Shown here piece by piece: positions 1-64,000 of a DNA stretch of 64,000 nt (the stretch's first letter is position 1; every line of letters begins with the position of its first letter). A program made the position numbers and the translations under genes. The DNA is taken from assembly GCA_030018495.1 (NCBI GenBank), contig JASEFS010000004.1, forward strand, positions 62,001-126,000, in the 5' to 3' direction. Source of the DNA: Deltaproteobacteria bacterium. GTDB lineage: Bacteria > Desulfobacterota > Desulfobaccia > Desulfobaccales > 0-14-0-80-60-11. The notes under the pieces were generated by a model. The model worked only from the letters and a program-made list of their open reading frames with translations. It was not told where the DNA came from and searched no databases.

Positions 1-2
1 TT

Positions 3-1673
3 CCGCCCGAGTCCCTGCTGGACCGGAAGACTATAACCCGGCGCAAGGCTGGAATCACGTTGCGTCCGGCTCCCATAGATGTGCCTGCCTTGAGGCGGCA
101 AGGCCTCTATGATCCTGCTTTTCAAAAGAAATTCCTCAAGCTTCCTCCGGCCACTTTGAGCGACAACGTCTGCGACCTCTCCCGTCTGGAAAACGGCCTG
201 CACCGGCAATACGGCTTAAACAATCTTACTTTGGATTTTCTTCTCCTCAGAAAATTGGCCCGGGTGATGCGGCAGGACAACTTTGAGGTGACAGCCACTC
301 TGGATTTCGCCCAACGGCGCTCCCGAAATCCCCGGCTGGTGGATATTGAACCGGGCGACACCACGGGCAAGCATTTCGCTCTGGCCGTGGATATCGGCAC
401 CACCACTGTCTGGGTGCAGTTGCTCGATTTGGCCAACGGGGAGATCATCGGCCAGGCCGCGGATTATAACGGCCAGTTGAGTTATGGCGATGACGTGATC
501 TCGCGCATCGTCTACAGCCAGAAAGAAAACGGCTTAAAAACTCTTCAAACGGCAGTGGTAGCCACTCTGAACAAGATTATCAAGAACCTGTTGCGGCGCT
601 ACAAACTGCCGGTTGAAGAGGTTTCCCATATAACTCTGGCAGCCAACACCACCATGACTCACCTGCTTTACGCCATCGACCCCAAGTATATACGCCTGGC
701 GCCATACACCCCCACCGCCTGCCATATCCCGCCCATGCGGGCCCGCCATCTGGGGTTGGAGGTGCCTGAGCACGTCTTTGTCTATTCCGTGAGCTCCGTG
801 TCCAGCTATGTGGGCGGCGACATCGTGGCCGGGGTTTTGGCTTCGGGAATTTATAAGGAATCCAAGCTGACCCTTTACATCGACATCGGCACCAACGGCG
901 AGATTGTCATCGGCAATCAGGAGTGGCTGGCCTGCGCCGCCTGCTCGGCGGGCCCGGCCTTCGAAGGGGGCGGCATCCGCCACGGCATGCGGGCGGCAAA
1001 AGGCGCGGTGGAGGAGGCCACCGTCAACCCCGAAACCGCGGAGCCGATGATTATGACTATCGACCTGGCCAAACCCAAAGGCATCTGCGGCTCCGGTCTC
1101 ATCAACCTGCTGGCCGCGCTCATGGAAGCGGGCATTGTGCTGCCCAACGGCAAGTTCCGGGACGACCTGGACACGCCCCGCATCCGCATGGGCGACAGCG
1201 GCCGGGAATATGTCATGGCCTACGGCGGCGAAACCGAAAGCGGCGAAGATCTGACCTTGTCCGAAGTGGACATCGACAACCTCATGAGGGCCAAGGGGGC
1301 CATGTTTGCCGGCTATGTGACCCTGCTGGACAACGTTGGTTTGAGACTCCAGGATTTGGAGCAGGTAATTCTGGCCGGCGCGTTCGGCAGCTTCATCAAC
1401 ATCGAAAATGCCATCGCCATCGGCCTCCTGCCGGACCTGCCCCGGGACCGCTTTCATTTTGTCGGCAACGGCTCCCTCACGGGCGCCACCCTGCTGGCTT
1501 TCTCCCGGGACCTGTTGGAGGAGGAGCGCCGGGTGGCCGACATGATGACCAACTTCGAACTCTCGGAGACCCCGGGCTACATGGATCAGTACATCGCCGC
1601 CCTGTTCCTGCCCCACACCAAGGAAGAATACTTCCCCACTATCACCGAACGCCTGCGGGCGGTGCGGAGTTAG
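3..1673 (+). CDS. RACo-like ASKHA-family reductive activator of corrinoid proteins (5' end outside window)
   Basis: The frame is open to the left edge (no stop from position 3), so the TTG at 60 is probably not the start; the N-terminal 2Fe-2S ferredoxin and linker domains of the family would lie upstream. What is present is the middle and C-terminal DUF4445/ASKHA domain: the phosphate-binding motif AVDIGTTTV, then AANTTMTHLL, YIDIGTNGEIVIG, CSAGPAFEGGGI and ICGSGLI in order. In the family this ATPase lowers the redox barrier for reducing inactive Co(II) corrinoid to Co(I) in methyltransferase systems (Wood-Ljungdahl or methylotrophic). No corrinoid protein or methyltransferase is visible in the window; it may lie to the left. 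Ends with TAG just before a heptamer repeat. Confidence 0.85.
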   Translation, partial: PPESLLDRKTITRRKAGITLRPAPIDVPALRRQGLYDPAFQKKFLKLPPATLSDNVCDLSRLENGLHRQYGLNNLTLDFLLLRKLARVMRQDNFEVTATLDFAQRRSRNPRLVDIEPGDTTGKHFALAVDIGTTTVWVQLLDLANGEIIGQAADYNGQLSYGDDVISRIVYSQKENGLKTLQTAVVATLNKIIKNLLRRYKLPVEEVSHITLAANTTMTHLLYAIDPKYIRLAPYTPTACHIPPMRARHLGLEVPEHVFVYSVSSVSSYVGGDIVAGVLASGIYKESKLTLYIDIGTNGEIVIGNQEWLACAACSAGPAFEGGGIRHGMRAAKGAVEEATVNPETAEPMIMTIDLAKPKGICGSGLINLLAALMEAGIVLPNGKFRDDLDTPRIRMGDSGREYVMAYGGETESGEDLTLSEVDIDNLMRAKGAMFAGYVTLLDNVGLRLQDLEQVILAGAFGSFINIENAIAIGLLPDLPRDRFHFVGNGSLTGATLLAFSRDLLEEERRVADMMTNFELSETPGYMDQYIAALFLPHTKEEYFPTITERLRAVRS

Positions 1674-1678
1674 GTTTT

Positions 1679-1706
1679 GGTTTTTGGTTTTTGGTTTTTG
1701 GTTTTT
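1679..1706. repeat. Heptanucleotide tandem repeat (GGTTTTT)x4
   Basis: Four perfect 7-bp units directly after the RACo-like gene, preceded by a six-base partial unit. One of several arrays in the window with a different sequence but the same 7-bp period. Confidence 0.9.
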
Positions 1707-1759
1707 GAATTTCGATAACCGAATTCCCACCACCCAAAACCCGGAACCCAAAACCTAGC

Positions 1760-1794
1760 CCCTGACCCTAGCCCCCTGACCCCTGACCCTTGGC
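1760..1794. repeat. Degenerate heptamer array (CCCTGAC-type, 5 units in register)
   Basis: Reading in steps of seven from 1760 gives CCCTGAC, CCTAGCC, CCCTGAC, CCCTGAC, CCTTGGC. It fills the gap between two convergent genes together with the GGTTTTT array. Confidence 0.75.
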
Positions 1795-1809
1795 ACCTCA
1801 GGCCGAAAA

Positions 1810-2376
1810 CTACCTTAACTTCTTCAACAGCCAGGCAATGTTTTCCGCCAGCCCGGTTATCGTTTTCAGGCCTTCCTCGTCATTGACCACTTCCCCCGGC
1901 TTGAGGCCATAGGCAATGGGCCAATAGGTGGAGCCCGGCACGATCATGCCCATGATGGAGAAGAAAAACAGCAGTTGGGCATAGGTGAAGTTGACCCCGG
2001 CCCGGCGGGCCACCACGATGGGGGAGCCCACCTTGCGGAAAAAGACATTGTCGCCGTTTCGGGCCACATAACCGGCCCGGTCCAGCAGCGCCATCATTTC
2101 CGGGGCCGCGGAGCCGAAATAGACGGGGCTTCCCACGATGAGGCCGTCGGCTTTCCCCATGGCCTCGAAGACCGGCCCGAAATCGTCTTCCTGGGCGCAG
2201 CGGTTCTTGTCCTCCGCACATTTCAGACAGGCGATGCAACCGCTGATGCTCTTGTCATGGAGTGAAACATATTCGGTATTAAGCCCCTCTCGCTCCAGCA
2301 CTTCCAGGGCTTTCATGAGTAAAGTATAGGTGTTCCCTTTGGGCCGGGGCGAACCTGAAATCGCCAGAACTTTCAT
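1810..2376 (-). CDS. Iron-sulfur flavoprotein / NADPH-dependent FMN reductase family
   Basis: 188 residues with the flavodoxin-like FMN reductase fold: an N-terminal SGSPRPKGNT phosphate-binding loop for FMN, then a compact cysteine cluster CIACLKC with a further Cys six residues on (near residues 47-59). This CX2CX2CXnC spacing is that of Isf-type iron-sulfur flavoproteins, which move electrons between ferredoxin and FMN in anaerobes. A PVYFGS motif follows. The start is ATG with AGGAGG upstream. It is transcribed away from a TetR-family gene; the palindrome at 2469-2484 between them could control both. Physiological partner unknown. Confidence 0.85.
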   Translation of the reverse strand: MKVLAISGSPRPKGNTYTLLMKALEVLEREGLNTEYVSLHDKSISGCIACLKCAEDKNRCAQEDDFGPVFEAMGKADGLIVGSPVYFGSAAPEMMALLDRAGYVARNGDNVFFRKVGSPIVVARRAGVNFTYAQLLFFFSIMGMIVPGSTYWPIAYGLKPGEVVNDEEGLKTITGLAENIAWLLKKLR

Positions 2377-2452
2377 TATTCCTTCCTCCTATTGTGCGTT
2401 TTGACTTTGAGCTTAACATTCTAGGAAAATTGCAAAGATTTGAAAATAATCA

Positions 2453-2484
2453 TTGACATTTTATCAATGTGAATGAATATTCAC
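2453..2484 (+). promoter_or_regulatory. Promoter with TetR-type operator GTGAAT-N4-ATTCAC
   Basis: TTGACA at 2453-2458 and, 17 bp on, AATATT at 2476-2481 form a plausible sigma-70 promoter. The inverted repeat GTGAAT(gaat)ATTCAC at 2469-2484 covers the -10, a typical site for self-repression by the TetR protein encoded just downstream. The site also lies upstream of the divergent flavoprotein gene. Confidence 0.55.
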
Positions 2485-2492
2485 ATACATAT

Positions 2493-3062
2493 ATGCGCGA
2501 CGGCAAGAAAACCAAAGAACGGATCTCCCGGACGGCTCTGGACCTTTTTGTGGCAAAAGGCATCACCGAAACCACCATCCGGGATATCGCCCAGGCCGCC
2601 GGGGTGGCTGAAGGCACCCTTTACCGTCATTATGAGAGCAAAGACGACCTGGCCTGGGAGCTGTTCGCCCAGAACTTCATGGCCTTTGCCAAGGAATTGG
2701 AGCAGTTGCACGTGCCGCGCGAAACCCTGAAGGACAAGCTGTCCGCCATGATCCTTCAATTTTGCCATTTTTACGACAAAGACCCGGTGCTCTTCAATTA
2801 TCTGCTCCTGGCCCAACACGCCCAACTCAAAAAAGTGACGCCGGAAATGCCCAATCCCGTAGTGGTGGTGAGGGATGTTATTGCCCAGGCCATGTTACGT
2901 CGAGAAATTCCGGTCGGGGACCCTGACGTCCTGGCGGCCATGGTTCTGGGAGTCGTGCTCCAGGTAGCCACCTTTAAAATTTATGGGCGGGTGGCCGAAC
3001 CTCTTACTAATCTTTCAGACATCCTGATCAAAACCTGTTTTCAGGTCTTAAACATAGAGTAG
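2493..3062 (+). CDS. TetR/AcrR family transcriptional regulator
   Basis: About 189 residues from the ATG at 2493. The N-terminal TetR helix-turn-helix is clear (residues about 10-55: RISRTALDLF, then TTIRDIAQAAGVAEGTLYRH), followed by the variable ligand-binding helical domain. A GTG at 2469 in frame would add eight residues, but it lies inside the putative operator and overlaps the -10; from the predicted promoter the transcript would start near 2488, making this message nearly leaderless. No Shine-Dalgarno is visible for either start. Likely represses itself and perhaps the divergent iron-sulfur flavoprotein. Ligand unknown. Confidence 0.85.
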   Translation: MRDGKKTKERISRTALDLFVAKGITETTIRDIAQAAGVAEGTLYRHYESKDDLAWELFAQNFMAFAKELEQLHVPRETLKDKLSAMILQFCHFYDKDPVLFNYLLLAQHAQLKKVTPEMPNPVVVVRDVIAQAMLRREIPVGDPDVLAAMVLGVVLQVATFKIYGRVAEPLTNLSDILIKTCFQVLNIE

Positions 3063-3152
3063 CTTTAACCCAAGGTTGCGACGGCATCGATTCCCTTGAT
3101 TTTTCATTGAGCCTGGGTAAAAATTTAAAAGTTGTTCTATAGGGTGCCGAAT

Positions 3153-3326
3153 ATGACCAAAGAAGTCTTAATGAATAAAATAAAGGCTGCCGCGCCGCAG
3201 GGCAAGATTCCCTGCGCCGCGGCCTTCAAGCTGGCGGAGGAACTGGGCGTCACCCGGGCGGAAATGGGTGAGCTGCTGAATGAATTAAAGATTAAAATTA
3301 TTCAATGCCAGCTAGGCTGCTTTTAA
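3153..3326 (+). CDS. Small conserved protein ending CQLGCF, coupled to radical SAM gene
   Basis: 57 residues from ATG 3153, chosen because AGGG lies about seven bases upstream; an earlier TTG at 3132 has no ribosome-binding site. The protein has a KAAAPQGKIPCAAAFKLAEE core, a helix-turn-helix-like segment (LAEELGVTRAEMGELLNEL) and ends IIQCQLGCF, giving three cysteines in all. Its stop codon is one base from the start of the next radical SAM gene, so the two are surely co-translated. I do not know its function; a role as a partner or specificity factor for the radical SAM enzyme, or a metal-binding regulator, is only inference. Confidence 0.7.
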   Translation: MTKEVLMNKIKAAAPQGKIPCAAAFKLAEELGVTRAEMGELLNELKIKIIQCQLGCF

Positions 3327-3327
3327 C

Positions 3328-4260
3328 ATGACCCACCTCTTCGGCCCGGTAAATTCCCGCCGTTTGGGACTTTCCCTGGGAGTGGATCTCATCCCTCCCA
3401 AGACCTGCACTTTTGACTGCATTTACTGCGAGGTGGGGCGCACCACGCATCTGACCCTGGAGCGCCGGCCCTTTGCAGTGGAAGCCATTATCCGGGAAAT
3501 CCGGGAGTATTTTCAGAACCCGCCGGCAACCTCGGATTATATTACCCTGGCGGGCTCCGGCGAGCCCACCCTCAATGCCGGCATCGGGGAAATCATAACT
3601 GCTGTCAAGGACATCACAACTATCCCGGTGGCTGTTCTCACCAACGGCACTTTGCTTTATCAGTCGGAAGTGCGGCAGGAATTGGCTTGCGCCGATGTGG
3701 TCCTGCCCTCTCTGGACGCGGTCAGCGAGGAAACCTTCCGCCGCATCAACCGGCCGGCTCCGGGGCTCACCCTGGAAATGGTCCTGGCCGGGCTGAAGGC
3801 CTTCCGCAAAGAATACCGCGGCCAGATGTGGCTGGAAGTCATGCTGCTCAAGGGCATCAACGACACCGACGCGGAACTGGCGGCCCTGAAGCGGGAGATT
3901 GCCGCCATCGCCCCTGACAAAGTTCAGCTCAATACCGCGGTGCGCCCGGTGGTGGAAAATTACGCCCGGGCCCTAAACCGGCGGGAAATGGAAGCCATCG
4001 CCGCGTATCTTGGTCAGGGGGCGGAAATCATCGCGTCCTTCGACCGTCCTCACCGCGCTGCGGCCGCGGCAGCCAAGGATAGAGTGGTTATCGACATGCT
4101 TTCCCGGCGTCCCATGACCGCCCGGGATTTGGCCGAGGCTTTGGGGCTGCCTTTGCCCCAGGTGCAGAAAAGACTGCATCGTCTTCAGGCCGCGGGCCGG
4201 GTATCCCGAAATCTTTATGAACACCAAGGTTTTTATCGCAGCGAACCAAAAGCTGAGTGA
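3328..4260 (+). CDS. Radical SAM protein, COG0731 (wyosine-type) family, with C-terminal winged helix
   Basis: 310 residues. The radical SAM cluster motif CTFDCIYC (CX3CX2C) is at residues 27-34 after a short N-terminal segment FGPVNSRRLGLSLG, which is typical of COG0731 proteins related to tRNA-wyosine synthase. The SAM-binding region LAGSGEPTLN and a TIM-barrel core follow to about residue 230. The last 70 residues (DRVVIDMLSRRPMTARDLAEALG region) look like a winged-helix domain. It follows the 57-residue protein at a one-base gap. A true wyosine role is unlikely in bacteria, so the substrate is unknown. Confidence 0.85.
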   Translation: MTHLFGPVNSRRLGLSLGVDLIPPKTCTFDCIYCEVGRTTHLTLERRPFAVEAIIREIREYFQNPPATSDYITLAGSGEPTLNAGIGEIITAVKDITTIPVAVLTNGTLLYQSEVRQELACADVVLPSLDAVSEETFRRINRPAPGLTLEMVLAGLKAFRKEYRGQMWLEVMLLKGINDTDAELAALKREIAAIAPDKVQLNTAVRPVVENYARALNRREMEAIAAYLGQGAEIIASFDRPHRAAAAAAKDRVVIDMLSRRPMTARDLAEALGLPLPQVQKRLHRLQAAGRVSRNLYEHQGFYRSEPKAE

Positions 4261-4427
4261 AGAAAGCTTGACAGTTAGAATTGATGGGCCTTCGGCCCGG
4301 CTTCACCACCAAGGCTGATTTCAATCAAGGGGGATTTTGGGGGATGTATCACTGATGTATCGCTTCTAGACCGTTTCCCTGCCCCTGCATTTAATATCAA
4401 AAATCACCGTTCACTGAGGATGAAATC

Positions 4428-7400
4428 ATGCAGGCCGCATATGATGTGGGCATTGATGTCGGTTCGGTAAGCGTCAATCTGGTGGTAATGAATGCCGCAG
4501 GCGAGGTCCTGCGGGAAGTTTATCAGCGTCATTTGGGGGAGCCGTATCGCACCGCCTTGAAGCTTCTCAAGGACCTCGAGCCGGAATTTCCGCTGTCTCA
4601 ATGCCGTCTGGCCGCGTTTACCGGTCTGGGGGGGAAGGTGCTGGCCGAAATTTTGGGCGGACCCTTTATCAATGAGGTCATCGCCCAAGCCCGCGGCACT
4701 TATCATTTCCGGCCAGACGCCCGGAGCATCATCGACATGGGCGGCGAGGACGCCAAGCTCATCATGGTGCACCAGGAAAACGGCGAACTGGTGATTCAGG
4801 ACTTCGCCATGAATACCATGTGCGCCGCAGGCACCGGCTCTTTTCTGGACCAGCAGGCCCACCGCCTGGGATATACCATCGAGCAGTTCAGCGACATGGC
4901 CCTCAAATCCACCACTCCGCCCCGCATTGCGGGACGCTGCAGCGTTTTTGCCAAGACCGACATGATCCACCTGCAGCAAGGGGCCACGCCGGATTACGAA
5001 ATCATTTACGGCTTGTGCCTGGCCATGGCCAGAAACCTGAGGAGCAACATCGCCAAAGGCAAAAAGCTGGCCGCGCCGGTGGCCTTTCAGGGAGGGGTGG
5101 CCCACAACCTGGGCGTGCGCCAGGCCTTCCGGGAAGTCCTGGAGCTGGATGAAGAGTCGTTCATTATCCCGCCGCACTTCACCTCTTTGGGAGCGGTGGG
5201 CTCGCTGCTGGTGGCCCGGGAAAAGCCCCCCGCGGATTTCCGCCTTGATTTGCAGCCCCTGGAAGACTACCTCAGCCAGGAGCAGGAACCGGAGCGACCG
5301 CTGGCGCGGCTGGCCCCTCCCCTGGAGATCGGGCCCGACCAGTATGCCGTGTTGCCCCCGCCGCCCCTGGGCTCCGAGACCGAAGCCTATCTCGGCATTG
5401 ACGTGGGCTCCATCAGCACCAACGTGGTGGTCATTGACCAGGATATGGGGGTCCTGGCCCGGGAATACCTCATGACCGCGGGTCGGCCGCTGGAGGCCAT
5501 CACCGAGGGTCTGCGGCGGGTAGGGAAAAAGCTGGAAGGCCGGGTAAAAATCATGGGCGCGGCCACCACCGGCTCCGGACGCTACCTGACCGGGGACTTT
5601 ATCGGGGCCGACGTGGTGCGCAACGAAATCACCGCCCAGGCCACCGCGGCCGCAGCCATCGACCCCACCGTGAACACCATCTTTGAGATCGGCGGCCAGG
5701 ACTCCAAGTTCATTTCACTGGAAAACGGCGCCATCGTGGACTTCATGATGAACAAGGTCTGCGCCGCGGGCACCGGCTCCTACCTTGAAGAGCAGGCCGA
5801 AAAGCTGGGCATCTCCATAAAGGAGGAATTCGGACGCCTGGCCCTGGAGGCCAAGACTCCGGTGCGCATGGGCGAACGCTGCACCGTGTTCATGGAGTCG
5901 GATATCGTCCACCATCAGCAGCGCGGCGCGGCCCGGGAAGACTTGGTGGCCGGGCTGTCCTACTCCATCGTTTACAACTATATCAACAAGGTAGTGGAAG
6001 ACCGCAAGATCGGCAACAACATCTTCTACCAGGGGGCCACCGCAGCCAATTTGGGCATTGTGGCGGCCTTTGAGAAGGTGTGCGGCAAGCGCATCACCGT
6101 GCCCCCCCACCATGACGTTACCGGGGCCATCGGCGCGGCCATCCTGGCCATGCGGGAGCGCACCTGGAAGGAGTCCCGCTTCAAAGGCTTCGACCTGGCG
6201 GACCGGGAGTACAACATCACTTCCTTTGAATGCGCCAGTTGCCCTAACCGTTGTGAAATCCGCCAAGTTCAGATCGCCGGCGAAAAACCCCTCTTCTATG
6301 GCAGCCGTTGCGAAAAATACGAAATGGGCGCGGAACAAAAAGGCACTGATCTGCCCGACCTCATCCGGGAGCGGGAAGACCTGCTCTACGGCCCCGAGCC
6401 GCCTCGGGAAGGAAAACGGGGGGTTATCGGCATCCCCCGCACCATGTTCTTCCAGGAAATGATGCCCTTCTTCCGCACTTTCCTGGAGGAACTGGACTTC
6501 ACCGTAGTTTTTTCGGCCAAGACCAACAAGACGGTAATCCGCCAAGGGGTGGAATCCCTGGCCGCGGAACCGTGCTATCCTGTGAAAGTGGCCCACGGCC
6601 ATGTTTTGGACCTGCTCAAGGCCGGGGTCAAGCGCATCCTGCTGCCCAGTATCATTGATCTGCCCCACGAACACCCTGAGGTGAAGCAGGGCCAGGTCTG
6701 CCCCATGGCGCAGTCGCTGGCTTATACCCTGCCGGTGGCTATCAGTTTTAAGGAGTACGGTGCTGAGCTGTTGACCCCGGTGCTCTATTTCGGCCGCGGC
6801 TATAAGCAACTGAAGCGGGGTATGCGGGACCTGGGCCGCAAACTGGGAGTGTCGGCTCTAAAGACGGAGCGCGCCCTAAAACGGGCTTTGGCCGCCCAGG
6901 ATGAATATTACGCCAAACTCAGGGAGCGGGGCCGGGAGATCTTAAACTCCCTCGGACCCGATGACCGGCTGATGGTCTTGATCGGACGGCCCTACAACGC
7001 CTTCGACCCGGCCATGAATCTCAATCTTCACCGGAAGTTGCGGCAGTTGGGCGTCCTGGGCATGCCCATGGACTTTTTGCCTTTGGACCAGGTGGACGAT
7101 CTTGAGGACATCAAGCCGATGTACTGGCGCTTCGGCCAGAAGATTCTGGGAGCTTCCCAGATCATCCGCAGGGATCCTCGCCTGTACGGCATTTTCATCA
7201 CCAACTTCGGCTGCGGGCCGGATTCCTTCATCGAACACTTTCTCCGGGAGCAGATGCGGGGCAAGCCCTATCTGGAAATCGAAATTGACGAACACTCTTC
7301 GGATGTAGGCGCCATCACCCGGCTGGAGGCCTTTTTGGACAGCCTCAAGAACGTCACGGTGGAGCCCGCCCCCGCCCGGGTTTCCCCCTTCCGTGACCGG

Positions 7401-8615
7401 GTGACCGGCAGTTTGAAGCGCCGGATTTACTTCCCGCCCATGGCCGACCACGCCCTGGCCCTGGTCGCGGCTTTTGAGGCCTGCGGGGCCGAGGCCGAAG
7501 CCCTGCCGGAGTCCGACGGCGAGAGCCTGGAACTGGGACGGCGCCTCACCTCCGGCAAGGAGTGTTATCCGTTGATCCTTACCACCGGCGATTTGGCCAA
7601 GCTGGTGAAGCGCCCGGACTTTAACCCGGACAAGAGCGCCTTTTTCATGCCTTCCGCTTCCGGCCCCTGCCGGTTCGGCCAGTATCGCCGCTACCACCGC
7701 CTGGTGCTGGATGAATTGGGCTTTCCCCAGGTGCCGGTCTATTCCCCGGATCAGGACGTCACCATGTACAACGAAGTGGGCATGGTGGGAGACGATTTCG
7801 ACCGTGTGGCCTGGAACGGCATCGTGGCCATCGATCTTTTGGAAAAGAAGCTCAGGGAGACCCGCCCCTATGAACGCGTCCCCGGCGAAGCCGACAAAGT
7901 CTATGCCCACTACCTGAAAAAGACTTACGAAACTTTGCGGGACCGGGGCGACTTGCCCAAGGTTCTTGCCGAGGCCCGTCAGGTATTTGACGACGTAGCC
8001 TTGAACGGTCACGGAGATAAACCTGTCGTCGGCGTGGTGGGCGAAATTTACGTCAGATCCAACCGCTTCAGCAATGAAGATGCGGTGCGGGAGATCGAAT
8101 CCTTGGGCGGCGAAGTGTGGCTGCCCCCCATTTCCGAGTGGCTCCTGTATGTCAATTACACCTCCAAGAAGCGGGCCCTGGTTTCCCAGCGCTATCAGTA
8201 TTATCTGAAGATTCGGCTGAAAGAGTACTTCCAGCACAAAGACGAACACCGGCTGGAGAATATTTTCCACGGCAGCCTGCGCAACCTGAAGGAGCCTCCC
8301 ATTCCCGATACCATCGCCATGGCCGACGGCTACCTGCACGATTCTTTCGAAGGCGAAGCCATTCTCAGCATAGGCAAAGCCAAGGACTTCGTGAACAAAG
8401 GCGCCGCGGGCCTGGTAAATATCATGCCCTTCACCTGCATGCCCGGAACCGTGGTCAATTCCCTATTTGAGAAGTTCCGGGGAGCAAATCAAAATATCCC
8501 GTTCCTCAACTTGGCCTATGACGGCCAGGAGCAGACCCACACCCGGACCCGGCTTGAGGCCTTCATGTACCAGGTGCGGCAGTTCCACGGCAGGCATCAC
8601 CGCGGGCGGCGGTAA
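4428..8615 (+). CDS. Giant double BcrAD/BadFG-type activase fused to 2-hydroxyacyl-CoA dehydratase-like modules
   Basis: 1395 residues. Two consecutive ASKHA activase domains are visible: GIDVGSVSVNLVVM near residue 8 with MCAAGTGSFLDQQ and GRCSVF, and GIDVGSISTNVVVI near residue 322 with VCAAGTGSYLEEQ and ERCTVF. Each half therefore keeps the two cysteines that in HgdC-type activases hold the shared 4Fe-4S cluster. A Cys-rich link (CASCPNRCEI, near 600) leads into a DUF2229/COG3580 module (VIGIPRTMFF near 664) and a COG3581-like module (from about 1000). Family activases use ATP to push single electrons into difficult reductions. Proteins of this architecture are known in anaerobes but their substrate is not established. 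It stands alone, with no dehydratase subunits beside it. Confidence 0.88.
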   Translation: MQAAYDVGIDVGSVSVNLVVMNAAGEVLREVYQRHLGEPYRTALKLLKDLEPEFPLSQCRLAAFTGLGGKVLAEILGGPFINEVIAQARGTYHFRPDARSIIDMGGEDAKLIMVHQENGELVIQDFAMNTMCAAGTGSFLDQQAHRLGYTIEQFSDMALKSTTPPRIAGRCSVFAKTDMIHLQQGATPDYEIIYGLCLAMARNLRSNIAKGKKLAAPVAFQGGVAHNLGVRQAFREVLELDEESFIIPPHFTSLGAVGSLLVAREKPPADFRLDLQPLEDYLSQEQEPERPLARLAPPLEIGPDQYAVLPPPPLGSETEAYLGIDVGSISTNVVVIDQDMGVLAREYLMTAGRPLEAITEGLRRVGKKLEGRVKIMGAATTGSGRYLTGDFIGADVVRNEITAQATAAAAIDPTVNTIFEIGGQDSKFISLENGAIVDFMMNKVCAAGTGSYLEEQAEKLGISIKEEFGRLALEAKTPVRMGERCTVFMESDIVHHQQRGAAREDLVAGLSYSIVYNYINKVVEDRKIGNNIFYQGATAANLGIVAAFEKVCGKRITVPPHHDVTGAIGAAILAMRERTWKESRFKGFDLADREYNITSFECASCPNRCEIRQVQIAGEKPLFYGSRCEKYEMGAEQKGTDLPDLIREREDLLYGPEPPREGKRGVIGIPRTMFFQEMMPFFRTFLEELDFTVVFSAKTNKTVIRQGVESLAAEPCYPVKVAHGHVLDLLKAGVKRILLPSIIDLPHEHPEVKQGQVCPMAQSLAYTLPVAISFKEYGAELLTPVLYFGRGYKQLKRGMRDLGRKLGVSALKTERALKRALAAQDEYYAKLRERGREILNSLGPDDRLMVLIGRPYNAFDPAMNLNLHRKLRQLGVLGMPMDFLPLDQVDDLEDIKPMYWRFGQKILGASQIIRRDPRLYGIFITNFGCGPDSFIEHFLREQMRGKPYLEIEIDEHSSDVGAITRLEAFLDSLKNVTVEPAPARVSPFRDRVTGSLKRRIYFPPMADHALALVAAFEACGAEAEALPESDGESLELGRRLTSGKECYPLILTTGDLAKLVKRPDFNPDKSAFFMPSASGPCRFGQYRRYHRLVLDELGFPQVPVYSPDQDVTMYNEVGMVGDDFDRVAWNGIVAIDLLEKKLRETRPYERVPGEADKVYAHYLKKTYETLRDRGDLPKVLAEARQVFDDVALNGHGDKPVVGVVGEIYVRSNRFSNEDAVREIESLGGEVWLPPISEWLLYVNYTSKKRALVSQRYQYYLKIRLKEYFQHKDEHRLENIFHGSLRNLKEPPIPDTIAMADGYLHDSFEGEAILSIGKAKDFVNKGAAGLVNIMPFTCMPGTVVNSLFEKFRGANQNIPFLNLAYDGQEQTHTRTRLEAFMYQVRQFHGRHHRGRR

Positions 8616-8713
8616 AAACCAGAGCTCAAGCAGCTCGAAGGTGCTTCTTGTAAACAACAGCTTGTTTCTTTGAGACAGTAATACTGTCCCTAAGTTCGCC
8701 CCCCTCGCCCCGG

Positions 8714-8741
8714 CCCTCTCCCCCCCAGCGGGGGGAGAGGG
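8714..8741. repeat. Perfect GC-rich inverted repeat, 12-bp arms
   Basis: CCCTCTCCCCCC and GGGGGGAGAGGG separated by four bases, in the gap after the activase gene. No T-run follows, so it is not a clear terminator; this C/G palindrome type is common as an intergenic repeat. Confidence 0.7.
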
Positions 8742-8845
8742 TGGATGGAGTCATGAAATGCCCCCAAAAGTGAGCCACTTTTTATGAGCTGGTTGGGATC
8801 AAGGGAATAGCCATCCGTTTTATTCTGCCGTAATTGATGTACTTG

Positions 8846-8892
8846 TTGACAAAAAAGGAAATATAAATAAATAATAAGACCGACCGGTCGGT
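8846..8892 (+). promoter_or_regulatory. Promoter and perfect TetR-type operator ACCGACCGGTCGGT
   Basis: TTGACA at 8846-8851 with TAAATA at 8868-8873 (16-bp spacer) is followed by a perfect 14-bp palindrome at 8879-8892, placed over the expected transcription start. The ATG of the TetR gene is six bases downstream of the palindrome. ACCGACCGGTCGGT matches the classic GACCGNNCGGTC type of TetR-family operators, so autorepression of the tetR-oxidoreductase operon is likely. Confidence 0.7.
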
Positions 8893-8898
8893 TTTTAT

Positions 8899-9486
8899 AT
8901 GAATCTCAAAGAGCGCATCATTTACGAATCGTTGAGACTTTTCTCCCGTAACGGCTTCCTGAACACCTCCATCAGCGACATCATGGACGCGGCGAAAATC
9001 TCCAAGGGTGGATTTTACAATCATTTCAAAACCAAAGAGGATTTGCTGCTGGCAGTGCTGGACGAAGCCCGAAAAGTCTGGCGTGACAGGAACCTGGCAG
9101 GGGTGGATGACATCCTCCAGCCTATGGCCAAGATCAAAAAACTCCTGGAAAACTACCGGGACCGGTACCTTAAAGACGAGGAGGCCCTTCCCGGCGGCTG
9201 TATCTTTCTCACCTTATCGGTGGAACTGGACCCGCAGGAATTCCCCGCCGCCCGGGAAATCACGGACGGCTTCGACCGCGTAAGGCGCCTGTTAAACCGC
9301 CTTCTGGAACAGGCCAAAGAATCCGGGGAACTGCGCCGGGAGGTGGACACAGCGGCCGTCGCTGAAATGCTTTTTGCGGGATTGCTGGGGGCCGCGGTTT
9401 TACACGGCACGACCAAGTCATCCTTGAATTTGGATCGAGCTATTAACGCTCTGCTCGCTTATCTGGATGGACTGGCCCCTCGTTAA
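8899..9486 (+). CDS. TetR/AcrR family transcriptional regulator
   Basis: 195 residues. N-terminal HTH with the typical order: RIIYESLRLFSRNG, then TSISDIMDAAKISKGGFYNHF, with KTKEDLLLAVLDEA closing the DNA-binding domain by residue 60; the rest is the helical ligand-binding domain (TetR_C type seen with AcrR/YxaF-like regulators). The ATG lies just behind the 14-bp palindrome. The next gene, a quinone oxidoreductase-like enzyme, starts 28 bp after the stop and is probably co-transcribed and repressed by this protein in response to an electrophile or quinone (inference). Confidence 0.88.
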   Translation: MNLKERIIYESLRLFSRNGFLNTSISDIMDAAKISKGGFYNHFKTKEDLLLAVLDEARKVWRDRNLAGVDDILQPMAKIKKLLENYRDRYLKDEEALPGGCIFLTLSVELDPQEFPAAREITDGFDRVRRLLNRLLEQAKESGELRREVDTAAVAEMLFAGLLGAAVLHGTTKSSLNLDRAINALLAYLDGLAPR

Positions 9487-9514
9487 TTTTAATTACTTTG
9501 GGAGGCGGACGATT

Positions 9515-10516
9515 ATGGCTCAAAAAACCTTCAAAGCTTTGGTAATAACTGAAACCCCCGAAAAACGGTATTTAAGGGAGGTAAAGGAAAAAAGCTTAAG
9601 CGATCTGCCTCCAGGCGACGTCCTGGTGAAAGTGGCCTATTCCTCCCTAAATTACAAGGACGCGCTCTCGGCTATCGGCAACAAAGGGGTAACCAAGCAA
9701 TATCCCCATACTCCGGGAATCGATGCCGCCGGAGTGGTGGAAGAAAGCCAAAGCCCGGAATTCAAACCGGGGGATGAAGTGATCGTCACCAGTTACGATT
9801 TGGGAATGAACACGCCGGGCGGCTTCGGCCAATATATCCGGGTGCCCGCGGGTTGGGTGGTGAAGCGGCCCGACGGCCTTACCCTGCGGGAAAGCATGAT
9901 TTATGGCACCGCGGGATTTACCGCGGCCCTGTCCGTGTTCCGGCTGCTGGGCGCGGGCGTGACCGCGGACCAGGGAAAAATTCTGGTCTCCGGAGCCACG
10001 GGGGGCGTGGGCAGCGTCGCGGTGGCCATCCTTGCCAAAGAAGGTTTTGCCGTTACCGCGGTCAGCGGCAGGCCTGAAAACAAGGATTATCTCCTGGGAA
10101 TCGGCGCCCGGGAAATGATCAGCGCCGAGGAAGCCACCGATACCAGCGGCAAGCCGCTCCTCAAGAGTCTGTGGGCCGGGTCCGTGGATACCGTGGGCGG
10201 CCCCATTTTAGCCACCACAATCAAGTCTACGAATTATGGCGGAGTGGTCACCTGCTGCGGCAATGCGGCTTCTCCGGACCTCCCCTTGAACGTGTTTCCA
10301 TTTATTTTGCGCGGCGTCACCCTCATCGGCATCGACTCGCAAAACTGCCCCATGGAAATGCGCCGCAAGGTCTGGCACAGGATCGCCGGCGACTGGAAAC
10401 TCCCTCACCTGGAAAAACTTGCTTCAGAGACCGATTTGGCCGGGCTCAGCGAACAAATCGATCTCATGCTAAAACGCCAACACCGCGGCAGGACCATTGT
10501 CAGGCTGCCGGATTAA
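9515..10516 (+). CDS. YhdH/YhfP-family NADPH quinone/acryloyl-CoA oxidoreductase (MDR superfamily)
   Basis: About 334 residues from the ATG at 9515, which has GGAGG upstream; in-frame codons before it overlap the tetR end and are not needed. Zinc-free medium-chain dehydrogenase: the GroES-like N-terminus (SSLNYKDALS, HTPGIDAAGVV) and the nucleotide-binding motif SGATGGVGSVAVAIL near residue 155 are clear. The family (AcuI in marine bacteria) reduces acryloyl-CoA to propionyl-CoA with NADPH; others act on quinones or aldehydes. Placement behind a TetR regulator suggests inducible detoxification or acrylate metabolism; the substrate is not provable here. Confidence 0.85.
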   Translation: MAQKTFKALVITETPEKRYLREVKEKSLSDLPPGDVLVKVAYSSLNYKDALSAIGNKGVTKQYPHTPGIDAAGVVEESQSPEFKPGDEVIVTSYDLGMNTPGGFGQYIRVPAGWVVKRPDGLTLRESMIYGTAGFTAALSVFRLLGAGVTADQGKILVSGATGGVGSVAVAILAKEGFAVTAVSGRPENKDYLLGIGAREMISAEEATDTSGKPLLKSLWAGSVDTVGGPILATTIKSTNYGGVVTCCGNAASPDLPLNVFPFILRGVTLIGIDSQNCPMEMRRKVWHRIAGDWKLPHLEKLASETDLAGLSEQIDLMLKRQHRGRTIVRLPD

Positions 10517-10738
10517 TAACCGCCTTGAGTCCCGGGAATATCTCAAAAAGTTCCCCAGTTATATGAAGCCTGGCAGGGGCGCCGCGACCCGCCCCTGCCC
10601 AACATTCCCTGCGAATCGCTTCAAAACTTTTTTAAAAACCATGCTTTTCTCTGTTTCCTCTTGGTTAGACTTTTCGCGAATTTTAGGCCATAATGAGCAT
10701 GAATCTCTTTTGAAGTTCCTTTTCTGAAAGGATCTTAA

Positions 10739-11467
10739 TTGCCTGAATGCCCTCATTGTTCCCACGAAGTTGAAGCCGGCAGTGCTTTTTGTCAGCACTG
10801 CGGCCGGAGAATAGACGAGTCCGCGCCACCGGTTAAGGCAGCCGCAACCCTTTCCTTCCATGGCGAGTTGAAATTGGGAGATTACCTCAGGACAGGCTGG
10901 GAGGTGTTCAGGCAATTTCCTTTGGGATTCGTTCTTTTCACACTGGTTTACTTTGTCATTTTGGCAATTATCAGCTATCCCCGGGGCATCGGCTGGCTGG
11001 CCGCCGCCGCGATCCACGAGCCCTTGGTGGCGGGATTCATTATTGTCAGCGCCAAAATTCTCCAGAAAAAGACCCCCACCTTTATGGATTTCTTTGGGGG
11101 CTTTCAATTCAAGTATTTTCTCCCCCTGGTTCTCCTGGGGGTGGTCAGTCGGGTTTTAATCACCATCGGCCTGTTTTTATTGGTTATTCCCGGCTTGTAT
11201 CTGGCCGTGAGTTATATTTTCGCCACCCTGTTGGTGGTGGATCAAGGCCTGGATTTCTGGCCGGCCATGGAGCAGAGCCGCAAGTTTGTCACGCCCCGGT
11301 GGTTCAGCTTTTTTGTGCTTCTCCTGCTGCTGGTGCTGGTAAATATCGCCGGCATCCTGGCCCTGGGTGTAGGCTTGCTGGTCTCTCTGCCGGTGAGCTG
11401 GTGCGCCCTGGTGTCGGCGTATGCAGACCTTTTTGGCCTGAAATCTGAATACAACCCTGTTCCATGA
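10739..11467 (+). CDS. Zinc-ribbon integral membrane protein
   Basis: 242 residues from a TTG start with GAAAGGA upstream. The N-terminus is a zinc ribbon, CPHC at residues 4-7 and CQHC at 18-21, followed by a linker and, from about residue 55, four to six hydrophobic segments (FVLFTLVYFVILAIISY, LVLLGVVSRVLITIGLFLLV, and FFVLLLLLVLVNIAGILALG among them) of the kind found in membrane proteins of unknown function with glycerophosphodiesterase-like membrane regions. Its stop overlaps the priA start (ATGA), so the two genes are translationally coupled. No function can be assigned. Confidence 0.75.
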   Translation: MPECPHCSHEVEAGSAFCQHCGRRIDESAPPVKAAATLSFHGELKLGDYLRTGWEVFRQFPLGFVLFTLVYFVILAIISYPRGIGWLAAAAIHEPLVAGFIIVSAKILQKKTPTFMDFFGGFQFKYFLPLVLLGVVSRVLITIGLFLLVIPGLYLAVSYIFATLLVVDQGLDFWPAMEQSRKFVTPRWFSFFVLLLLLVLVNIAGILALGVGLLVSLPVSWCALVSAYADLFGLKSEYNPVP

Positions 11468-13755
11468 CCCCGAAGTCCCTTGAGGACGCCGGCGCTCAGG
11501 AGGCGGCGCTGCTTGAAGTGGCGGTGGCGCTGCCCCTGTTTCACACCCTTACCTATAGAGTTCCTCCCCGTTTGATCTCCGCGCAGGTGGGCTGCCTGGT
11601 CAAGGTGCCGGTGGGCCGCCGGCATACATCCGGTTATTTGTTGGGGCCGGCCCGCGAGATTCCTGAAGCTGCTTTAAAGGATGTCACCGCAATTTTGGAC
11701 CCCTTGCCCCGGTTCGGCCCCGATATGGTGCCTTTCTTCCGCTGGCTGGCAGAATACTATCATTATCCCCTGGGAGAAGCGCTGCGCCAGATTATTCCCG
11801 GCGGTGAGAAGCCCACAGGTCCCAAAACGGAACGCTGGGCCGCCGCGGCAGGTGAAGCTCAGACTGCGGGAGAATCGGCAGGCGCGGGGCGCGAATCGGC
11901 TCTGCGGCCCCCCGCGGTCCGTTTAGGTCCGCGGGAGCGGGCCCTGCTCCAGCATCTCCAAGAGCACGGCCCGTCGCCCGTCAGAGAATTAAACCGTATT
12001 TTCTCCAATTGCCAGGCCGTATTGCGGCGTCTGGCCGGCAAGGGGCTGGTTTCCTTGGAGAACCGGTCAGCCTTCCGGGACCCTTTGGCGGACCACCCGG
12101 TTGGGCTGATTGAAGAAAGCCTGACTCTCACCGAGGATCAGCAAAGAGCGGTCAAGGAGGTTTCACAAGGGCTGGCCAGCGGGGCTTTTGCTCCCTTCCT
12201 GCTGCACGGGGTGACGGCCAGCGGCAAAACCGAAGTCTATTTAGCGGCAGCCGCAGAATGCCTGGCGCAAGGCCGTCAGGTCCTGGTCCTGCTGCCGGAA
12301 ATCGCGCTCACCCATCCGGTGGCCTGGCAGTTTAACCGCCGTTTCGGCGACCGGGTGACCTTGCTGCACAGCGGCATGAGCGACGCGGCGCGGCTGGACC
12401 AGTGGCGGCGCATCATGCAGGGGGAGGTGGATGTTTTAGTGGGGGCCCGCTCCGCGGTGTTTGCGCCGCTCCCCCGCCCCGGCCTTATCGTGGTGGACGA
12501 AGAGCATGACCCTTCCTATAAGCACGAAGGCGGTCTTCCCTACCAGGCCAGGGACGTGGCGCTTTACCGGGGGAAGCTGGCAAAGGCGGCGGTGTTGCTG
12601 GTGTCGGCCACCCCTGCAGTGACTACTTATTACCGGGCCAAGTCAGGAAAATACCGCTACCTTAATCTCAGCCGCCGCGTCACCCCCCAAAACGTTCCCC
12701 AGGTGGAACTGGTGAACCTGAAGCAGGAGCGGGGCCGCAGCCTGAAGATCATTTCCGCCCCCCTGGCTGCGGCTTTGCAGGAAACGTTGTCCCGGCGCGA
12801 GCAGGCCCTGCTGTTTCTGAACCGGCGCGGCTTTTCCACGGTGGTTTTCTGCCTCTTCTGCGGCAAAATCTTTCACTGCGATCATTGCAGCATCCCTCTG
12901 ACCCATCATCGCGGGCGCGACTTGCTCGTCTGCCATTACTGCGGCTTCACCAAGCCTTTGCCCGACCGTTGCCCGGAATGCCAGTCCTCGGCCGTCAAGC
13001 GCTACGGCATCGGCACGGAAAAAGTGGAAGCCGAAGTGCAGCGACTCTTTCCCGAGGCCAGGGTCTGCCGTTTGGACCGGGACGTGGCCCCCCACAGCGG
13101 CCGGGGCCTGAGAATCCTGGAGGAGTTTGCGGCCGGAAAGATGGACATATTGGTGGGCACCCAGATGATCACCAAGGGGCACCACTTCCCTAACGTGACT
13201 TTGGTGGGGGCCATAGCCGCGGACCAGAGCCTGTTTTTCCCGGAGTATCACGCCGGGGAGCGCACTTTTCAGCTTATGGCCCAAGTGGCGGGCCGGGCCG
13301 GCCGGGGCGAATCTCCGGGGCGGGTGCTGGTCCAGACGTATCACCCCGAGCACTACGTCTTCAGCACGATAAGAACCCAGGACTATGAGGCTTTTTATGA
13401 AGCGGAACTCGCCTCCCGCCGCGCCGCCGGCTATCCGCCGTTCACCCGCCTGGCCCTGGTGCGTCTGAGCGGTCCGGCCGAAGAGGCGGTGGCCGCCCAA
13501 GCCCGGCGCCTGGCCGATAATTTACAGCGTCTACTATCTAAGGATAGCCAACTGGCGCGTTTGGTGAGGGTCCTGGGGCCGGCTCCCGCGGGTCTGGCCA
13601 AGCTCAAGGGCCGCTTCCGCTGGCAATTGCTCCTTAAAAGTTACGGCCGCCCTCCCCTGCTGGCAGCCCTCAACCAGGTGCGCCGGCTCTGGTCCCCCCA
13701 GCCCAGAGGCAGAATCGACCTCACCCTGGACATTGACCCGGCAAGCTTGTTTTAA
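11464..13755 (+). CDS. priA: Primosomal protein N' (replication restart helicase PriA)
   Basis: 763 residues, the usual PriA length. PriA reloads the replicative helicase at stalled forks. Seen here: the 3'-DNA-binding N-terminal domain (VALPLFHTLTYRVP), Walker A HGVTASGKTE near residue 260, DEEH box VVDEEHDPSYKHE near 345, and the zinc-binding cysteines CLFCGKIFHCDHC, CHYCGF and CPEC near residues 465-510, then motif V/VI (GTQMITKGHHFPNV, QVAGRAGR). It overlaps the upstream membrane-protein gene by four bases. A hairpin repeat lies directly behind the stop codon. Confidence 0.96.
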   Translation: MTPKSLEDAGAQEAALLEVAVALPLFHTLTYRVPPRLISAQVGCLVKVPVGRRHTSGYLLGPAREIPEAALKDVTAILDPLPRFGPDMVPFFRWLAEYYHYPLGEALRQIIPGGEKPTGPKTERWAAAAGEAQTAGESAGAGRESALRPPAVRLGPRERALLQHLQEHGPSPVRELNRIFSNCQAVLRRLAGKGLVSLENRSAFRDPLADHPVGLIEESLTLTEDQQRAVKEVSQGLASGAFAPFLLHGVTASGKTEVYLAAAAECLAQGRQVLVLLPEIALTHPVAWQFNRRFGDRVTLLHSGMSDAARLDQWRRIMQGEVDVLVGARSAVFAPLPRPGLIVVDEEHDPSYKHEGGLPYQARDVALYRGKLAKAAVLLVSATPAVTTYYRAKSGKYRYLNLSRRVTPQNVPQVELVNLKQERGRSLKIISAPLAAALQETLSRREQALLFLNRRGFSTVVFCLFCGKIFHCDHCSIPLTHHRGRDLLVCHYCGFTKPLPDRCPECQSSAVKRYGIGTEKVEAEVQRLFPEARVCRLDRDVAPHSGRGLRILEEFAAGKMDILVGTQMITKGHHFPNVTLVGAIAADQSLFFPEYHAGERTFQLMAQVAGRAGRGESPGRVLVQTYHPEHYVFSTIRTQDYEAFYEAELASRRAAGYPPFTRLALVRLSGPAEEAVAAQARRLADNLQRLLSKDSQLARLVRVLGPAPAGLAKLKGRFRWQLLLKSYGRPPLLAALNQVRRLWSPQPRGRIDLTLDIDPASLF

Positions 13756-13762
13756 AGAAGCA

Positions 13763-13784
13763 CAGGCAAGATGCCTGTGCTCCC
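13763..13784. repeat. Dispersed 'GGGAGCACAGGC' repeat, copy 1 (minus orientation)
   Basis: The reverse complement of this stretch is identical over 22 bases to 32797-32818, and similar to 19485-19504. Here it also forms a 9-bp hairpin (AGCACAGGC / GCCTGTGCT at 13759-13781) just after priA. Confidence 0.75.
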
Positions 13785-13837
13785 GCTGCTTGGAGCAGAG
13801 AAGGGGCAACGATGACCCAAGCCGCCCCGCCAGAGGG

Positions 13838-14365
13838 TCAAATTTCTTCCAGCGCCCTGGCGTAGGCCTCATAGGTAGGCTTGCCGAACAGCACGAAGCG
13901 CACCAGCTCGATTTCCGGGTGTTCTGCCAGATAATCCTTGACGGTTTTCAGGGCGATTTTGGCGGCGTCTGCCACCGGGTAGCCGTAGACTCCGGTAGAC
14001 AAGGACGGGAAGGCCAGGGACTTGATGCCGCGCGCCGAGGCCATTTTCAGGCTTTCCCGGTAGGCCGAGGCCAGCAGCTCCGGCTCGCCGTGCCGGCCGT
14101 CCCGGTAGATCGGCCCCACGGTGTGGATGACGTATTTGGCTTTAAGATTGCCCCCGGTGGTGATTACCGCCTGGCCCGTGGGGCAATGGCCGATCTTCCT
14201 GGCTTCCTCCTGGATTTTGGGTCCCCCGGCCCGGTTTATGGCGCCGTCCACGCCGCCGCCCACCCGCAGTTGCTCATTGGCCGCATTCACCACGGCTTCG
14301 GTGTCCTGCTGGGTGATGTCGCCTTCCACCAGTTCCAATAATGACTGACCCACTTCTACCCGCAT
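13838..14365 (-). CDS. Macro domain protein (ADP-ribose/O-acetyl-ADP-ribose binding)
   Basis: 175 residues from ATG 14365 (AAGGGG seven bases upstream; the ATG at 14371 sits directly on the Shine-Dalgarno). A single macro domain of the YmdB/MacroD class: VEGDITQQDTEAVVNAANE, GGGVDGAINRAGG, TGGNLKAKYVIHTVGP and PSLSTGVYGYP are all present, including the Asn and Gly loop residues used for ADP-ribose binding and hydrolysis. The expected role is removing mono-ADP-ribose from proteins or deacetylating O-acetyl-ADP-ribose. It lies 128 bp downstream of the thioredoxin-like selenoprotein gene on the same strand; a shared transcript is possible but a weak hairpin sits between them. Confidence 0.9.
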   Translation of the reverse strand: MRVEVGQSLLELVEGDITQQDTEAVVNAANEQLRVGGGVDGAINRAGGPKIQEEARKIGHCPTGQAVITTGGNLKAKYVIHTVGPIYRDGRHGEPELLASAYRESLKMASARGIKSLAFPSLSTGVYGYPVADAAKIALKTVKDYLAEHPEIELVRFVLFGKPTYEAYARALEEI

Positions 14366-14493
14366 GGCCATCCCCTTGTCTGCCAAATTTTGTGGAGGAA
14401 GGATTAAAGGGAAAAAATATGAAAGGGCGGCAGAACTGCTGGGTATAAATGTTGTTCTTCGCCCTTTCCCTTTTTCCCCTTTTCGCCATATGC

Positions 14494-15069
14494 TTAGGCC
14501 GGGATCAGCTTGTACGGCTCGGCCCGCTTTGCCCACTCGCTCTGCGGATATTTGGCGGTCAGAATATCGTATGCCTTCCGCAAGGGTTTGGGATCGTGGG
14601 TCCTTTTATAGGCCGCCACTCCCTGGAAAAAGACGGCCTCAGGCACCACTTCCGGCACGGGACAGCGGTCGATAACCTCTTCGAAAAGAGCCTGGGCTTC
14701 CGCGAATTGCTCTTGGTCCAGGTAGAAGCGGCCCTTGCCCACCTCGAGGGTGGCGATGAATACATCAGGCTGCAAGAATCCCACGATGCGATAGTGCTCC
14801 TTGCCGTCCGCATCCAGCACCAGGATGGTGGGCGTCCAGGAAACATTGTATTTTTCCGTCATCGCTTTATTGGAGACCTCGATTTGCACCGGGATGAAAT
14901 TGAGGTCAACAAATCTTGCCACACCTTCGTTGGGGTACGTCACGGCACCCATCTGCTGGCAGCCGATTCACTGAGGGTTGTAAAAATCCAGCAGAATGGG
15001 CTTATTGGTTTTCCTGGCCGTTTCCTGGGCCTTGCCCAAGTCATCCAGCCAGCACACCCGCATGGCCAT
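14494..15069 (-). CDS. Thioredoxin-like selenoprotein (UxxC) with C-terminal TPR-like helices
   Basis: Translated from ATG 15069 (GGAGG six bases upstream) the frame runs to 14494 with one TGA at 14970-14968, codon 34. The protein around it reads LLDFYNPQ-U-IGCQQMG, placing the TGA exactly on the first Cys of the thioredoxin CxxC, i.e. U34-I-G-C37. The fold continues normally after it (FIPVQIEVSN, the cis-Pro motif SWTPTILVLD, then G-x-F), followed by TPR-like helices (AQALFEEVIDRCP, LRKAYDILTAKYP). Total 191 residues. A bSECIS-like hairpin lies 17 nt after the TGA. If the TGA is taken as a stop, only a truncated protein from Met 14952 lacking the active site is found. Likely a reductive thiol oxidoreductase; partner unknown. 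Confidence 0.87.
14933..14950 (-). promoter_or_regulatory. Candidate bacterial SECIS element
   Basis: On the mRNA, 17 nt after UGA, GGGUGC pairs with GUACCC (six pairs, one G-U) around a six-base loop CGUGAC. The loop carries the G-U dinucleotide, with its G about 25 nt from the UGA, inside the spacing range described for bacterial SECIS elements that recruit SelB. Confidence 0.65.
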
Positions 15070-15234
15070 AGCTGTCCTCCTTTCCTGGGCTTAAGGGTCC
15101 TGGTATGGTTCACTATGTGCCTAAACATAAGCACTAAACAGTTGTTGGCAAGGTCGGCAGGAAGGTATTTGAACGGCCAGACGGTTTGGGAGGAAAAGTC
15201 ATAAATTATATGATTGATCAAAAGACCTATGGAA

Positions 15235-15263
15235 TCTTGATCTTGTAATATTTATGATATAAT
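15235..15263 (+). promoter_or_regulatory. Putative sigma-70 promoter for the 2-oxoacid oxidoreductase
   Basis: A perfect TATAAT at 15258-15263 is preceded by TCTTGA (17-bp spacing) or TTGATC (15-bp spacing). The stretch 15070-15378 has no gene; it is markedly AT-rich from 15190 on, and this promoter would leave a leader of about 110 nt before the ATG at 15379, whose role I cannot see. Confidence 0.5.
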
Positions 15264-15378
15264 AGAAACTTTCCAAAAATTTTTTATTATATAGGCACTG
15301 TTTTTTCTAGAAAAAAAGATTAGCAGAAAGTTTGTGCATTTGAGATAATTTTAAAAATTCTTGAAGTGAGGTTCAAGT

Positions 15379-18300
15379 ATGTCTGGATTGACCAACCGGG
15401 TTAGTATCGACGCGTTGCGGCAGCAGCTTCCTTATCATAAGCTGCGTCAGGAAAAGGAAAGAGACGTTGTCCACATCGATTGGCAAACCGAATGGGAACG
15501 GTTTGACGCCAGGGAGATGTTCTCCTTTGACCTCTCAACCATTCCCGACAAAATGCTGGAGGCTATTCGGAGCCGCAAAGTCGTACTCATGGACGGCAAC
15601 CAGGCAGCTATTTCCATCCTCACCCGGGTGGCCGACGGACTCTGCGGCTATCCCATCACCCCTTCCACGCCCATAGCCGAGCAGTTTTCCCGGGCCGCCG
15701 CCATGGGACAAAAAAACCTCTGGGGCACGGAACTCATGTATTTCCAACCCTCGGACGAACTCTCGGCCATTGCCTCGGTGGAAGCCATGGCTTCTCAGGG
15801 GGGGCGTTATGTTGACAACACCTCCTCCCAGGGTCTCCTCCTGAAAACGAAAAACCTGTTTTCCGTGGCCGGCAAGCGGCTGCCGGTGGTCATGACCGTC
15901 ATGGCCCGGGAAGTGAACAAAGGCTCGCTCTCCATTCATTGCGGCCATACGGATTTCTATGCCGTGCGCAATTCGGGTTGGGCCCAGTTGGTCTCCGCGG
16001 ACAACCAGGAAATGCATGAACTCCTGCCCATCGCCTTCAAAGTCTCGGAGTTGAAGCAAGTGATGCTTCCCACCATGGTCATCGGCGACGGTTTTATTAA
16101 AAGCCATGCCATCGAAAATATTGCTGAGCTGTCGGATTCTTTTTTGGAATTCTTTGTGGGGCCTCCGAACCGCTTTTATCAGCCCGATTTTGAGCACGGG
16201 GCCCTGACCGGCACCTTCACGGACACCGACCTGACCATGGAAGGCGAAGTGTCCCAGGACCTGGCCTACCGCTTCTTCAAGCGGGGTTTTGTGGCCGCCA
16301 TGAACCTGATGAACCGGATGATCGGCACCAACCTCAAGGTGGTGGAATGCTACCGCACCGAAGACGCGGATATGGTGGTGGTCATATTGGGCTCCGCCGC
16401 GGGCGTGGTCAAAGACGTGGTGGACTATTACCGGGATGTCAAAGGCTATAAGATCGGGGTGGTGCGCCCCGTGCTATTTAACCCGCCCTGCTACGAAGAA
16501 CTGGCCTACGGCATGCGCAAAGCCAAGGTGATCAGCGTCCTGGAACGGAGCGGTACAGCCCACAACCAATTGCTGCTCGCGGATGTGCAGGCCGCCCTCC
16601 AGGTTTCCATCCGGGCCGGCAAGGAAGGCAAGGCCGAGCACCGGGTGTACGGCCGCCAGGACATGCCCACCCTGCTGCACGGCGTCTACGGCCTGGGCAG
16701 CAAGGACTTCAACAAATATGACGCCGCCGCGGTGGTGGAGAACATGATCTCCGTCATGGAAAAAAAGCGGGGCTTTTTGCGGGATTTCTATTGCGGCATC
16801 GAAGGCCCCCTCACCCTGAAGCCGTCCCCCCTGCCGGGCTATCTCGAACGGGAGCTGGGCATGACCTTCATCGGCGTGGGCGCCGAAGGCGTCAAGACCG
16901 CGCTGGAATCCGCCGCGCTGATTTATGCCGAAGATTACGGCACCGGCAGCAAGAAGTACGTCCAGTCCGGGGCCCGCTACGGTGCGGCCCGCAAAGGCGC
17001 GCCGGTGTTTATGAATTTGCGCATCAGCTCCCATCCCATCCGCAACGCCTCGGAGCTCACGGAGCGCAACGTGCTGGCCTTCTTCAACGAAAAATTCCTG
17101 TCAGACCAGATACTGAAGGAATATGTGGGCGGTCTGAAGGAAAAGGGCCTCCTGATCATCAACAGCTGCAAGGACTGCTACGACGTGCTGGCCACCTTTC
17201 CGCCCCAGATTCAGTCTCTCATCAAGTACCGTCAGATCAAGGTCTTCACCCTGGACGCCACCAAATCGGCTTTGCAGTTCCTGAACCGCAATCTGCCGGG
17301 CGCGGCCATTTTGGGTTTGGTCAATAAGGAATTGGGCATCCTCCCGGAAAAGGAATTTGAGCAGCGCCTCAAAAAAATCCTGGAGAAGAAGTTAGGAGGC
17401 AAGAAGGGCAAGGACATTATCGATCCCAATCTGGCCCTTCTGAGATTCGGCGCCAGCCAAGGCGCCGGCAATCCGGGGGAGAAAGCCATAGCCACTTTGG
17501 CTCTGTCTGATGACCAGCCGGAGTACGCTCCGCCGCCTCCCGAAGACTTCGGGCAGGGGCCCGGCACTGCCGGCCTGCCGTTCCGCTTCACCGAGAAAGA
17601 CGAAATGGGCACCATCAAACCCATCCCTCTTATGCCCAATTATCAGGATGTCTTTTACCGGCGCATGGTCAAGCCTATCCTGGATGGCAAAAAAGTGCCC
17701 TGGGACCGCTTTTTGCCCGTGGTGCCCGCGGCCACCAGCCGCTTTCGGGACATGAGTTACATCGGCACCCAGGTCCCGGTTTATGAGGCCGGCAAATGCA
17801 TCGCCTGCGGCTTGTGCGCCGCGTCTTGTCCCGATGCCGCGGTGTACTGCCTGGTCACTCATGAAGAAGTGCCGGCGGACGCCCAAAGCCACTTCAAGAT
17901 TTTCAAGAAGCCGCCCAAGGGCGTGCCCTGGGAGCGGTTCGCCATGAACATCGAGGCTGACCCCAGTGCCTGCAAAGGCTGCGGCGTCTGTGCCCAAGTC
18001 TGTCCCACCGACGCCCTGAAGATGGTGGACAAGACCAAAATAACTCCCTTGGACTTTCTCTCGGAGAGATACCGGAAACTGGACAACACCCTTGAGTTGG
18101 CCTCCCACGTGGATCAATTGCCGCTGAACTATCAGGTGCTTTTCGTCCTTTCCAAACTCTATCCCGGCAAGCACACCCTGTGCCCCGGTTGCAGCGAGGG
18201 AGTGATCAATCTGCTTACCTTCTACGCGGCGGAGTCCCTGCGCAATCATCCCCAGGGCATCGCCACTTTTTATCAAGGCTTGCGCATCCTGTCGGAGAGA

Positions 18301-19281
18301 AACAAGCGGGCCATTGAACACATGCTGGACTATAGTTTCAACATTTACACCATCAACGCCACCGGCTGCGATCAGGTGTCGGAGTTGGTCAACCCCTTCA
18401 ACTCCCGCATCTACCCCACCGGCCACTACGGCTTCGGCACCGCGTCCGCCGCGGCCCTGGGCAGCAAGTTCAGCCTGGATCAGGCTTACATCAATCGTTA
18501 TAACGACGTGCTTACCAAAATCATCGTGTTCGCCGGGGACGGCGCCATTTATGACATCGGCAACGGCCCCTTCAACCACGCCCTGGGCGAGAACTTCGAT
18601 ATCACCTGGGTGATTTACAACAACGAAGGCTATATGAATACGGGCACCCAGAAATCCGGGGCCACCCGCTTCGGGGCCGACCGCTCCACCAGCCCCATCG
18701 GCAGGAAATACGCCGGCAAAACCACGCTGCACCGCCGGATCATCAGCCAGGCCATGGCCATCTCCCACGTTTACGCGGCCAAGCTCACTATTGACAACCC
18801 CTTCTATGCTATCAAAATCTTGAAGGAGGCCATTGCTTATAACGGCCCCTCCATGGTGGAGTTCTTCTCCGCCTGCCCGCAGGGTCATGTCACCCACGAC
18901 TGGGCCGGGCCCCTCATCTCCCGCATGATGGTGGAATCCCGGAAGTGGCAGATAGCCGTGCGCCGACCCTTCCAGAGAATTGATATCTCGGGCAATCCCG
19001 ACCCTGAGCTCATCTATCCCAAGGAGGGCAAGTCCTTTAAGCGGGGCGTGAAACGGGAGGCCGCCACCTTCTATGACGTGGTGAGCATGCTGGGCCAGTA
19101 CAGCCCGCATATCAAGACCGTGAAAAGCGGCGATATCCCCGAAATCGTCCGGGTGAACGAAACCGTGAGCCTCTTCCGGTGGCTCCGGAACCAGTACCTG
19201 GCGGGCTACCGGGATACCATGCCCACTGAAGAGGAAGTGGAAAGGATCGTCGAGGAACGCTACCGCCTGGATGCAGCTTAA
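15379..19281 (+). CDS. Single-chain 2-oxoacid:ferredoxin oxidoreductase (pyruvate-type, NifJ-like architecture)
   Basis: 1300 residues carrying all subunits in one chain. The alpha-type TPP/pyrimidine domain comes first (GYPITPSTPIAEQF near residue 95), then a gamma domain (GVGAEGVKTALESAALI near 500), a two-cluster ferredoxin (CIACGLCAASCP near 807 and CKGCGVCAQVCP near 865) and the beta TPP domain (CPGCSEGVINLL near 934; GDGAIYDIG near 1054, with NNEGYMNTG after it). It oxidises 2-oxoacids with CoA to acyl-CoA, CO2 and reduced ferredoxin, or runs backward for CO2 fixation. It is over 100 residues longer than classical NifJ, so the exact substrate should be left open. Monocistronic: own promoter and a strong terminator behind it. 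Confidence 0.88.
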   Translation: MSGLTNRVSIDALRQQLPYHKLRQEKERDVVHIDWQTEWERFDAREMFSFDLSTIPDKMLEAIRSRKVVLMDGNQAAISILTRVADGLCGYPITPSTPIAEQFSRAAAMGQKNLWGTELMYFQPSDELSAIASVEAMASQGGRYVDNTSSQGLLLKTKNLFSVAGKRLPVVMTVMAREVNKGSLSIHCGHTDFYAVRNSGWAQLVSADNQEMHELLPIAFKVSELKQVMLPTMVIGDGFIKSHAIENIAELSDSFLEFFVGPPNRFYQPDFEHGALTGTFTDTDLTMEGEVSQDLAYRFFKRGFVAAMNLMNRMIGTNLKVVECYRTEDADMVVVILGSAAGVVKDVVDYYRDVKGYKIGVVRPVLFNPPCYEELAYGMRKAKVISVLERSGTAHNQLLLADVQAALQVSIRAGKEGKAEHRVYGRQDMPTLLHGVYGLGSKDFNKYDAAAVVENMISVMEKKRGFLRDFYCGIEGPLTLKPSPLPGYLERELGMTFIGVGAEGVKTALESAALIYAEDYGTGSKKYVQSGARYGAARKGAPVFMNLRISSHPIRNASELTERNVLAFFNEKFLSDQILKEYVGGLKEKGLLIINSCKDCYDVLATFPPQIQSLIKYRQIKVFTLDATKSALQFLNRNLPGAAILGLVNKELGILPEKEFEQRLKKILEKKLGGKKGKDIIDPNLALLRFGASQGAGNPGEKAIATLALSDDQPEYAPPPPEDFGQGPGTAGLPFRFTEKDEMGTIKPIPLMPNYQDVFYRRMVKPILDGKKVPWDRFLPVVPAATSRFRDMSYIGTQVPVYEAGKCIACGLCAASCPDAAVYCLVTHEEVPADAQSHFKIFKKPPKGVPWERFAMNIEADPSACKGCGVCAQVCPTDALKMVDKTKITPLDFLSERYRKLDNTLELASHVDQLPLNYQVLFVLSKLYPGKHTLCPGCSEGVINLLTFYAAESLRNHPQGIATFYQGLRILSERNKRAIEHMLDYSFNIYTINATGCDQVSELVNPFNSRIYPTGHYGFGTASAAALGSKFSLDQAYINRYNDVLTKIIVFAGDGAIYDIGNGPFNHALGENFDITWVIYNNEGYMNTGTQKSGATRFGADRSTSPIGRKYAGKTTLHRRIISQAMAISHVYAAKLTIDNPFYAIKILKEAIAYNGPSMVEFFSACPQGHVTHDWAGPLISRMMVESRKWQIAVRRPFQRIDISGNPDPELIYPKEGKSFKRGVKREAATFYDVVSMLGQYSPHIKTVKSGDIPEIVRVNETVSLFRWLRNQYLAGYRDTMPTEEEVERIVEERYRLDAA

Positions 19282-19292
19282 GGAGTTAATGG

Positions 19293-19325
19293 GGCGGGGC
19301 TGTACACCGGCCCCGCCTTTTATTT
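19293..19325 (+). terminator. Rho-independent terminator
   Basis: GGCGGGGC at 19293-19300 pairs with GCCCCGCC at 19310-19317 and is followed by TTTTATTTT. Ends the 2-oxoacid oxidoreductase transcript. Confidence 0.85.
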
Positions 19326-19484
19326 TGGTTTCACCCCAACCGGCGGAAAATTTTATATAATTTAGCAGATGGGAAAAGGATAGCGCGGTTTCAAGCATAA
19401 TTAGCTCCAGGCACAACTGGAGGAGAAGGCCGGAGAACCGCAGGCCCTCCTCTCAAGCCCTTACTCTCCCGACAAGATTCTTTC

Positions 19485-19536
19485 GGGAGCACCGGCATCT
19501 TGCCCTGCTTACTCAAGCTGGAAGCCGGCGCTCCCG
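19485..19536. repeat. Dispersed 'GGGAGCAC..' repeat, copy 2
   Basis: About 52 bp with near-palindromic ends (GGGAGCACCGGC ... GCCGGCGCTCCC), similar in order to 32797-32849. It lies in the 323-bp gap before thiF, which otherwise holds the terminator and no gene. Confidence 0.65.
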
Positions 19537-19604
19537 ACAAACAGGCGATGGTTAGGGTCAGGAGGGGTAGGGATTTGGAAGTGCCGCCACAGGGAGAACT
19601 CCTG

Positions 19605-20378
19605 GTGAACGCCACCCTTTCCGACGAAGAGCGCCGGCGCTATTCACGCAACCTCCTCCTGCCGGAAATCGGCGAGGCAGGGCAGGCGCGATTGCGCTCC
19701 GGGCGGGTTGTCGTGGTGGGCGCGGGCGGCCTCGGCTCAGCCGTCCTCTACTATCTGGCCGCAGCCGGGGTGGGGCATATCGGCATCGTGGACTCGGATG
19801 CGGTGGAGCTTTCCAACTTGCAGCGCCAGATTCTCCACCGGGTGGCGGATTTGGGCCGGCCCAAGGTGGATTCGGCCAGGGATGCCATTACTTCTCTGAA
19901 TCCCCATTGCCGGGTGGAGACTTTCGCGGTGCGCCTGGCCGCCGCCGATATCGGCGCAATTTTGAAAGAATGCCATGCGGTGCTGGACGCCAGCGACAAC
20001 TTTCAGACCCGTTTCCTGGTGGCGGACTATTGCTGGCAGGCGAAAATTCCCCTGGTATCCGCGGCGGTGGCTGAGTTCTCGGGGCAGCTGTTCGTGGTGG
20101 ACCCGGCTCAGGGGAGCCCTTGCTACCGCTGCCTCCTGCCCGAGCCGCCCAAAGAACGGGAACTGGGTATCCTCGGCGCGGTGGCCGGGGTTATGGGGTG
20201 CTTGCAGGCCATCGAGACCTTGAAGCTTCTACTCGGGCTCGCTTCCGACCTGGTTCACCGGCTGCTGACTTTTGACGCGCTGGCGTGCCGGTTTCACAAG
20301 ATGGCTCGGTCCCGGGCGGCCGACTGCCCGCTGTGCGGCGACAATCCCATAATTGGCCGGCAAGCCGCTCTAACCTGA
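19605..20378 (+). CDS. thiF: ThiF/MoeB/HesA-family sulfur-carrier adenylyltransferase
   Basis: E1-like enzyme that adenylates the C-terminal glycine of ThiS so it can accept sulfur. The ATP-binding Rossmann motif VVVVGAGGLGSAVLYYLA, the ELSNLQRQILHR arginine segment, the catalytic-loop region and two CxxC pairs (CYRC and CPLC, zinc) are present. I chose GTG 19605, with AGGGAG upstream, because the protein then begins NATLSDEERRRYSRN as in the family; further upstream in-frame starts (TTG 19500, ATG 19548) would put a dispersed repeat into the coding sequence. About 257 residues. First gene of thiF-thiG-thiH-thiS-thiE. No TPP riboswitch seen upstream. Confidence 0.85.
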   Translation: MNATLSDEERRRYSRNLLLPEIGEAGQARLRSGRVVVVGAGGLGSAVLYYLAAAGVGHIGIVDSDAVELSNLQRQILHRVADLGRPKVDSARDAITSLNPHCRVETFAVRLAAADIGAILKECHAVLDASDNFQTRFLVADYCWQAKIPLVSAAVAEFSGQLFVVDPAQGSPCYRCLLPEPPKERELGILGAVAGVMGCLQAIETLKLLLGLASDLVHRLLTFDALACRFHKMARSRAADCPLCGDNPIIGRQAALT

Positions 20379-20443
20379 GCAGAATTTTTATATGAAAATG
20401 CAGCGCCGGAGCCTTCGCCGGCGAATTGAACCAAGGGAATCAA

Positions 20444-21265
20444 GTGTCAGAAAGCCCACAAAAACTTATTTCGCAGATCAATAACTTAACGACTGACGAT
20501 CCTCTGGTCATCGCGGGCCGCGCCTTTCGCTCCCGCTTCATGGTGGGGACCGGCAAATTCCCCTCAGCCGAAGCCCTGCGCGCCGCGCTGGCGGCCTCCG
20601 GGGCCGAAATTGTCACCGTGGCTTTGCGCCGGGTGGACCTTGCCAAGCCGCAGACAGACAGCATCATGTCAGTATTGGACCCGGGTCGGCACCTGATCCT
20701 GCCCAACACCTCGGGGGCGCGCACCGCGGAGGAGGCCGTGCGCCTGGCCCGCATGGCCCGGGCCATGGGGCTGATGCCCTGGGTGAAGCTGGAGCTTACC
20801 CCTGAACCCAAGTATCTGTTGCCCGATCCGGTGGAAACCCTGAGGGCTGCGGAAATGCTCATCAAGGAAGGCTTTGTGGTGCTGCCCTATATCCAGGCCG
20901 ACCCGGTTCTGGCCAAGCGGCTGGAAGAATTGGGCACCGCCACGGTGATGCCCCTGGGCGCGCCCATAGGCAGCAATCGAGGGGTCAGAACCAGAGACAT
21001 GATCCGCATCATCATCGAACAGAGCAAAGTGCCGGTGGTGGTGGACGCCGGCCTGGGCGCGCCGTCCCACGCCGCGGAGGCCATGGAGATGGGCGCGGAC
21101 GCGGTGCTGGTGAACACGGCCCTGGCCGATGCCGCGGACCACGGCGGTATGGCCCAGGCCTTTGCCATGGCGGTTATAGCAGGACGCCTGGCCTACCGGG
21201 CCGGATTAGGGCCGGTGCGGGAGGAAGCCGCGGCCTCCTCCCCCCTGACCGGCTTTCTGGAGTAA
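20444..21265 (+). CDS. thiG: Thiazole synthase ThiG
   Basis: About 273 residues from GTG 20444 (AAGGGA five bases upstream). ThiG condenses 1-deoxyxylulose-5-phosphate, dehydroglycine and ThiS-thiocarboxylate into the thiazole of thiamin. Seen: [21 protein letters not shown] at the N-terminus, [10 protein letters not shown], the [14 protein letters not shown] segment, and the phosphate-binding GAPIGSNRG and [27 protein letters not shown] at the C-terminus, all family hallmarks. A slightly long N-terminal tail of about 20 residues precedes the core. Lies between thiF and thiH. Confidence 0.95.
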
Positions 21266-21274
21266 CAATGACCC

Positions 21275-21304
21275 GTAGGGCGGGAAAGCGAAGCGCATCC
21301 CGCC
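21275..21304. repeat. REP-like repeat GTAGGGCGGGAAAGCGAAG..., copy 1
   Basis: A 30-bp unit with GGCGGGA arms around AAGCGAAGCGCA. Identical 30-mers occur at 41029-41058 (same strand) and 36400-36429 (inverted). Confidence 0.85.
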
Positions 21305-21324
21305 TTCCCCCTTGTTCTCAAGTT

Positions 21325-21409
21325 GCACTTGGGAACGGAATGATTTGCCAAGCTCAGCTTGGCCGGCAAATGCGTTCCCAAGCTCAGTTTGAGAACCAGA
21401 AAATAACAG
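21325..21409. repeat. Palindromic 'CCCAAGC..GCTTGGG' repeat cluster between thiG and thiH
   Basis: Contains TTGGGAACG, CCAAGCTCAGCTTGG and GTTCCCAAGC units of the dispersed palindrome family that also occurs at 23525, 23646, 36359 and 39918-39969. Confidence 0.7.
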
Positions 21410-21413
21410 AAGC

Positions 21414-22580
21414 ATGGATTTTCTCAAAGTTCTGAAGTCCTGGCCCGCGGACCGGGTTCACCGGCTAATAGAGGCTGCCGGCCCGGAGGACGTCTCCCGC
21501 GCCCTGGCACGAGAACAGCTCTCCGTGGAAGACCTGGCGGCCCTGTTGTCGCCCCAGGCCGCCGCCCGCCTGGAGGAAATGGCCCGCCTGGCGCACCGCC
21601 TCACCCGCCGCCAGTTCGGCCGCACCATCGGCCTCTATGTGCCCATCTATCTCTCCAATATCTGCGGCGCTGATTGCACTTACTGCTTTTACGCGGTGCA
21701 GTCCGGCGGCCACGGGGCCAGGCGCACCCTGACACCAGACGAAATTCGGCGGGAATGCGAGGCCCTGGCCCGGCATGGCTTCCAGACGGTGCTGCTCCTG
21801 ACCGGCGACGCGCCCCAGGCCGCCCCGCTGGATTATCTGGCCCGGGCCGTGGCCATCGCGCGGGAATACTTCGCATCGGTGTCCGTGGAGGTCTATGCCT
21901 TGAGCGAAGAGGGTTACCGGCGCCTGGTGGACCGGGGGTTGGAGGGCGTGACCCTGTACATGGAAACCTATGACCGGGACACCTATGCCCGGGTGCACCG
22001 CCGCGGCCAGAAGCAGGATTTTGTCTACCGCCTGGATGCCATAGAGCGGGCCGGGCGGGCCGGGGCCAGGCGCCTCAGCATCGGCGCGCTCCTGGGTCTT
22101 TTTGACTGGCGGCTGGAGGTGTTTTGGATGGCCTTGCACGCCCGCTATCTCCAAAAGGAGTGCTGGCAGAGCGCGGTCTCTGTGTCCTTCCCAAGGCTCA
22201 GGAATGCCCCGCCCCGCCATAGCATTCTGCACCCCGTGAGCGACCGGGAGCTGGTGCAGCTAATGCTCGCTTTGCGCCTTTTCCTGCCTGAAGTGGGCTT
22301 CAACCTTTCCACTAGGGAGCGGGCCGACCTCCGGGACCGGCTGATTCCTCTGGGAGTGACCATGATGAGCGCCGGGTCTTCGACCCGGCCGGGCGGCTAT
22401 GCCCTGGGAGAGGAAACCCTGGCCCAATTTGAAACCGAGGACCAGCGCAGCCCGGAGGAAGTGGCGGCAGCCATCCGCCGGGCGGGTTACGACCCGGTCT
22501 GGAAGGACTTTGACCGGGCGTTTTGCGAAACCCAGCAATTTCAGGAAGAGAATATCTTCGCACACGGGGAACAGTTATGA
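21414..22580 (+). CDS. thiH: 2-iminoacetate synthase ThiH
   Basis: 388 residues. Radical SAM tyrosine lyase that cleaves tyrosine to p-cresol and dehydroglycine for thiazole formation, the anaerobic route in place of glycine oxidase ThiO. The CX3CX2C motif CGADCTYC lies near residue 84, preceded by GLYVPIYLSNI; LLLTGDAPQ and VEVYALSEEGYRRLVDRG follow, and MMSAGSSTRPGGYA near the C-terminus is diagnostic. Its stop overlaps the thiS start by four bases (ATGA). The presence of ThiH rather than ThiO supports an anaerobic lifestyle. Confidence 0.95.
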   Translation: MDFLKVLKSWPADRVHRLIEAAGPEDVSRALAREQLSVEDLAALLSPQAAARLEEMARLAHRLTRRQFGRTIGLYVPIYLSNICGADCTYCFYAVQSGGHGARRTLTPDEIRRECEALARHGFQTVLLLTGDAPQAAPLDYLARAVAIAREYFASVSVEVYALSEEGYRRLVDRGLEGVTLYMETYDRDTYARVHRRGQKQDFVYRLDAIERAGRAGARRLSIGALLGLFDWRLEVFWMALHARYLQKECWQSAVSVSFPRLRNAPPRHSILHPVSDRELVQLMLALRLFLPEVGFNLSTRERADLRDRLIPLGVTMMSAGSSTRPGGYALGEETLAQFETEDQRSPEEVAAAIRRAGYDPVWKDFDRAFCETQQFQEENIFAHGEQL

Positions 22581-22774
22581 GATTAACGGTCAACGGTGAA
22601 CTGCGGGAAGTGCCGGCGCGGACGGTGCTCGATCTCCTTCAGGAACTGGGGCTTGAACCCAAGCGCACCGTGGTGGAGAAGAACGCCGTGATCGTGGACC
22701 GCGCCGCTTACCGGGACACAACCCTGGCCGAAGGAGATGTGCTCGAACTGGTGGGTATCGTCGGGGGCGGCTGA
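22577..22774 (+). CDS. thiS: Sulfur carrier protein ThiS
   Basis: 65 residues, ubiquitin-like fold: begins MRLTVNGELREVPA, has TVLDLLQELGL, and ends VGIVGGG with the essential C-terminal Gly-Gly (here three glycines) that is adenylated by ThiF and converted to a thiocarboxylate. It overlaps thiH by four bases at its start and thiE by one base at its end (TGATG), so translation of the three is coupled. Confidence 0.95.
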   Translation: MRLTVNGELREVPARTVLDLLQELGLEPKRTVVEKNAVIVDRAAYRDTTLAEGDVLELVGIVGGG

Positions 22775-23430
22775 TGACCCTTGCCGAACGCCTGGCCCTC
22801 TTTGACCGGGCTGATCTTTATGTGGTCATCACCGAAAAGCTGTGCGCCGGCCGCTCCGGCCTTGACATCCTGGAAAAAGTCCTGGCCGCGGGCGTGCGCC
22901 TCGTGCAGCTCAGGGAAAAAGACATGGGCGGCCGCGAGCTTTATGAGCGGGCCCTGGCCTTCAGGCAGAAGACTGAAGCCGCGGGCGCCCTCCTGATCAT
23001 CAACGACCGGCTGGACATTGCTTTGGCCGCAGCAGCCGACGGGGTGCACCTCGGGCAGGACGACCTGCCGGTGGCCGCGGCGCGGCGGTTGGCCCCGGAC
23101 CTGATCATCGGCGCCTCCACCCATTCCCTGGAGGAGGCCCTGGCCGCCCAGGACGCAGGGGCCGGCTACGTGAACATCGGGCCGGTTTTCGCCACGTTAA
23201 CCAAAGAAGGCGCGGTTCCCTTGGGTCCAGAGGTTATCGAGCACATCGCGCCGCATCTCAAAATTCCCTGGACCACCATGGGCGGCATCAAGGCCTCGAA
23301 CATCGGCCAGGTGGTCTGCCGGGGCGCCCGGCACCCCGCGGTGATCACCGCGGTGACCGCGGCTCCTGATCCCGCGGCCGCGGCCAGAGAGCTGAGGGAC
23401 ATCATCAGCCGCGGCCTGCGGCCTGAGTGA
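22774..23430 (+). CDS. thiE: Thiamin phosphate synthase ThiE
   Basis: 218 residues. Joins hydroxymethylpyrimidine diphosphate and thiazole phosphate to thiamin phosphate. TIM-barrel motifs are in order: LYVVITEKLC, RLVQLREKDMGG, LLIINDRLDIALAAAADGVHLGQ (split here by family blocks INDR and GVHLGQ), GASTHSLEEA, YVNIGPVFAT and TTMGGIKASNI. It closes the thi operon; thiC and thiD for the pyrimidine branch are not in this window. Confidence 0.95.
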   Translation: MTLAERLALFDRADLYVVITEKLCAGRSGLDILEKVLAAGVRLVQLREKDMGGRELYERALAFRQKTEAAGALLIINDRLDIALAAAADGVHLGQDDLPVAAARRLAPDLIIGASTHSLEEALAAQDAGAGYVNIGPVFATLTKEGAVPLGPEVIEHIAPHLKIPWTTMGGIKASNIGQVVCRGARHPAVITAVTAAPDPAAAARELRDIISRGLRPE

Positions 23431-23524
23431 TAAGAAGGTTGTCAAGGCTGCCATCCGGAGGGGAGAAAATGGCGCAGGCGCCCTCCTGCGCTCAGAACAG
23501 CCGGGGCTGCTGCTGCATTACTCA

Positions 23525-23575
23525 TTCCCAAGCTCCCGCTTGGGAACGCGATTGCCACCCAAGCTCTGCTTGGTG
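23525..23575. repeat. Palindromic 'TTCCCAAGC..GCTTGGGAA' repeat, two units
   Basis: Unit one TTCCCAAGCTCCCGCTTGGG at 23525-23544; unit two ACCCAAGCTCTGCTTGGT at 23557-23574. They lie in the 386-bp gap 23431-23815 between thiE and gatB, which holds only repeats as far as I can see. Confidence 0.8.
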
Positions 23576-23645
23576 CCATTGAACTATAAAAGTAACTTAG
23601 ATAGTTAACTGGAATATTTGCGAAGCCGAGCTTCGCCTCCAAGCC

Positions 23646-23671
23646 GGTTCCCAAGCGGGAGCTTGGGAACC
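23646..23671. repeat. Palindromic repeat GGTTCCCAAGC-GGGA-GCTTGGGAACC
   Basis: 26-bp near-perfect inverted repeat with 11-bp arms, the cleanest member of the dispersed family; second repeat cluster in the thiE-gatB gap. Confidence 0.85.
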
Positions 23672-23815
23672 AGGAAGGTTCCGGCGGATAGCTGCTCTTT
23701 CCTGTGATTCACAAGCGATAGTCTGGGTACATGCAAAAAACTCTCTTCCCCCTTTATAAAAGGGGGACTTTATTTTATCCTTGGAGGGCAGGGATTTTCG
23801 CCAGGAAAGGTTCTT

Positions 23816-25246
23816 ATGGAGTTTGAAGCCGTCATCGGGCTGGAAGTTCACGCCCAACTGCTCACCAAAAGCAAAATATTCTGCGGCTGCGCCACCACGT
23901 TCGGCGCCCCGCCCAATACCCAAACCTGTCCCGTTTGCCTGGGGCTGCCCGGCGTGCTGCCGGTGCTTAACAGGAAAGCGGTGGAGTTCGCCCTGAAAAT
24001 GGCCCTGGCCACCAATTGCACCGTTGCGCCGGAGTCCGTTTTTGCCCGGAAAAATTATTTTTATCCGGACCTGCCCAAGGGCTACCAGATTTCCCAATAT
24101 GAGCTGCCCCTGGCCGAACACGGCTACCTGGATATCACCGTCGATAGCCACTCGAAGCGCATCGGCATCACCCGCATCCATTTGGAGGAGGACGCGGGCA
24201 AGCTCATCCACAGTCCCTCCCGGCCCGTGAGCTTCGTGGACTTCAACCGCACCGGGGTGCCCCTGATCGAAATCGTCAGTGAGCCGGACATGCGCACTCC
24301 CGAGGAGGCGGTGGAGTATCTGAAGGGTTTGCGCAACATCCTGCTGTACCTGGAAATCTGCGACGGCAACATGGAGGAGGGATCACTCCGGTGCGACGCC
24401 AACATCTCCCTTAGGCGCCCCGGTTCTGCTGAATTGGGCGTCAAGACCGAGCTCAAGAACATGAACTCCTTCCGCTTTGTCAGGCAGGCCCTGGAGTATG
24501 AAATCCGCCGGCAGCGGGCGCTCTTGAGCGAAGGCCGGGAGATCGTCCAGGAGACCCGCCTGTGGGATGCGGCCAAGGGCCAGACCTTCTCCATGCGGGG
24601 CAAGGAGGAGGCCCACGACTACCGCTACTTTCCCGACCCCGACCTGGTGCCGGTGAAAGTGGATGCTGAATGGCTGGAAAGCATCCGCCGGGGCCTGCCG
24701 GAACTGCCGGCGGAGCGGGCGGCCCGCTTTCAGACTGAGTACGGCCTCCCCACGGCCGACGCCGAGGTGCTCACCAGCGACAAAGCCCTGGCCGATTATT
24801 TCGAAACCTGCCTGCAAGATTTTCCCCAGCCCAAGAAAGTGGCCAACTGGATCATGAGCGAACTCATGCGGGAAGTTAAAAAGGAGGAAGCCGGCATCGA
24901 CGCGGTGCAAGTGACACCCCGAGCCCTGGCACGCCTCCTGGCCCTGGTGGACCGCGGAGAGATCAGCGGCAAGATCGCCAAGTCGGTATTCGATGAAATG
25001 GCGGCCACGGGCAAGGACCCCGAGGCCATCATAAAGGAAAAAGGCCTGGTGCAGATCAGCGACACTGCGGCCTTGGAGGCCCAGGCCCGGGAAATCATCG
25101 CGGCCCACCCCAAGGAGACGGCGGATTATAGGGCCGGCAAAACCAAGGTGATGGGCTTTTTCGTGGGGCAGTTGATGAAAAAAACCAAAGGCCAGGCCAA
25201 CCCCAAACTGGCCAACGAGATTTTCCAGCGTTTGTTGTCGGAATAA
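23816..25246 (+). CDS. gatB: Aspartyl/glutamyl-tRNA(Asn/Gln) amidotransferase subunit B
   Basis: 476 residues. GatB binds misacylated Asp-tRNA(Asn)/Glu-tRNA(Gln) and phosphorylates the side chain before amidation with ammonia from GatA. Starts with the family signature [18 protein letters not shown], carries the zinc-type cysteines CGC and CPVCLGLPG near residues 23-45, the catalytic-core blocks [14 protein letters not shown] and [12 protein letters not shown], and ends with the helical tRNA-binding Yqey domain ([20 protein letters not shown]). gatA and gatC are not adjacent. Confidence 0.96.
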
Positions 25247-25338
25247 TATAGGGCGTGCCGGGCACGCCATGCCGCTAACTCCCGGCGGCCAGGGGCCGCC
25301 ATATATGCTGAAAACTTGAAATGAAAACGGGTACTTCT

Positions 25339-26388
25339 ATGATTCCTTATTGCAGCATCTGTTGGGAGGACAACAAGGTCAGGCTCCTGGATCAGCGGCT
25401 TCTGCCCCAGGAGGAGCTTTACCTGGAGATAACCGATTACCATGACATCATCGAGGCCATCCGCACCCTGGCCATCCGGGGGGCGCCGGCCATCGGCGTG
25501 GCCGCGGCCATGGGCGCGGCCCTGGGGGCTTTGGCATTAAAGACGGAAGATCCGGAAGAATTCAAGAAGAGTTTTGCCGCCATCTGCCAGGAAATTGCCG
25601 CGGCCCGGCCCACCGCGGTGAATCTTTTCTGGGCCTTGAACCGCATGCAAGACGTGGTAAAGGCGCATCCCGCCGAACCGGTGGCGGCCTTGCAGGAACG
25701 CCTGGTGCGCGAGGCCCAGGTCATTCTCAAGGAGGACGACACCACCAACCGGCACCTGGCCCAGCACGGCCAGGTGGTGATCAAGGACGGCGACCAGGTG
25801 CTCACTCACTGCAACACCGGAGCCCTGGCCACCGGGGCTTACGGCACCGCGTTGGGGGTGATGCGGGCCGCCTGGGAAGCGGGCAAGCGCTTCTCCGTGT
25901 GGGTGGACGAAACCCGGCCGCTGCTTCAGGGCGCCCGCCTCACCACCTGGGAATTGGGGAAAATCGGCATCCCCTATACCCTCATCCCCGACGGCGCCGC
26001 CGCGGCCTTGATGCAGAAAGGCAGAGTCAATGTCATCATAGTAGGGGCCGACCGCATTGCGGCCAACGGCGACACCGCCAACAAGATCGGCACTTACAGC
26101 CTGGCGGTGCTGGCCCAATACCATGGGGTGCCCTTTTATGTGGCCGCCCCGTTCTCAACTTTTGACTTTTCCTTGGCAGACGGCCTCCAAATCCCGGTGG
26201 AGGAGCGGGCTCCCGAAGAGGTCACCCGGTTTCGGAGGGAAATCCTGGCTCCCTCTGGGGCGCAGGCTCTAAACCTGGCCTTTGATGTGACTCCTAATGA
26301 GTTGATCACCGGCATCATTACCGAAAAGGGCATCGCCCGGCAGCCGTTGATTTCCGATATTAAATATTTAAGAAGTGCAAAGGACTGA
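25339..26388 (+). CDS. mtnA: S-methyl-5-thioribose-1-phosphate isomerase
   Basis: About 349 residues from ATG 25339; an ATG at 25321 would add six residues and lacks a ribosome-binding site. MtnA isomerises methylthioribose-1-phosphate to methylthioribulose-1-phosphate in methionine salvage; some homologues act on ribose-1-phosphate-type sugars in anaerobic salvage. Seen: VRLLDQRLLPQEE, AIRTLAIRGAPAIGVAAA, the catalytic-Cys segment THCNTGALATGAYGTALGV and the catalytic-Asp loop VGADRIAANGDTANKIGTY. Overlaps the leader of the next gene. No other methionine-salvage gene is near, hinting at the anaerobic shunt or a stand-alone role. Confidence 0.93.
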   Translation: MIPYCSICWEDNKVRLLDQRLLPQEELYLEITDYHDIIEAIRTLAIRGAPAIGVAAAMGAALGALALKTEDPEEFKKSFAAICQEIAAARPTAVNLFWALNRMQDVVKAHPAEPVAALQERLVREAQVILKEDDTTNRHLAQHGQVVIKDGDQVLTHCNTGALATGAYGTALGVMRAAWEAGKRFSVWVDETRPLLQGARLTTWELGKIGIPYTLIPDGAAAALMQKGRVNVIIVGADRIAANGDTANKIGTYSLAVLAQYHGVPFYVAAPFSTFDFSLADGLQIPVEERAPEEVTRFRREILAPSGAQALNLAFDVTPNELITGIITEKGIARQPLISDIKYLRSAKD

Positions 26389-26392
26389 TCTT

Positions 26393-27316
26393 ATGCGTAA
26401 ATTAGCTGTTTTTACTTTTCTTTCCGTTCTCTTGTGGGCAACTCCGGCGGTCCAGGCTGCCGGTCCTTTTCAGATTCGCCTGCCTGCCAATAAAGTGGGC
26501 ATTGATCCTGAGGCTTATAACGTGGTGGGCGCGCCTAAGCGCCACGTCATCAAAAAAGGTGAGAACCTCCTGGACCTGGCCTGGGATTACGGATTGGGCT
26601 ATCAGGATCTGGGGGTGATGTACCGCCATTGGGACCCCTTCATTCCGCCGGCCGGGGAGGAGATTACCGTCCCGACGATGTGGATCGTCCCGGACAGCCG
26701 GGGCAAGGACATAATCGTCAATACCGGAGAAATGCGGCTTTATTTTTTCAAAAATAAAGCCACCCAGGTGTACACCTTTCCTATCGGGCAGGGAGTGCTG
26801 GATTTCAAGACCCCCACCGGTTCCTTCCGGGTGGTGGAGAAGAAAGTCAACCCGGCCTGGCACATTCCCAAGTCGCTGCAGGCCAAGTACGGCATGGCCG
26901 TAATGCCTCCCGGTGAGGATAACCCGTTAGGGAAATATAAGCTCACCCTGTCCTGGGGCGACTACGGCATTCATGGCACCCACATGCCTTGGGGGGTAGG
27001 GCGCCTGGTGAGCCACGGCTGCACCCGCATGTACCCCGACCATATTGAAAAACTTTTTCCGTTGGTGCCCATGGGGGCTACGGTGGAATATATTTACGAA
27101 CCGGCCAAGGTGGGCTTCCGCAACGGCCGCATCTTTCTTTCGGTCCATGAAGACGTGTATTTTCGCATCCGCTCCATGGTCTTCCATGTGCTGAATCTTA
27201 TAGAGGACCGGGGTTTGAGCGCTTACGTGGATATGGAGAAAGTAATGCGGGCGGCGGAGGAGCAGAACGGCATGCCGGTAGATGTCACTAAAAATGCCGA
27301 AGGTGTGGGGAGCTAA
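26393..27316 (+). CDS. Periplasmic L,D-transpeptidase (YkuD) with LysM-like domain
   Basis: 307 residues from ATG 26393 (AGGAC upstream). N-terminal signal peptide (LAVFTFLSVLLWATPAVQA), a LysM-like segment (HVIKKGENLLDLAWDYGLG) near residue 48, and a YkuD catalytic domain with the HxxxxxxGTHMPWGVGRLVSHGC-type active site, seen as GIHGTHMPWG then SHGCTRM (nucleophile Cys). Such enzymes make 3-3 peptidoglycan cross-links or attach Braun-type lipoproteins to peptidoglycan. Two small Lpp-like alanine-rich lipoproteins are encoded next door in the convergent direction, which fits the second role (inference). Confidence 0.9.
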   Translation: MRKLAVFTFLSVLLWATPAVQAAGPFQIRLPANKVGIDPEAYNVVGAPKRHVIKKGENLLDLAWDYGLGYQDLGVMYRHWDPFIPPAGEEITVPTMWIVPDSRGKDIIVNTGEMRLYFFKNKATQVYTFPIGQGVLDFKTPTGSFRVVEKKVNPAWHIPKSLQAKYGMAVMPPGEDNPLGKYKLTLSWGDYGIHGTHMPWGVGRLVSHGCTRMYPDHIEKLFPLVPMGATVEYIYEPAKVGFRNGRIFLSVHEDVYFRIRSMVFHVLNLIEDRGLSAYVDMEKVMRAAEEQNGMPVDVTKNAEGVGS

Positions 27317-27336
27317 GGCTCCGGCCACACCTTCGG
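27297..27336 (+). terminator. Long hairpin carrying the stop codon in its loop
   Basis: CCGAAGGTGTGG (27297-27308) pairs with CCACACCTTCGG (27325-27336) and inside it GGAGC pairs with GCTCC around TAAG; the L,D-transpeptidase stop codon TAA lies in that loop. No T-run follows at once, so it may end or protect the transcript. Confidence 0.55.
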
Positions 27337-27348
27337 TAGAGTTTAGGA

Positions 27349-27368
27349 TTTAAGGAAATTTCCTTAAA
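27349..27368. repeat. Perfect 20-bp palindrome TTTAAGGAAATTTCCTTAAA
   Basis: A perfect dyad between two convergent genes. As DNA it could be a protein site, as RNA an 8-bp stem with AATT loop; which is not decidable. Confidence 0.6.
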
Positions 27369-27387
27369 AGATCACTCTTAAAGCTTA

Positions 27388-27720
27388 CTACCTTCTTTTT
27401 GCTTTTGCTTTTGCTCTTTTCGGTCTGTACTGCTTGACCGCAGCGCAGCATTTTTCCGCCGCGTCTTCAGCCCGGGCAGCAGCCGCTTCCGCCTTGTTGG
27501 CGGCAGCAGAAGCCCGAGGTACAGGGACTTTGGCATCCTGAGCGGCAGCTTCCGCCTTCACTACGGAGGCGGCGGCCCTATCAGCAGAAGCCTTGGACTG
27601 CTCCATGTACATTTTGCACTGATCATAGTACTTTTGGCAGCAGCCAGCACCTCCCAGCACCAGGGCAAAGACCGCGAGGAGCGCCAACGCGAAACCTTTT
27701 TTCATAAACGGCTTCCTCAT
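27388..27720 (-). CDS. Alanine-rich Lpp-like lipoprotein A
   Basis: 110 residues, start ATG with AGGGGG six bases upstream. Signal peptide ending in a lipobox-like LGGAGC, so probably lipidated at Cys near residue 27, then a continuous alanine-rich helix (SADRAAASVVKAEAAAQDA and similar) with heptad-like spacing and a basic C-terminus RPKRAKAKAKRR. It resembles Lpp/OprI-type alanine-zipper lipoproteins. A basic tail could sit on peptidoglycan or be cross-linked through its terminal residues. Paralogous to the next gene upstream; the two share the first 30 residues and the same ribosome-binding context. Confidence 0.8.
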   Translation of the reverse strand: MRKPFMKKGFALALLAVFALVLGGAGCCQKYYDQCKMYMEQSKASADRAAASVVKAEAAAQDAKVPVPRASAAANKAEAAAARAEDAAEKCCAAVKQYRPKRAKAKAKRR

Positions 27721-27772
27721 CGATTACCCCCTTTCGGAGAGAGCATACTCTCCAGTTGTCGCACCCAGGTGC

Positions 27773-28066
27773 CTACTTCCGCATCTTTTTCATCAGGCAA
27801 GCTTCGGCCTTAGCCGCTGCAGCCTCAGCCCGATCCGCTGCAGCCTCAGCCTTATCAGCTGAAGCCTTCGCATCAGCAGCCGCCATCTCCGCATTACGCG
27901 CCGCATTGTCAGCCTTAGAAGCGGATGCCGCGGCCTGATCGGAATACATCTTGGCCTCATCCACGTACTTTTTGCACGTGTCGCAGCAGCCCGCTCCCAT
28001 GGCCATAACAAACGCCATGAGAATCGCCAAAGCAAAACCCTTCTTTACCAAAGCTTTCCTCATCAT
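27773..28066 (-). CDS. Alanine-rich Lpp-like lipoprotein B
   Basis: 97 residues from ATG 28066 with AGGGGGG upstream. Signal peptide KKGFALAILMAFVMAMGAGC with a lipobox-like end, then CCDTCKKY and an Ala/Asp/Lys helix (ADAKASADKAEAAADRAEAA) predicted to form a coiled coil, ending CLMKKMRK; the terminal Lys-rich end recalls Lpp, whose last Lys is attached to peptidoglycan by L,D-transpeptidases. Paralogue of the gene that follows it; probably one two-gene operon. Envelope anchoring is inferred, not shown. Confidence 0.82.
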   Translation of the reverse strand: MMRKALVKKGFALAILMAFVMAMGAGCCDTCKKYVDEAKMYSDQAAASASKADNAARNAEMAAADAKASADKAEAAADRAEAAAAKAEACLMKKMRK

Positions 28067-28234
28067 CTATCCCCCCTTTTCAAAGGAATGGTTTAAGGGT
28101 TCAAAAAGCTGCCCATACTTTAATAATCGGCAATCAAAATATCAAGTAAAATTATGCGTGAAACTATTTTTTTTTGCGCCGTTGACCAGATTTTCTCCTT
28201 TTGTGGGTAAGTTGCCATAATCGAACCTACTCTC

Positions 28235-30904
28235 TTAGTAAAATTGTTCTGTTCTTTCCATGGGTTGCATTTCACCCCAATTAGGCCCTGAGCGAAGATC
28301 AACAATTAACGGCGCTTTGAGAAGCACTACCTTTTCCATGACCCGGCGCACCAGCGCGGCTGTAGCCGCCAACTCCGGGTGGGGAACTTCGAACAAAAGT
28401 TCATCATGGAGCTGCAGGAGCATCCCGGCGGCGAGACCTTCTTTCTGCAAAGCCCCTTCTATATCCAGCATGGCCTTCTTGATGATATCCGCGGCGGAGC
28501 CCTGCAGGGGCGTATTGATGGCGGCCCGCTCCGCTTCCTGGCGCACAATGCGATTGGCGCTGGTGATATTGGGGATTTGCCGCCGCCGGCCCATAAGGGT
28601 GGTTACCCAGCCCTGTTGACGGGCCTTTTCCAGGGTCCCGTCCAGGTAGGCCTTGACATAGGAATATTTGGTGAAGTACCGCTGAATAAATTCTTGTGAC
28701 AAGCGGTTGCCGATGCCCAACTGTTTGGCCAGGCCGAAGGGGCTCATACCATAAATAATGCCGAAATTTATAACTTTGGCCTGACGCCGCATATCGGCGG
28801 ATACCAGTTCCGGATGAATATTGAACACATAAGCCGCGGTTTGCCGGTGAATATCCACCCCTTCCTGGAAGGCCTGAAGCAGGACGGGATCTTCGGAAAA
28901 ATGGGCCAGCAACCTAAGTTCCATTTGAGAGTAATCTGCGCTCAGGAGAACCCAGCCCGGCGGCGGCACAAAAGCCTGGCGGATCTGGGAGCCCATTTCA
29001 CCCCGCACCGGGATGTTTTGGAGATTCGGATCGCGGCTGGAAAGCCTGCCGGTGGCTGCCACGGATTGCAGAAAGGTGGTGTGAATGCGGCCGGTGGCGG
29101 GGTTGATGAGCCTGAGCAGGGCGTCGACATAGGTGGCCTTGAGTTTCCCCAGGCTGCGGTATTCCAGCACTTTGCCGGCGATGGGAGCTTCTTCCGCCAG
29201 GCTCTGGAGCACCTCCATATCTGTGGAATAGCCGGTTTTGCCCTTGGTCTTTTTCTGAGGGGCATATCCCAGCTTATCAAAAAGTATGCGCCCCAGTTGT
29301 TGAGGAGAGTTGATCAGGAACTCCTCATCCGCCAGCTCATAAATCTCCTTTTCCAGCCGCTGCATCTGGCTTTCCAGGTCCCGGCCAAACTGCTCCAAAA
29401 AGAGCCGGTCCACCAAAATCCCCCGGCTTTCCATGCGGGCCAACGTGGCCAGAAGCGGCAATTCCAAATCCTGATATAGAGGCCAGAGGCCGTCCCGCTC
29501 AAGTTCGGCGGCCAGGGTCGGCCAGACCTTCAGGGCCGCTTCGCAGCGCGAGCCGACAAATTGCCTCGCCTGCGCTAAGGGGAGATGCGCCGCGGCCATG
29601 GGCCGGCCGCCCAATTCCCGAGGGCCGGGCAGATTTACGCCCAGGTAATGCAGGGCAACATTTTCTAAAGTCTGGTCGTAGCGGGCCGGATTGAGGAGAT
29701 ATGAAGCCAGCAGGATATCGCCGTAGTCTCCGCGCAGTGATTGGCCGAACCTTTCGCCGGCCAGCCTGGCCGCCTTCAAATCAGGGCCTATCTTTTTGAT
29801 TGCCGCATCGGACCACAACGGCCCCATTTTTTGCCAAATCCTATCGGTCGAAAGGGCCTGATCCAGAGGAATATACGCGCCTTCGCCCTCGCGCCAGAAA
29901 AGCCCCAAACCTGCTATGCGGGCCATTACCGGATGCCCTTCCCCAACAAGAAAAAACAGGGACATCCGGCCGGTTTGCCGGACGGCGTCGACTACGGCCT
30001 CAAGCTCCGCCTCGTTCTGGATCAGCCTGCAGCCCTCGGCTAAAGGCGTGTCAAAGCCCAGGTCCTTGATGAGTTTGGTGAATTCCAGTTCGATAAAAAG
30101 CTGCCGCAAAACTTCCCGGTCAGGCGCGCCGGGGCGGAGCTTTTCAGGGTCGGCCTGAAAAGGAACATCATCCTTGAGCTGCACCAGCTTCCGGCTCAGT
30201 CTGGCCTGTGCGGCATGTTCCTTCAGACGTTCCCGCAGTTTTTTTTCTTTTATCTCATTGACATGGGCCAGAAGATTTTCCACCGTGTGAAAGCGGGATA
30301 TAAGCTTCAAGGCCGTTTTTTCGCCGATGCCCGGCACACCCGGGATGTTGTCGCTGGGGTCCCCGGCCAGGGCCTTCACCTCCATCAATTCCGCGGGACC
30401 GAGCCCGTATTTCTCTTTGACGGTCTCCACATCAAAGCGCACATCCTTCATGGGGTCCCACATGACCACCCCTTCGCCCACCAGGGGAAGGAGGTCTTTA
30501 TCCCCGGAGATGATTTCCACTTCAAAGCCTTTTTCCCGGGCCGCCTTGGCTAAAGTGCAGATAAGGTCGTCGGCTTCATAGCCTTCGGCCTGCACTCTGG
30601 GCCAATGAAAGCCGGCGATGATTTTATTGATATAGGGAAGCTGCATGGCCAGTTCTTCCGGCATGGGGGGGCGGTGGGATTTGTAATCCGCGTAGAGTTC
30701 GTGGCGAAAGGTGGGCCCCTTGGAGTCGAACACCAGCGCCACGTACTGGGGCTGGCGCTCCCTCAGGACCTTAAGGAGCATGTTGGTGACGCCGTAGACC
30801 GCGTTGGTGGGAAAGCCCTGGGAGCTGGCCAGACCTCGGATGGCGTGGAAGGCGCGATAAATGTAGGAGCTGATGTCGAGGAGATAAATTTTTTTGGACT
30901 GCAT
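28235..30904 (-). CDS. polA: DNA polymerase I, proofreading domain degenerate
   Basis: 889 residues. The 5'-nuclease domain is intact (LLDISSYIYRAFHA; FRHELYADYKSHRPPMPEEL; EGYEADDLICTLA). The polymerase domain has motif A SADYSQMELRLLAHFSEDP, the O-helix RRQAKVINFGIIYG and motif C LQLHDELLFEVP. In the middle, the 3'-5' exonuclease region (about residues 300-480) lacks its DxE motif: the expected strand reads MSLFFLVGEG and the later KYD-type aspartate is also missing (DLKAARLAG). It should therefore act in Okazaki fragment maturation and repair without proofreading, as known for several bacterial Pol I. Monocistronic. Confidence 0.95.
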   Translation of the reverse strand: MQSKKIYLLDISSYIYRAFHAIRGLASSQGFPTNAVYGVTNMLLKVLRERQPQYVALVFDSKGPTFRHELYADYKSHRPPMPEELAMQLPYINKIIAGFHWPRVQAEGYEADDLICTLAKAAREKGFEVEIISGDKDLLPLVGEGVVMWDPMKDVRFDVETVKEKYGLGPAELMEVKALAGDPSDNIPGVPGIGEKTALKLISRFHTVENLLAHVNEIKEKKLRERLKEHAAQARLSRKLVQLKDDVPFQADPEKLRPGAPDREVLRQLFIELEFTKLIKDLGFDTPLAEGCRLIQNEAELEAVVDAVRQTGRMSLFFLVGEGHPVMARIAGLGLFWREGEGAYIPLDQALSTDRIWQKMGPLWSDAAIKKIGPDLKAARLAGERFGQSLRGDYGDILLASYLLNPARYDQTLENVALHYLGVNLPGPRELGGRPMAAAHLPLAQARQFVGSRCEAALKVWPTLAAELERDGLWPLYQDLELPLLATLARMESRGILVDRLFLEQFGRDLESQMQRLEKEIYELADEEFLINSPQQLGRILFDKLGYAPQKKTKGKTGYSTDMEVLQSLAEEAPIAGKVLEYRSLGKLKATYVDALLRLINPATGRIHTTFLQSVAATGRLSSRDPNLQNIPVRGEMGSQIRQAFVPPPGWVLLSADYSQMELRLLAHFSEDPVLLQAFQEGVDIHRQTAAYVFNIHPELVSADMRRQAKVINFGIIYGMSPFGLAKQLGIGNRLSQEFIQRYFTKYSYVKAYLDGTLEKARQQGWVTTLMGRRRQIPNITSANRIVRQEAERAAINTPLQGSAADIIKKAMLDIEGALQKEGLAAGMLLQLHDELLFEVPHPELAATAALVRRVMEKVVLLKAPLIVDLRSGPNWGEMQPMERTEQFY

Positions 30905-31025
30905 AAGCGAAAACCTCTCAGGCCCTTATAACGTTCCCGGCTTCGGCCTGTCAAGGAAAGGGGTTGTTTGGATTATTTGCAGCCAGTGTAAGGCGGGGCA
31001 CGGTCCGCCGCTGCCCTTAACCGGA

Positions 31026-32057
31026 TTAAAAACCACAATAATAAATCCCAAGCAGAAACGGCAGCAGGCTCAAAACCCGGAAGACCTGGGAGAGAACCAG
31101 GAGTTTGAGCCCCAGGGCCGGGGTATAAATCCCCAGGTAGTAAGGCAGTTGGTGGCGCACGGCCCGCATGGGACTGGACAGGATGGTGCCCAGCACTAAA
31201 GTGAAGAGTACCACCGCGGGGCGCAAGGCTTGGCCTTCCAGGAGCGCCCCGGCCGCGGCAAAGCCGCCGGCGGTCTCGGCGGCCAGGGAGAAAATCAGGA
31301 TGCTGAAGGCCTCCACCGGCAGTTGCATGCCCTTGAGAAGGCCGGTTAAATGATGGCGCAGCCAGTCAAACGCACCGGCCTCCCGGGCCAGAAAGACCAG
31401 GACGAAGATGGGAATAGTAATTACCAGGATATTATAGAGGCGGCTCACAAATTTTTTCTGAGTCTCGCGCCAGACCTGAGACCAGGAGGGGCGCTCCCGG
31501 TCCGGGGCCGACAACGTCGGCTCGTAAGCAGGGAGGCTCAGGCGGGCATAAAGGAGAAAACCGAAGGTGCGCAAAATATCGCCGCCCAGAAGAATCAGCA
31601 GGTAATACACGCCGAGAACCCCCACAAAAGGCGTGATGATGAAAAACATGCTGGGCAGGTGGGCGAAAAAAGCCGGGAAAGTTAAAATGAGGGCTGAGAT
31701 CGTCAGTTCGCGGCGGGAAATGGCGTTGTCCTGATAGGCGTTCATCAGGATGGCGCTGGCCGAAACCGCGGAAAAAAACGCGGTGCTGAAGGCCAAAGCC
31801 GAGGGCTCCTTCAAGTGCCCGAAGCGCAGGAGCGGCGCGAACACCCGGCCGATGCCCGCAGTAAAGTTGGCGCTTTCGATGATGATGCCCAGCAACAAAC
31901 CAACCCCCACCGCGATGGTTAAACGCAGGAGCGGCTTGAGCAGTCGGCCGGCAAGGCGGTCCACCGGCACTCCGCCCCAGCAGACGGCAACCAGCAGGGC
32001 TACGGCGGTCAAAGCCGCCATGGCCAACCCCCAGAATATGCGCGTACCCGTGGTCAT
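31026..32057 (-). CDS. Nucleoside-recognition (GATE) domain membrane protein
   Basis: 343 residues with about eight to nine hydrophobic segments. Two related halves each carry a Gate-domain pattern (LLLGIIIESANFTAGIGRV and, near the C-terminus, SLAAETAGGFAAAGALLEG). The family spans SpmA/SpmB-like, FeoB-gate-like and nucleoside-transporter-like proteins. No ribosome-related or spore genes are nearby, so the solute is unknown. It starts 80 bp from the divergent archaemetzincin gene. Confidence 0.75.
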   Translation of the reverse strand: MTTGTRIFWGLAMAALTAVALLVAVCWGGVPVDRLAGRLLKPLLRLTIAVGVGLLLGIIIESANFTAGIGRVFAPLLRFGHLKEPSALAFSTAFFSAVSASAILMNAYQDNAISRRELTISALILTFPAFFAHLPSMFFIITPFVGVLGVYYLLILLGGDILRTFGFLLYARLSLPAYEPTLSAPDRERPSWSQVWRETQKKFVSRLYNILVITIPIFVLVFLAREAGAFDWLRHHLTGLLKGMQLPVEAFSILIFSLAAETAGGFAAAGALLEGQALRPAVVLFTLVLGTILSSPMRAVRHQLPYYLGIYTPALGLKLLVLSQVFRVLSLLPFLLGIYYCGF

Positions 32058-32138
32058 TCAATCGAGCCAGAATCGTAAAATTGATTAAGTAGTAATTTTT
32101 GGCGTCAAACTTAACATAATAATTGCGGAGATGAAAAT

Positions 32139-32723
32139 TTGCTTCTCGCCCTGATGCTTGCCATGTCCTTGTCATCGATACCTTCAACCCAGGCGGCTTC
32201 CTTGCAGATCATTCTCATCCCCTGCGGTAGAGTTTCCCAGGAAATGCTGGCGTTCCTGGAAGGGGGATTGCGCCGGGAATTCGGCGCCGACGTGGGGTAT
32301 GCCGAAAGAATGATGGTGCCGGAGTCGGCCTATGCGGCAGAGCGGAGCCAGTATCGAGCCGACGCCTTCATCGACCAGGCGCCGGTCATGGGCCCGGGCA
32401 GGGAAACTCTGACCTTGATGGTGACCGATGTAGACCTCTATGTGCCACGCCTCAATTTCGTCTTCGGCTTGGCGGACCGGCGCCGCCGCACCGCGGTCAT
32501 TTCCCTGGCCCGCCTGAACCCGGAATTCTATGGCCGGAGCAGCAATCCCGAGCTTTTCCGCGAGCGGGCCTTAAAGGAGGCCGTACACGAGTTAGGACAT
32601 CTTATGGGCTTGGAACATTGTTCCGACCCTGCCTGCATTATGTTTTTCTCCAACAGCCTGGCCGACACCGACCGCAAAGGGCCTGGCTTCTGCCCGAGAT
32701 GCCGGCAGCAGGTGGGTAGGTAA
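32139..32723 (+). CDS. Archaemetzincin-type zinc protease, possibly exported
   Basis: 194 residues from TTG 32139 (GGAG eight bases upstream). The C-terminal third has the metzincin zinc motif HELGHLMGLEHC with the extra cysteines (DPACIMFFSN, CPRCRQQ) that define archaemetzincins. Unlike typical members, which begin directly at the SLQIILIPCG strand, this one has a hydrophobic N-terminus LLALMLAMSLSSIPSTQA that looks like a signal peptide without its basic head. An ATG at 32131 is one base out of frame: a fifth A in the A-run 32134-32137 would give MKNLLLALMLAMSL, an ideal signal peptide. Either a sequencing or real indel, or a TTG start. Confidence 0.85.
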   Translation: MLLALMLAMSLSSIPSTQAASLQIILIPCGRVSQEMLAFLEGGLRREFGADVGYAERMMVPESAYAAERSQYRADAFIDQAPVMGPGRETLTLMVTDVDLYVPRLNFVFGLADRRRRTAVISLARLNPEFYGRSSNPELFRERALKEAVHELGHLMGLEHCSDPACIMFFSNSLADTDRKGPGFCPRCRQQVGR

Positions 32724-32796
32724 ATTGTTTAGGGGGGCTGTGAGGCCTGAGGCCCCTCACCCTCCTCTCAAACTTCCCAATATCCCAAGCGCTTCC

Positions 32797-32849
32797 GGGA
32801 GCACAGGCATCTTGCCTGGGCAGCACAGGCTGGAAGCCTGTGTTCCCGC
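32797..32849. repeat. Dispersed 'GGGAGCACAGGC' repeat, copy 3
   Basis: About 53 bp: GGGAGCACAGGCATCTTGCC, a short spacer, then CAGCACAGGCTGGAAGCCTG and TGTTCCCG. Its first 22 bases match the inverted copy at 13763-13784 exactly; whole-element order matches 19485-19536. Confidence 0.8.
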
Positions 32850-32905
32850 TCATTAGGGGAGGGGGCAGGGGCCGTCGGCCCCTGGCCCCCTCCCCCACCA
32901 GCTTA

Positions 32906-34624
32906 TTATCCCATCTCCTCCAAAGCCTGGCGCGCGAAATCCAGGGAGGGGTCGAGGTCCAGGGCTTGCCGCAGCACGTACGCGGCTTCCTGGTGATGCC
33001 CCAGGCGCCAGAGGTTGACCCCCAGGTTGGCGTAGTCGATGCCGGAGCCCGGGTCCAGTTCGATGGACTTCTCGAAGCACTCCACAGCCTGCTGGTATTC
33101 CCCCAGCTTAAAAAAGCAGAAACCCAGCAGGTGGTGGGCCTCTTTCAGGTCCGGGTTCAGGTTGCGGGCCTGCATGAGGGCCTCCACGCCCTTCAGATAA
33201 TCCCCCAAGTCCTTGTAAACCGACCCCAAGTGCGTATAGACACTGGCTATTTCGTGGGGCGGCGGGCCCAGGGCCAGGGACTTTTCCAAATGATGCAGCG
33301 CCTTCCGGGGGCGCCCGAGGTTTTCCAGCGTCACTGCCAGGAAGAAGTGCACGTCAAAGCGTTCCGGGAAGGCCTGGTCCAAACGGATGAGGGCCTCCAG
33401 CGCGGCTTCCGGAGGGGCATAGAGGCTGGCCGCCTTGGCCAGGTGAAAGATGACGTTCGTATCCCGGGTGCGGTCCAAAAAATGGGTGCCGGGAATTAAT
33501 ATGTAAAAAGCCGGAATGTCCAGGGCGCGATGGGTGGTTTCCACCGCCAGCGCCTCCAGCCCGGAATCCCCCAAGGCTATTAAGCAACGGCGGATTTCCT
33601 CGCCGATATTGTCGTGGGCCAGGTTGGGCAATGAACTGATGGGCGCCAGCGGTCCCGGCTCCATGAGATAAGCCGCTTCCGCCAGGCTTTCATATTTGGG
33701 CAGGGTGGGCCGGTAGCTGGTGCGGCGGTGGAAGTCCCCGGCCAACTGGGCGATCTCGGTCAAGGCCCGGGACAGGGACTTCTCGGGGCTGGTGGTGGTG
33801 CCGCAGGTGAACACGATTTCGCTGGACTCCGGAAAGGTCGAGGGGTCATAGGCCAGGGCCCCCACCGAGGGGATGCCGGTGTCCAGGGAAAAGTTCCTCA
33901 GGAAGAGCTTGATGCCTTTTTGCCGGAATTTTTCCACCAGTTCACGCACCGCCGGGTCGCCGGCGCTGTCCGGGTCGATGGCCGGGGTGACCCGGCGCTC
34001 ATGGCTGATCACCGAACCCACGTGCCGCTCCACCACTTCGCACAAGCCCTGGAGCACCGCCTCCTCCGGGCAGTTGCCCGCGGCCGGGCCGTTGTATTCT
34101 TCGATCAGGTAGAACCAGTGGATGGGCACCATCACCGCGCGGCCCGTGGAGAGATTGGTGGCCGGCGTGAAAAACAAAGGCCAATCCAGGTAAAGTTCCG
34201 CAGCTTTTTTGGCTTCCGGCGAGTTGTCGAACAGGGATTTAGCCAGATATTCAAACGGCAGGGCCGATTTTCCCAACTCCCTGGCGGTGGCGAACACCAG
34301 CGGACCCTCCTCCAGGTAGGAAAAGAAGCTGAAGCGCTCAATCAACTCCATCAAGGCGCTGGCCTCGGCCTGGGCCGGCGTCGCGCCTTTACCCATTTGC
34401 TTCCGGGTCGGCACCACCTTCGTTGCGTCCACGTCCAGAAGACTTATGTACACCGGGATGCCCAGGCGCCCGGAATCTATCCGCAGGGTTTCCTTGAGAA
34501 TTTTCAAATCAAGCTGGGCAAGCCTGCCCTTCACCCGGGCGATGGTCTCTTCCGGTGATACGAGTTTGTCCAGGTCATAGGTGTATCCTTTATAAGCGTC
34601 CCCCAGACGCAGAGGTTTGAACAT
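32906..34624 (-). CDS. YcaO-domain protein with C-terminal TPR repeats
   Basis: 572 residues from ATG 34624 (AGGAGG five bases upstream; an earlier GTG adds seven residues). Residues 1-390 are a YcaO domain: the ATP-site helices SALMELIERFSFFSY and LQGLCEVVERHVGSV with the paired acidic residues, and the SRALTEIAQLAG helix, are all recognisable. Residues about 410-570 hold four or five TPRs (LGSVYKDLGDYLKGVEALMQ, LLGFCFFKLGEYQQAVECFE, NLGVNLWRLGHHQEAAYVLR). YcaO enzymes phosphorylate amide backbones to install azolines or thioamides; no precursor peptide or TfuA is evident here. It is the last gene of the liv-trk block. Target unknown. Confidence 0.88.
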   Translation of the reverse strand: MFKPLRLGDAYKGYTYDLDKLVSPEETIARVKGRLAQLDLKILKETLRIDSGRLGIPVYISLLDVDATKVVPTRKQMGKGATPAQAEASALMELIERFSFFSYLEEGPLVFATARELGKSALPFEYLAKSLFDNSPEAKKAAELYLDWPLFFTPATNLSTGRAVMVPIHWFYLIEEYNGPAAGNCPEEAVLQGLCEVVERHVGSVISHERRVTPAIDPDSAGDPAVRELVEKFRQKGIKLFLRNFSLDTGIPSVGALAYDPSTFPESSEIVFTCGTTTSPEKSLSRALTEIAQLAGDFHRRTSYRPTLPKYESLAEAAYLMEPGPLAPISSLPNLAHDNIGEEIRRCLIALGDSGLEALAVETTHRALDIPAFYILIPGTHFLDRTRDTNVIFHLAKAASLYAPPEAALEALIRLDQAFPERFDVHFFLAVTLENLGRPRKALHHLEKSLALGPPPHEIASVYTHLGSVYKDLGDYLKGVEALMQARNLNPDLKEAHHLLGFCFFKLGEYQQAVECFEKSIELDPGSGIDYANLGVNLWRLGHHQEAAYVLRQALDLDPSLDFARQALEEMG

Positions 34625-34720
34625 CCGCTCCTCCTTGAGGTTCACGGCAGAGTTTTTGTGAATCTTATCTTAAATAATATTTTATTCCCGAGCAAGTTTA
34701 TAGGAATAACGGGGCGCGCA

Positions 34721-35437
<717 letters not shown>

Positions 35438-35474
35438 GGCAGGTGCCGTATCAGGTTTCAGGTGCCAGGTGCCA

Positions 35475-35509
35475 GGTTCAAGGTTCAAGGTTCAAGGTTC
35501 AAGGTTCAA
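35475..35509. repeat. Heptanucleotide tandem repeat (GGTTCAA)x5
   Basis: Five perfect 7-bp copies between livG and livF, preceded by two GCCAGGT heptamers at 35463-35476. A partial GGTTCAA array also lies at 36271-36298 before livG. Confidence 0.95.
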
Positions 35510-35511
35510 AG

Positions 35512-36264
35512 CTATTTCCCCAAATACGCCTGAATCACCTGGGGATTTTCCCGCACCGCCGCCGGCGGGCCTTGGGCGATGGTGAGGCCGTGGTCCAGGA
35601 CGGTCAGATGCTCGCAGAGTCCCATCACCAGGCGCAGGTTGTGCTCGATCACCAGCATGGTCAGCCCATGGCGTTCTTTTGTGCGCTTCAAAAATCGGAT
35701 TAAATCCAGGGTTTCCTGGGGATTGAGGCCCGCGGCCGGCTCATCCAGAAGCAAAAGCTGCGGCCCGGTGGCCAAAGCCCTGGCGATTTCCAGACGCCGT
35801 TGGTGGCCGTAAGGCAGTTGGCCGGCTTTTTCCCCGGCCGCGTCCTTGAGATCCACCTCCTCCAGCAGCGCCAGGGCACGACCGGCGTGGCGGCGTTCTT
35901 CCCTGACATAGCGCGGCACCCGCAACACCGCCTCCCACCAAGCCGATTGGCTGCGGCAGTGAAAACCCACCATGACGTTGTCCATCACCGTCAAATCCTC
36001 GAACAGGCGGATATTCTGAAAAGTCCGGGCCAGACCCAGGATGGTGCGGGTATGTGGATTCAGCCGGTGGAGGTTTTTGCCCCGGAACACGATGGTTCCG
36101 GCGGTTGCCTCAAGGAAGCCGCTGATGAGGTTGAATACCGTGGTCTTCCCGGCGCCGTTGGGGCCGATGAGGCCGTAAAGGCCGCCTGGGGGGATCGCCA
36201 GATTAAAATCCTCCAGCGCCGAAAGCCCTCCGAATCTGACGCTCAAACCTGAGATTGACAGCAT
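35512..36264 (-). CDS. livG: Branched-chain amino-acid ABC transporter ATPase LivG
   Basis: About 250 residues from ATG 36264; the frame is open further upstream but that stretch is repeat DNA. Walker A GPNGAGKTTVFNLISG, signature LPYGHQRRLEIARAL (a variant LSGG common in LivG), Walker B LLLLDEPAAGLNP and the LivG-typical LARTFQNIRLFEDLTVMDNV segment. Partner of LivF. Separated from livM and livH by the trkH-trkA pair. Confidence 0.92.
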   Translation of the reverse strand: MLSISGLSVRFGGLSALEDFNLAIPPGGLYGLIGPNGAGKTTVFNLISGFLEATAGTIVFRGKNLHRLNPHTRTILGLARTFQNIRLFEDLTVMDNVMVGFHCRSQSAWWEAVLRVPRYVREERRHAGRALALLEEVDLKDAAGEKAGQLPYGHQRRLEIARALATGPQLLLLDEPAAGLNPQETLDLIRFLKRTKERHGLTMLVIEHNLRLVMGLCEHLTVLDHGLTIAQGPPAAVRENPQVIQAYLGK

Positions 36265-36358
36265 GGCAGGTTCAAGGTTCAAAAGTTCAAGGTTCAAATT
36301 TATTGCAGAGTGCGCGCCGCCGCACCACAGCCTAAGCAGAGCCTGTGGGCGCAACAGC

Positions 36359-36382
36359 ATTCCCAAGCAGGAGCTTGAGAAC
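36359..36382. repeat. Palindromic 'TTCCCAAGC..GCTTGAGAAC' repeat
   Basis: Same family as 23646-23671, with one arm base changed. It sits in the 305-bp trkA-livG gap, which holds four repeats and no gene. Confidence 0.7.
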
Positions 36383-36399
36383 GAGTATAAAAAGCCCGA

Positions 36400-36429
36400 G
36401 GCGGGATGCGCTTCGCTTTCCCGCCCTAC
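36400..36429. repeat. REP-like repeat GGCGGGATGCGCTTCGC..., inverted copy 2
   Basis: Exact reverse complement of the 30-mers at 21275-21304 and 41029-41058. Confidence 0.85.
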
Positions 36430-36497
36430 AGCTGGGATTGACAGCCTCCCCAAGTTCAAGGCTCAAGGTTTCTAGAGATGCGGATATGTAAGTTTTT

Positions 36498-36546
36498 CCT
36501 GACCCCTGACCCCTGGCACCTGACACCCGGCACCTGACACCTGATC
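36498..36546. repeat. Degenerate heptamer array, seven units in register
   Basis: In steps of seven: CCTGACC, CCTGACC, CCTGGCA, CCTGACA, CCCGGCA, CCTGACA, CCTGATC. Downstream of trkA on the minus strand. Confidence 0.85.
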
Positions 36547-36568
36547 ACTAACCACTGACCGCTGTCCC

Positions 36569-37243
36569 TCAAATCTTGGGTGCGGTCATCTCCCGGATAT
36601 GCATAAGATCGGCTTCCTTGCCGATCATTACCAGAATGTCGCTGGGCTTGATGACGAAATCCGGGCTCGGGAGAAAAATAAACCGCTGGGGCACCAATTC
36701 CTTGATAGCCAAGACAAAGACGCCATAGCGTTTGCGAAGTTCCAGCTCCGCCAGGGTGTGGCCGTAAAAATCATCCGGCGGCGCCACGTCCATGACCCGG
36801 TAGTCTTCTTCCAGTGGGATAAAATCCAGGAGATTGGGGTTGATGATCTGGGCCGCGAGACGGCGGGCGGTTTCCCTTTCCGGGAAGGTGATTTCATGAG
36901 CCCCGATGGATCTGAGGATGGTGGCATGGTCCTCGGTGGTGGCTTTGGCCCAGATGCGTTTGACCCCGATCTTCTTCAGGTGCAGGGTGGCCAGCACGCT
37001 GGATGCCAGATCCTCCCCCATGCTGACGATGGCTTCATCAAATTCCGGGGTGACGATGGAGCTGAGGCTGTGGAAGTCCTGTACATCCATGATCAAGGCC
37101 CGATGAACCTCCTCGATGACCGCCTCCACGGCGCGCTCATCCTTATCCAGGGCCAGGACTTCACAATCTTTGGCGAGCTGCCGGGCCAGTTCGCGGCCGA
37201 ATTCCCCCAAGCCGATAACGCATATATGCTTTTTTCTTTTCAT
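36569..37243 (-). CDS. Potassium channel regulatory subunit TrkA/KtrA
   Basis: 224 residues: an N-terminal RCK/TrkA-N Rossmann domain with CVIGLGEFGRELARQL at residues 8-23 and the acidic ribose-binding end ALDKDE, and a C-terminal TrkA-C domain. One RCK unit, as in KtrA rather than the duplicated TrkA of enterics. It gates the membrane subunit encoded immediately upstream, whose stop codon it overlaps by four bases. Confidence 0.92.
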   Translation of the reverse strand: MKRKKHICVIGLGEFGRELARQLAKDCEVLALDKDERAVEAVIEEVHRALIMDVQDFHSLSSIVTPEFDEAIVSMGEDLASSVLATLHLKKIGVKRIWAKATTEDHATILRSIGAHEITFPERETARRLAAQIINPNLLDFIPLEEDYRVMDVAPPDDFYGHTLAELELRKRYGVFVLAIKELVPQRFIFLPSPDFVIKPSDILVMIGKEADLMHIREMTAPKI

Positions 37244-38622
37244 CCGATCATCACCTTGCCTTCAGGATAGGCGACATGCAGGGGCTTTACCGGGGCCAAC
37301 CCCAAGGCGATGGTCAAAGGCCCCAACCGCCCCACAAACATGGTCGCAATTATCCACAACCGCCCCCAGGTAGAAAGCTTATCGGTCAGTCCGGTGGACA
37401 GGCCTACTGTGCCAAACGCAGAAATCTGCTCAAAGATCACGTCGTGCAATCCCACTCCGGGCCGGCCTGCTTCGGTGAATAACAAAAGCAGAATACCCGC
37501 TGCATTCCAGGCCAAGGCCAGGCGCAAAAGCACCAAGGTGCGCCAAACAATGGGTTTAGGGACCCGGCGTTCTTTTAAGGTTACCTGCTCATCTCCGAAG
37601 AGCTTGGCTTTCAGTTCGGCCAGGGAGATGGCCAAAGCGGTGGTTTTTACCCCCCCGGCGCAGGAGCCCGGCGAACCGCCGATAAACATGAGGATGGTCA
37701 GAAGCCAGAGGGAACCGAGAGGCAGAAGGCCGATATTGACAGTGTTGAAACCCGCGGTGCGGGCCGTGATGGATTGGAACAGGGCGTCTAAAATTTTCCG
37801 GTCCCAACCCGGTTCGCCTGCGGTCAAACCCAGAATCAGCAAACCCAGCCAGCCTCCCAGAATCAAGAGGCCCGTCACCTGCAAAACGACCCTGGCGTGC
37901 ACGGATAGCCGGGAGGGAACCGGCTTGGCGCCGGTTCGGTCCAGGCGCGCCCGCATTGCGTGCCAGAGTTCGGTGAGCACCATATGCCCCAGGCCCCCGA
38001 GAACGATGAGAAGCATGACCGCCACGAGGATTACCGGGCTTCCCCTGAGCCTCATGAGATTGTCCGTGTAAATGGAAAACCCTGCGTTGCAAAAGGCCGA
38101 AATGGCGTGGAACACTGATGAAAATAAAGCCTCTTTAAGGGGAGTCTGAAGCCAGAGCAGACCCAGACAGATGAAGGCCATGCCCGCCAGTTCAATGACC
38201 GCGGTAATCGCCAAAATTTGCCGGAATCTTTTTTTGAATTCGATGCCCAAATCCCTCTGGAAAAAGGCGTCGTGCAGCGCCGCCTGGGACGCCAGGGACA
38301 GGCGGCGGCCCAGCATCAGGTAAGCCAGCGCGGCGAAGGTCATGATCCCCAGCCCGCCCACCTGGATGAGGGCCAGGATAACCACTTGGCCGAAACGGGA
38401 GTAAGCCGTGGCCGTGTCCACCACGATAAGCCCGGTGACGCAGACCGCAGAAGTTGCGGTAAAGAGGGCGTCCACCAAGCCGATGTCTCCCCTGGTCTGA
38501 GACCAAGGGAGCAGAAGCAGGAGGGTGCCCACCAGTATCATGCCCGTGAACCCCGCGATTAACAGATTCTGGGGCAGTTTGGCGTAAGGGATCAGGCGTT
38601 GGAATCCGGTGCGGTTGAACAT
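37240..38622 (-). CDS. Potassium transporter membrane subunit TrkH/KtrB
   Basis: 460 residues. The four pore-loop filters of the SKT family are visible: AVCVTGLIVVDT, AFCNAGFSIYTD, ARTAGFNTVNIG and AFGTVGLSTGLT, each with the central glycine, separated by MPM-type membrane pairs. Works with the RCK protein downstream (four-base overlap) for K+ uptake, probably Na+- or H+-coupled or channel-like. This pair lies between livM and livG, splitting the amino-acid transporter genes. Confidence 0.93.
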   Translation of the reverse strand: MFNRTGFQRLIPYAKLPQNLLIAGFTGMILVGTLLLLLPWSQTRGDIGLVDALFTATSAVCVTGLIVVDTATAYSRFGQVVILALIQVGGLGIMTFAALAYLMLGRRLSLASQAALHDAFFQRDLGIEFKKRFRQILAITAVIELAGMAFICLGLLWLQTPLKEALFSSVFHAISAFCNAGFSIYTDNLMRLRGSPVILVAVMLLIVLGGLGHMVLTELWHAMRARLDRTGAKPVPSRLSVHARVVLQVTGLLILGGWLGLLILGLTAGEPGWDRKILDALFQSITARTAGFNTVNIGLLPLGSLWLLTILMFIGGSPGSCAGGVKTTALAISLAELKAKLFGDEQVTLKERRVPKPIVWRTLVLLRLALAWNAAGILLLLFTEAGRPGVGLHDVIFEQISAFGTVGLSTGLTDKLSTWGRLWIIATMFVGRLGPLTIALGLAPVKPLHVAYPEGKVMIG

Positions 38623-38747
38623 TGTCGGGTCGGTCTATTGTTTGGAAGAGTATTATTGCATAAGTATTGAGGAAATAAAGAAATTTATAAGGAGTCAGAT
38701 CATCGGAATTATTGAGGCGGAAGCGGAGGGCCGCAATGGCGATTTCT

Positions 38748-39797
38748 TTACACGTTCCCGGCATCCCTCCGGATGGCGGAAAGCTTCCAAAACCGGGCCG
38801 CTGCCTGCCAGGAAAATTCCTTTCGCCCCATGAGCCCCTGGCGGAAGAAGATAATCACCACCAGGAGCAGCAAAGAGAAAATGACCATGCGCATACCGGG
38901 GATGCCCGGAATATCAAAGCCGAACAATCGGTGCGGCTCCTCCACGAATCTGAGCCATTCCCCGGCCAGGGTGAAGAGGATGGCGGAAATCACGGCGCCC
39001 GTGGTGGAACCCAGACCGCTTACGACGATAATGATCAGGAGATTGAAGGTCAGGAAAAAAGTGAACAGCGAAGGGGAAATGGTGGTGATGAGGTGGGCCA
39101 GCAGCCCGCCGGCAACCCCGAAGCAAAAGGCGCTCAGGACATAAGCCAGCATCAGGTGGCGGAAGGTGTTGACCCCCATGGCCTGGGCCGCGGTCTCATC
39201 GTCCCGGATGGCCTGCATGGCCCGGCCATAGCTGGACTTGACCAGGGACAGGATTACAGCCACAGTGGCCGCGGCCACCCCCCAGGACCACCAGAGATTG
39301 GTGAGGGGTTGCAGGCCCTTCAAACCCAGGGGGCCGTTGGTGAGGCCTTGGAGGTTGTTGGCCAGAACCCGGACCACTTCCCCGAAACCCAGGGTGACAA
39401 TGGCCAGATAGTCGCCCCGCACCCGGAAAACCGGAAAGCCGGTGAGGAAACCGAATAAAGCCGCGACCAGGCCGCCGCTTAAAAGAGCCAGGGGAAAGGA
39501 AAGACTGACCTGATCCAGAGGCCAGATAAGCGGCGTGATGATAAAGATGAGCTCTTTTTCCCGGGGAGAGAGGGTGAGCAGGGCCGCGGTGTAAGCTCCC
39601 AGGGTGATGAAGGCGTTGGGCCCCAGGTGAAGCTGGCCGCAGACGCCGTTTATCAGATTGTAGCTGACGGCCAGGGTGATGAAAATGGCCATATTGTTGA
39701 GCAGACGCACCTGGTATTCGTTGGCATAGCGCGTTGCCCCCCAGAGAAACAGGGCCAGCAGCGCCAGGGCGCCGGCATTCAGCCAGAATTTTTTGAT
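38748..39797 (-). CDS. livM: Branched-chain amino-acid permease LivM, probable ATC start
   Basis: LivM permease with the expected membrane topology (SYNLINGVCGQLHLGPNAFI, GDYLAIVTLGFGEVVRVLANN, GLGSTTGAVISAILF). A conventional GTG at 39710 would remove the first membrane helix. In the same frame 29 codons upstream, ATC AAA AAA TTC TGG sits eight bases after AAAGGAG and gives an N-terminus (I)KKFWLNAGALALLALFLWG typical of LivM; no ATG, GTG or TTG exists between it and the upstream stop. I therefore place the start at ATC 39797 (349 residues); a mutation of ATG by one base is likely. A 24-bp copy of this ribosome-binding region lies 181 bp upstream. Confidence 0.82.
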   Translation of the reverse strand: MKKFWLNAGALALLALFLWGATRYANEYQVRLLNNMAIFITLAVSYNLINGVCGQLHLGPNAFITLGAYTAALLTLSPREKELIFIITPLIWPLDQVSLSFPLALLSGGLVAALFGFLTGFPVFRVRGDYLAIVTLGFGEVVRVLANNLQGLTNGPLGLKGLQPLTNLWWSWGVAAATVAVILSLVKSSYGRAMQAIRDDETAAQAMGVNTFRHLMLAYVLSAFCFGVAGGLLAHLITTISPSLFTFFLTFNLLIIIVVSGLGSTTGAVISAILFTLAGEWLRFVEEPHRLFGFDIPGIPGMRMVIFSLLLLVVIIFFRQGLMGRKEFSWQAAARFWKLSAIRRDAGNV

Positions 39798-39819
39798 TGG
39801 CCGGTCTCCTTTATAGGTG
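39796..39819. repeat. 24-bp direct repeat, copy 1 (livM ribosome-binding site)
   Basis: Identical to 39977-40000. On the minus strand it contains AAAGGAG and the first two bases of the putative livM start codon. Confidence 0.95.
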
Positions 39820-39838
39820 TCAGGTGCCAGGTGTCAGG
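39815..39838. repeat. Heptamer array AGGTGTC/AGGTGCC, three units
   Basis: AGGTGTC, AGGTGCC, AGGTGTC then AGG; lies inside the segment bounded by the 24-bp direct repeats, in the livH-livM gap. Confidence 0.8.
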
Positions 39839-39917
39839 AATGATTCTTAAAAAAATCACCAACCCAAAATTGCAGCGCACTGCACACCATCTTTAGCCAT
39901 CATCAAAGTCTGAATTA

Positions 39918-39969
39918 GCCCAAGCAGAGCTTGGGCCGCAATATCATTCCCAAGCGGGAGCTTGGGAAC
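39918..39969. repeat. Two palindromic 'CCCAAGC..GCTTGGG' units
   Basis: GCCCAAGCAGAGCTTGGGC at 39918-39936 and TTCCCAAGCGGGAGCTTGGG at 39947-39966 (continuing AAC). Same dispersed family as 23525 and 23646; the livH-livM gap (300 bp) holds only these repeats. Confidence 0.85.
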
Positions 39970-39976
39970 GAGGTTT

Positions 39977-40000
39977 ATTGGCCGGTCTCCTTTATAGGTG
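39977..40000. repeat. 24-bp direct repeat, copy 2
   Basis: Perfect match to 39796-39819. Here the ribosome-binding motif is followed by AAT AAA and no gene, so it looks like the original or duplicated leader left behind by an insertion. Confidence 0.95.
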
Positions 40001-40067
40001 CGGTCATTTTCACCTGTTAACTCTATAAACTATAAACCTGAACCCTGACAAGAAAACCTCCCTTGGC

Positions 40068-40094
40068 CCCTGACCCCTGACCCCCGGCCCCTGT
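40068..40094. repeat. Heptamer array CCCTGAC-type, four units
   Basis: CCCTGAC, CCCTGAC, CCCCGGC, CCCTGT(C) in register directly downstream of livH. Confidence 0.7.
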
Positions 40095-40096
40095 CC

Positions 40097-40993
40097 TTAA
40101 AGCTTCTCCTGTCCCAGGCTCTCTCCCAAAATCCCGGTGGGCCGCACCAGGAGAATAACAATCAGCAGGCCGAAGGCCATGGCGTCCCGGTAGCCGGCCC
40201 AAGCCGGGAAGAAGGCCACCAGCATTATTTCCAAAACCCCCAGAATCAGGCCGCCCAGGACCGCGCCGGCCAGGTTGCCGATGCCCCCCAACACCGCGGC
40301 GATAAAGGCCTTGAGCCCCGGCAGAATCCCCATGAAAGGGTTGACTTGGGGATACTTCATGGCCCACAGCAGCCCCCCGGCCCCGGCCAGGAGCGACCCC
40401 AAAAGGAAGGCCAGGGAGATGATGCGGTTGACGTTGATGCCCATAAGGCTCACGGTTTCCAGATCGTGGGCCACGGCCCGCATGGCCCGGCCCACCTGGG
40501 TATGGTGGACCAGCAGAAACAGGGCGGCCAAAAGGACCGCGGTCACAGCCGGAATAATGAGGCTCAGGCGGGGGATGAACAGGCCGCCCCATTCCAGGGC
40601 GCCGGCGAACACCGCAGGGGTGGGAAAGGGTTTGGGCCGCCCCCCGGCAATCACCAAGGCGACGTTTTCCAGCAGAAACGAAGCCGCTATGGCGGCAATC
40701 AACAGAGAAATGCGCGGCGCCCGCCGCAGGGGCCGGTAAGCCCCCCTCTCCAATAACACCCCCAGCAGGCCGGTGAGCAAAAGGGCCAGCCCGAAGGCCA
40801 GGGGCCAGGACCAGCTGAACAGACCCACCGCCATAACCGCAGCATAGGCGCTCACCATGATGAGGTCGCCGTGGGCGAAGTTGATCAACCGCAGGATGCC
40901 GTACACCATGGTGTAGCCGATGGCGATCAGGGCATAAAGACTGCCCAGGGACAAGCCGTTGATTGCCTGCTGCACCAGGGTTATGTCATCCAT
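40097..40993 (-). CDS. livH: Branched-chain amino-acid permease LivH
   Basis: 298 residues, eight or so membrane helices with LivH hallmarks: QQAINGLSLGSLYALIAIGY, VYGILRLINFAHGDLIM at the N-terminus, RAMRAVAHDLETVSLMGINVNR in the cytoplasmic EAA-like loop, and AVLGGIGNLAGAVLGGLILG near the C-terminus. First gene of the liv block; no periplasmic binding protein gene (livJ/K) is present upstream, where a REP-like repeat and then the apgM operon lie. Confidence 0.93.
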   Translation of the reverse strand: MDDITLVQQAINGLSLGSLYALIAIGYTMVYGILRLINFAHGDLIMVSAYAAVMAVGLFSWSWPLAFGLALLLTGLLGVLLERGAYRPLRRAPRISLLIAAIAASFLLENVALVIAGGRPKPFPTPAVFAGALEWGGLFIPRLSLIIPAVTAVLLAALFLLVHHTQVGRAMRAVAHDLETVSLMGINVNRIISLAFLLGSLLAGAGGLLWAMKYPQVNPFMGILPGLKAFIAAVLGGIGNLAGAVLGGLILGVLEIMLVAFFPAWAGYRDAMAFGLLIVILLVRPTGILGESLGQEKL

Positions 40994-41028
40994 GGGATAC
41001 CGATGGCGGCTGGTGGCCAGTGATCAGC

Positions 41029-41058
41029 GTAGGGCGGGAAAGCGAAGCGCATCCCGCC
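41029..41058. repeat. REP-like repeat GTAGGGCGGGAAAGCGAAG..., copy 3
   Basis: Exact 30-bp copy of 21275-21304, in the 158-bp gap between apgM and livH. Confidence 0.85.
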
Positions 41059-41150
41059 TCGGGCATCAAGAGGGCACAGGTGAGGACACCTGTGGCCTCC
41101 AACCTTTTTCATGCTTTTGAGAGAGCCGAAGGTTCATGCGACTGCTCAGT

Positions 41151-42377
41151 TCAATCCCCGATCAGGGGGGCCAGGCCCAGAAGATTGATGATTTCCGGCA
41201 TGATCATGAGCCCGGTCAGCCGGCCCAGGCCGCCCCGGGCGCAGGCCCGTTCGCCGAATTCGGCGACATGGTCAGGGCGGACCAGCCCCTCCCCCACCAT
41301 CATAAGGGGCACCGGGTCGCCGGAGTGCTTCTTCAGGGCGCAGGGCGTGGAGTGGTCGCCGGTGACCACCAACAACGTGTGCGGCAGATTGAGGAGCGTG
41401 CCGGCCGCCCGGTCGATCTTCTCGATAAAGGCCTTTTTGCCCTGGAAGTCGCCGTCTTCGCCGAACGCGTCCGCGGCTTTGACGTGCACAAACGCGAAAT
41501 CAAACCCGCCGGCCAGGGCTTCAATGGCCGCTTCGAACTTGGCGCTTATGTCCGTATTGGCCATGCCGGTGGCGCCCGGCACCTTGAGGACCGTCATGCC
41601 GGTGAACGCGCCGATGCCCTTGTAAAGGCCGCCCCCGGCGATGGTGCAGGCCTTGAGGCCATAGCGCTCCGAAAATTTTTCGATTTTTTTGTAATACCCG
41701 GCCCCGCGGCAAAGAAGATAGTTGGCGGGAGGCTTGCCTTCTTTCCGGCGCTCTTCGTTTAAGGGATGGTCTTTGAGGATTTCGTGAGCCCGGTTCAGGA
41801 AATGGTTGAGCACCTTGGCGGTGAAAGCCGCTTCTGCGCTGCCGTCCAGGGGGTGTACTTCATGCACCTTGACCCCCACTTCATGGGGGTCGTTGTCGCT
41901 GATGCGGCTGGAGAGCCCCGGACCCCGGAGGATAATGCCGGCCCGGTGGCCCGTTCCGGGTTTGATGTGCAGGGTGACGCCTTCATAGGTGAGGCCGTCC
42001 AGGTCCTTGACAAAGGGGCCGGTGTCCGCGATGCGCCCGGCCCGGCGGTCCACGGTCACCAGGCTGTCGTCCACCGTGCCCAGGTTGCCCCGCAGGGCCA
42101 CGTCCCCTTCCTCCAGGTCCATGCCCAGCCCGGAAACTTCGATGGTGCCCCGGCCGGTGTAATACTTGTCCAGCTCATAGCCCAAAATCGCCAAATGGCT
42201 GGTGTCGCTGCCGGGCCGTTGGCCCACGCCGATGGCGTTCTGCATGCCGCAGATGCCCCGGGCGGCCAGGGCGTCAAGATTGGGCGTGTGAGCCGCTTCC
42301 AGGGGAGTTTTGTTCCCCAGTTCCTTGATGGGCCGGTCTCCCAGGCCGTCCATGATAAGCAGAATAACCTTTTGCAT
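41151..42377 (-). CDS. apgM: 2,3-bisphosphoglycerate-independent phosphoglycerate mutase, archaeal type
   Basis: 408 residues from ATG 42377 (GGAG six bases upstream; the ATG at 42389 belongs to the Shine-Dalgarno region). Interconverts 3- and 2-phosphoglycerate. Alkaline-phosphatase superfamily: VILLIMDGLGDRP at the start with the first metal-binding Asp, TPLEAAHTPNLDALAARG, GTIEVSGLGMDLEEGDVALRGN split over the ApgM signature, and VVTGDHSTPCALKKHSGDP with the C-terminal metal ligands. Last gene of a five-gene minus-strand operon (42 bp after the PP-loop gene). Confidence 0.93.
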   Translation of the reverse strand: MQKVILLIMDGLGDRPIKELGNKTPLEAAHTPNLDALAARGICGMQNAIGVGQRPGSDTSHLAILGYELDKYYTGRGTIEVSGLGMDLEEGDVALRGNLGTVDDSLVTVDRRAGRIADTGPFVKDLDGLTYEGVTLHIKPGTGHRAGIILRGPGLSSRISDNDPHEVGVKVHEVHPLDGSAEAAFTAKVLNHFLNRAHEILKDHPLNEERRKEGKPPANYLLCRGAGYYKKIEKFSERYGLKACTIAGGGLYKGIGAFTGMTVLKVPGATGMANTDISAKFEAAIEALAGGFDFAFVHVKAADAFGEDGDFQGKKAFIEKIDRAAGTLLNLPHTLLVVTGDHSTPCALKKHSGDPVPLMMVGEGLVRPDHVAEFGERACARGGLGRLTGLMIMPEIINLLGLAPLIGD

Positions 42378-42419
42378 GACTGGCTCCATTTGAGAAAGTG
42401 CCGCCTTGTTTAATTTTAG

Positions 42420-43400
42420 CTAGATCAGCCACTCTTTGAAGTTATCCTTGGCAGGGGCGATGAGGTGGAGAAGCTTCTCCTCGTTCTCCCCGCATTTCAC
42501 CGTCACCGGCTGGCCTTCCGGGGCGTCGCTGTAAGCCGCGGTGAGGGCCGCGGCCATTGCCGCTTCTTCGCCCCCGGCGCTCCCGGGAACCAGCACCGTG
42601 GGCCCGGGAAAATTTTTTATTTTGCATATCAGGTCCGCGGGATGCTTAAGGGAGGCAATAGCTTCATTCTCTTTATGGGTGCGACCCACGATGGCCTTTT
42701 TGCCGGTGGGCAGGCGAAAGTGCCGCCCCCATTTCAAGAGTTCCAGGTCCTGCCGGGAAACTTCTGCGGAGCGGGCCAGCAATTCCTTGAGTCTGGCGCT
42801 GTACCGGGGATCGGTGAGCAGACAGCCGCCCGCCGGAGAAGGATATTCAGTGATGCCGTATTCCCGGGCCAGCGCCATCTGCCGTTTGCGGCCCCGACCG
42901 CTGATGTCAAGAAGTCTCTCACGGTCCACCCAGCCCAGGAGTTCGGGCTTGGTGGGAGGCAGAAGCTTGGCGCTCAAAGGCCGCAGAAGCACCTCGCCGT
43001 AGCCCGATTCTTTGGCCACCGAATTGAGGGCTCCCCTGTGCTGGCTCATAGGGCGCTGGCCCAGGACCTCGCCGGTGAATAAAAAATCGAAGCCCGACTT
43101 TGCCATCATATCCCCGGCCTCCCTGATCATCAAAATGTGGCAGTCCAAACAGGGATTGTGATAGCGCCCGAAGCCCCGGGGCGGCCGGTAAATCAGGGGG
43201 AGAAATTTTTCCGTGAGATCGACCTCCAGCAACGGCATGCCTAAATGGGCCGCGGATTGCCGGGCCCGCTCCGCCCCGAAAAAAGGGGTTATAAAGGTCA
43301 CCCCGGTGACGTCGATGCCTTGCCGCCGCAGCACCGCGGCGGCCAACATGCTGTCCAGGCCTCCGGAAAAGAGACCCAAAGCGCGAATGGTCCGGTTCAT
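42420..43400 (-). CDS. PP-loop ATPase, ThiI/MnmA-like thiolase with C-terminal RNA-binding-like domain
   Basis: 326 residues. N-terminal PP-loop SGGLDS at residues 12-17, a CLDC pair at 84-87, and SPAGGCLLTDP near residue 200 add a third conserved cysteine; the last 100 residues resemble the NFACT-R_2/DUF814 domain. PP-loop enzymes adenylate a tRNA base (or other substrate) and replace oxygen with sulfur. The CxxC plus C arrangement suggests a 4Fe-4S cluster of the TtuA/TtcA kind. In an operon with two other sulfur-transfer enzymes (LarE, DUF39). Target RNA or cofactor not known. Confidence 0.8.
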   Translation of the reverse strand: MNRTIRALGLFSGGLDSMLAAAVLRRQGIDVTGVTFITPFFGAERARQSAAHLGMPLLEVDLTEKFLPLIYRPPRGFGRYHNPCLDCHILMIREAGDMMAKSGFDFLFTGEVLGQRPMSQHRGALNSVAKESGYGEVLLRPLSAKLLPPTKPELLGWVDRERLLDISGRGRKRQMALAREYGITEYPSPAGGCLLTDPRYSARLKELLARSAEVSRQDLELLKWGRHFRLPTGKKAIVGRTHKENEAIASLKHPADLICKIKNFPGPTVLVPGSAGGEEAAMAAALTAAYSDAPEGQPVTVKCGENEEKLLHLIAPAKDNFKEWLI

Positions 43401-43493
43401 TGAACTAGTGGAATGACAGGGAATATCTTAATTGGCTGCAGGTCAGAAAATTTTGGGTCTCACCCTCTGCAGCAAACCGGTTCGTCCGGGTTG

Positions 43494-43919
43494 CTAAGTC
43501 CCGGATGCCAGCTTCTGTTTGAGAACTCCTATGAGCTGTTTCCGCATGTCATCCCGCACCCGGCGGAATACCGCCATGATCTCTTCATCTGTGCCCGTGG
43601 CTTTGGCCGGGTCCGGGAAGCCCACGTGCATGACTTCAGTGCTGCCCGGGAACAATGGACATTGTTCCTGAGCCTGATCGCAAACAGTGATGACCAGGTC
43701 AAAATCTTTTTCCGGCAGTTCATCCACCGATTTGGAGTATTGCCGACTGATGTCGATGCCCAGCTCCCGCATGGCCGCGACAGCCCTGGGGTTCACCGTC
43801 TTGGGGCTGATCCCGGCGGAGAAGGCCTTTACCTGTCCGGCCAGATCATGGTTCACCAGGCCTTCCGCCATTTGAGAGCGGCAGGCGTTTTCCGTGCACA
43901 GGAATAGTACTTTGAGCAT
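43494..43919 (-). CDS. arsC: Thioredoxin-coupled arsenate reductase
   Basis: 141 residues of the low-molecular-weight phosphatase fold. The P-loop CTENACRSQ supplies Cys8 and Cys13, and Cys80 and Cys87 in VCDQAQEQC complete the redox relay; the spacing matches the Cys10/Cys82/Cys89 set of thioredoxin-type ArsC exactly. It reduces arsenate to arsenite. No arsenite exporter or ArsR gene is adjacent; instead it is the third gene of the DUF39-larE-arsC-PP-loop-apgM operon, 19 bp after larE. Confidence 0.9.
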   Translation of the reverse strand: MLKVLFLCTENACRSQMAEGLVNHDLAGQVKAFSAGISPKTVNPRAVAAMRELGIDISRQYSKSVDELPEKDFDLVITVCDQAQEQCPLFPGSTEVMHVGFPDPAKATGTDEEIMAVFRRVRDDMRKQLIGVLKQKLASGT

Positions 43920-43938
43920 GGCTATTTCTCAGATAAAT

Positions 43939-44706
43939 TTACCGGAAGGAAAATTCCAGACTGCTCCAGCCCAGCCTTGCGACCAGCGCCTGATAGGGTC
44001 CCCGAACCTCTGGGGCCGCAAACCTGGCCATTTCTTCCGTCTTCAGTTCCAATACAGCCTGCTTTCCCCGCACTCTGAGGCGCACATGGCTGAAGCCGCG
44101 CACCTTGAGCCAGGCCTCGGCGCGGCTCAGCCGTTCCAGATCTTCCCGGGTGAGTTGGGTGTCATAAGGGAATCTGGTGGCCAAACAGCTTTGGGGCGGT
44201 TTGTCCGGCAGCCCCAGACGCCGGCTCATCTCCCGTATGTTAAGCTTCCCGAGGCCCAATTCCAAGAGGGGGCTGGCTACGCCTGCCTCGCTCGCGGCTT
44301 TTAGGCCGGGGCGGAAATCGTTCAGATCATCCAGGTTGGTGCCGTCCCACAATACCTCCGCCCCCACCCGGCGGACCAATTGCCAGCCGCAACTTATGAC
44401 CGCCTTTTTACAGACATAACAGCGCTCCGGCGTATTGTGCCGGAAGGCGGCAAGTTCCAAAGGATCGAAGGCCTGAACGATGTGCCTGACCCGGAATCGC
44501 CGGGCAAGATGCCAGGCAGCCGCCAGTTCTCCCGGCGCGATGTGAGGGCCGGTCAATGTCAAAGCGGTAAGACCGCCTCCCAGTTCCGCCGCGGCCAGGG
44601 CCAGGAGCAAGGAAGAATCCAAACCGCCGGAGAACAGGAGCACCGCTCGACGCGTCCGGCGCACATATTCACTAAATTCGGCAGTAACGACCGTTTCCAA
44701 AATCAT
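43939..44706 (-). CDS. larE: LarE-type sulfur transferase (4Fe-4S class)
   Basis: 255 residues. PP-loop SGGLDSSLLLAL at residues 26-37, then a CxxC at Cys96/Cys99 (RCYVCK) and Cys174 in PQSCLATRFPYD, the position of the sacrificial cysteine of Lactiplantibacillus LarE. Three cysteines in this layout define the LarE class that carries a 4Fe-4S cluster and can transfer sulfur catalytically rather than by losing its own cysteine sulfur. LarE thiolates P2CMN to build the nickel-pincer cofactor. LarB, LarC and LarA are not here, so its product is open. 30 bp after the DUF39 gene. Confidence 0.9.
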   Translation of the reverse strand: MILETVVTAEFSEYVRRTRRAVLLFSGGLDSSLLLALAAAELGGGLTALTLTGPHIAPGELAAAWHLARRFRVRHIVQAFDPLELAAFRHNTPERCYVCKKAVISCGWQLVRRVGAEVLWDGTNLDDLNDFRPGLKAASEAGVASPLLELGLGKLNIREMSRRLGLPDKPPQSCLATRFPYDTQLTREDLERLSRAEAWLKVRGFSHVRLRVRGKQAVLELKTEEMARFAAPEVRGPYQALVARLGWSSLEFSFR

Positions 44707-44736
44707 CCAACCAGAGGAATCTGGCCCCCGCCTCCA

Positions 44737-45942
44737 TCAACTCTCATGACTGAAGGACGGCACCGGTTTTTCTTCGCCTGTCGGCAACAGCTCCACCGGT
44801 TCGCCCAACAAGAACCGGCCCTGCTCAATCCATTCCTTGAGCAGAAGAGCGATTTCCCTGGCCCGCACCAGGCTGGAAAGCGGCACAGTGACAATTTCGT
44901 TGCCGTCAAGGATCATTTTCCCGCTCTTCAGAGTGGCATAGCTCACCTGGCCCAAAATGCGGCCGGTGCCGGCCGGATAATCAGTGCCGTAATCCACAAT
45001 GGGAGCGAAGATATCCTCATCCGCCACCCCGCAGAAACGGGCCATTTCTTCGTTGAGCAGGGGAATGGGCACGCCCAGGCCCACGGCCAGGGAACAGCCG
45101 TAGCCCAACAGGCTCACCCCTACAAGAAAGCGGGGGCTCATCTTTTTCATATCCCCGAGCACCATCAGGGTTCCGGCAGGCGCCAGGGGCACGCCGTTTT
45201 CGCCCCGGGGCCGGCCGGGGTGGTGCTGAGTGCCGGGGAACACCACATAGCCCACGCCTCCTCCCAGAAAAATGCGGGTGCCTATGCCTATCGTGCGATA
45301 GTAAGGATCATTGAACAGCGGGCTCAGCTCCCCCGCGGTGCAGTAGTTGGCATTGGCGGCCCGCGGCTTTAAAGGACCCATATAGGTGTAAATGGTGCGG
45401 TTGGAGAGATTCACCGCACAGTTGTAATTCTGGTAGCAGTTGCGCGGATTGCACAAAACGGCATTGGGCAAATCTTTTAAGGTTATATCTTTTTCCAGGC
45501 GCTTGTTGGGATAGCAGTCCGTGCCGTAGGCGTCGGCCACCAGGTGCACGGTTCTGCCGGCCACCAGATCCTGGATGACATGGCCGCCGCCGTATTTGAA
45601 CTCGCCGGGGTAGACTTTGTTCAAAGGATCGTCCGCCGCGGGTTCGGTGGCGCCTATATAGACGTCCACCGCGGCCAGCCCGGCATAAGCCGGCACATTA
45701 TTGAGCTTCACCGCGGAGGCCTTGATAGGGGGCTTGGCGTGGCCGAAATTCAGAAAGGCCCCGGAAGAGCACATAGGCGAAAAGGTGCCGGTGGTGACTA
45801 CGTCCACCTCTCGGGCGGCGGCCACCTCCCCTTTTCTCCTGACAATGTCGATGATCTCTTCGGCGGTCACCACCACCGCCTTGCCCTGCTTGATTTTTTC
45901 GTTGATTTCCTGGTATGTCTTATTTACTTGAAAGTTAGCCAT
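44737..45942 (-). CDS. DUF39 homocysteine biosynthesis protein (aspartate-semialdehyde sulfurtransferase type)
   Basis: About 402 residues from ATG 45942; codons further upstream overlap the divergent marC gene. COG1900 family: archaeal members with a NIL-ferredoxin partner incorporate sulfide into L-aspartate-semialdehyde to form homocysteine. The conserved sulfur-carrying Cys is at residue 58 (SPMCSSGAF), and LCNPRNCYQNYNC supplies others; the GGGVGYVVFPGTQH and GYGCSLAVGLGVPIP glycine-rich blocks are typical. The usual NIL/4Fe-4S partner gene is not adjacent. First gene of the sulfur-transfer operon. Confidence 0.88.
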   Translation of the reverse strand: MANFQVNKTYQEINEKIKQGKAVVVTAEEIIDIVRRKGEVAAAREVDVVTTGTFSPMCSSGAFLNFGHAKPPIKASAVKLNNVPAYAGLAAVDVYIGATEPAADDPLNKVYPGEFKYGGGHVIQDLVAGRTVHLVADAYGTDCYPNKRLEKDITLKDLPNAVLCNPRNCYQNYNCAVNLSNRTIYTYMGPLKPRAANANYCTAGELSPLFNDPYYRTIGIGTRIFLGGGVGYVVFPGTQHHPGRPRGENGVPLAPAGTLMVLGDMKKMSPRFLVGVSLLGYGCSLAVGLGVPIPLLNEEMARFCGVADEDIFAPIVDYGTDYPAGTGRILGQVSYATLKSGKMILDGNEIVTVPLSSLVRAREIALLLKEWIEQGRFLLGEPVELLPTGEEKPVPSFSHES

Positions 45943-45984
45943 CACTTCTCTCTGAGCTTTCTGGGAGCCAAAGGTTGAAGACCC

Positions 45985-46635
45985 GTGTTTGATGTTGCCG
46001 GCCACCCTGCCGCTTTTTTTATCACCAGCCTGGTGTCCCTTCTGGTCATCGTGGACCCGCCGGGCAACATCTTTTCCTTTCTCGCCCTGTCCTCGGGGTA
46101 TTCGCCGGAGGACTCCCGGGCTTTGGCCCGCCGGGCCTGTTTTTACGCGTTTGCCATATTGACCGTGTTTATCTTTCTCGGCCGCCTTATCCTGAACTTT
46201 TTCGGCATCACCCTGGCCGCGTTCCAGATTGCCGGCGGCCTGATCCTGTTCCGCATCGCTTTTGATATGTTGGAAGCCCGGGGCCACTTCAACCGGCTGG
46301 ACACCTCTTCCAGCCTGGTGGCCGCGGACTACCGGGATATCGCCCTGGTGCCCATGGCGGTGCCGCTGCTTTCGGGCCCGGGGGCCATCTCCACCATCCT
46401 GGTTTTGACCAGCCGCAGCGAAAGTCTTTGGGAAGACGGCATCGTGGTCTGCGCCCTGGCCCTGACCATGCTTATTACCTATATCGTATTCTGCTTTGCC
46501 GAGCCCTTGCTGCGTTTTTTCAAGGAAACCGGCATCCGGCTCCTCACCCGCATCATGGGCCTGATTCTGGCCGCCCTGGCCGTGCAGTTTATCATTGACG
46601 GCCTCCAGGCTGCCTTTTTCTTTGTCCGGAACTAA
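45985..46635 (+). CDS. MarC family integral membrane protein
   Basis: 216 residues from a GTG start, six predicted helices with the MarC pattern (SLLVIVDPPGNIFSFLAL in the first helix, FFGITLAAFQIAGGLILFRIAFDML, AVPLLSGPGAISTILVL, and LTRIMGLILAALAVQFIIDGL at the end). Function of the family is not established; it was once tied to multiple antibiotic resistance. Divergent from the DUF39 gene, with only 43 bp between; converges with the next gene, overlapping by four bases. Confidence 0.9.
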   Translation: MFDVAGHPAAFFITSLVSLLVIVDPPGNIFSFLALSSGYSPEDSRALARRACFYAFAILTVFIFLGRLILNFFGITLAAFQIAGGLILFRIAFDMLEARGHFNRLDTSSSLVAADYRDIALVPMAVPLLSGPGAISTILVLTSRSESLWEDGIVVCALALTMLITYIVFCFAEPLLRFFKETGIRLLTRIMGLILAALAVQFIIDGLQAAFFFVRN

Positions 46636-47945
46636 TAGAAGTCCACCGGATCAATGCCCCGGTACGCCGACCAGTGGAAAAACAGGTTGCTGGGCAGGCC
46701 CTGAAATATAAAGGAATTGGGCGGCCACAGGAAACGTCGAAATATAGCCGGAAACGAATAGAATCTGCGAAAGCAGTCCCAGACGCCTTCTTCACATTCA
46801 GCCGGGGTCATGTGGCGGGGGACAAAATTACAAACCATGCCCAGATACTTTTCCGCCTCAGGATTATGAATCCGGCCTTCCTGAGCCAACCGGTTCCACA
46901 TGGGGGTCCCCCGCCGGGGCGTCGCCACGTTGAAAAAGGCCATGGGGGCCTTGACCCGCTCCAAAAAGGCCAGGGTTTCTTCAAACAGTTCCTTGCGGTC
47001 GCCGTCCAGTCCGAACATAAAGTTCAGGGAATAAAAGATGCCCCGCTGACGCAGGCGGTTCAGAAGTATTTCGTATTCCTGGACGGAATTCTGCACCTTG
47101 TCAATGGAAGAGATGCTCTCCTCGCAGACGTTTTCAATGCCGATATTGACGTGGAAACACCCTGAAGCCTTGGCCAAGTCCAGCAATTCCTCATCCCGGG
47201 AAGTGTTGATGGTCCATAGACAGCTCCAGCGGATACCAAGGGGGAGCAGGGCCCTGAAGAGCTCCTTGGCATAATCCCGATGCCCGGTGAGATTGTCGTC
47301 AATAAAATAGACCTTTTTCAAGCCGGTCAGCCGGATGTTGGCCTTGATTTCGTCGACAACCTCGCCTATGGGACGCCGGCGGTAAGTTTGCCCGTAAATG
47401 ATAGGCACCTCGCAGAAGGCACAATGATAGGGACACCCTCGGGAGGTTTGCGCGGGCACGATTTTTACCCGATAGCGGCGAAAATCCATCAGCTCCACTC
47501 GGGGGCGGGGCAGGCCCGTCATATCGTGGAATCTTTCGGCCTGATAAACGGGTTTCAGGCGCTTGCGGGCCGCATCCTCCAGGACTTCAGGCCAAACGGC
47601 TTCCGCTTCCCCCGCCACCACGGCATCCGCGTGTTCCATGGCCTCATCCGGGTGAAGGCTCACATGGAAACCTCCCATGACCACGGGCACACGTCGGCGC
47701 CGGAATTCGCCGGCAATTTCATAAGCCCGCTCGGAAGTGGCGCAGGTCGCGGTGATGCCCACCAAATCATAGGACCGATGAAAGGGGATGGGACCCAGGC
47801 GATCATCACAGATCTCTACCTGATGGCCTTTGGGCGTCAGGCCGGCCAGAAACGGCAGCGTGATGCCCAGAAGCCAGCGGCTGCGACTGCGCAGTGGACG
47901 TCCGTCGGGATATTTGGTCGTAGGCTGCACCAAAAGAATACGCAT
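46632..47945 (-). CDS. B12-binding domain radical SAM protein
   Basis: 437 residues. The N-terminal 140 residues form a cobalamin-binding Rossmann domain (starts MRILLVQPTTKYPDGRPLRS; VVMGGFHVSLHPDEAM), followed by the radical SAM motif CPYHCAFC near residue 175 and FIDDNLTGHRDYA, then a C-terminal helical extension. This class (hopanoid, bacteriochlorophyll and lipid methyl- or ring-modifying enzymes, and many unknowns) acts on unactivated carbons. The gene is alone on its strand, head-to-head with a methyltransferase gene across a 111-bp AT-rich gap, so substrate cannot be deduced. Confidence 0.88.
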   Translation of the reverse strand: MRILLVQPTTKYPDGRPLRSRSRWLLGITLPFLAGLTPKGHQVEICDDRLGPIPFHRSYDLVGITATCATSERAYEIAGEFRRRRVPVVMGGFHVSLHPDEAMEHADAVVAGEAEAVWPEVLEDAARKRLKPVYQAERFHDMTGLPRPRVELMDFRRYRVKIVPAQTSRGCPYHCAFCEVPIIYGQTYRRRPIGEVVDEIKANIRLTGLKKVYFIDDNLTGHRDYAKELFRALLPLGIRWSCLWTINTSRDEELLDLAKASGCFHVNIGIENVCEESISSIDKVQNSVQEYEILLNRLRQRGIFYSLNFMFGLDGDRKELFEETLAFLERVKAPMAFFNVATPRRGTPMWNRLAQEGRIHNPEAEKYLGMVCNFVPRHMTPAECEEGVWDCFRRFYSFPAIFRRFLWPPNSFIFQGLPSNLFFHWSAYRGIDPVDFY

Positions 47946-48056
47946 TCGCTTAGAAACAGGCTAAAAAATAGTAATATGGTATTTTATTAAATCGAAATTC
48001 TTGATTACAATAGAAAATACCCGGATTACGTCAGTGTTTTTGCACACCCTCATCGG

Positions 48057-48971
48057 ATGAAATCGATTCTCTGCCCCTTGTGTGAAGTTGATCGCACCGC
48101 TTTCGTAAGCCGGCGCCGCCGGCAGAATTTGACTGTAACCACGGTTATTTGCCTTGAGTGCGGCCTAGTTTATCACAATCCCGTCATTGAAGACAGTGAC
48201 CGCCGGGACACCGGGGCCACTTTCCAGGCATGGCACACGGATGCCCGGCCGAGTTCCCGGTATTTTAAAAAACTGGAGGCGCGCTGGGCCAGACAGTGGC
48301 CTCTGGTGGGCTCCGTGTTTACGCCGGGGTGCCGGGTACTGGAGATCGGCGCCGGCCTGGGGGTGGTTTCGGCCCACCTCAAGCGCCTGGGCGCCAAAGT
48401 GCTGAGCGTGGAGCCGGATCCGGCCCAAGCAGCCTATGCGAGGGAGCATTGGGACCTCACGGTGGTGCAGGCCCGCTTTGAAGACGTGGACCTGACGGGA
48501 GAGCAGTTCGACCTGATTCTTTCTTCCCACGCCATCGAACATTTCCAAGACCCGTTGAATTTTCTGGCCAAGGTGCGAACCCTGGCCCACCCGGAAACCG
48601 CCCTGTTCTTGGAAACCCCCAATATCCTGGCCCCCAAAGTGAGCCCCGTCAGGCTCTTTTCGGTGGCCCACAACTTTTATTTCTCACCCTGGACCTTGAG
48701 TCTATTGCTTGAGAAGGGGGGATGGCAGGTAAGCCGCCGACGCATTTTCCGTCGGGACGCTTTTCAACTCCTGGCCCGGCCGGCGCCGCCGCGGCGGCCG
48801 GCGATTCCTTCCCAGGCCGTCCCATTAGTGCAAAAAGCCCTCAATCGCCACCGCTACCTGTACTATCTAAAGCTGCTCTTCCTGTGGCGCAAAATTCCCT
48901 GGTGGCAGACTTACTGGATGTACACCGATGATCCCAGGTATGATGACATAATGGCCTTGGAGCTGAGCTGA
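48057..48971 (+). CDS. Class I SAM methyltransferase with N-terminal zinc-ribbon-like motif
   Basis: 304 residues. N-terminal cysteine pairs CPLC and CLEC (near residues 6-9 and 32-35) resemble the zinc-ribbon found in sugar- or natural-product methyltransferases. The SAM-binding motif VLEIGAGLGVVSAHLKRLG starts near residue 97, with SVEPDP closing the second strand and LILSSHAIEHFQDP as motif IV. The C-terminal 80 residues are basic. Such enzymes act in polysaccharide or small-molecule modification. Divergent from the B12 radical SAM gene, suggesting but not proving a shared pathway. Confidence 0.85.
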   Translation: MKSILCPLCEVDRTAFVSRRRRQNLTVTTVICLECGLVYHNPVIEDSDRRDTGATFQAWHTDARPSSRYFKKLEARWARQWPLVGSVFTPGCRVLEIGAGLGVVSAHLKRLGAKVLSVEPDPAQAAYAREHWDLTVVQARFEDVDLTGEQFDLILSSHAIEHFQDPLNFLAKVRTLAHPETALFLETPNILAPKVSPVRLFSVAHNFYFSPWTLSLLLEKGGWQVSRRRIFRRDAFQLLARPAPPRRPAIPSQAVPLVQKALNRHRYLYYLKLLFLWRKIPWWQTYWMYTDDPRYDDIMALELS

Positions 48972-49041
48972 TGAAATGCAGTCGCTGAAACCGAATGACC
49001 GTGAGGGGGCTTATTTCTAAAGACGCCCTTACCTTTCCACC

Positions 49042-49069
49042 GAAAACCGAAAACCAAAAACCGAAAACC
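49042..49069. repeat. Heptanucleotide tandem repeat (GAAAACC)x4
   Basis: GAAAACC, GAAAACC, AAAAACC, GAAAACC in register between two convergent genes. Confidence 0.85.
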
Positions 49070-49074
49070 GTCTT

Positions 49075-49368
49075 TTAAGGCTTGCGCAAGGGGATCACTT
49101 TGCCCTCCGGACCCGGGCTTTCCGGTTGGAGTGGAGTTTTTGGCGGGACCAGAACCAATCTCACCGGCTTGCCCCCCATGGTGAATTCCTCCCCCTGAAT
49201 TTGGGCTTCCTCCAAAATCCAGACCAGGGCCTGGGGAGGCAGCGTCAACGCCAAAAGCTCCACCTGATACCATCCTTTTTTGACATCCGGGTTGATATCC
49301 TCGATACGGGCATAAAACGCCGGTTGGTTTTCCAGGTATACTAAAACCAGGTCGTTGATGGTGGTCAT
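49075..49368 (-). CDS. Hypothetical protein, about 97 residues
   Basis: From ATG 49368 (GAGGA five bases upstream). The sequence (TTINDLVLVYLENQPAFYARIEDINPD, KKGWYQVELLALTLPPQ) reads as a compact beta-rich fold with a basic, proline-rich tail, and a segment QALVWILEEAQIQGEEFTMGG. I do not recognise a named family with certainty; similar uncharacterised proteins occur in sulfate reducers. No signal peptide or membrane segment. Stands alone between repeats and a 245-bp gap before the cupin gene. Confidence 0.7.
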   Translation of the reverse strand: MTTINDLVLVYLENQPAFYARIEDINPDVKKGWYQVELLALTLPPQALVWILEEAQIQGEEFTMGGKPVRLVLVPPKTPLQPESPGPEGKVIPLRKP

Positions 49369-49613
49369 GACCTTCCTCAAAGTACAATGGTTCGGAAATT
49401 TGCTGACGAATTTTTCTCTTTAAGTGTTTTTGCGCCTTTGCGTGCAATATTTTTCCTCTCAAAGACGGGAAGGCGTAAAGAATTATAAAATATGTCACCG
49501 ACAGGTTGCCCGGTGAGGCAGTCTCACTTTAACAAACAACCCTGGATTTGCAAAATTTCCGGATTATCTAAGATATTAATTGTAATTATCCGGCGGATTT
49601 ATGAGGAGGCGCG

Positions 49614-50027
49614 ATGGCAGCCGTGGAATTCATTGATCTGAGCGAAGAAATATCCGAAGACCCGCGGGGGTTGAGCTTCTTTCCGTTTAAAAACCGGGTG
49701 AGCCGGCCCGACGTTATAATCCCGAATTTCCATCTGGTCTCCATCCAGCCCGGGCAGGTGCGGGGCAACCACGTTCATCCAGGACACCTGGAGTGGCTCT
49801 ATCCTTTCCACGGGGAGGGGGATTTTATTTGGAAAACCACAAACGGAGGGCAAGCCTCCAGGCGAATTGCCGGACACCGAGTGCTTATCCGCATTCCTCC
49901 CGGGATTGCCCACGCAGTGCGCAATGTCGGGGCTCAACCCATCTACCTGCTGGCCTGGCGGGAACCGCTGGGCGAAGCCCAGGGCCAGCCCGAAACCGTG
50001 CCCTGTCCCGTGGTCGAGACCCCTTAA
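49614..50027 (+). CDS. Small cupin-domain protein
   Basis: 137 residues, ATG with GAGGAGG upstream. One cupin barrel: VRGNHVHPGHLEWLYPFHGEG carries the first motif with its two histidines and a glutamate, and HRVLIRIPPGIAHAVRNVG the second with a histidine, so a single metal site is expected. The fold serves as isomerase, dioxygenase or sensor; no specific function is deducible. Upstream, CCGGAT and ATCCGG half-sites (49558-49593) could be an operator. The gene converges on the His-rich mini-gene. Confidence 0.85.
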   Translation: MAAVEFIDLSEEISEDPRGLSFFPFKNRVSRPDVIIPNFHLVSIQPGQVRGNHVHPGHLEWLYPFHGEGDFIWKTTNGGQASRRIAGHRVLIRIPPGIAHAVRNVGAQPIYLLAWREPLGEAQGQPETVPCPVVETP

Positions 50028-50033
50028 AAAGAA

Positions 50034-50095
50034 AAAGCCACGCACCCGCTCTGCCCGAGCTTTTGTCCGGGGGCGCGGCTGGCGGCTTTAATTTA
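50034..50095 (+). terminator. Weak hairpin after cupin gene
   Basis: AAAGCC (50034-50039) can pair with GGCTTT (50084-50089), with GC-rich partial pairing between, followed by TTTAATTT. Might serve both convergent genes. Confidence 0.35.
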
Positions 50096-50115
50096 TAAAA
50101 GGCTCACAGTTTTAC

Positions 50116-50277
50116 TTAATGGCAACACTGATGCTCGTGCTGGTGATGGCCGTCATCATGCGTATGCTCGTGGCTGTGAGTGGTCGCCGTGTGGGTGTGC
50201 TCATGCCCGTCATGGGTGTGAGCCACGTGCTCATGGGAATGCTCGTGCTCATGTTTGTCTTTGCTGTGGCAACACAT
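50116..50277 (-). CDS. 53-residue His/Cys-rich metal-binding mini-protein (CCH...CCH)
   Basis: ATG at 50277 is preceded by GGAGGAGGTGATAACAA, a near-perfect Shine-Dalgarno. The product starts MCCHSKDKHEHEHSHEH and ends HQHEHQCCH: 20 of 53 residues are histidine, mostly as H-E-H or T-H repeats, bounded by Cys-Cys-His at both ends. Such composition is seen in nickel/zinc/cobalt storage or chaperone tails (Hpn, HypB, SlyD, ZnuA loops), but not, to my knowledge, in a free protein with two CCH ends. It lies 106 bp downstream of a DUF4198 (NikK-like) gene and has its own promoter. The plus-strand reading frame over this DNA is a shadow. Confidence 0.85.
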   Translation of the reverse strand: MCCHSKDKHEHEHSHEHVAHTHDGHEHTHTATTHSHEHTHDDGHHQHEHQCCH

Positions 50278-50308
50278 TTGTTATCACCTCCTCCAAGCTA
50301 TATTTTTT

Positions 50309-50337
50309 AATTTAAGATATCTCCTTGCCCGTGTCAA
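50309..50337 (-). promoter_or_regulatory. Promoter of the His-rich mini-gene
   Basis: On the minus strand TTGACA (50337-50332), 17 bp, then TAAATT (50314-50309). With the strong Shine-Dalgarno this predicts high, independent expression. Confidence 0.65.
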
Positions 50338-50344
50338 TTTTTAA

Positions 50345-50363
50345 GGGGCGGGTGAACCGCCCC
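50345..50363 (-). terminator. GC-rich hairpin after the DUF4198 gene
   Basis: GGGGCGG and CCGCCCC with a five-base loop, followed on the minus strand by TTAAAAATT. Likely ends most DUF4198 transcripts before the His-rich gene. Confidence 0.5.
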
Positions 50364-50383
50364 CACAGACGAGCAAAGACGGG

Positions 50384-51226
50384 CTAATTCCCCGCCGCAG
50401 GGGCCAAAGGAGCGGGGGCGGGCTCCACATATACCCAGAGATAGCCGCGCTTATCCACTGGATAAGCCTGGCCCTGCCGGGTTTTCTGGCCGTGCCGCTG
50501 GCCCACGGCAATGACCCACCAGCCGGGGCTGTCCAGGGTGCAGGCCAGATAGCCCTGGGCGTCAGTCTTTACCGTGCGGGTGATGAGCGGGGTGTTTTCC
50601 TCCCCGAACCGGTCTTTGGGAAGCTTATCCGCGGGCACGAAAAAGCCGTTGAATTTTTCGATCTCCACCGTGGCCCCCTTGAGCGGCTTTCCCTGAAACA
50701 GGGCCTGCCCCTGAAAAACCGAGCCCACCGGCCAGCCGTAGGGGCGGGTCAAGGGCACAATTTCCACTTCCAGGCCGACTTTTTGGTCCCAGCCCTTTTC
50801 GGCCATGACATGCCAGGGCTCTTTGACAAAGTCCTGCCAGAAGACCTTTTCCTCGGGAATGAAATAGGGCTGGGCTTCCAGGCAAAGGTAATAGTCTCCC
50901 ACCGCCCCGGGCTTATACGAGACTTCATAAGCCTGGCGCTCCTGGCCGCTCTCCGGGTCTTTCAGTTTGACTGCCTGGACGGACGCCGGCTCTTTCTTGC
51001 CGTCGGGTCCAGCCACGAAAAATTTGGGTTCCACCGCATCATAAATGATCATCTCAAAAGGATGGCCCCAAAAATATTGCCAGGTGACCTGTTCCCCCGG
51101 CTTGCCGTAGCAGCCCTCCACTTTGGGCCAGTAAGTGTGGAAATGGGCTAAGGCCGCACCGCTGAACGCCAAGGCCGCGGCCAGGGCCATCACCATCGCC
51201 GGTATCCGATATCCCGATTTACTCAT
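50384..51226 (-). CDS. DUF4198 periplasmic protein (NikK-like, metal-uptake associated)
   Basis: 280 residues from ATG 51226 (AAGGAGGAAGG upstream). Signal peptide IPAMVMALAAALAFSGAALA ending AHFH, giving a mature protein whose first residues are histidine-rich (HFHTYW), the hallmark of DUF4198 proteins where the N-terminal His can ligate nickel or cobalt. A beta-sandwich core follows (GKPGEQVTWQYFWGHPFE, YKPGAVGDYYLCLEAQPYF, LKGATVEIEKFNG). Relatives occur with Ni/Co ECF transporters. No transporter gene is adjacent; the neighbouring His-rich mini-protein is a likely functional partner (inference). Confidence 0.82.
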   Translation of the reverse strand: MSKSGYRIPAMVMALAAALAFSGAALAHFHTYWPKVEGCYGKPGEQVTWQYFWGHPFEMIIYDAVEPKFFVAGPDGKKEPASVQAVKLKDPESGQERQAYEVSYKPGAVGDYYLCLEAQPYFIPEEKVFWQDFVKEPWHVMAEKGWDQKVGLEVEIVPLTRPYGWPVGSVFQGQALFQGKPLKGATVEIEKFNGFFVPADKLPKDRFGEENTPLITRTVKTDAQGYLACTLDSPGWWVIAVGQRHGQKTRQGQAYPVDKRGYLWVYVEPAPAPLAPAAGN

Positions 51227-51247
51227 GCCTTCCTCCTTAAGGGTAAA

Positions 51248-51298
51248 ATAAAAAAAACCACAAAGAACCGGCGCTTTCCTGCGCCCCGGCCTTCGTGG
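51248..51298 (-). terminator. Rho-independent terminator on the minus strand
   Basis: Minus-strand CCACGAAG (51298-51291) pairs with CTTTGTGG (51265-51258), with GCGC pairing inside, followed by a run of eight to nine T. Ends the HD-GYP operon, before the DUF4198 gene. Confidence 0.75.
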
Positions 51299-51499
51299 CC
51301 CATTCATTCCCAAAATTTTTATTAGCTGCCTTCCGGGGTTCACCCCGGCTTTTGCATCACCTTAGCCTGAGCCCGCTGGCCTGTCAAGCAATTATCGCAT
51401 CCCGTCGAGCCTCGGGCTTCCACAGCGCGGGGCCGAACTTCGGCAAGGCCGAGTCAGGAGTATTAATCAGGTTTGCTTTAGCCTTGGGCGGAGATTTTG

Positions 51500-52474
51500 T
51501 CAGGTCTCCAAAAATTCACCGAGCCGGTCGAGCAGGGCCGGGGCCAGGGAAGTGCCTCCGGCGCCGTGCTTCAAAACCTGCAAGGCTTTGGGGGAGTCCA
51601 GGGGGGCGCGCCAGGGTCGGATGGAGGTCATGGCTTCGTAGGTGTCCAGCAGTCTGAGCAGGGTGGCCCAGGGATGAATGGCCTGCTCCGGCAGTCCCAA
51701 GGGATAGCCTGAGCTGTCGCCGGTTTCGTGATGCTGTGCGGCCATGTAGAAAATCGTGCCGGGCAGGTCGGAGAACTTTTCCAGCAGTTGGACGCCCCGT
51801 TGGGGATGAGTCCTGATAGCTTCCCGCTCCTCTGCGGATATAGGTCCTGTTTTGGTCCAGAGCTCCCGGGGCAGGAAAACCATGCCGATATCATGGAGCA
51901 AGGCTCCCAGGCCAAAAACTTCCGCCTCCGCTGCGGGCCAGCCCAAATGGCGGGTAAAAGCCAATCCCAACAGGCAGACATTGACGGAGTGGGTAAACAG
52001 GCCGGCATCATGCCGCCGAACCAACGCGGCCGCCTCCCGGGGACCTGCTTCCGAAAGCAAGGCGTACAGCCGGCGCACGATGTGTTCGGCCAGGTGAAGC
52101 TGTCCAGCCGTCAATTTCTCCGAGCTGCCATGGAACACATGCTGTATCCAGACCACGGCAGTGTCATAAACAAAGCGGGCTTTCTCGACGGCGGAGGTGT
52201 CGGCGGCGGCCTCCGTCTCTTTCAGGCGGGCAGACAGATAGATTACCAGGGGACCCGCGTCCGCAGGGTCAAAGTAACCCCAGGCCTCCTCAGCTCCCCC
52301 TCCTCCGGCCCGGCGATGTCCGAGGGGCTTGAAATAGATGGGGCAAGGCGGCTCCTGGCCGGGCCTGAACAGGCGCAAAGGCACCGGGAAGAGTTCCCTC
52401 TCGGCTCCCCCGGTTATTTCACTTTTCTTTTTAAGTATGGGAAGTTGTAAAACCCGAGCCATATTATTTCTCAT
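51500..52474 (-). CDS. HD-GYP domain protein (putative c-di-GMP phosphodiesterase)
   Basis: 324 residues. The C-terminal 200 residues are an HD-GYP domain: FTHSVNVCLLGLAFTRHLGW, the metal-binding LGALLHDIGMVFLP, IRTHPQRGVQLLEK, AQHHETGDSSGYPLGL (HHE and GYP conserved; the usual DGSGYP reads DSSGYP) and RLLDTYEAMTSIRPWRAP. The N-terminal 120 residues are a poorly conserved domain with an alanine/glycine-rich region, not a recognised sensor. HD-GYP proteins linearise c-di-GMP to GMP or pGpG. Last gene of a four-gene minus-strand operon with PilZ-like and ParA-like proteins. Confidence 0.87.
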   Translation of the reverse strand: MRNNMARVLQLPILKKKSEITGGAERELFPVPLRLFRPGQEPPCPIYFKPLGHRRAGGGGAEEAWGYFDPADAGPLVIYLSARLKETEAAADTSAVEKARFVYDTAVVWIQHVFHGSSEKLTAGQLHLAEHIVRRLYALLSEAGPREAAALVRRHDAGLFTHSVNVCLLGLAFTRHLGWPAAEAEVFGLGALLHDIGMVFLPRELWTKTGPISAEEREAIRTHPQRGVQLLEKFSDLPGTIFYMAAQHHETGDSSGYPLGLPEQAIHPWATLLRLLDTYEAMTSIRPWRAPLDSPKALQVLKHGAGGTSLAPALLDRLGEFLET

Positions 52475-52552
52475 TAAGTTTTCATTGCGCCGACAACCTC
52501 ATTAAACCGCCTCCCCTTTCGCCTTTTCCCCTTTTCCCCGTTTCGCCCTTCT

Positions 52553-53542
52553 CTAAGCCGGGGTGCGGCGCCAGAAGCGGGACCAGGAGCCGCCGGCTGC
52601 TTCGGACAACATCCCGGAATCCTGGGGAAGGCTACAATTCTCCAACAACAGGTGGGCGATCTTCTCCAGGTCCCTGGCCGCCTGGCTCTTTTCCTGCCTG
52701 AGGGGGAAGGGCATCATCTGGTTCACCGCGCCCTCCACCGCGGGGTCATAGGACAGCCGCCCGAGCACCCGGGTTTTGAGGCTCAAGAAGGAGGCGCACA
52801 CCTTTTCGATAATCAGGCCGGCCTGGAAATCCTTCTCCTCCTTCACCATGTTCACGACCAGGTAGATGGAGAAATCCTTGAGGAGACGGAGCAGATGCTG
52901 GAAGCTTTCGGAATTCGCCTCTTTCAGATGGAGCAGGATATCATTAATGGATTCAACCCCCTGCCCGTGGTTTTTGACGTCCGTCTGCATGAGCAGGTCA
53001 AGCACCAGGCTGTCTTTGGCGAACTCCCGGGTTATCTGGCGATACAGGCTGTTTTTGATGAAGCCGTAGACATTCTGGAGGGAGGTGGCCTGACTTGTGA
53101 GCATACAGATCTTTCCCGGAGAATAGTTGAAAAAATCCAGGACGTTGTAGGAAGTTCCGGCCCCCAGGTCCAGGAGCACCAGGTCCGCGGGCAGTTCTTC
53201 GATCTGGTGGAGTATGCGCAACTTTTGGGCATAGGTGGGATTGGCCGCGCCCAGGATGTCGTCTGCGCCGCAGATCAGGCCGATGCCTTCAATCTGGGTG
53301 TCGATGATGATGTCTTCCAGGCGGCTCATGCGTTTGAGAAGAAAATCCTCCAGGGTGTGAGGCGGATAGCGCACCCCCATGAGAGTGTGCAGGTTGGCCC
53401 CGCCCAGGTCCGCGTCCACCAGGATCAACTTCTTCCCCAGTCGCGCCAAAGAAATGGCCAGCCCCAGGGTGAAGACGCTTTTGCCGACGCCGCCTTTGCC
53501 GCCGCCGATGGCCCATAGTTTTTTGGTCATGGGTGTCTGCAT
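52553..53542 (-). CDS. MinD/ParA-family ATPase (FlhG-like)
   Basis: 329 residues from ATG 53542 (alternatives GTG 53551, ATG 53530). Deviant Walker A GGGKGGVGKSVFTLGLAISLA (split: GGKGGVGKS), ILVDADLGGANLHTLMG and the Walker B-like DLVLLDLGAGTSYNVLDFF. The C-terminal 60 residues (LEKIAHLLLENCSLPQ) replace the MinD membrane helix. FlhG/MinD2-type ATPases position flagella, pili or other machines and respond to nucleotide state; no flagellar gene is near. Sits between a PilZ-like gene (41 bp upstream) and an HD-GYP gene (78 bp downstream). Confidence 0.88.
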   Translation of the reverse strand: MQTPMTKKLWAIGGGKGGVGKSVFTLGLAISLARLGKKLILVDADLGGANLHTLMGVRYPPHTLEDFLLKRMSRLEDIIIDTQIEGIGLICGADDILGAANPTYAQKLRILHQIEELPADLVLLDLGAGTSYNVLDFFNYSPGKICMLTSQATSLQNVYGFIKNSLYRQITREFAKDSLVLDLLMQTDVKNHGQGVESINDILLHLKEANSESFQHLLRLLKDFSIYLVVNMVKEEKDFQAGLIIEKVCASFLSLKTRVLGRLSYDPAVEGAVNQMMPFPLRQEKSQAARDLEKIAHLLLENCSLPQDSGMLSEAAGGSWSRFWRRTPA

Positions 53543-53583
53543 CGCTTTCACTCTTGTGCTTTAGTTGAATAAAAAACCGGGGC

Positions 53584-54195
53584 TTATTCCTCGGACACGG
53601 TGCGGTCCTGCCACATGGCCCAGGCGCTTTTCGCCGCCATCATCAAGCAACCGTAAATGGCCAGGATGCTGCCGTAAAGTTTAAGGTTCTCCGGTCCGAG
53701 AAAATACAGGGCCGTGCCGCCGGCCATGGCCCCTACCGCCACCGCGTAGATGGCTTGATGACCGGAGGGAATGAAGCGTCGGGCGTGGACTCTATCCCAC
53801 TGGTCCCACAGTTCCTTAAAGTCCCGGGGATACCCCTTAAGGCGCTCTTCCAGCGCCTGGCGCACCCGCAAATCCGGCTCAGCCAACTCCAGGGCGATGA
53901 CGTATGCATCAGCTTGGCCTTCCGCCGGGCGGGTCCAGAGCACGCGGCCCGCAATCCTGCCCAGTTCTTCTTCGGGGTACCGGGGCAGCAAAATGAGCGC
54001 CTCCTGACCCTCAAGGCCCGAGTCGCCGATGCTCCCCGAGGCGTCCGCGGCGGTCAACACCACCCCGCCGGCCGACAATCCCTTTACCTCCACCGGAACC
54101 GACAGGGGCGCCCGCCCCCGTCTCCTGCCGCCGATTTCCAGGTAGATGCCATCCTGCCCGTCAAAACCGCTTTCTTGTCTTGCCTGCCCGCTCAT
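53584..54195 (-). CDS. PilZ-like domain membrane protein
   Basis: 203 residues from ATG 54195, whose start overlaps the upstream stop (ATGA). Residues about 20-110 look like a PilZ beta-barrel: a basic GRRRGRAPL segment in place of RxxxR, a LSAGGVVLTA strand matching the (D/N)xSxxG motif with its first acidic residue lost, and IAGRVLWTRPAEG. Two hydrophobic helices (IYAVAVGAMAGGTALYFL, LYGSILAIYGCLMMAAKSAW) anchor the C-terminus. PilZ domains bind c-di-GMP; loss of the Asp makes binding doubtful. The family assignment is moderate. Confidence 0.68.
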   Translation of the reverse strand: MSGQARQESGFDGQDGIYLEIGGRRRGRAPLSVPVEVKGLSAGGVVLTAADASGSIGDSGLEGQEALILLPRYPEEELGRIAGRVLWTRPAEGQADAYVIALELAEPDLRVRQALEERLKGYPRDFKELWDQWDRVHARRFIPSGHQAIYAVAVGAMAGGTALYFLGPENLKLYGSILAIYGCLMMAAKSAWAMWQDRTVSEE

Positions 54196-55592
54196 TGCTG
54201 CCGCCACGATCGATACCAGCCTTTCTTGGTTTTTTGCCCCACCAACTGGCGCAGATGGTCCAATTCCTTGGTCCATTGGGATTCCAGCTTGTCACGCAGG
54301 GCCTTATTCTGTCGGCACTCCCGCTTGAAAAAATCGCTCAGCGCGCCCAGTTTCCCCAATTCATAAATCATGGTCTCATAGCGCCGCCGCTCCACCACCA
54401 GATTCTCATGGGAAAAGCGGCACATTTGGCTCCAGGCTTCATAGATGTCCTGCCATCCCGGCTGACGGCTTCCCTGCCCGTTCGCCGGCTGATTCGACGC
54501 AGGTTCCATTTTCTCAGAAGCTGGCGCAGGGAACGGCAGGTCGAAGTCGAAGTCCAGGTCGGCAGGAGAATCCTGCTTGAGGCCTGGCGCACTTGTTGGA
54601 TTTACCCGCGTATCCGCCTGACTGGACGATTCCCGGGTTTGCCGCAAGGGCGCGCTCTCCGCCTCCCATGGCTGAATGTCATCAAGGCCTGCCAAGGTTT
54701 GCTTTATCAGGCCCTCCAAATATTGAGCCCTTTGGGGATGACTGTGGGAATTGCCCAGAGGCGCATGCCACAACAGGCCGAAGAGGATCCGGGAATCCTC
54801 CAGATCCGCGGCTTTGGCGGTCTGCAACAAGCGTTGGTAATAGCGCTCCGGGGATGGGGCGGGCTCAAGCAGCGCCTGGAGAACCTGTGGATGTTGGCTG
54901 ATGACCGGGTAAATTTCGCTCCAGGGCGGCGAGGCCGGCTCGGATTTCGGGGCGGCCTGGGGCATTACCGGGGCGTGCTCCCGGATGAATCGGCACAGAC
55001 CGGCACTGGGTCTGGGGGGCGGCGATTCCCAGGGCGGTCTGAGCCACCTCAGGTTGCTTTGTGCCCTTGGTTCCAGGGAAGGAGGCGCCAATACCACCCC
55101 GCCTTCGCCAAATACCATGATCTGGCAGGATTCCAGGAAAAAAGAAGACGGCGGCTGCCAGCCCTTGGGCAGCGTGTAATAGTGCTGTTCCCGCTCCAGC
55201 CCGACTTCGGCCACGCACCCCGAACACCACTCGCCCCTCTGGTTGAAGGGGGAAAGACTTTCGGCGCGGTGCACTTCCAGCACCAGCAGGCGGGAAGGAG
55301 CGCCGGTGCGCACCCCCAAATTCACCTGGATGCCTTCGAGTCCCAGCCGGGCGAGCTTGTCCGCCCAGAGTTTTTGATTCAGGCTGAAATCCAGGTCCAG
55401 GGCGGGCTCCCCTTTGAAATTTACGGCCAGCAAGTCCCACCCCAGACGGAGATATTTGGTCGAGTACTGGACCAGAACCTCGCTGTAATCCAGGTTATTT
55501 TTCAAGTTGAGAATCTGGCAGACTTCCTCTTCCCGGATGCCGGCGGAGACCCGGCGGAAAGCCGTCTCTTCATGGAGATCTTTGCTCTTCAT
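54192..55592 (-). CDS. Prim-Pol-like N-terminal domain protein with degenerate catalytic motif
   Basis: 466 residues. Residues about 35-210 follow the bifunctional primase/polymerase (PF09250-like) order: a YLRLGWDLLAVNFKGEP start, LGLEGIQVNLGVRTGAPSR then LVLEVHRAES where active Prim-Pol proteins have DxD, and a HYYTLPKGWQPP strand where they carry the catalytic His. The DxD is read as E-V-H, so catalysis is doubtful. The middle is proline-rich linker, and residues about 390-466 are a coiled helical domain (VERRRYETMIYELGKLG). Overlaps the PilZ-like gene by four bases. Presumably a DNA- or nucleotide-binding structural or regulatory protein; the family call is moderate. Confidence 0.6.
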   Translation of the reverse strand: MKSKDLHEETAFRRVSAGIREEEVCQILNLKNNLDYSEVLVQYSTKYLRLGWDLLAVNFKGEPALDLDFSLNQKLWADKLARLGLEGIQVNLGVRTGAPSRLLVLEVHRAESLSPFNQRGEWCSGCVAEVGLEREQHYYTLPKGWQPPSSFFLESCQIMVFGEGGVVLAPPSLEPRAQSNLRWLRPPWESPPPRPSAGLCRFIREHAPVMPQAAPKSEPASPPWSEIYPVISQHPQVLQALLEPAPSPERYYQRLLQTAKAADLEDSRILFGLLWHAPLGNSHSHPQRAQYLEGLIKQTLAGLDDIQPWEAESAPLRQTRESSSQADTRVNPTSAPGLKQDSPADLDFDFDLPFPAPASEKMEPASNQPANGQGSRQPGWQDIYEAWSQMCRFSHENLVVERRRYETMIYELGKLGALSDFFKRECRQNKALRDKLESQWTKELDHLRQLVGQKTKKGWYRSWRQQ

Positions 55593-55871
55593 CCTGAAGG
55601 AAACCTTGCCGATAACTGGTTGTCGCTGCGATAAAAAGCCGAAAAGAAGAACTTTCCCAGGTCTTCAATATTTCAGCGCGCCTGTATCTCCTTAAACCTC
55701 CGGCTATTACCTGTTATCGGCTTGACATCTCAAGGGCATTAATTTCCCGGCTTGCTTCCTAAACATCGACGCTCCGGTAGGAGCCGGGTCTCCCGGCCCT
55801 TGCAGCCATCGACTTGACAGGTCTGACGCCGAAGCCTATAAATGACAGCCAGGACCTTGGAAGGAGCACTC

Positions 55872-57236
55872 ATGACAGAGTCATACAAAATTAATCTGGA
55901 CGAAACCGACCTGCCCCAGGCGTGGTACAACATTCAGCCGGATCTGCCCAAGCCCCTGCCCCCCTACCTGCATCCCGCCACCAGGCAGCCGCTGGGACCC
56001 AAAGATTTGTCCGCCATTTTTCCCATGGCCTTGATTGAGCAGGAAATGACCCAGGAGCGCTGGATCGCCATCCCGGACGAGGTTAGGAATATTTATCGCC
56101 TGTGGCGCCCTACCCCTCTTCGCAGGGCCAGGCGACTGGAGGCGGCCCTGAACACTCCGGCCCGCATCTACTATAAGGACGAATCCGTGAGCCCCGCGGG
56201 CAGCCACAAGCCCAACACCGCGGTGGCCCAGGCTTACTACAACAAGGCGGCAGGCATCAGACGACTGGCGACGGAGACCGGGGCCGGTCAATGGGGGAGC
56301 GCCCTGGCCCTGGCCTGCAACTTCTTCGGGCTGGAGTGCACCGTCTATATGGTCAAGGTGAGCTATTACCAGAAGCCCTATCGGCGGTCTCTCATGCAGA
56401 TCTGGGGGGCCGCGGTGTATCCCTCGCCCACCGAACTCACCAACGCCGGCCGGCAAATCCTGGCCAAGGACCCGGAAACCTCGGGCAGCTTGGGGATTGC
56501 CATTTCGGAAGCGGTGGAAGACGCGGCCACCCACGAGGATACCAACTACTCCCTGGGGAGCGTTCTGAACCACGTGCTGCTGCACCAGACCGTGGTGGGG
56601 CTGGAAGCCAAAAAGCAGTTGGCCCTGGCCGGAGAGGAGCCGGACATCCTCATCGGCTGCGTCGGCGGCGGCAGCAATTTCGCAGGCTTTGTCTTTCCCT
56701 TTGTGCCCGATAAACTCAAAGGCAAGGAGAGGCGCTTCATCGGGGTGGAACCCACCGCCTGCCCCACCCTCACCCGGGGCGCCTATGCCTATGACTTCGG
56801 CGACACCGCGGGCTTAACACCCCTCATCCTGATGCACACCCTGGGGCACTCCTTCGTGCCGCCGGGCATCCACGCCGGGGGTCTGCGCTATCACGGCGAC
56901 GCGCCGCTCTTGTCCCTCCTGGTGCATGAAAAGATCATCGAAGCCCGGGCCTACGCCCAAAATCCGGTGTTCGACGCGGCCCGCCTCTTCGCCCGCACCG
57001 AGGGCATCGTTCCGGCCCCGGAGACCGCCCACGCCATTAAAGCCGCGGTGGACGAAGCCGGGCGCTGCCGGGAGACCGGGGAGGAAAAGTGTGTCGTCTT
57101 CAATTACTCAGGCCACGGGCACTTTGACTTGGCGGCCTATGACGCTTATCTTGAAGGCAAACTGGAAGATATGGAGCATTCGGACGAGGTCCTGCGGCAA
57201 GCCCTTAGGGAGCTTCCTCAAATTCACGGAAGGTAA
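55872..57236 (+). CDS. trpB: TrpB2-type tryptophan synthase beta chain
   Basis: 454 residues from ATG 55872 (GGAAGGAG upstream). PLP-dependent beta-replacement enzyme, TrpB2 subgroup: longer than TrpB1, with the N-terminal extension [29 protein letters not shown], the PLP lysine in [30 protein letters not shown], the phosphate loop [12 protein letters not shown] and the C-terminal [13 protein letters not shown]. TrpB2 usually works without a partner TrpA, salvaging indole with serine. No trpA is adjacent. Likely catalytically complete. Confidence 0.93.
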
Positions 57237-57328
57237 GGAGGTGAAACCGGCCAGGTCTTTGAGTCTGCGCGATTTCTTGGCTGTGAAAGGAAAAGCAGTT
57301 AACCAAGTTTGCTAAAGGAGAGCGCGCC

Positions 57329-57610
57329 ATGAAAAAAGCGTTGGCAGTTATTGGCTTGATCCTTTTCCTGTCGACCCTGGCCTACGGGGCCGTCAAGACT
57401 TACCAGGTGACGGGTCCGGTGCTGGAGGCCACCGACACCATGATCGCGGTTCAAAAAGACAAGGAGCGCTGGGAAATCGCCCGGGATGCGAATACTAAGG
57501 TCACCGGCGACCTCAAGGTGGGCGAAAAGGTCACCGTGGAGTACCGCATGACCGCCACCAAGGTGGAGGTCAAGGCGGCCAAGCCCAAGGCGGAGAAAAA
57601 GCAAAAGTAG
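57329..57610 (+). CDS. Small exported beta-strand protein
   Basis: 93 residues, ATG after AAGGAGAGCGCGCC. Signal peptide KKALAVIGLILFLSTLAYGA, then TYQVTGPVLEATDTMIAVQKDKERWEIARDANTKVTGDL, a short beta-barrel-like domain of the DUF5666/OB-like type, and a lysine-rich tail KAAKPKAEKKQK. Probably periplasmic; function unknown. Ends at a strong terminator and lies 92 bp behind trpB2. Confidence 0.8.
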   Translation: MKKALAVIGLILFLSTLAYGAVKTYQVTGPVLEATDTMIAVQKDKERWEIARDANTKVTGDLKVGEKVTVEYRMTATKVEVKAAKPKAEKKQK

Positions 57611-57632
57611 CTTTTTAGAAAAACGGGATAGA

Positions 57633-57669
57633 AAATCGGGGAGCCGGTTCTGGTGTCCCCGATTTTTTT
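57633..57669 (+). terminator. Strong Rho-independent terminator
   Basis: AAATCGGGGA (57633-57642) pairs with TCCCCGATTT (57656-57665), followed by a run of T through 57669. Confidence 0.9.
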
Positions 57670-57693
57670 GGAAGCAGGGGCCAAGGGCCGCCA

Positions 57694-57721
57694 GGGGTTA
57701 GGTGGCAGGAGTCAGGGGTTA
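57694..57721. repeat. Degenerate heptamer array GGGGTTA-type, four units
   Basis: GGGGTTA, GGTGGCA, GGAGTCA, GGGGTTA in register, then GGGTTAGGG. Confidence 0.75.
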
Positions 57722-57863
57722 GGGTTAGGGTGCTGGAATCTTCGCGATGAAGCTTTATGATTTTCTCGTGATTGCTCCGATGGTTTGAGTGATTTCTTCC
57801 ATTTTATTTTACCCTCTCCCCCAAACTTGAAGCTAAAGACCTCAGGAAATTTTTTTATTCCCA

Positions 57864-58319
57864 TCAATCCAACAGGGCCAGGAAGGTTCCCAGGCGGCGT
57901 TGCTCCCAGGCGCGCTGAATCACGTCGGCGGTAAAATCCGGCAAGGCCGCGCTGGTCAAATCGGCCAGCGAGACGAAGCCGGCCCGGTCCACATCGGAGC
58001 CGGGCCTGAGGTCGCCCCCGGCATACTCGCAGACAAAATCGACGAGCACATAATGATAGGGAATTTTGTCCTCGGCATCCCGATAGATGCGGTCCAACAC
58101 CGCGGAAATTCCCAAAATCCTGATGCTCAGGCCGGTTTCCTCCCGGACTTCCCTGGTGATTGCGTCCTTTAAGCTCTCCCCCAATTCCACCAAGCCTCCG
58201 GGCAGGCTCCAGAAGCCTTTGGCCGGCTCCTGGCCCCGGCGCACCAGCAGGACCTCGTCGCCGCGAAAAATCACCGCGGCCACACCAACCAGGGGCTGGT
58301 CGGGATAGAGGCGATCCAT
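57864..58319 (-). CDS. Nudix hydrolase
   Basis: 151 residues. The full Nudix box GX5EX7REUXEEXGU is present as [14 protein letters not shown] followed by REVREETGL, with the C-terminal barrel strand [13 protein letters not shown]. It hydrolyses a nucleoside diphosphate linked to another moiety; substrate (ADP-ribose, CoA, oxidised dNTP) cannot be read. Single gene; just upstream lies an AGTCAGT heptamer array in the gap to the polyferredoxin gene. Confidence 0.93.
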
Positions 58320-58336
58320 TTGAGTGAGCGGTCAGC

Positions 58337-58378
58337 AGTCAGTAGTCAGTAGTCAGTAGTCAGTAGTCAGTAGTCAGT
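58337..58378. repeat. Heptanucleotide tandem repeat (AGTCAGT)x6
   Basis: Six perfect copies, the longest array in the window, 18 bp upstream of the Nudix start codon. Confidence 0.97.
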
Positions 58379-58411
58379 AACAAGTAATAAGTCGGATCAC
58401 TTTTTTTGCCA

Positions 58412-60091
58412 TCAAATTTCCACCCTAAGCGAGCGCTTCACCCGGATCGCCGCGGCGCCGCCCACCGGGCAGACGTGCTCGCAGTGGCCGCAGCCGATGC
58501 AGCGGTCCGCATGCACCACGGGCAGCCTCACCGGCATCTTTTCACCTTGGCTGTTAAAAACTTCCGCGGTGTTAAAAGTGATGGCCTTGGGGGCCACCGG
58601 GCAATGCTCCTCGCACACCAAACAGCCGGTGCCCTCGCTGTAAGGGATGCAGCGGCTGCGGTCAATGGTGGCCGTGCCTAATACGGTGGCCTGCTTGACA
58701 GCCAGATCCAGCATGGGGATGGCCCCGGTGGGGCACACCTGGCCGCACAGGTTGCAGGAATGGGCGCAATAGCCCATCCTGGGGATGAGCCTGGGGGTGT
58801 AGAGACCCTCGAGGCCGGCTTCGAAAAGCACCGGCTGAATCCCGTTGGTCAGGCAGACCTTCATACACTGGCCGCAGCGGATACAGCGGGACAACACCTC
58901 CGCCTCATCTTGGGCCCCTGGAGGCCTGATCAGGTATTCCTCGGGCCGGACGGCCAGCGAACCCAAGCGGACAAGCGGCACCGCAACCACGCCCACAGCC
59001 AGGGAGGTGACCACCTGCCGGCGTCCCAGGTCCAGAGGCGCGCGCGGGGCTTTCCGCCGGAAGGTGAAGCCCACCCGCCCCTGGTCGCACTCGGCCAAGC
59101 ATTTGAGGCAGAGCTGGCACTCGGCACTGGAATGGGACGCGGGTTTCTTGAGGGGAGGGCCGGGCGAGGGTGAATTCCCCGTCTTCCCCTCAAGCTCCCC
59201 TCCCAACCCACTGTACGGGGTTGGGGGAGGGGGTTCAGGAGAGGCGGCAGGGACGGTCGGCGTCTGGCCCACTTCCCCGAAAGCTCCCATTTTACAAGCC
59301 TCCGCGCAGTCGCCGCAGTCCGGGCACAGGGCATAGGGTTTGCGCCGCAAAAGCGAAAAGCGGGCCACCAGTCCGTATAGTGCTCCCAAGGGGCACAGGG
59401 CCCGGCACCAGAACCGCCGGTCCACCCTTTCCGCGGCCACTATCAGGGCAAAGAGAATAAAGGTAAGCACCGGCAGCAGGTAAACCAAACCCCGGAACGG
59501 CAGTACAGTGGTCTTCAAGAATTGGTAAATCGGTTCGCTCACGTAAGTTGCCGGCGGCCCCAGGCGGTAGAGCACCAGCCCGGCTTTTTCCACCCCGTAG
59601 TTGAAGGCCGGGTAAAAAACGATGGCCAGAGTGCGGTACAGCAGGGAGAGGGGGTCAAACAGACCCACCAGGTTCAAAGTGAAAGGGGCGCTGGCCAACA
59701 GGGCGATGAGGAGGTAGTATTTCCCCCGGCGCCAGCGGTCCGCCACGCCCCCGTCCGGGCGGGGCCTGAAAAGAAGGCGCCGGCAGCCGTCCAGGGTGGT
59801 GCCCAAAGGGCAGACCCAGCCGCAGAAGAAGCGTCCCAAAATAAAAGTCAGGCCCACGAACGCCAGGGCCCACCAGAGGCCGGCGATGAAGGGGCTGAAT
59901 GTTAACAGGTGGGCCGCCAAAATCAGCGGGTCGAAGCGGAAAAACAGGTCCACCGGCCACCTGAGGATGTCCTGGCCGCTGTATTCTGCTTTCAGAAAAA
60001 GCGTCACAAACAGCAGAAAAAAGAAAATCTGGGTGCCGCGCCTCAGCCAGACCCAGGTTTTGGATGATATGGAGAAGTTTTTGTCGGTCAT
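58412..60091 (-). CDS. NapH-like membrane polyferredoxin (quinol-dehydrogenase type)
   Basis: 559 residues from ATG 60091. N-terminal half has five or so membrane helices with the NapH/NosR cytoplasmic CP motifs FFCGWVCPLGTTLDGC and FWCRALCPLGALYG. Then four or more 4Fe-4S ferredoxin units (CPDCGDCAEAC, CIRCGQCMKVC, CNLCGQVCPTGAI, CLVCEEHCPVAP, CIGCGHCEHVCP). Between two such units lies a proline-rich, low-complexity insert of about 45 residues (near residues 255-300) that looks like foreign repeat DNA. Family members pass electrons from the quinone pool to periplasmic or cytoplasmic acceptors. The DUF362 protein encoded upstream is a frequent partner. Confidence 0.88.
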   Translation of the reverse strand: MTDKNFSISSKTWVWLRRGTQIFFFLLFVTLFLKAEYSGQDILRWPVDLFFRFDPLILAAHLLTFSPFIAGLWWALAFVGLTFILGRFFCGWVCPLGTTLDGCRRLLFRPRPDGGVADRWRRGKYYLLIALLASAPFTLNLVGLFDPLSLLYRTLAIVFYPAFNYGVEKAGLVLYRLGPPATYVSEPIYQFLKTTVLPFRGLVYLLPVLTFILFALIVAAERVDRRFWCRALCPLGALYGLVARFSLLRRKPYALCPDCGDCAEACKMGAFGEVGQTPTVPAASPEPPPPTPYSGLGGELEGKTGNSPSPGPPLKKPASHSSAECQLCLKCLAECDQGRVGFTFRRKAPRAPLDLGRRQVVTSLAVGVVAVPLVRLGSLAVRPEEYLIRPPGAQDEAEVLSRCIRCGQCMKVCLTNGIQPVLFEAGLEGLYTPRLIPRMGYCAHSCNLCGQVCPTGAIPMLDLAVKQATVLGTATIDRSRCIPYSEGTGCLVCEEHCPVAPKAITFNTAEVFNSQGEKMPVRLPVVHADRCIGCGHCEHVCPVGGAAAIRVKRSLRVEI

Positions 60092-60192
60092 AATTCGTTC
60101 ATGCAAGAAGCTTTTGCCTGAGAACCTCGGGAAAAGCGCGTAGGGGCGGTTCGCCGACCGCCCCTACGCCTCGTCTGTTCTCTTGATTTTAG

Positions 60193-61107
60193 TTACACAA
60201 ACTTGATTTTGTTCAGGTCCATCTCGCCCCGGTTCAGCTCAAAGGCCTTGGTGATATGCCCGATGTCCGCGGGTTTCAGCCCGAACAGGGTGGCGCCGAA
60301 GGCGTCCAGGGCCACCGGGTCGGGGCCGGCCAATACCAGATTTTTCACTTCCACATCCTCGATATTGCCTCCTGACGGACCGTTTCTCAGGAGGATGCGG
60401 GTGCAGTCCAGGACATGGAGGTCGGGGCGCAGCACCAGGTTCATGTCCGCGATGTTCTGGTGCAAGCCCACGTGGCAGCGCCCCCGCCACCCGCCGATGG
60501 CGCCCATCATGTTCTTCAGGCACATGGTCAGGCGGCCTTCGCTGTGGTGTTTGGCTACCGGGATATTAATGAAGCAGTCGGCCTCCAAAATGTCCTTATA
60601 ATAATACCACTTTTTCAGGGACTTGGCTTTTTCGGCCCTGACCTCCACAAAGCGTCGCTCGTCCACGAACTCCACTTTGACCCGAGGGTCCTTGAGGTCC
60701 CCCACCGCGGCCTGGATGCCGCTGGTGGCATAGGCTCGGCGGGCGTCATGGCAGGTATGGTCCAAAACTTTAACCTCTTTGGCGCCGGCTTCCAGGCACA
60801 ACTCCACGACTTGGCGCACCACTGCGGGGTGGGCGTTGGCAGCCATCTCCGGGGGCCGGTCCCAGGCCATATTGGGTTTGACTACCACAGTTTGGCCGGG
60901 GTTGACGAATTTTTTCATGCCGCCCAGCTTCTGCACGGCTTCACCGGTTATCTGGGCCCATTTATCACCCTGCGCTTTGGCGATAATGGCCTCCGGCTTG
61001 TCCGCCGGGGCCATGGCCCAGAGTTCCTCCGGCATTATCAGCCACTTGCCGGCCCCGGCCGCCAGGCCCAGGGCCGCCGTCTTTTTCAGAAATTCCCGCC
61101 GATCCAT
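60193..61107 (-). CDS. DUF362 domain protein with Tat signal
   Basis: 304 residues. Starts MDRREFLKKTAALGLAAGAG, a twin-arginine signal, so it is folded with a cofactor before export. The DUF362 body has VVVKPNMAWDRPPEM, the LDHTCHDARRAYATSG segment, PVAKHHSEGRLTMCLKNMMG and CTRILLRNGPSGGN; the cysteines and histidines here are typical. The family is linked to iron-sulfur or metal chemistry and is often fused to ferredoxins; its reaction is unknown. AAGGAGG lies seven bases upstream of the ATG. First gene of the polyferredoxin pair. Confidence 0.88.
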   Translation of the reverse strand: MDRREFLKKTAALGLAAGAGKWLIMPEELWAMAPADKPEAIIAKAQGDKWAQITGEAVQKLGGMKKFVNPGQTVVVKPNMAWDRPPEMAANAHPAVVRQVVELCLEAGAKEVKVLDHTCHDARRAYATSGIQAAVGDLKDPRVKVEFVDERRFVEVRAEKAKSLKKWYYYKDILEADCFINIPVAKHHSEGRLTMCLKNMMGAIGGWRGRCHVGLHQNIADMNLVLRPDLHVLDCTRILLRNGPSGGNIEDVEVKNLVLAGPDPVALDAFGATLFGLKPADIGHITKAFELNRGEMDLNKIKFV

Positions 61108-61322
61108 TTAGATCCTCCTTAAAAGGCGGTTTGCGGGTATGCGGTTTCTGGTTGTTTTATACCCGAGTCAGCACCTTAAACTTAATCATCCGGGCAGCAA
61201 TGTCAGTCGTTTTATATAGAAAAATCGCAGGCAATCGGCGCCGGCAAGGTTTTTACAAAGATTCACCCAAAACCCCATGTATATTATTTTGACTACATGA
61301 ACCCCTGGTTTGCAAGTTTTTC

Positions 61323-61385
61323 TTGACAAATAACCGGATTTCTCTTATTGACTTTATGGTCATTTGACTGACTACAAGGTCATTT
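61323..61385 (+). promoter_or_regulatory. Promoter region with GGTCATTT direct repeats
   Basis: TTGACA at 61323-61328 offers a -35. GGTCATTT occurs at 61358-61365 and 61378-61385, 20 bp apart (two helical turns), the second ending directly at the ATG of the TetR gene; TGACTGAC lies between. Possible operator for the regulator encoded downstream. Confidence 0.4.
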
Positions 61386-62030
61386 ATGAAATCAAAACCC
61401 ACCAAAAAAGAAGTGGTGACGGCCTTCCGCACCCGGGAAATTCTGACCGCGGCCCGCGAAGTCATGGAGCGCCTGGGGGTGGAGGCCGCCACCATGGACG
61501 AAATCGCCCAGACCGCGGGAATAGCCAAAGGCACCATTTATCTTTACTTCCAGGGCAAGGAGGAACTCATCCAGGCCCTGATGTCCCAGGTGGGGGAAAA
61601 TATGCACCGGGATCTCAAGGCCGTCATCGACACTGCTTTTTCACCCCGGGACAAGCTGCCCCGGGTGCTGGCCGTGCTGGTGGATTATCTGGAACGGGAG
61701 CGCGCCTTGTTTCCCATCTATATGCGGGACTTCGCCCATTGGATGGTGCCCGGCGGCCGTAAGCGCTTCGGCCGCATCCGCGAGCTGGAAGGGGAGATTC
61801 TGGCGCTGCTCAACCATTTGTTTTCCGAAGGCGTCGCCACCGGGGACTTTATTCCCGCGGACCCCAAACTGCTCACCTTTCTTCTGCGCAGCCTGGTGCG
61901 GGGCGTGGGGTTTTACGGGATGGCCGAAGGCCGCAGCGAGGCAATAAAAGAAGCGCTGCCTGTGCTGGTCACTTTTATGTTGTCGGGATTAACGCCACCG
62001 CCGGCATCGACAGCTGAGGTGCACTCCTGA
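61386..62030 (+). CDS. TetR/AcrR family regulator of an efflux operon
   Basis: 214 residues. HTH domain REILTAAREVMERLGVEAATMDEIAQTAGIAKGTIYLYFQGKEELIQAL (shown split: REILTAAREVMERLGVEAAT and IAKGTIYLYFQGKEEL) followed by a ligand-binding domain of the AcrR_C type. Its stop and the tolC start share a base (TGATG), so regulator, outer-membrane channel and adaptor are one operon. Divergent from DUF362. Confidence 0.9.
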   Translation: MKSKPTKKEVVTAFRTREILTAAREVMERLGVEAATMDEIAQTAGIAKGTIYLYFQGKEELIQALMSQVGENMHRDLKAVIDTAFSPRDKLPRVLAVLVDYLERERALFPIYMRDFAHWMVPGGRKRFGRIRELEGEILALLNHLFSEGVATGDFIPADPKLLTFLLRSLVRGVGFYGMAEGRSEAIKEALPVLVTFMLSGLTPPPASTAEVHS

Positions 62031-63403
62031 TGCTCGCCATAAAATTTCTCATTGTCAGCCTGGCCGGTTTCCTGATGTGCAGTGGGGTCGCGAATCTGGT
62101 CCTGGCCGATGAGCCGCCGCGCCGGTTAAACCTGCAACAATCCCTGCAATTGGCTTGGAAAGCCAATCCCTCCCTGCAAATCAGCCGGGTGGAGGAGCTC
62201 ATCGCCGGCCAGGAGGTGGTGCGGGCCCGGTCCGGGCTGCTGCCGCATGTGCAGGCAGACGCCAGTCAGACCATCTACGACAATCCCGTTAAGGTGCAGG
62301 TGAGAGGATTGGAGACGCCCATTGGACCTGCGCCGCGGGTGTCAACTTCATTCCCCATGACCAACAAAAATTTTTGGACCACCGGGGTGACGGTGGATCA
62401 GACCCTTTTCGATTTGGGCACCATCTCCCGCTACCAGGCCGCAGTGCTGGGCAAAGCCGCCACCCGCCTGGATACCGCCCAGGTCAGGGACAACCTTTTT
62501 CTCAATGTTTGCCAGGGGTACTTCCGGGTGCTGCGGGCCGAAAAAATGGTCATTGTGGCGGAGCAGGAAGTGAAACAGCTTAAAGAGCACTTAAGCGACA
62601 CGCGCAACCTGTACGAGTTCGGTCTGGTCACCTTCAATGACGTCCTCCAGGCCGAGGTGGCCCTGTCGGATGCCGAGCAGCGGCTCATCACCGCAAAAAA
62701 CGATGTGACCAATTTAAAGTCGGCCTTGAACAAGGTCATGGGCCTGCCGGTGCCCACGCCCATCACGCTGGCGGAGGAAAACAAACTGGTGACCCCCGCC
62801 TTGGACCTGGAGCAGGCCTCGGAGACAGCCCTGAAGCAGCGGAGTGACCTGGAGGCCGCCAAGCGGCGCATCGAACAGGGAGAGAAAAACATCACCCAGG
62901 CCAAATCGGGCTATTTTCCCCGGGTCTTTCTCCAGGCCGGCCACACTTTTCAGCAAAACGACTCCTGGCTTCACGAGCACCAGTACTTTGCCATTTTCGG
63001 CATGCAGTGGAGCCTTTTTTCCGGGTTCGACACCCGCGCCCAGGTCAACCAGGCCCGGCAGCGCCTGCAGCAACTGCACTTGCAGCGGCAGGACCTGACC
63101 GAGCAGATCCGCCTGGATGTGCAAACCGCCTACCTGGGGTTAAAGGAGACGGCCGAACGCATCAGAGTGACGGAGAAGGCCGTGGCCCAGGGGGAAGAAA
63201 ACCTGCGCCTGAATAACGAGCGCTATAAAGAGCAGGTGGGCACGGCCACCGATGTTCTCGATGCCCAGACCTTGCTCACCAGGGCCCGGGTTAATTTCTT
63301 CAACGCCCATTACGACCACCAGATGGCCAAGGCCCAGATGTTGTGGGCCATGGGGGGCATTACTGAACTAGTGGATAACAAGAATGCCGAAAATGTCCCG
63401 TAG
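62030..63403 (+). CDS. TolC-family outer-membrane efflux channel
   Basis: 457 residues. Signal peptide (FLIVSLAGFLMCSGVANLVLA), then two TolC repeats: LQQSLQLAWKANPSLQISR, VDQTLFDLGTISRYQAAVLG, and after the midpoint LEQASETALKQRSDLEAAK and FGMQWSLFSGFDTRAQVNQ. Long alpha-helical hairpins with VAEQEVKQLKEHLSDTRNLYEFGLVTFNDVLQAEVAL-type sequence are typical. It works with the HlyD protein encoded next, which overlaps it by 20 bases. Confidence 0.93.
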   Translation: MLAIKFLIVSLAGFLMCSGVANLVLADEPPRRLNLQQSLQLAWKANPSLQISRVEELIAGQEVVRARSGLLPHVQADASQTIYDNPVKVQVRGLETPIGPAPRVSTSFPMTNKNFWTTGVTVDQTLFDLGTISRYQAAVLGKAATRLDTAQVRDNLFLNVCQGYFRVLRAEKMVIVAEQEVKQLKEHLSDTRNLYEFGLVTFNDVLQAEVALSDAEQRLITAKNDVTNLKSALNKVMGLPVPTPITLAEENKLVTPALDLEQASETALKQRSDLEAAKRRIEQGEKNITQAKSGYFPRVFLQAGHTFQQNDSWLHEHQYFAIFGMQWSLFSGFDTRAQVNQARQRLQQLHLQRQDLTEQIRLDVQTAYLGLKETAERIRVTEKAVAQGEENLRLNNERYKEQVGTATDVLDAQTLLTRARVNFFNAHYDHQMAKAQMLWAMGGITELVDNKNAENVP

Positions 63404-64000
63404 AACCACGATTCGCATCAGCCTGGTGATCCTGGTCCTGCTGTTGGCAGGGGCGGGGGTGGGATACTGGTACTATCTCCGCATCTTCGTGAGCACTGAC
63501 AATGCTTACGTGTCCGGCTATGTGGGTGTGATTTCCCCCCGGGTGCCGGGCCGGGTGGCCCAAGTATTCGTGGATAACAATGACTTTGTGGAGGCCGGTC
63601 AAACTCTGCTCACCCTGGAGCCCCAGGACTTCGAAGTGGCGGTGGCCCAGGCCGAAGCCAATTTGAACCGGTTGCGCCAGGACCTGGCCAGCATGTATGT
63701 GAAGGTGGCCAAGGCCCAGGCCGAAATTAGCGAAGCCCAGGCGCATCTGAATCAGGCCATCACCGACCGGAAGCGCTATTCCGGTTTGTATGAGCGGCGC
63801 ACCGTCTCCCGGCAGACCCTGGACCAGGTGAATACCCGCTATAAGGTAGCGCAAGCCGAACTGGACCAGGCCCGGCAGGAGCACCGGGAAGCCCTGGCCG
63901 CGATCGGCGGCTCCACCGCTATCCCCCTCACTGAACAGCCGGCCATCAAGGAGGCCGAAGCCCGCCTGAGGGAGGCCCGCCTGAGGTTAAGCTATACCAA
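63384..64000 (+). CDS. HlyD/EmrA-family membrane fusion protein (3' end outside window)
   Basis: At least 205 residues from ATG 63384 (second ATG at 63393). N-terminal membrane helix (ISLVILVLLLAGAGVGYWYY), then FVSTDNAYVSGYVGVISPRVPGRVA: the TDNAYV and lipoyl-like strand signature of EmrA-type adaptors, with VEAGQTLLTLEPQDFEVAVAQA, and a long coiled-coil hairpin. Runs off the right edge; an EmrB-type MFS pump or RND gene is expected next. Overlaps tolC by 20 bases. Confidence 0.9.
   Translation, partial: MPKMSRRTTIRISLVILVLLLAGAGVGYWYYLRIFVSTDNAYVSGYVGVISPRVPGRVAQVFVDNNDFVEAGQTLLTLEPQDFEVAVAQAEANLNRLRQDLASMYVKVAKAQAEISEAQAHLNQAITDRKRYSGLYERRTVSRQTLDQVNTRYKVAQAELDQARQEHREALAAIGGSTAIPLTEQPAIKEAEARLREARLRLSYT

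Follow-up and report, generated by a model that had tools for sequence, protein, structure and literature searches.

In DsbD, a membrane protein, the C-terminal gamma domain (DsbD-gamma) is periplasmic and carries a CxxC motif. Domains of a similar kind that carry selenocysteine (Sec) have been described, and an inventory from 2026, which covers 119 families of prokaryotic selenoproteins, includes a Sec 'thiol:disulfide interchange protein' (PF13098/cd02953, WP_011366075.1; PMC13188914 Table 1, PMC1794560), which combines a DsbD-gamma-like, Thioredoxin_2-type domain with a Sec-first UxxC motif. Sec-containing PF13098 UxxC proteins were reported in 2006 from Geobacter metallireducens, G. uraniireducens and Syntrophus aciditrophicus (PMC1794560 Table 3), and the GOS study filed the type under cd02953, 'Trx-like 2 (Thiol disulfide interchange protein)'. 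Selenoprotein thioredoxins (PF00085, UxxC) also use Sec as the attacking residue of a thioredoxin fold, and NCBIfam holds models of further thioredoxin-like selenoproteins (TsoB, NF045694; VPGUxxT, NF041382 and NF041383; Trx7/PDZ, NF041199). An N-terminal thioredoxin domain followed by C-terminal tetratricopeptide repeats (TPR) is the architecture of CnoX/YbbN (PDB 3qou; PMC6282202), and in Caulobacter CnoX combines holdase and reductase functions (PMC6282202). No thioredoxin-TPR type is described among the 119 families of the inventory, in which the word tetratricopeptide is absent (PMC13188914).

We analyzed a window of 64,000 nucleotides from a genome of the Desulfobacterota (GCA_030018495.1, contig JASEFS010000004.1, positions 62,001 to 126,000); all coordinates below are those of the window. 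A frame on the minus strand runs from an ATG at 15069 to a TAA that ends at 14494, and its sole internal stop is a TGA at 14970-14968. The features of the locus are given here with the evidence for each.

14494-15069, minus strand: predicted selenoprotein reading frame of 191 aa between ATG and TAA, in which codon 34 is TGA (Sec); from frame reading, homologues and purifying selection 5' and 3' of the TGA within a single frame
14968-14970, minus strand: TGA, predicted selenocysteine 34, first residue of a UxxC motif (U-I-G-C37); from translation and an invariant column among relatives
15076-15081, minus strand: Shine-Dalgarno-like AGGAGG, six bases 5' of the ATG; from the sequence (aggaaAGGAGGacagctATG)
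14743-15051, minus strand: thioredoxin-like domain, about residues 7-109; from PF13098 (52.6 bits), PF13899 (40.8 bits), DsbD-gamma as the best PDB match and invariant columns
14518-14734, minus strand: TPR-like helical tail of the YbgF/CpoB/BamD type, about residues 112-184; from TPR models and helices in the structure model
14933-14950, minus strand: candidate bSECIS hairpin, GGGUGC-CGUGAC-GUACCC; from folding energy, covariation and published rules (PMC13188914)
13838-14362, minus strand: macro-domain gene directly downstream; from PF01661 (E 2e-45)

The mechanical list of open reading frames calls this gene as 14494-14952, a product of 152 aa from Met40 that misses both active-site residues. 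This is the truncation that the first-pass annotation, made by a model from the letters of the sequence, had expected of standard gene calling. Taken at face value, the call implies that the gene is decaying and that its TGA is a normal stop or an error, which would leave a 33-residue peptide, the 152-residue Met40 product or a pseudogene, and the output of gene callers matches this reading exactly. The start sites do not fit it. No Shine-Dalgarno sequence precedes Met40 in the upstream sequence that we inspected. The bases directly before the ATG at 15069 are AGGAGG-ACAGCT, and it is this AGGAGG that had been annotated as a good ribosome-binding site.

The comparative data also argue against a decaying gene. 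A profile search detected the family in 84 of the 395 genomes of the phylum. The TGA interrupts the frame in 75 of these and the other nine lack a stop, so that about one fifth of the sampled genomes share both the gene and its TGA. The active-site context of the window protein is NPQ-U34-I-G-C37, and the TGA, which had been placed on the first cysteine of a thioredoxin CxxC, occupies one and the same column in 56 out of 56 distinct loci read, beside an invariant resolving Cys. The internal stops listed by the phylum search are without exception TGA; TAA and TAG do not occur among them. Dozens of genomes assembled independently of one another share the TGA, which excludes a sequencing error and answers the concern that resequencing might remove it. 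In a first search of 59 relatives, the protein was present in 25 genomes (the window's own included), and the TGA was present in all of them except one (G042), which has Cys. The nine no-stop genomes mostly have Cys at the Sec column, and a close relative (G305) reads CVGC in place of the Sec motif. The UGA thus aligns to the redox Cys of homologues, as in bacterial selenoproteins (U in the 56 loci; Cys in G305 and G042). A check of homologues proposed in the first-pass annotation gave Sec or Cys at this column, except in a divergent no-stop clade with Cys, Glu or Asp, and no frameshift. Purifying selection acts in the same frame on both sides of the TGA, with dN well below dS: against a same-genus relative, dN/dS values are 0.09/0.92 upstream and 0.13/0.80 downstream. 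At the level of the family these data refute the decaying-gene reading, and we consider it very improbable for the window gene.

The frame would also be open under a code in which the lineage reads UGA as Trp or another ordinary amino acid. However, several relatives (L020, L104, L105 and L110) end this gene with TGA, which means that the reading of the codon depends on context and that it has not been generally reassigned. No aligned member has Trp at the Sec column, and the window genome encodes the complete set of Sec factors that the first-pass annotation had proposed to look for (selA, selB, selC and selD). The matches are to tRNA-Sec (73 bits), SelA (604 bits), SelB (373 bits) and SelD (387 bits), all above curated cut-offs. 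Terminator TGAs, the column without Trp and the Sec machinery together refute the reading of UGA as an ordinary residue, which we regard as extremely improbable. Decoding of the TGA at 14970-14968 as Sec in a UxxC thioredoxin-like protein is, on this comparative evidence, very likely. As a separate observation, the SelD gene of the window genome (L046, G000:C55:29319-30230) has one in-frame TGA itself and probably encodes a selenoprotein, as in many bacteria.

We compared the distribution of the Sec machinery with the form of the gene. SelB was detected in 72 of the 75 TGA-form genomes; the three without a SelB match (G069, G303 and G358) all have tRNA-Sec and two have SelA. One Sec-form genome (G371) gave no tRNA-Sec match, and the other parts of the machinery were found in it. 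SelB is missing from four of the nine no-stop genomes, and the same four lack SelA and an above-threshold tRNA-Sec. The association of SelB with form (Fisher p = 0.002) is uncorrected for relatedness, and three of the four SelB-less genomes belong to one genus. On the tree, the Sec-form or no-stop label requires three changes. The pattern is clearest within a single genus, where G305 (Cys) has no tRNA-Sec, SelA or SelB, and G376 (Sec) has all three. This within-genus contrast between Sec and Cys goes with the loss of the Sec machinery and offers a clean natural experiment on the benefit of selenium in a thioredoxin-fold enzyme. The TGA form of the gene is present in two or three copies in some genomes (G371, with L089 and L090; G328; G256).

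The published rules for bSECIS elements are a stem of 4-16 bp, a loop of 3-9 nt, a G in loop positions 1-2, a UGA-to-loop distance of 16-37 nt and a minimum free energy of at most -7.5 kcal/mol (PMC13188914). The hairpin of the window falls within each of these ranges. Its 6-bp stem starts 17 nt 3' of the UGA, its six-base loop lies at 23 nt and has G and U at positions 2-3, and it folds on its own at -8.8 kcal/mol. For the window sequence this energy is ordinary (z = -1.5), and 17 of 200 shuffles are equally stable. Energy alone does not separate the site from shuffles, and we set it aside as evidence; the argument rests on conservation. Among 22 sequences, the six base pairs are preserved in 98.5% of cells, both sides have changed at three of them, and the pairing is unmatched by any of 500 shuffles or any register shift. 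Among 56 sequences, 321 of 336 cells are paired, compared with a shuffle maximum of 309. What stands above chance in the sequence data is thus the conservation of the hairpin in relatives and the single-column TGA of the 56 loci, not the hairpin energy. The hairpin had been noted at first pass for its position 17 nt after the UGA and the G-U in its loop; the spacing is right, and the structure is conserved and covaries in relatives.

Codon usage over the hairpin shows the same pattern at two positions. The Thr44 codon is ACG in every one of the 56 sequences that has Thr there. In 43 of 45 cases the Tyr45 codon goes with codon 41 (TAT with GAT, TAC with GGT), and the synonymous choice at Tyr45 thus tracks a base four codons upstream. 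This covariation corresponds to about four changes on the tree, of which only two lie on well-supported branches. In one subgroup (G033, G085, G141, G223 and G357; loci L095, L096, L116, L134 and L041) the standard pairing is broken and an alternative hairpin with a GGUC loop is found. Thr44 is replaced by Ala (GCG) in this subgroup, in which the SECIS appears to have been refolded together with its coding sequence.

The thioredoxin fold had been said to continue downstream of the TGA, through the cis-Pro strand, and the domain assignment bears this out. The window protein scores 52.6 bits against PF13098, for which the cut-off is 27, and has the Sec-first motif of the PF13098 UxxC type. U34-x-G-C37 and W78-T79-P80 are invariant among aligned members, and the latter fits a predicted cis-Pro loop. 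For residues 3-110, the best match both by sequence and by predicted fold is the C-terminal domain of DsbD (DsbD-gamma; PDB 1uc7, 2fwe-2fwh and 6dnu); thioredoxins are matched as well, again by both routes. Unlike DsbD-gamma, the window protein stands alone, with a UxGC motif, an added tail and no apparent signal peptide. No signal sequence is apparent at the N-terminus of any member; the protein is therefore probably cytosolic.

The TPR tail of the first-pass annotation is real but short. A YbgF-type TPR model matches 20 out of 20 aligned relatives (E <= 0.01) and TPR_6 matches 13 of the 20, although the window protein itself is below the Pfam cut-offs of single TPR models. An AlphaFold model of the window protein, computed from an input of only two sequences, has a mean pLDDT of 64 with low confidence at 111-140, and its topology fits a thioredoxin domain followed by a helical tail.

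We propose the following mechanism. SelB, bound to the hairpin just 3' of codon 34, would bring Sec-tRNA to the UGA, and translation would run on into the second half of the thioredoxin domain and then the TPR-like tail. In the finished protein, Sec34 would attack a disulfide (or other oxidized group) of a client, Cys37 would resolve the selenenylsulfide, and the tail would dock the client or a partner. Sec decoding, UxxC placement, the fold family, SECIS conservation and the decoding machinery are supported by the sequence evidence; we infer the redox direction and the use of the tail as a docking surface. A cytosolic thiol/selenol-disulfide oxidoreductase with a docking tail is, in our assessment, a reasonably likely role.

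In another possible role, the protein would act as a chaperedoxin in the manner of CnoX/YbbN, protecting or holding clients and passing them on to a chaperone, and Sec would serve as a protective residue that reacts quickly. The order of the domains, thioredoxin then TPR, is the same in both, and E. coli YbbN (3qou) aligned to the model over 184 columns, but with only 16% sequence identity in the structural match and poor superposition. The TPR_20 module is typical of CnoX. It is unmatched, and TPR_19 was found in only one of 20 members. The tail of about 75 residues is also far shorter than that of YbbN, the thioredoxin domain is DsbD-gamma-like, and the motif is UxGC as opposed to the SxxC or WCG/XPC of CnoX. 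We found no ordinary CnoX in the window genome, a point in favor of the chaperedoxin role: the two TPR_20 matches of the genome were considered as CnoX and rejected, as both are TPR proteins with no evident thioredoxin domain. On balance we judge a chaperedoxin role unlikely. Similarly doubtful is the broader idea that one phylum has a widespread family of selenoproteins so far undescribed, acting in the cytosol as a 'seleno-chaperedoxin' whose UxGC domain would repair or guard specific clients held on the TPR-like tail, dependent on Sec in most lineages and on Cys after loss of the Sec machinery.

The oxidoreductase role that we favor may not extend to all relatives. In the divergent no-stop clade (family f58, L078-L086), most members have Ser for the resolving Cys, and two (G240b and G337) have Glu or Asp at the Sec position. 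These replacements indicate that some relatives can do without redox chemistry. They hint at a non-redox offshoot, in which binding via the fold or the tail could matter independently of redox chemistry.

We compared the family to described thioredoxin-like selenoproteins. The window protein does not pass the cut-off of any NCBIfam 20.0 model. Its 20 aligned relatives do match some models, but not one of these represents a thioredoxin domain with a TPR-like tail. The TsoB, VPGUxxT and Trx7/PDZ models share a related thioredoxin domain and give weak partial matches of at most 49.5 bits (cut-offs 805, 275, 350 and 300), but they represent other architectures and other Sec motifs. The thioredoxin model TIGR01068 gives 35.5 bits (cut-off 96.8), which sets the window protein apart from the selenoprotein thioredoxins as a member of another thioredoxin subfamily with an added tail.

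The comparison with the published Sec 'thiol:disulfide interchange protein' is closer, and it concerns the novelty of the family and not the Sec reading. Syntrophus belongs to the same phylum as the window genome, which favors the view that the window protein is this known protein with a tail that went unremarked. The domain and Sec motif are the same as in the published entry (PMC13188914 Table 1; PMC1794560 Table 3), and the filing of that type under cd02953 in the GOS study agrees with a window protein closest to DsbD-gamma. On the other hand, TPR is unmentioned in the papers searched on these selenoproteins, and the window genome encodes a second Sec protein of the same fold (L010), tail-less, which fits the old description equally well. 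The window family carries a TPR-like tail that is conserved, together with the motif FxNPxU[IL]GC; by these features it may differ from the published PF13098 UxxC proteins, with which it was compared by description. Compared in this way, the two families may be identical; we consider this quite possible, if somewhat short of an even chance. The first-pass annotation could name no thioredoxin-TPR selenoprotein. The inventory agrees on that point, but the isolation of the protein was overstated, as PF13098 UxxC Sec proteins have been in print since 2006 (PMC1794560).

The second Sec protein (L010, G000:C28:284-610, minus strand) is a thioredoxin-like frame of 112 aa with an in-frame TGA, the motif MEGUPHC and no TPR tail. 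A hairpin-like GGUC-CGUGA-GACC lies about 18 nt 3' of its TGA, and it scores below every NCBIfam cut-off.

For annotation, the consequence is that a standard gene caller would strip the active site from the family in each of the 75 TGA-form genomes. A family model that includes the Sec column would put these records right and extend the list of prokaryotic selenoproteins by a thioredoxin-TPR type.

Finally, we clustered the neighbors of the gene at the window locus and 66 other loci and found no neighbor that recurs across the phylum. The macro-domain gene to which attention had been drawn is indeed directly downstream in the window, but it is absent beside the gene elsewhere in the phylum: its clusters (c3 for the gene, c5 for the antisense shadow) adjoin the selenoprotein gene only in the window's own family (f1). 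One more c3 member (in G141) is about 2 kb from the selenoprotein gene, on the other strand. As the association held only within the window's own family, we rejected a functional link and regard the macro-domain neighbor as local synteny that gives no functional clue. Divergent from the selenoprotein gene, at 15379-19281 of the window, is a 1300-aa fusion of the pyruvate:ferredoxin oxidoreductase type (POR_N, POR, Fer4 and TPP), which is a neighbor of the gene only in the window's family.
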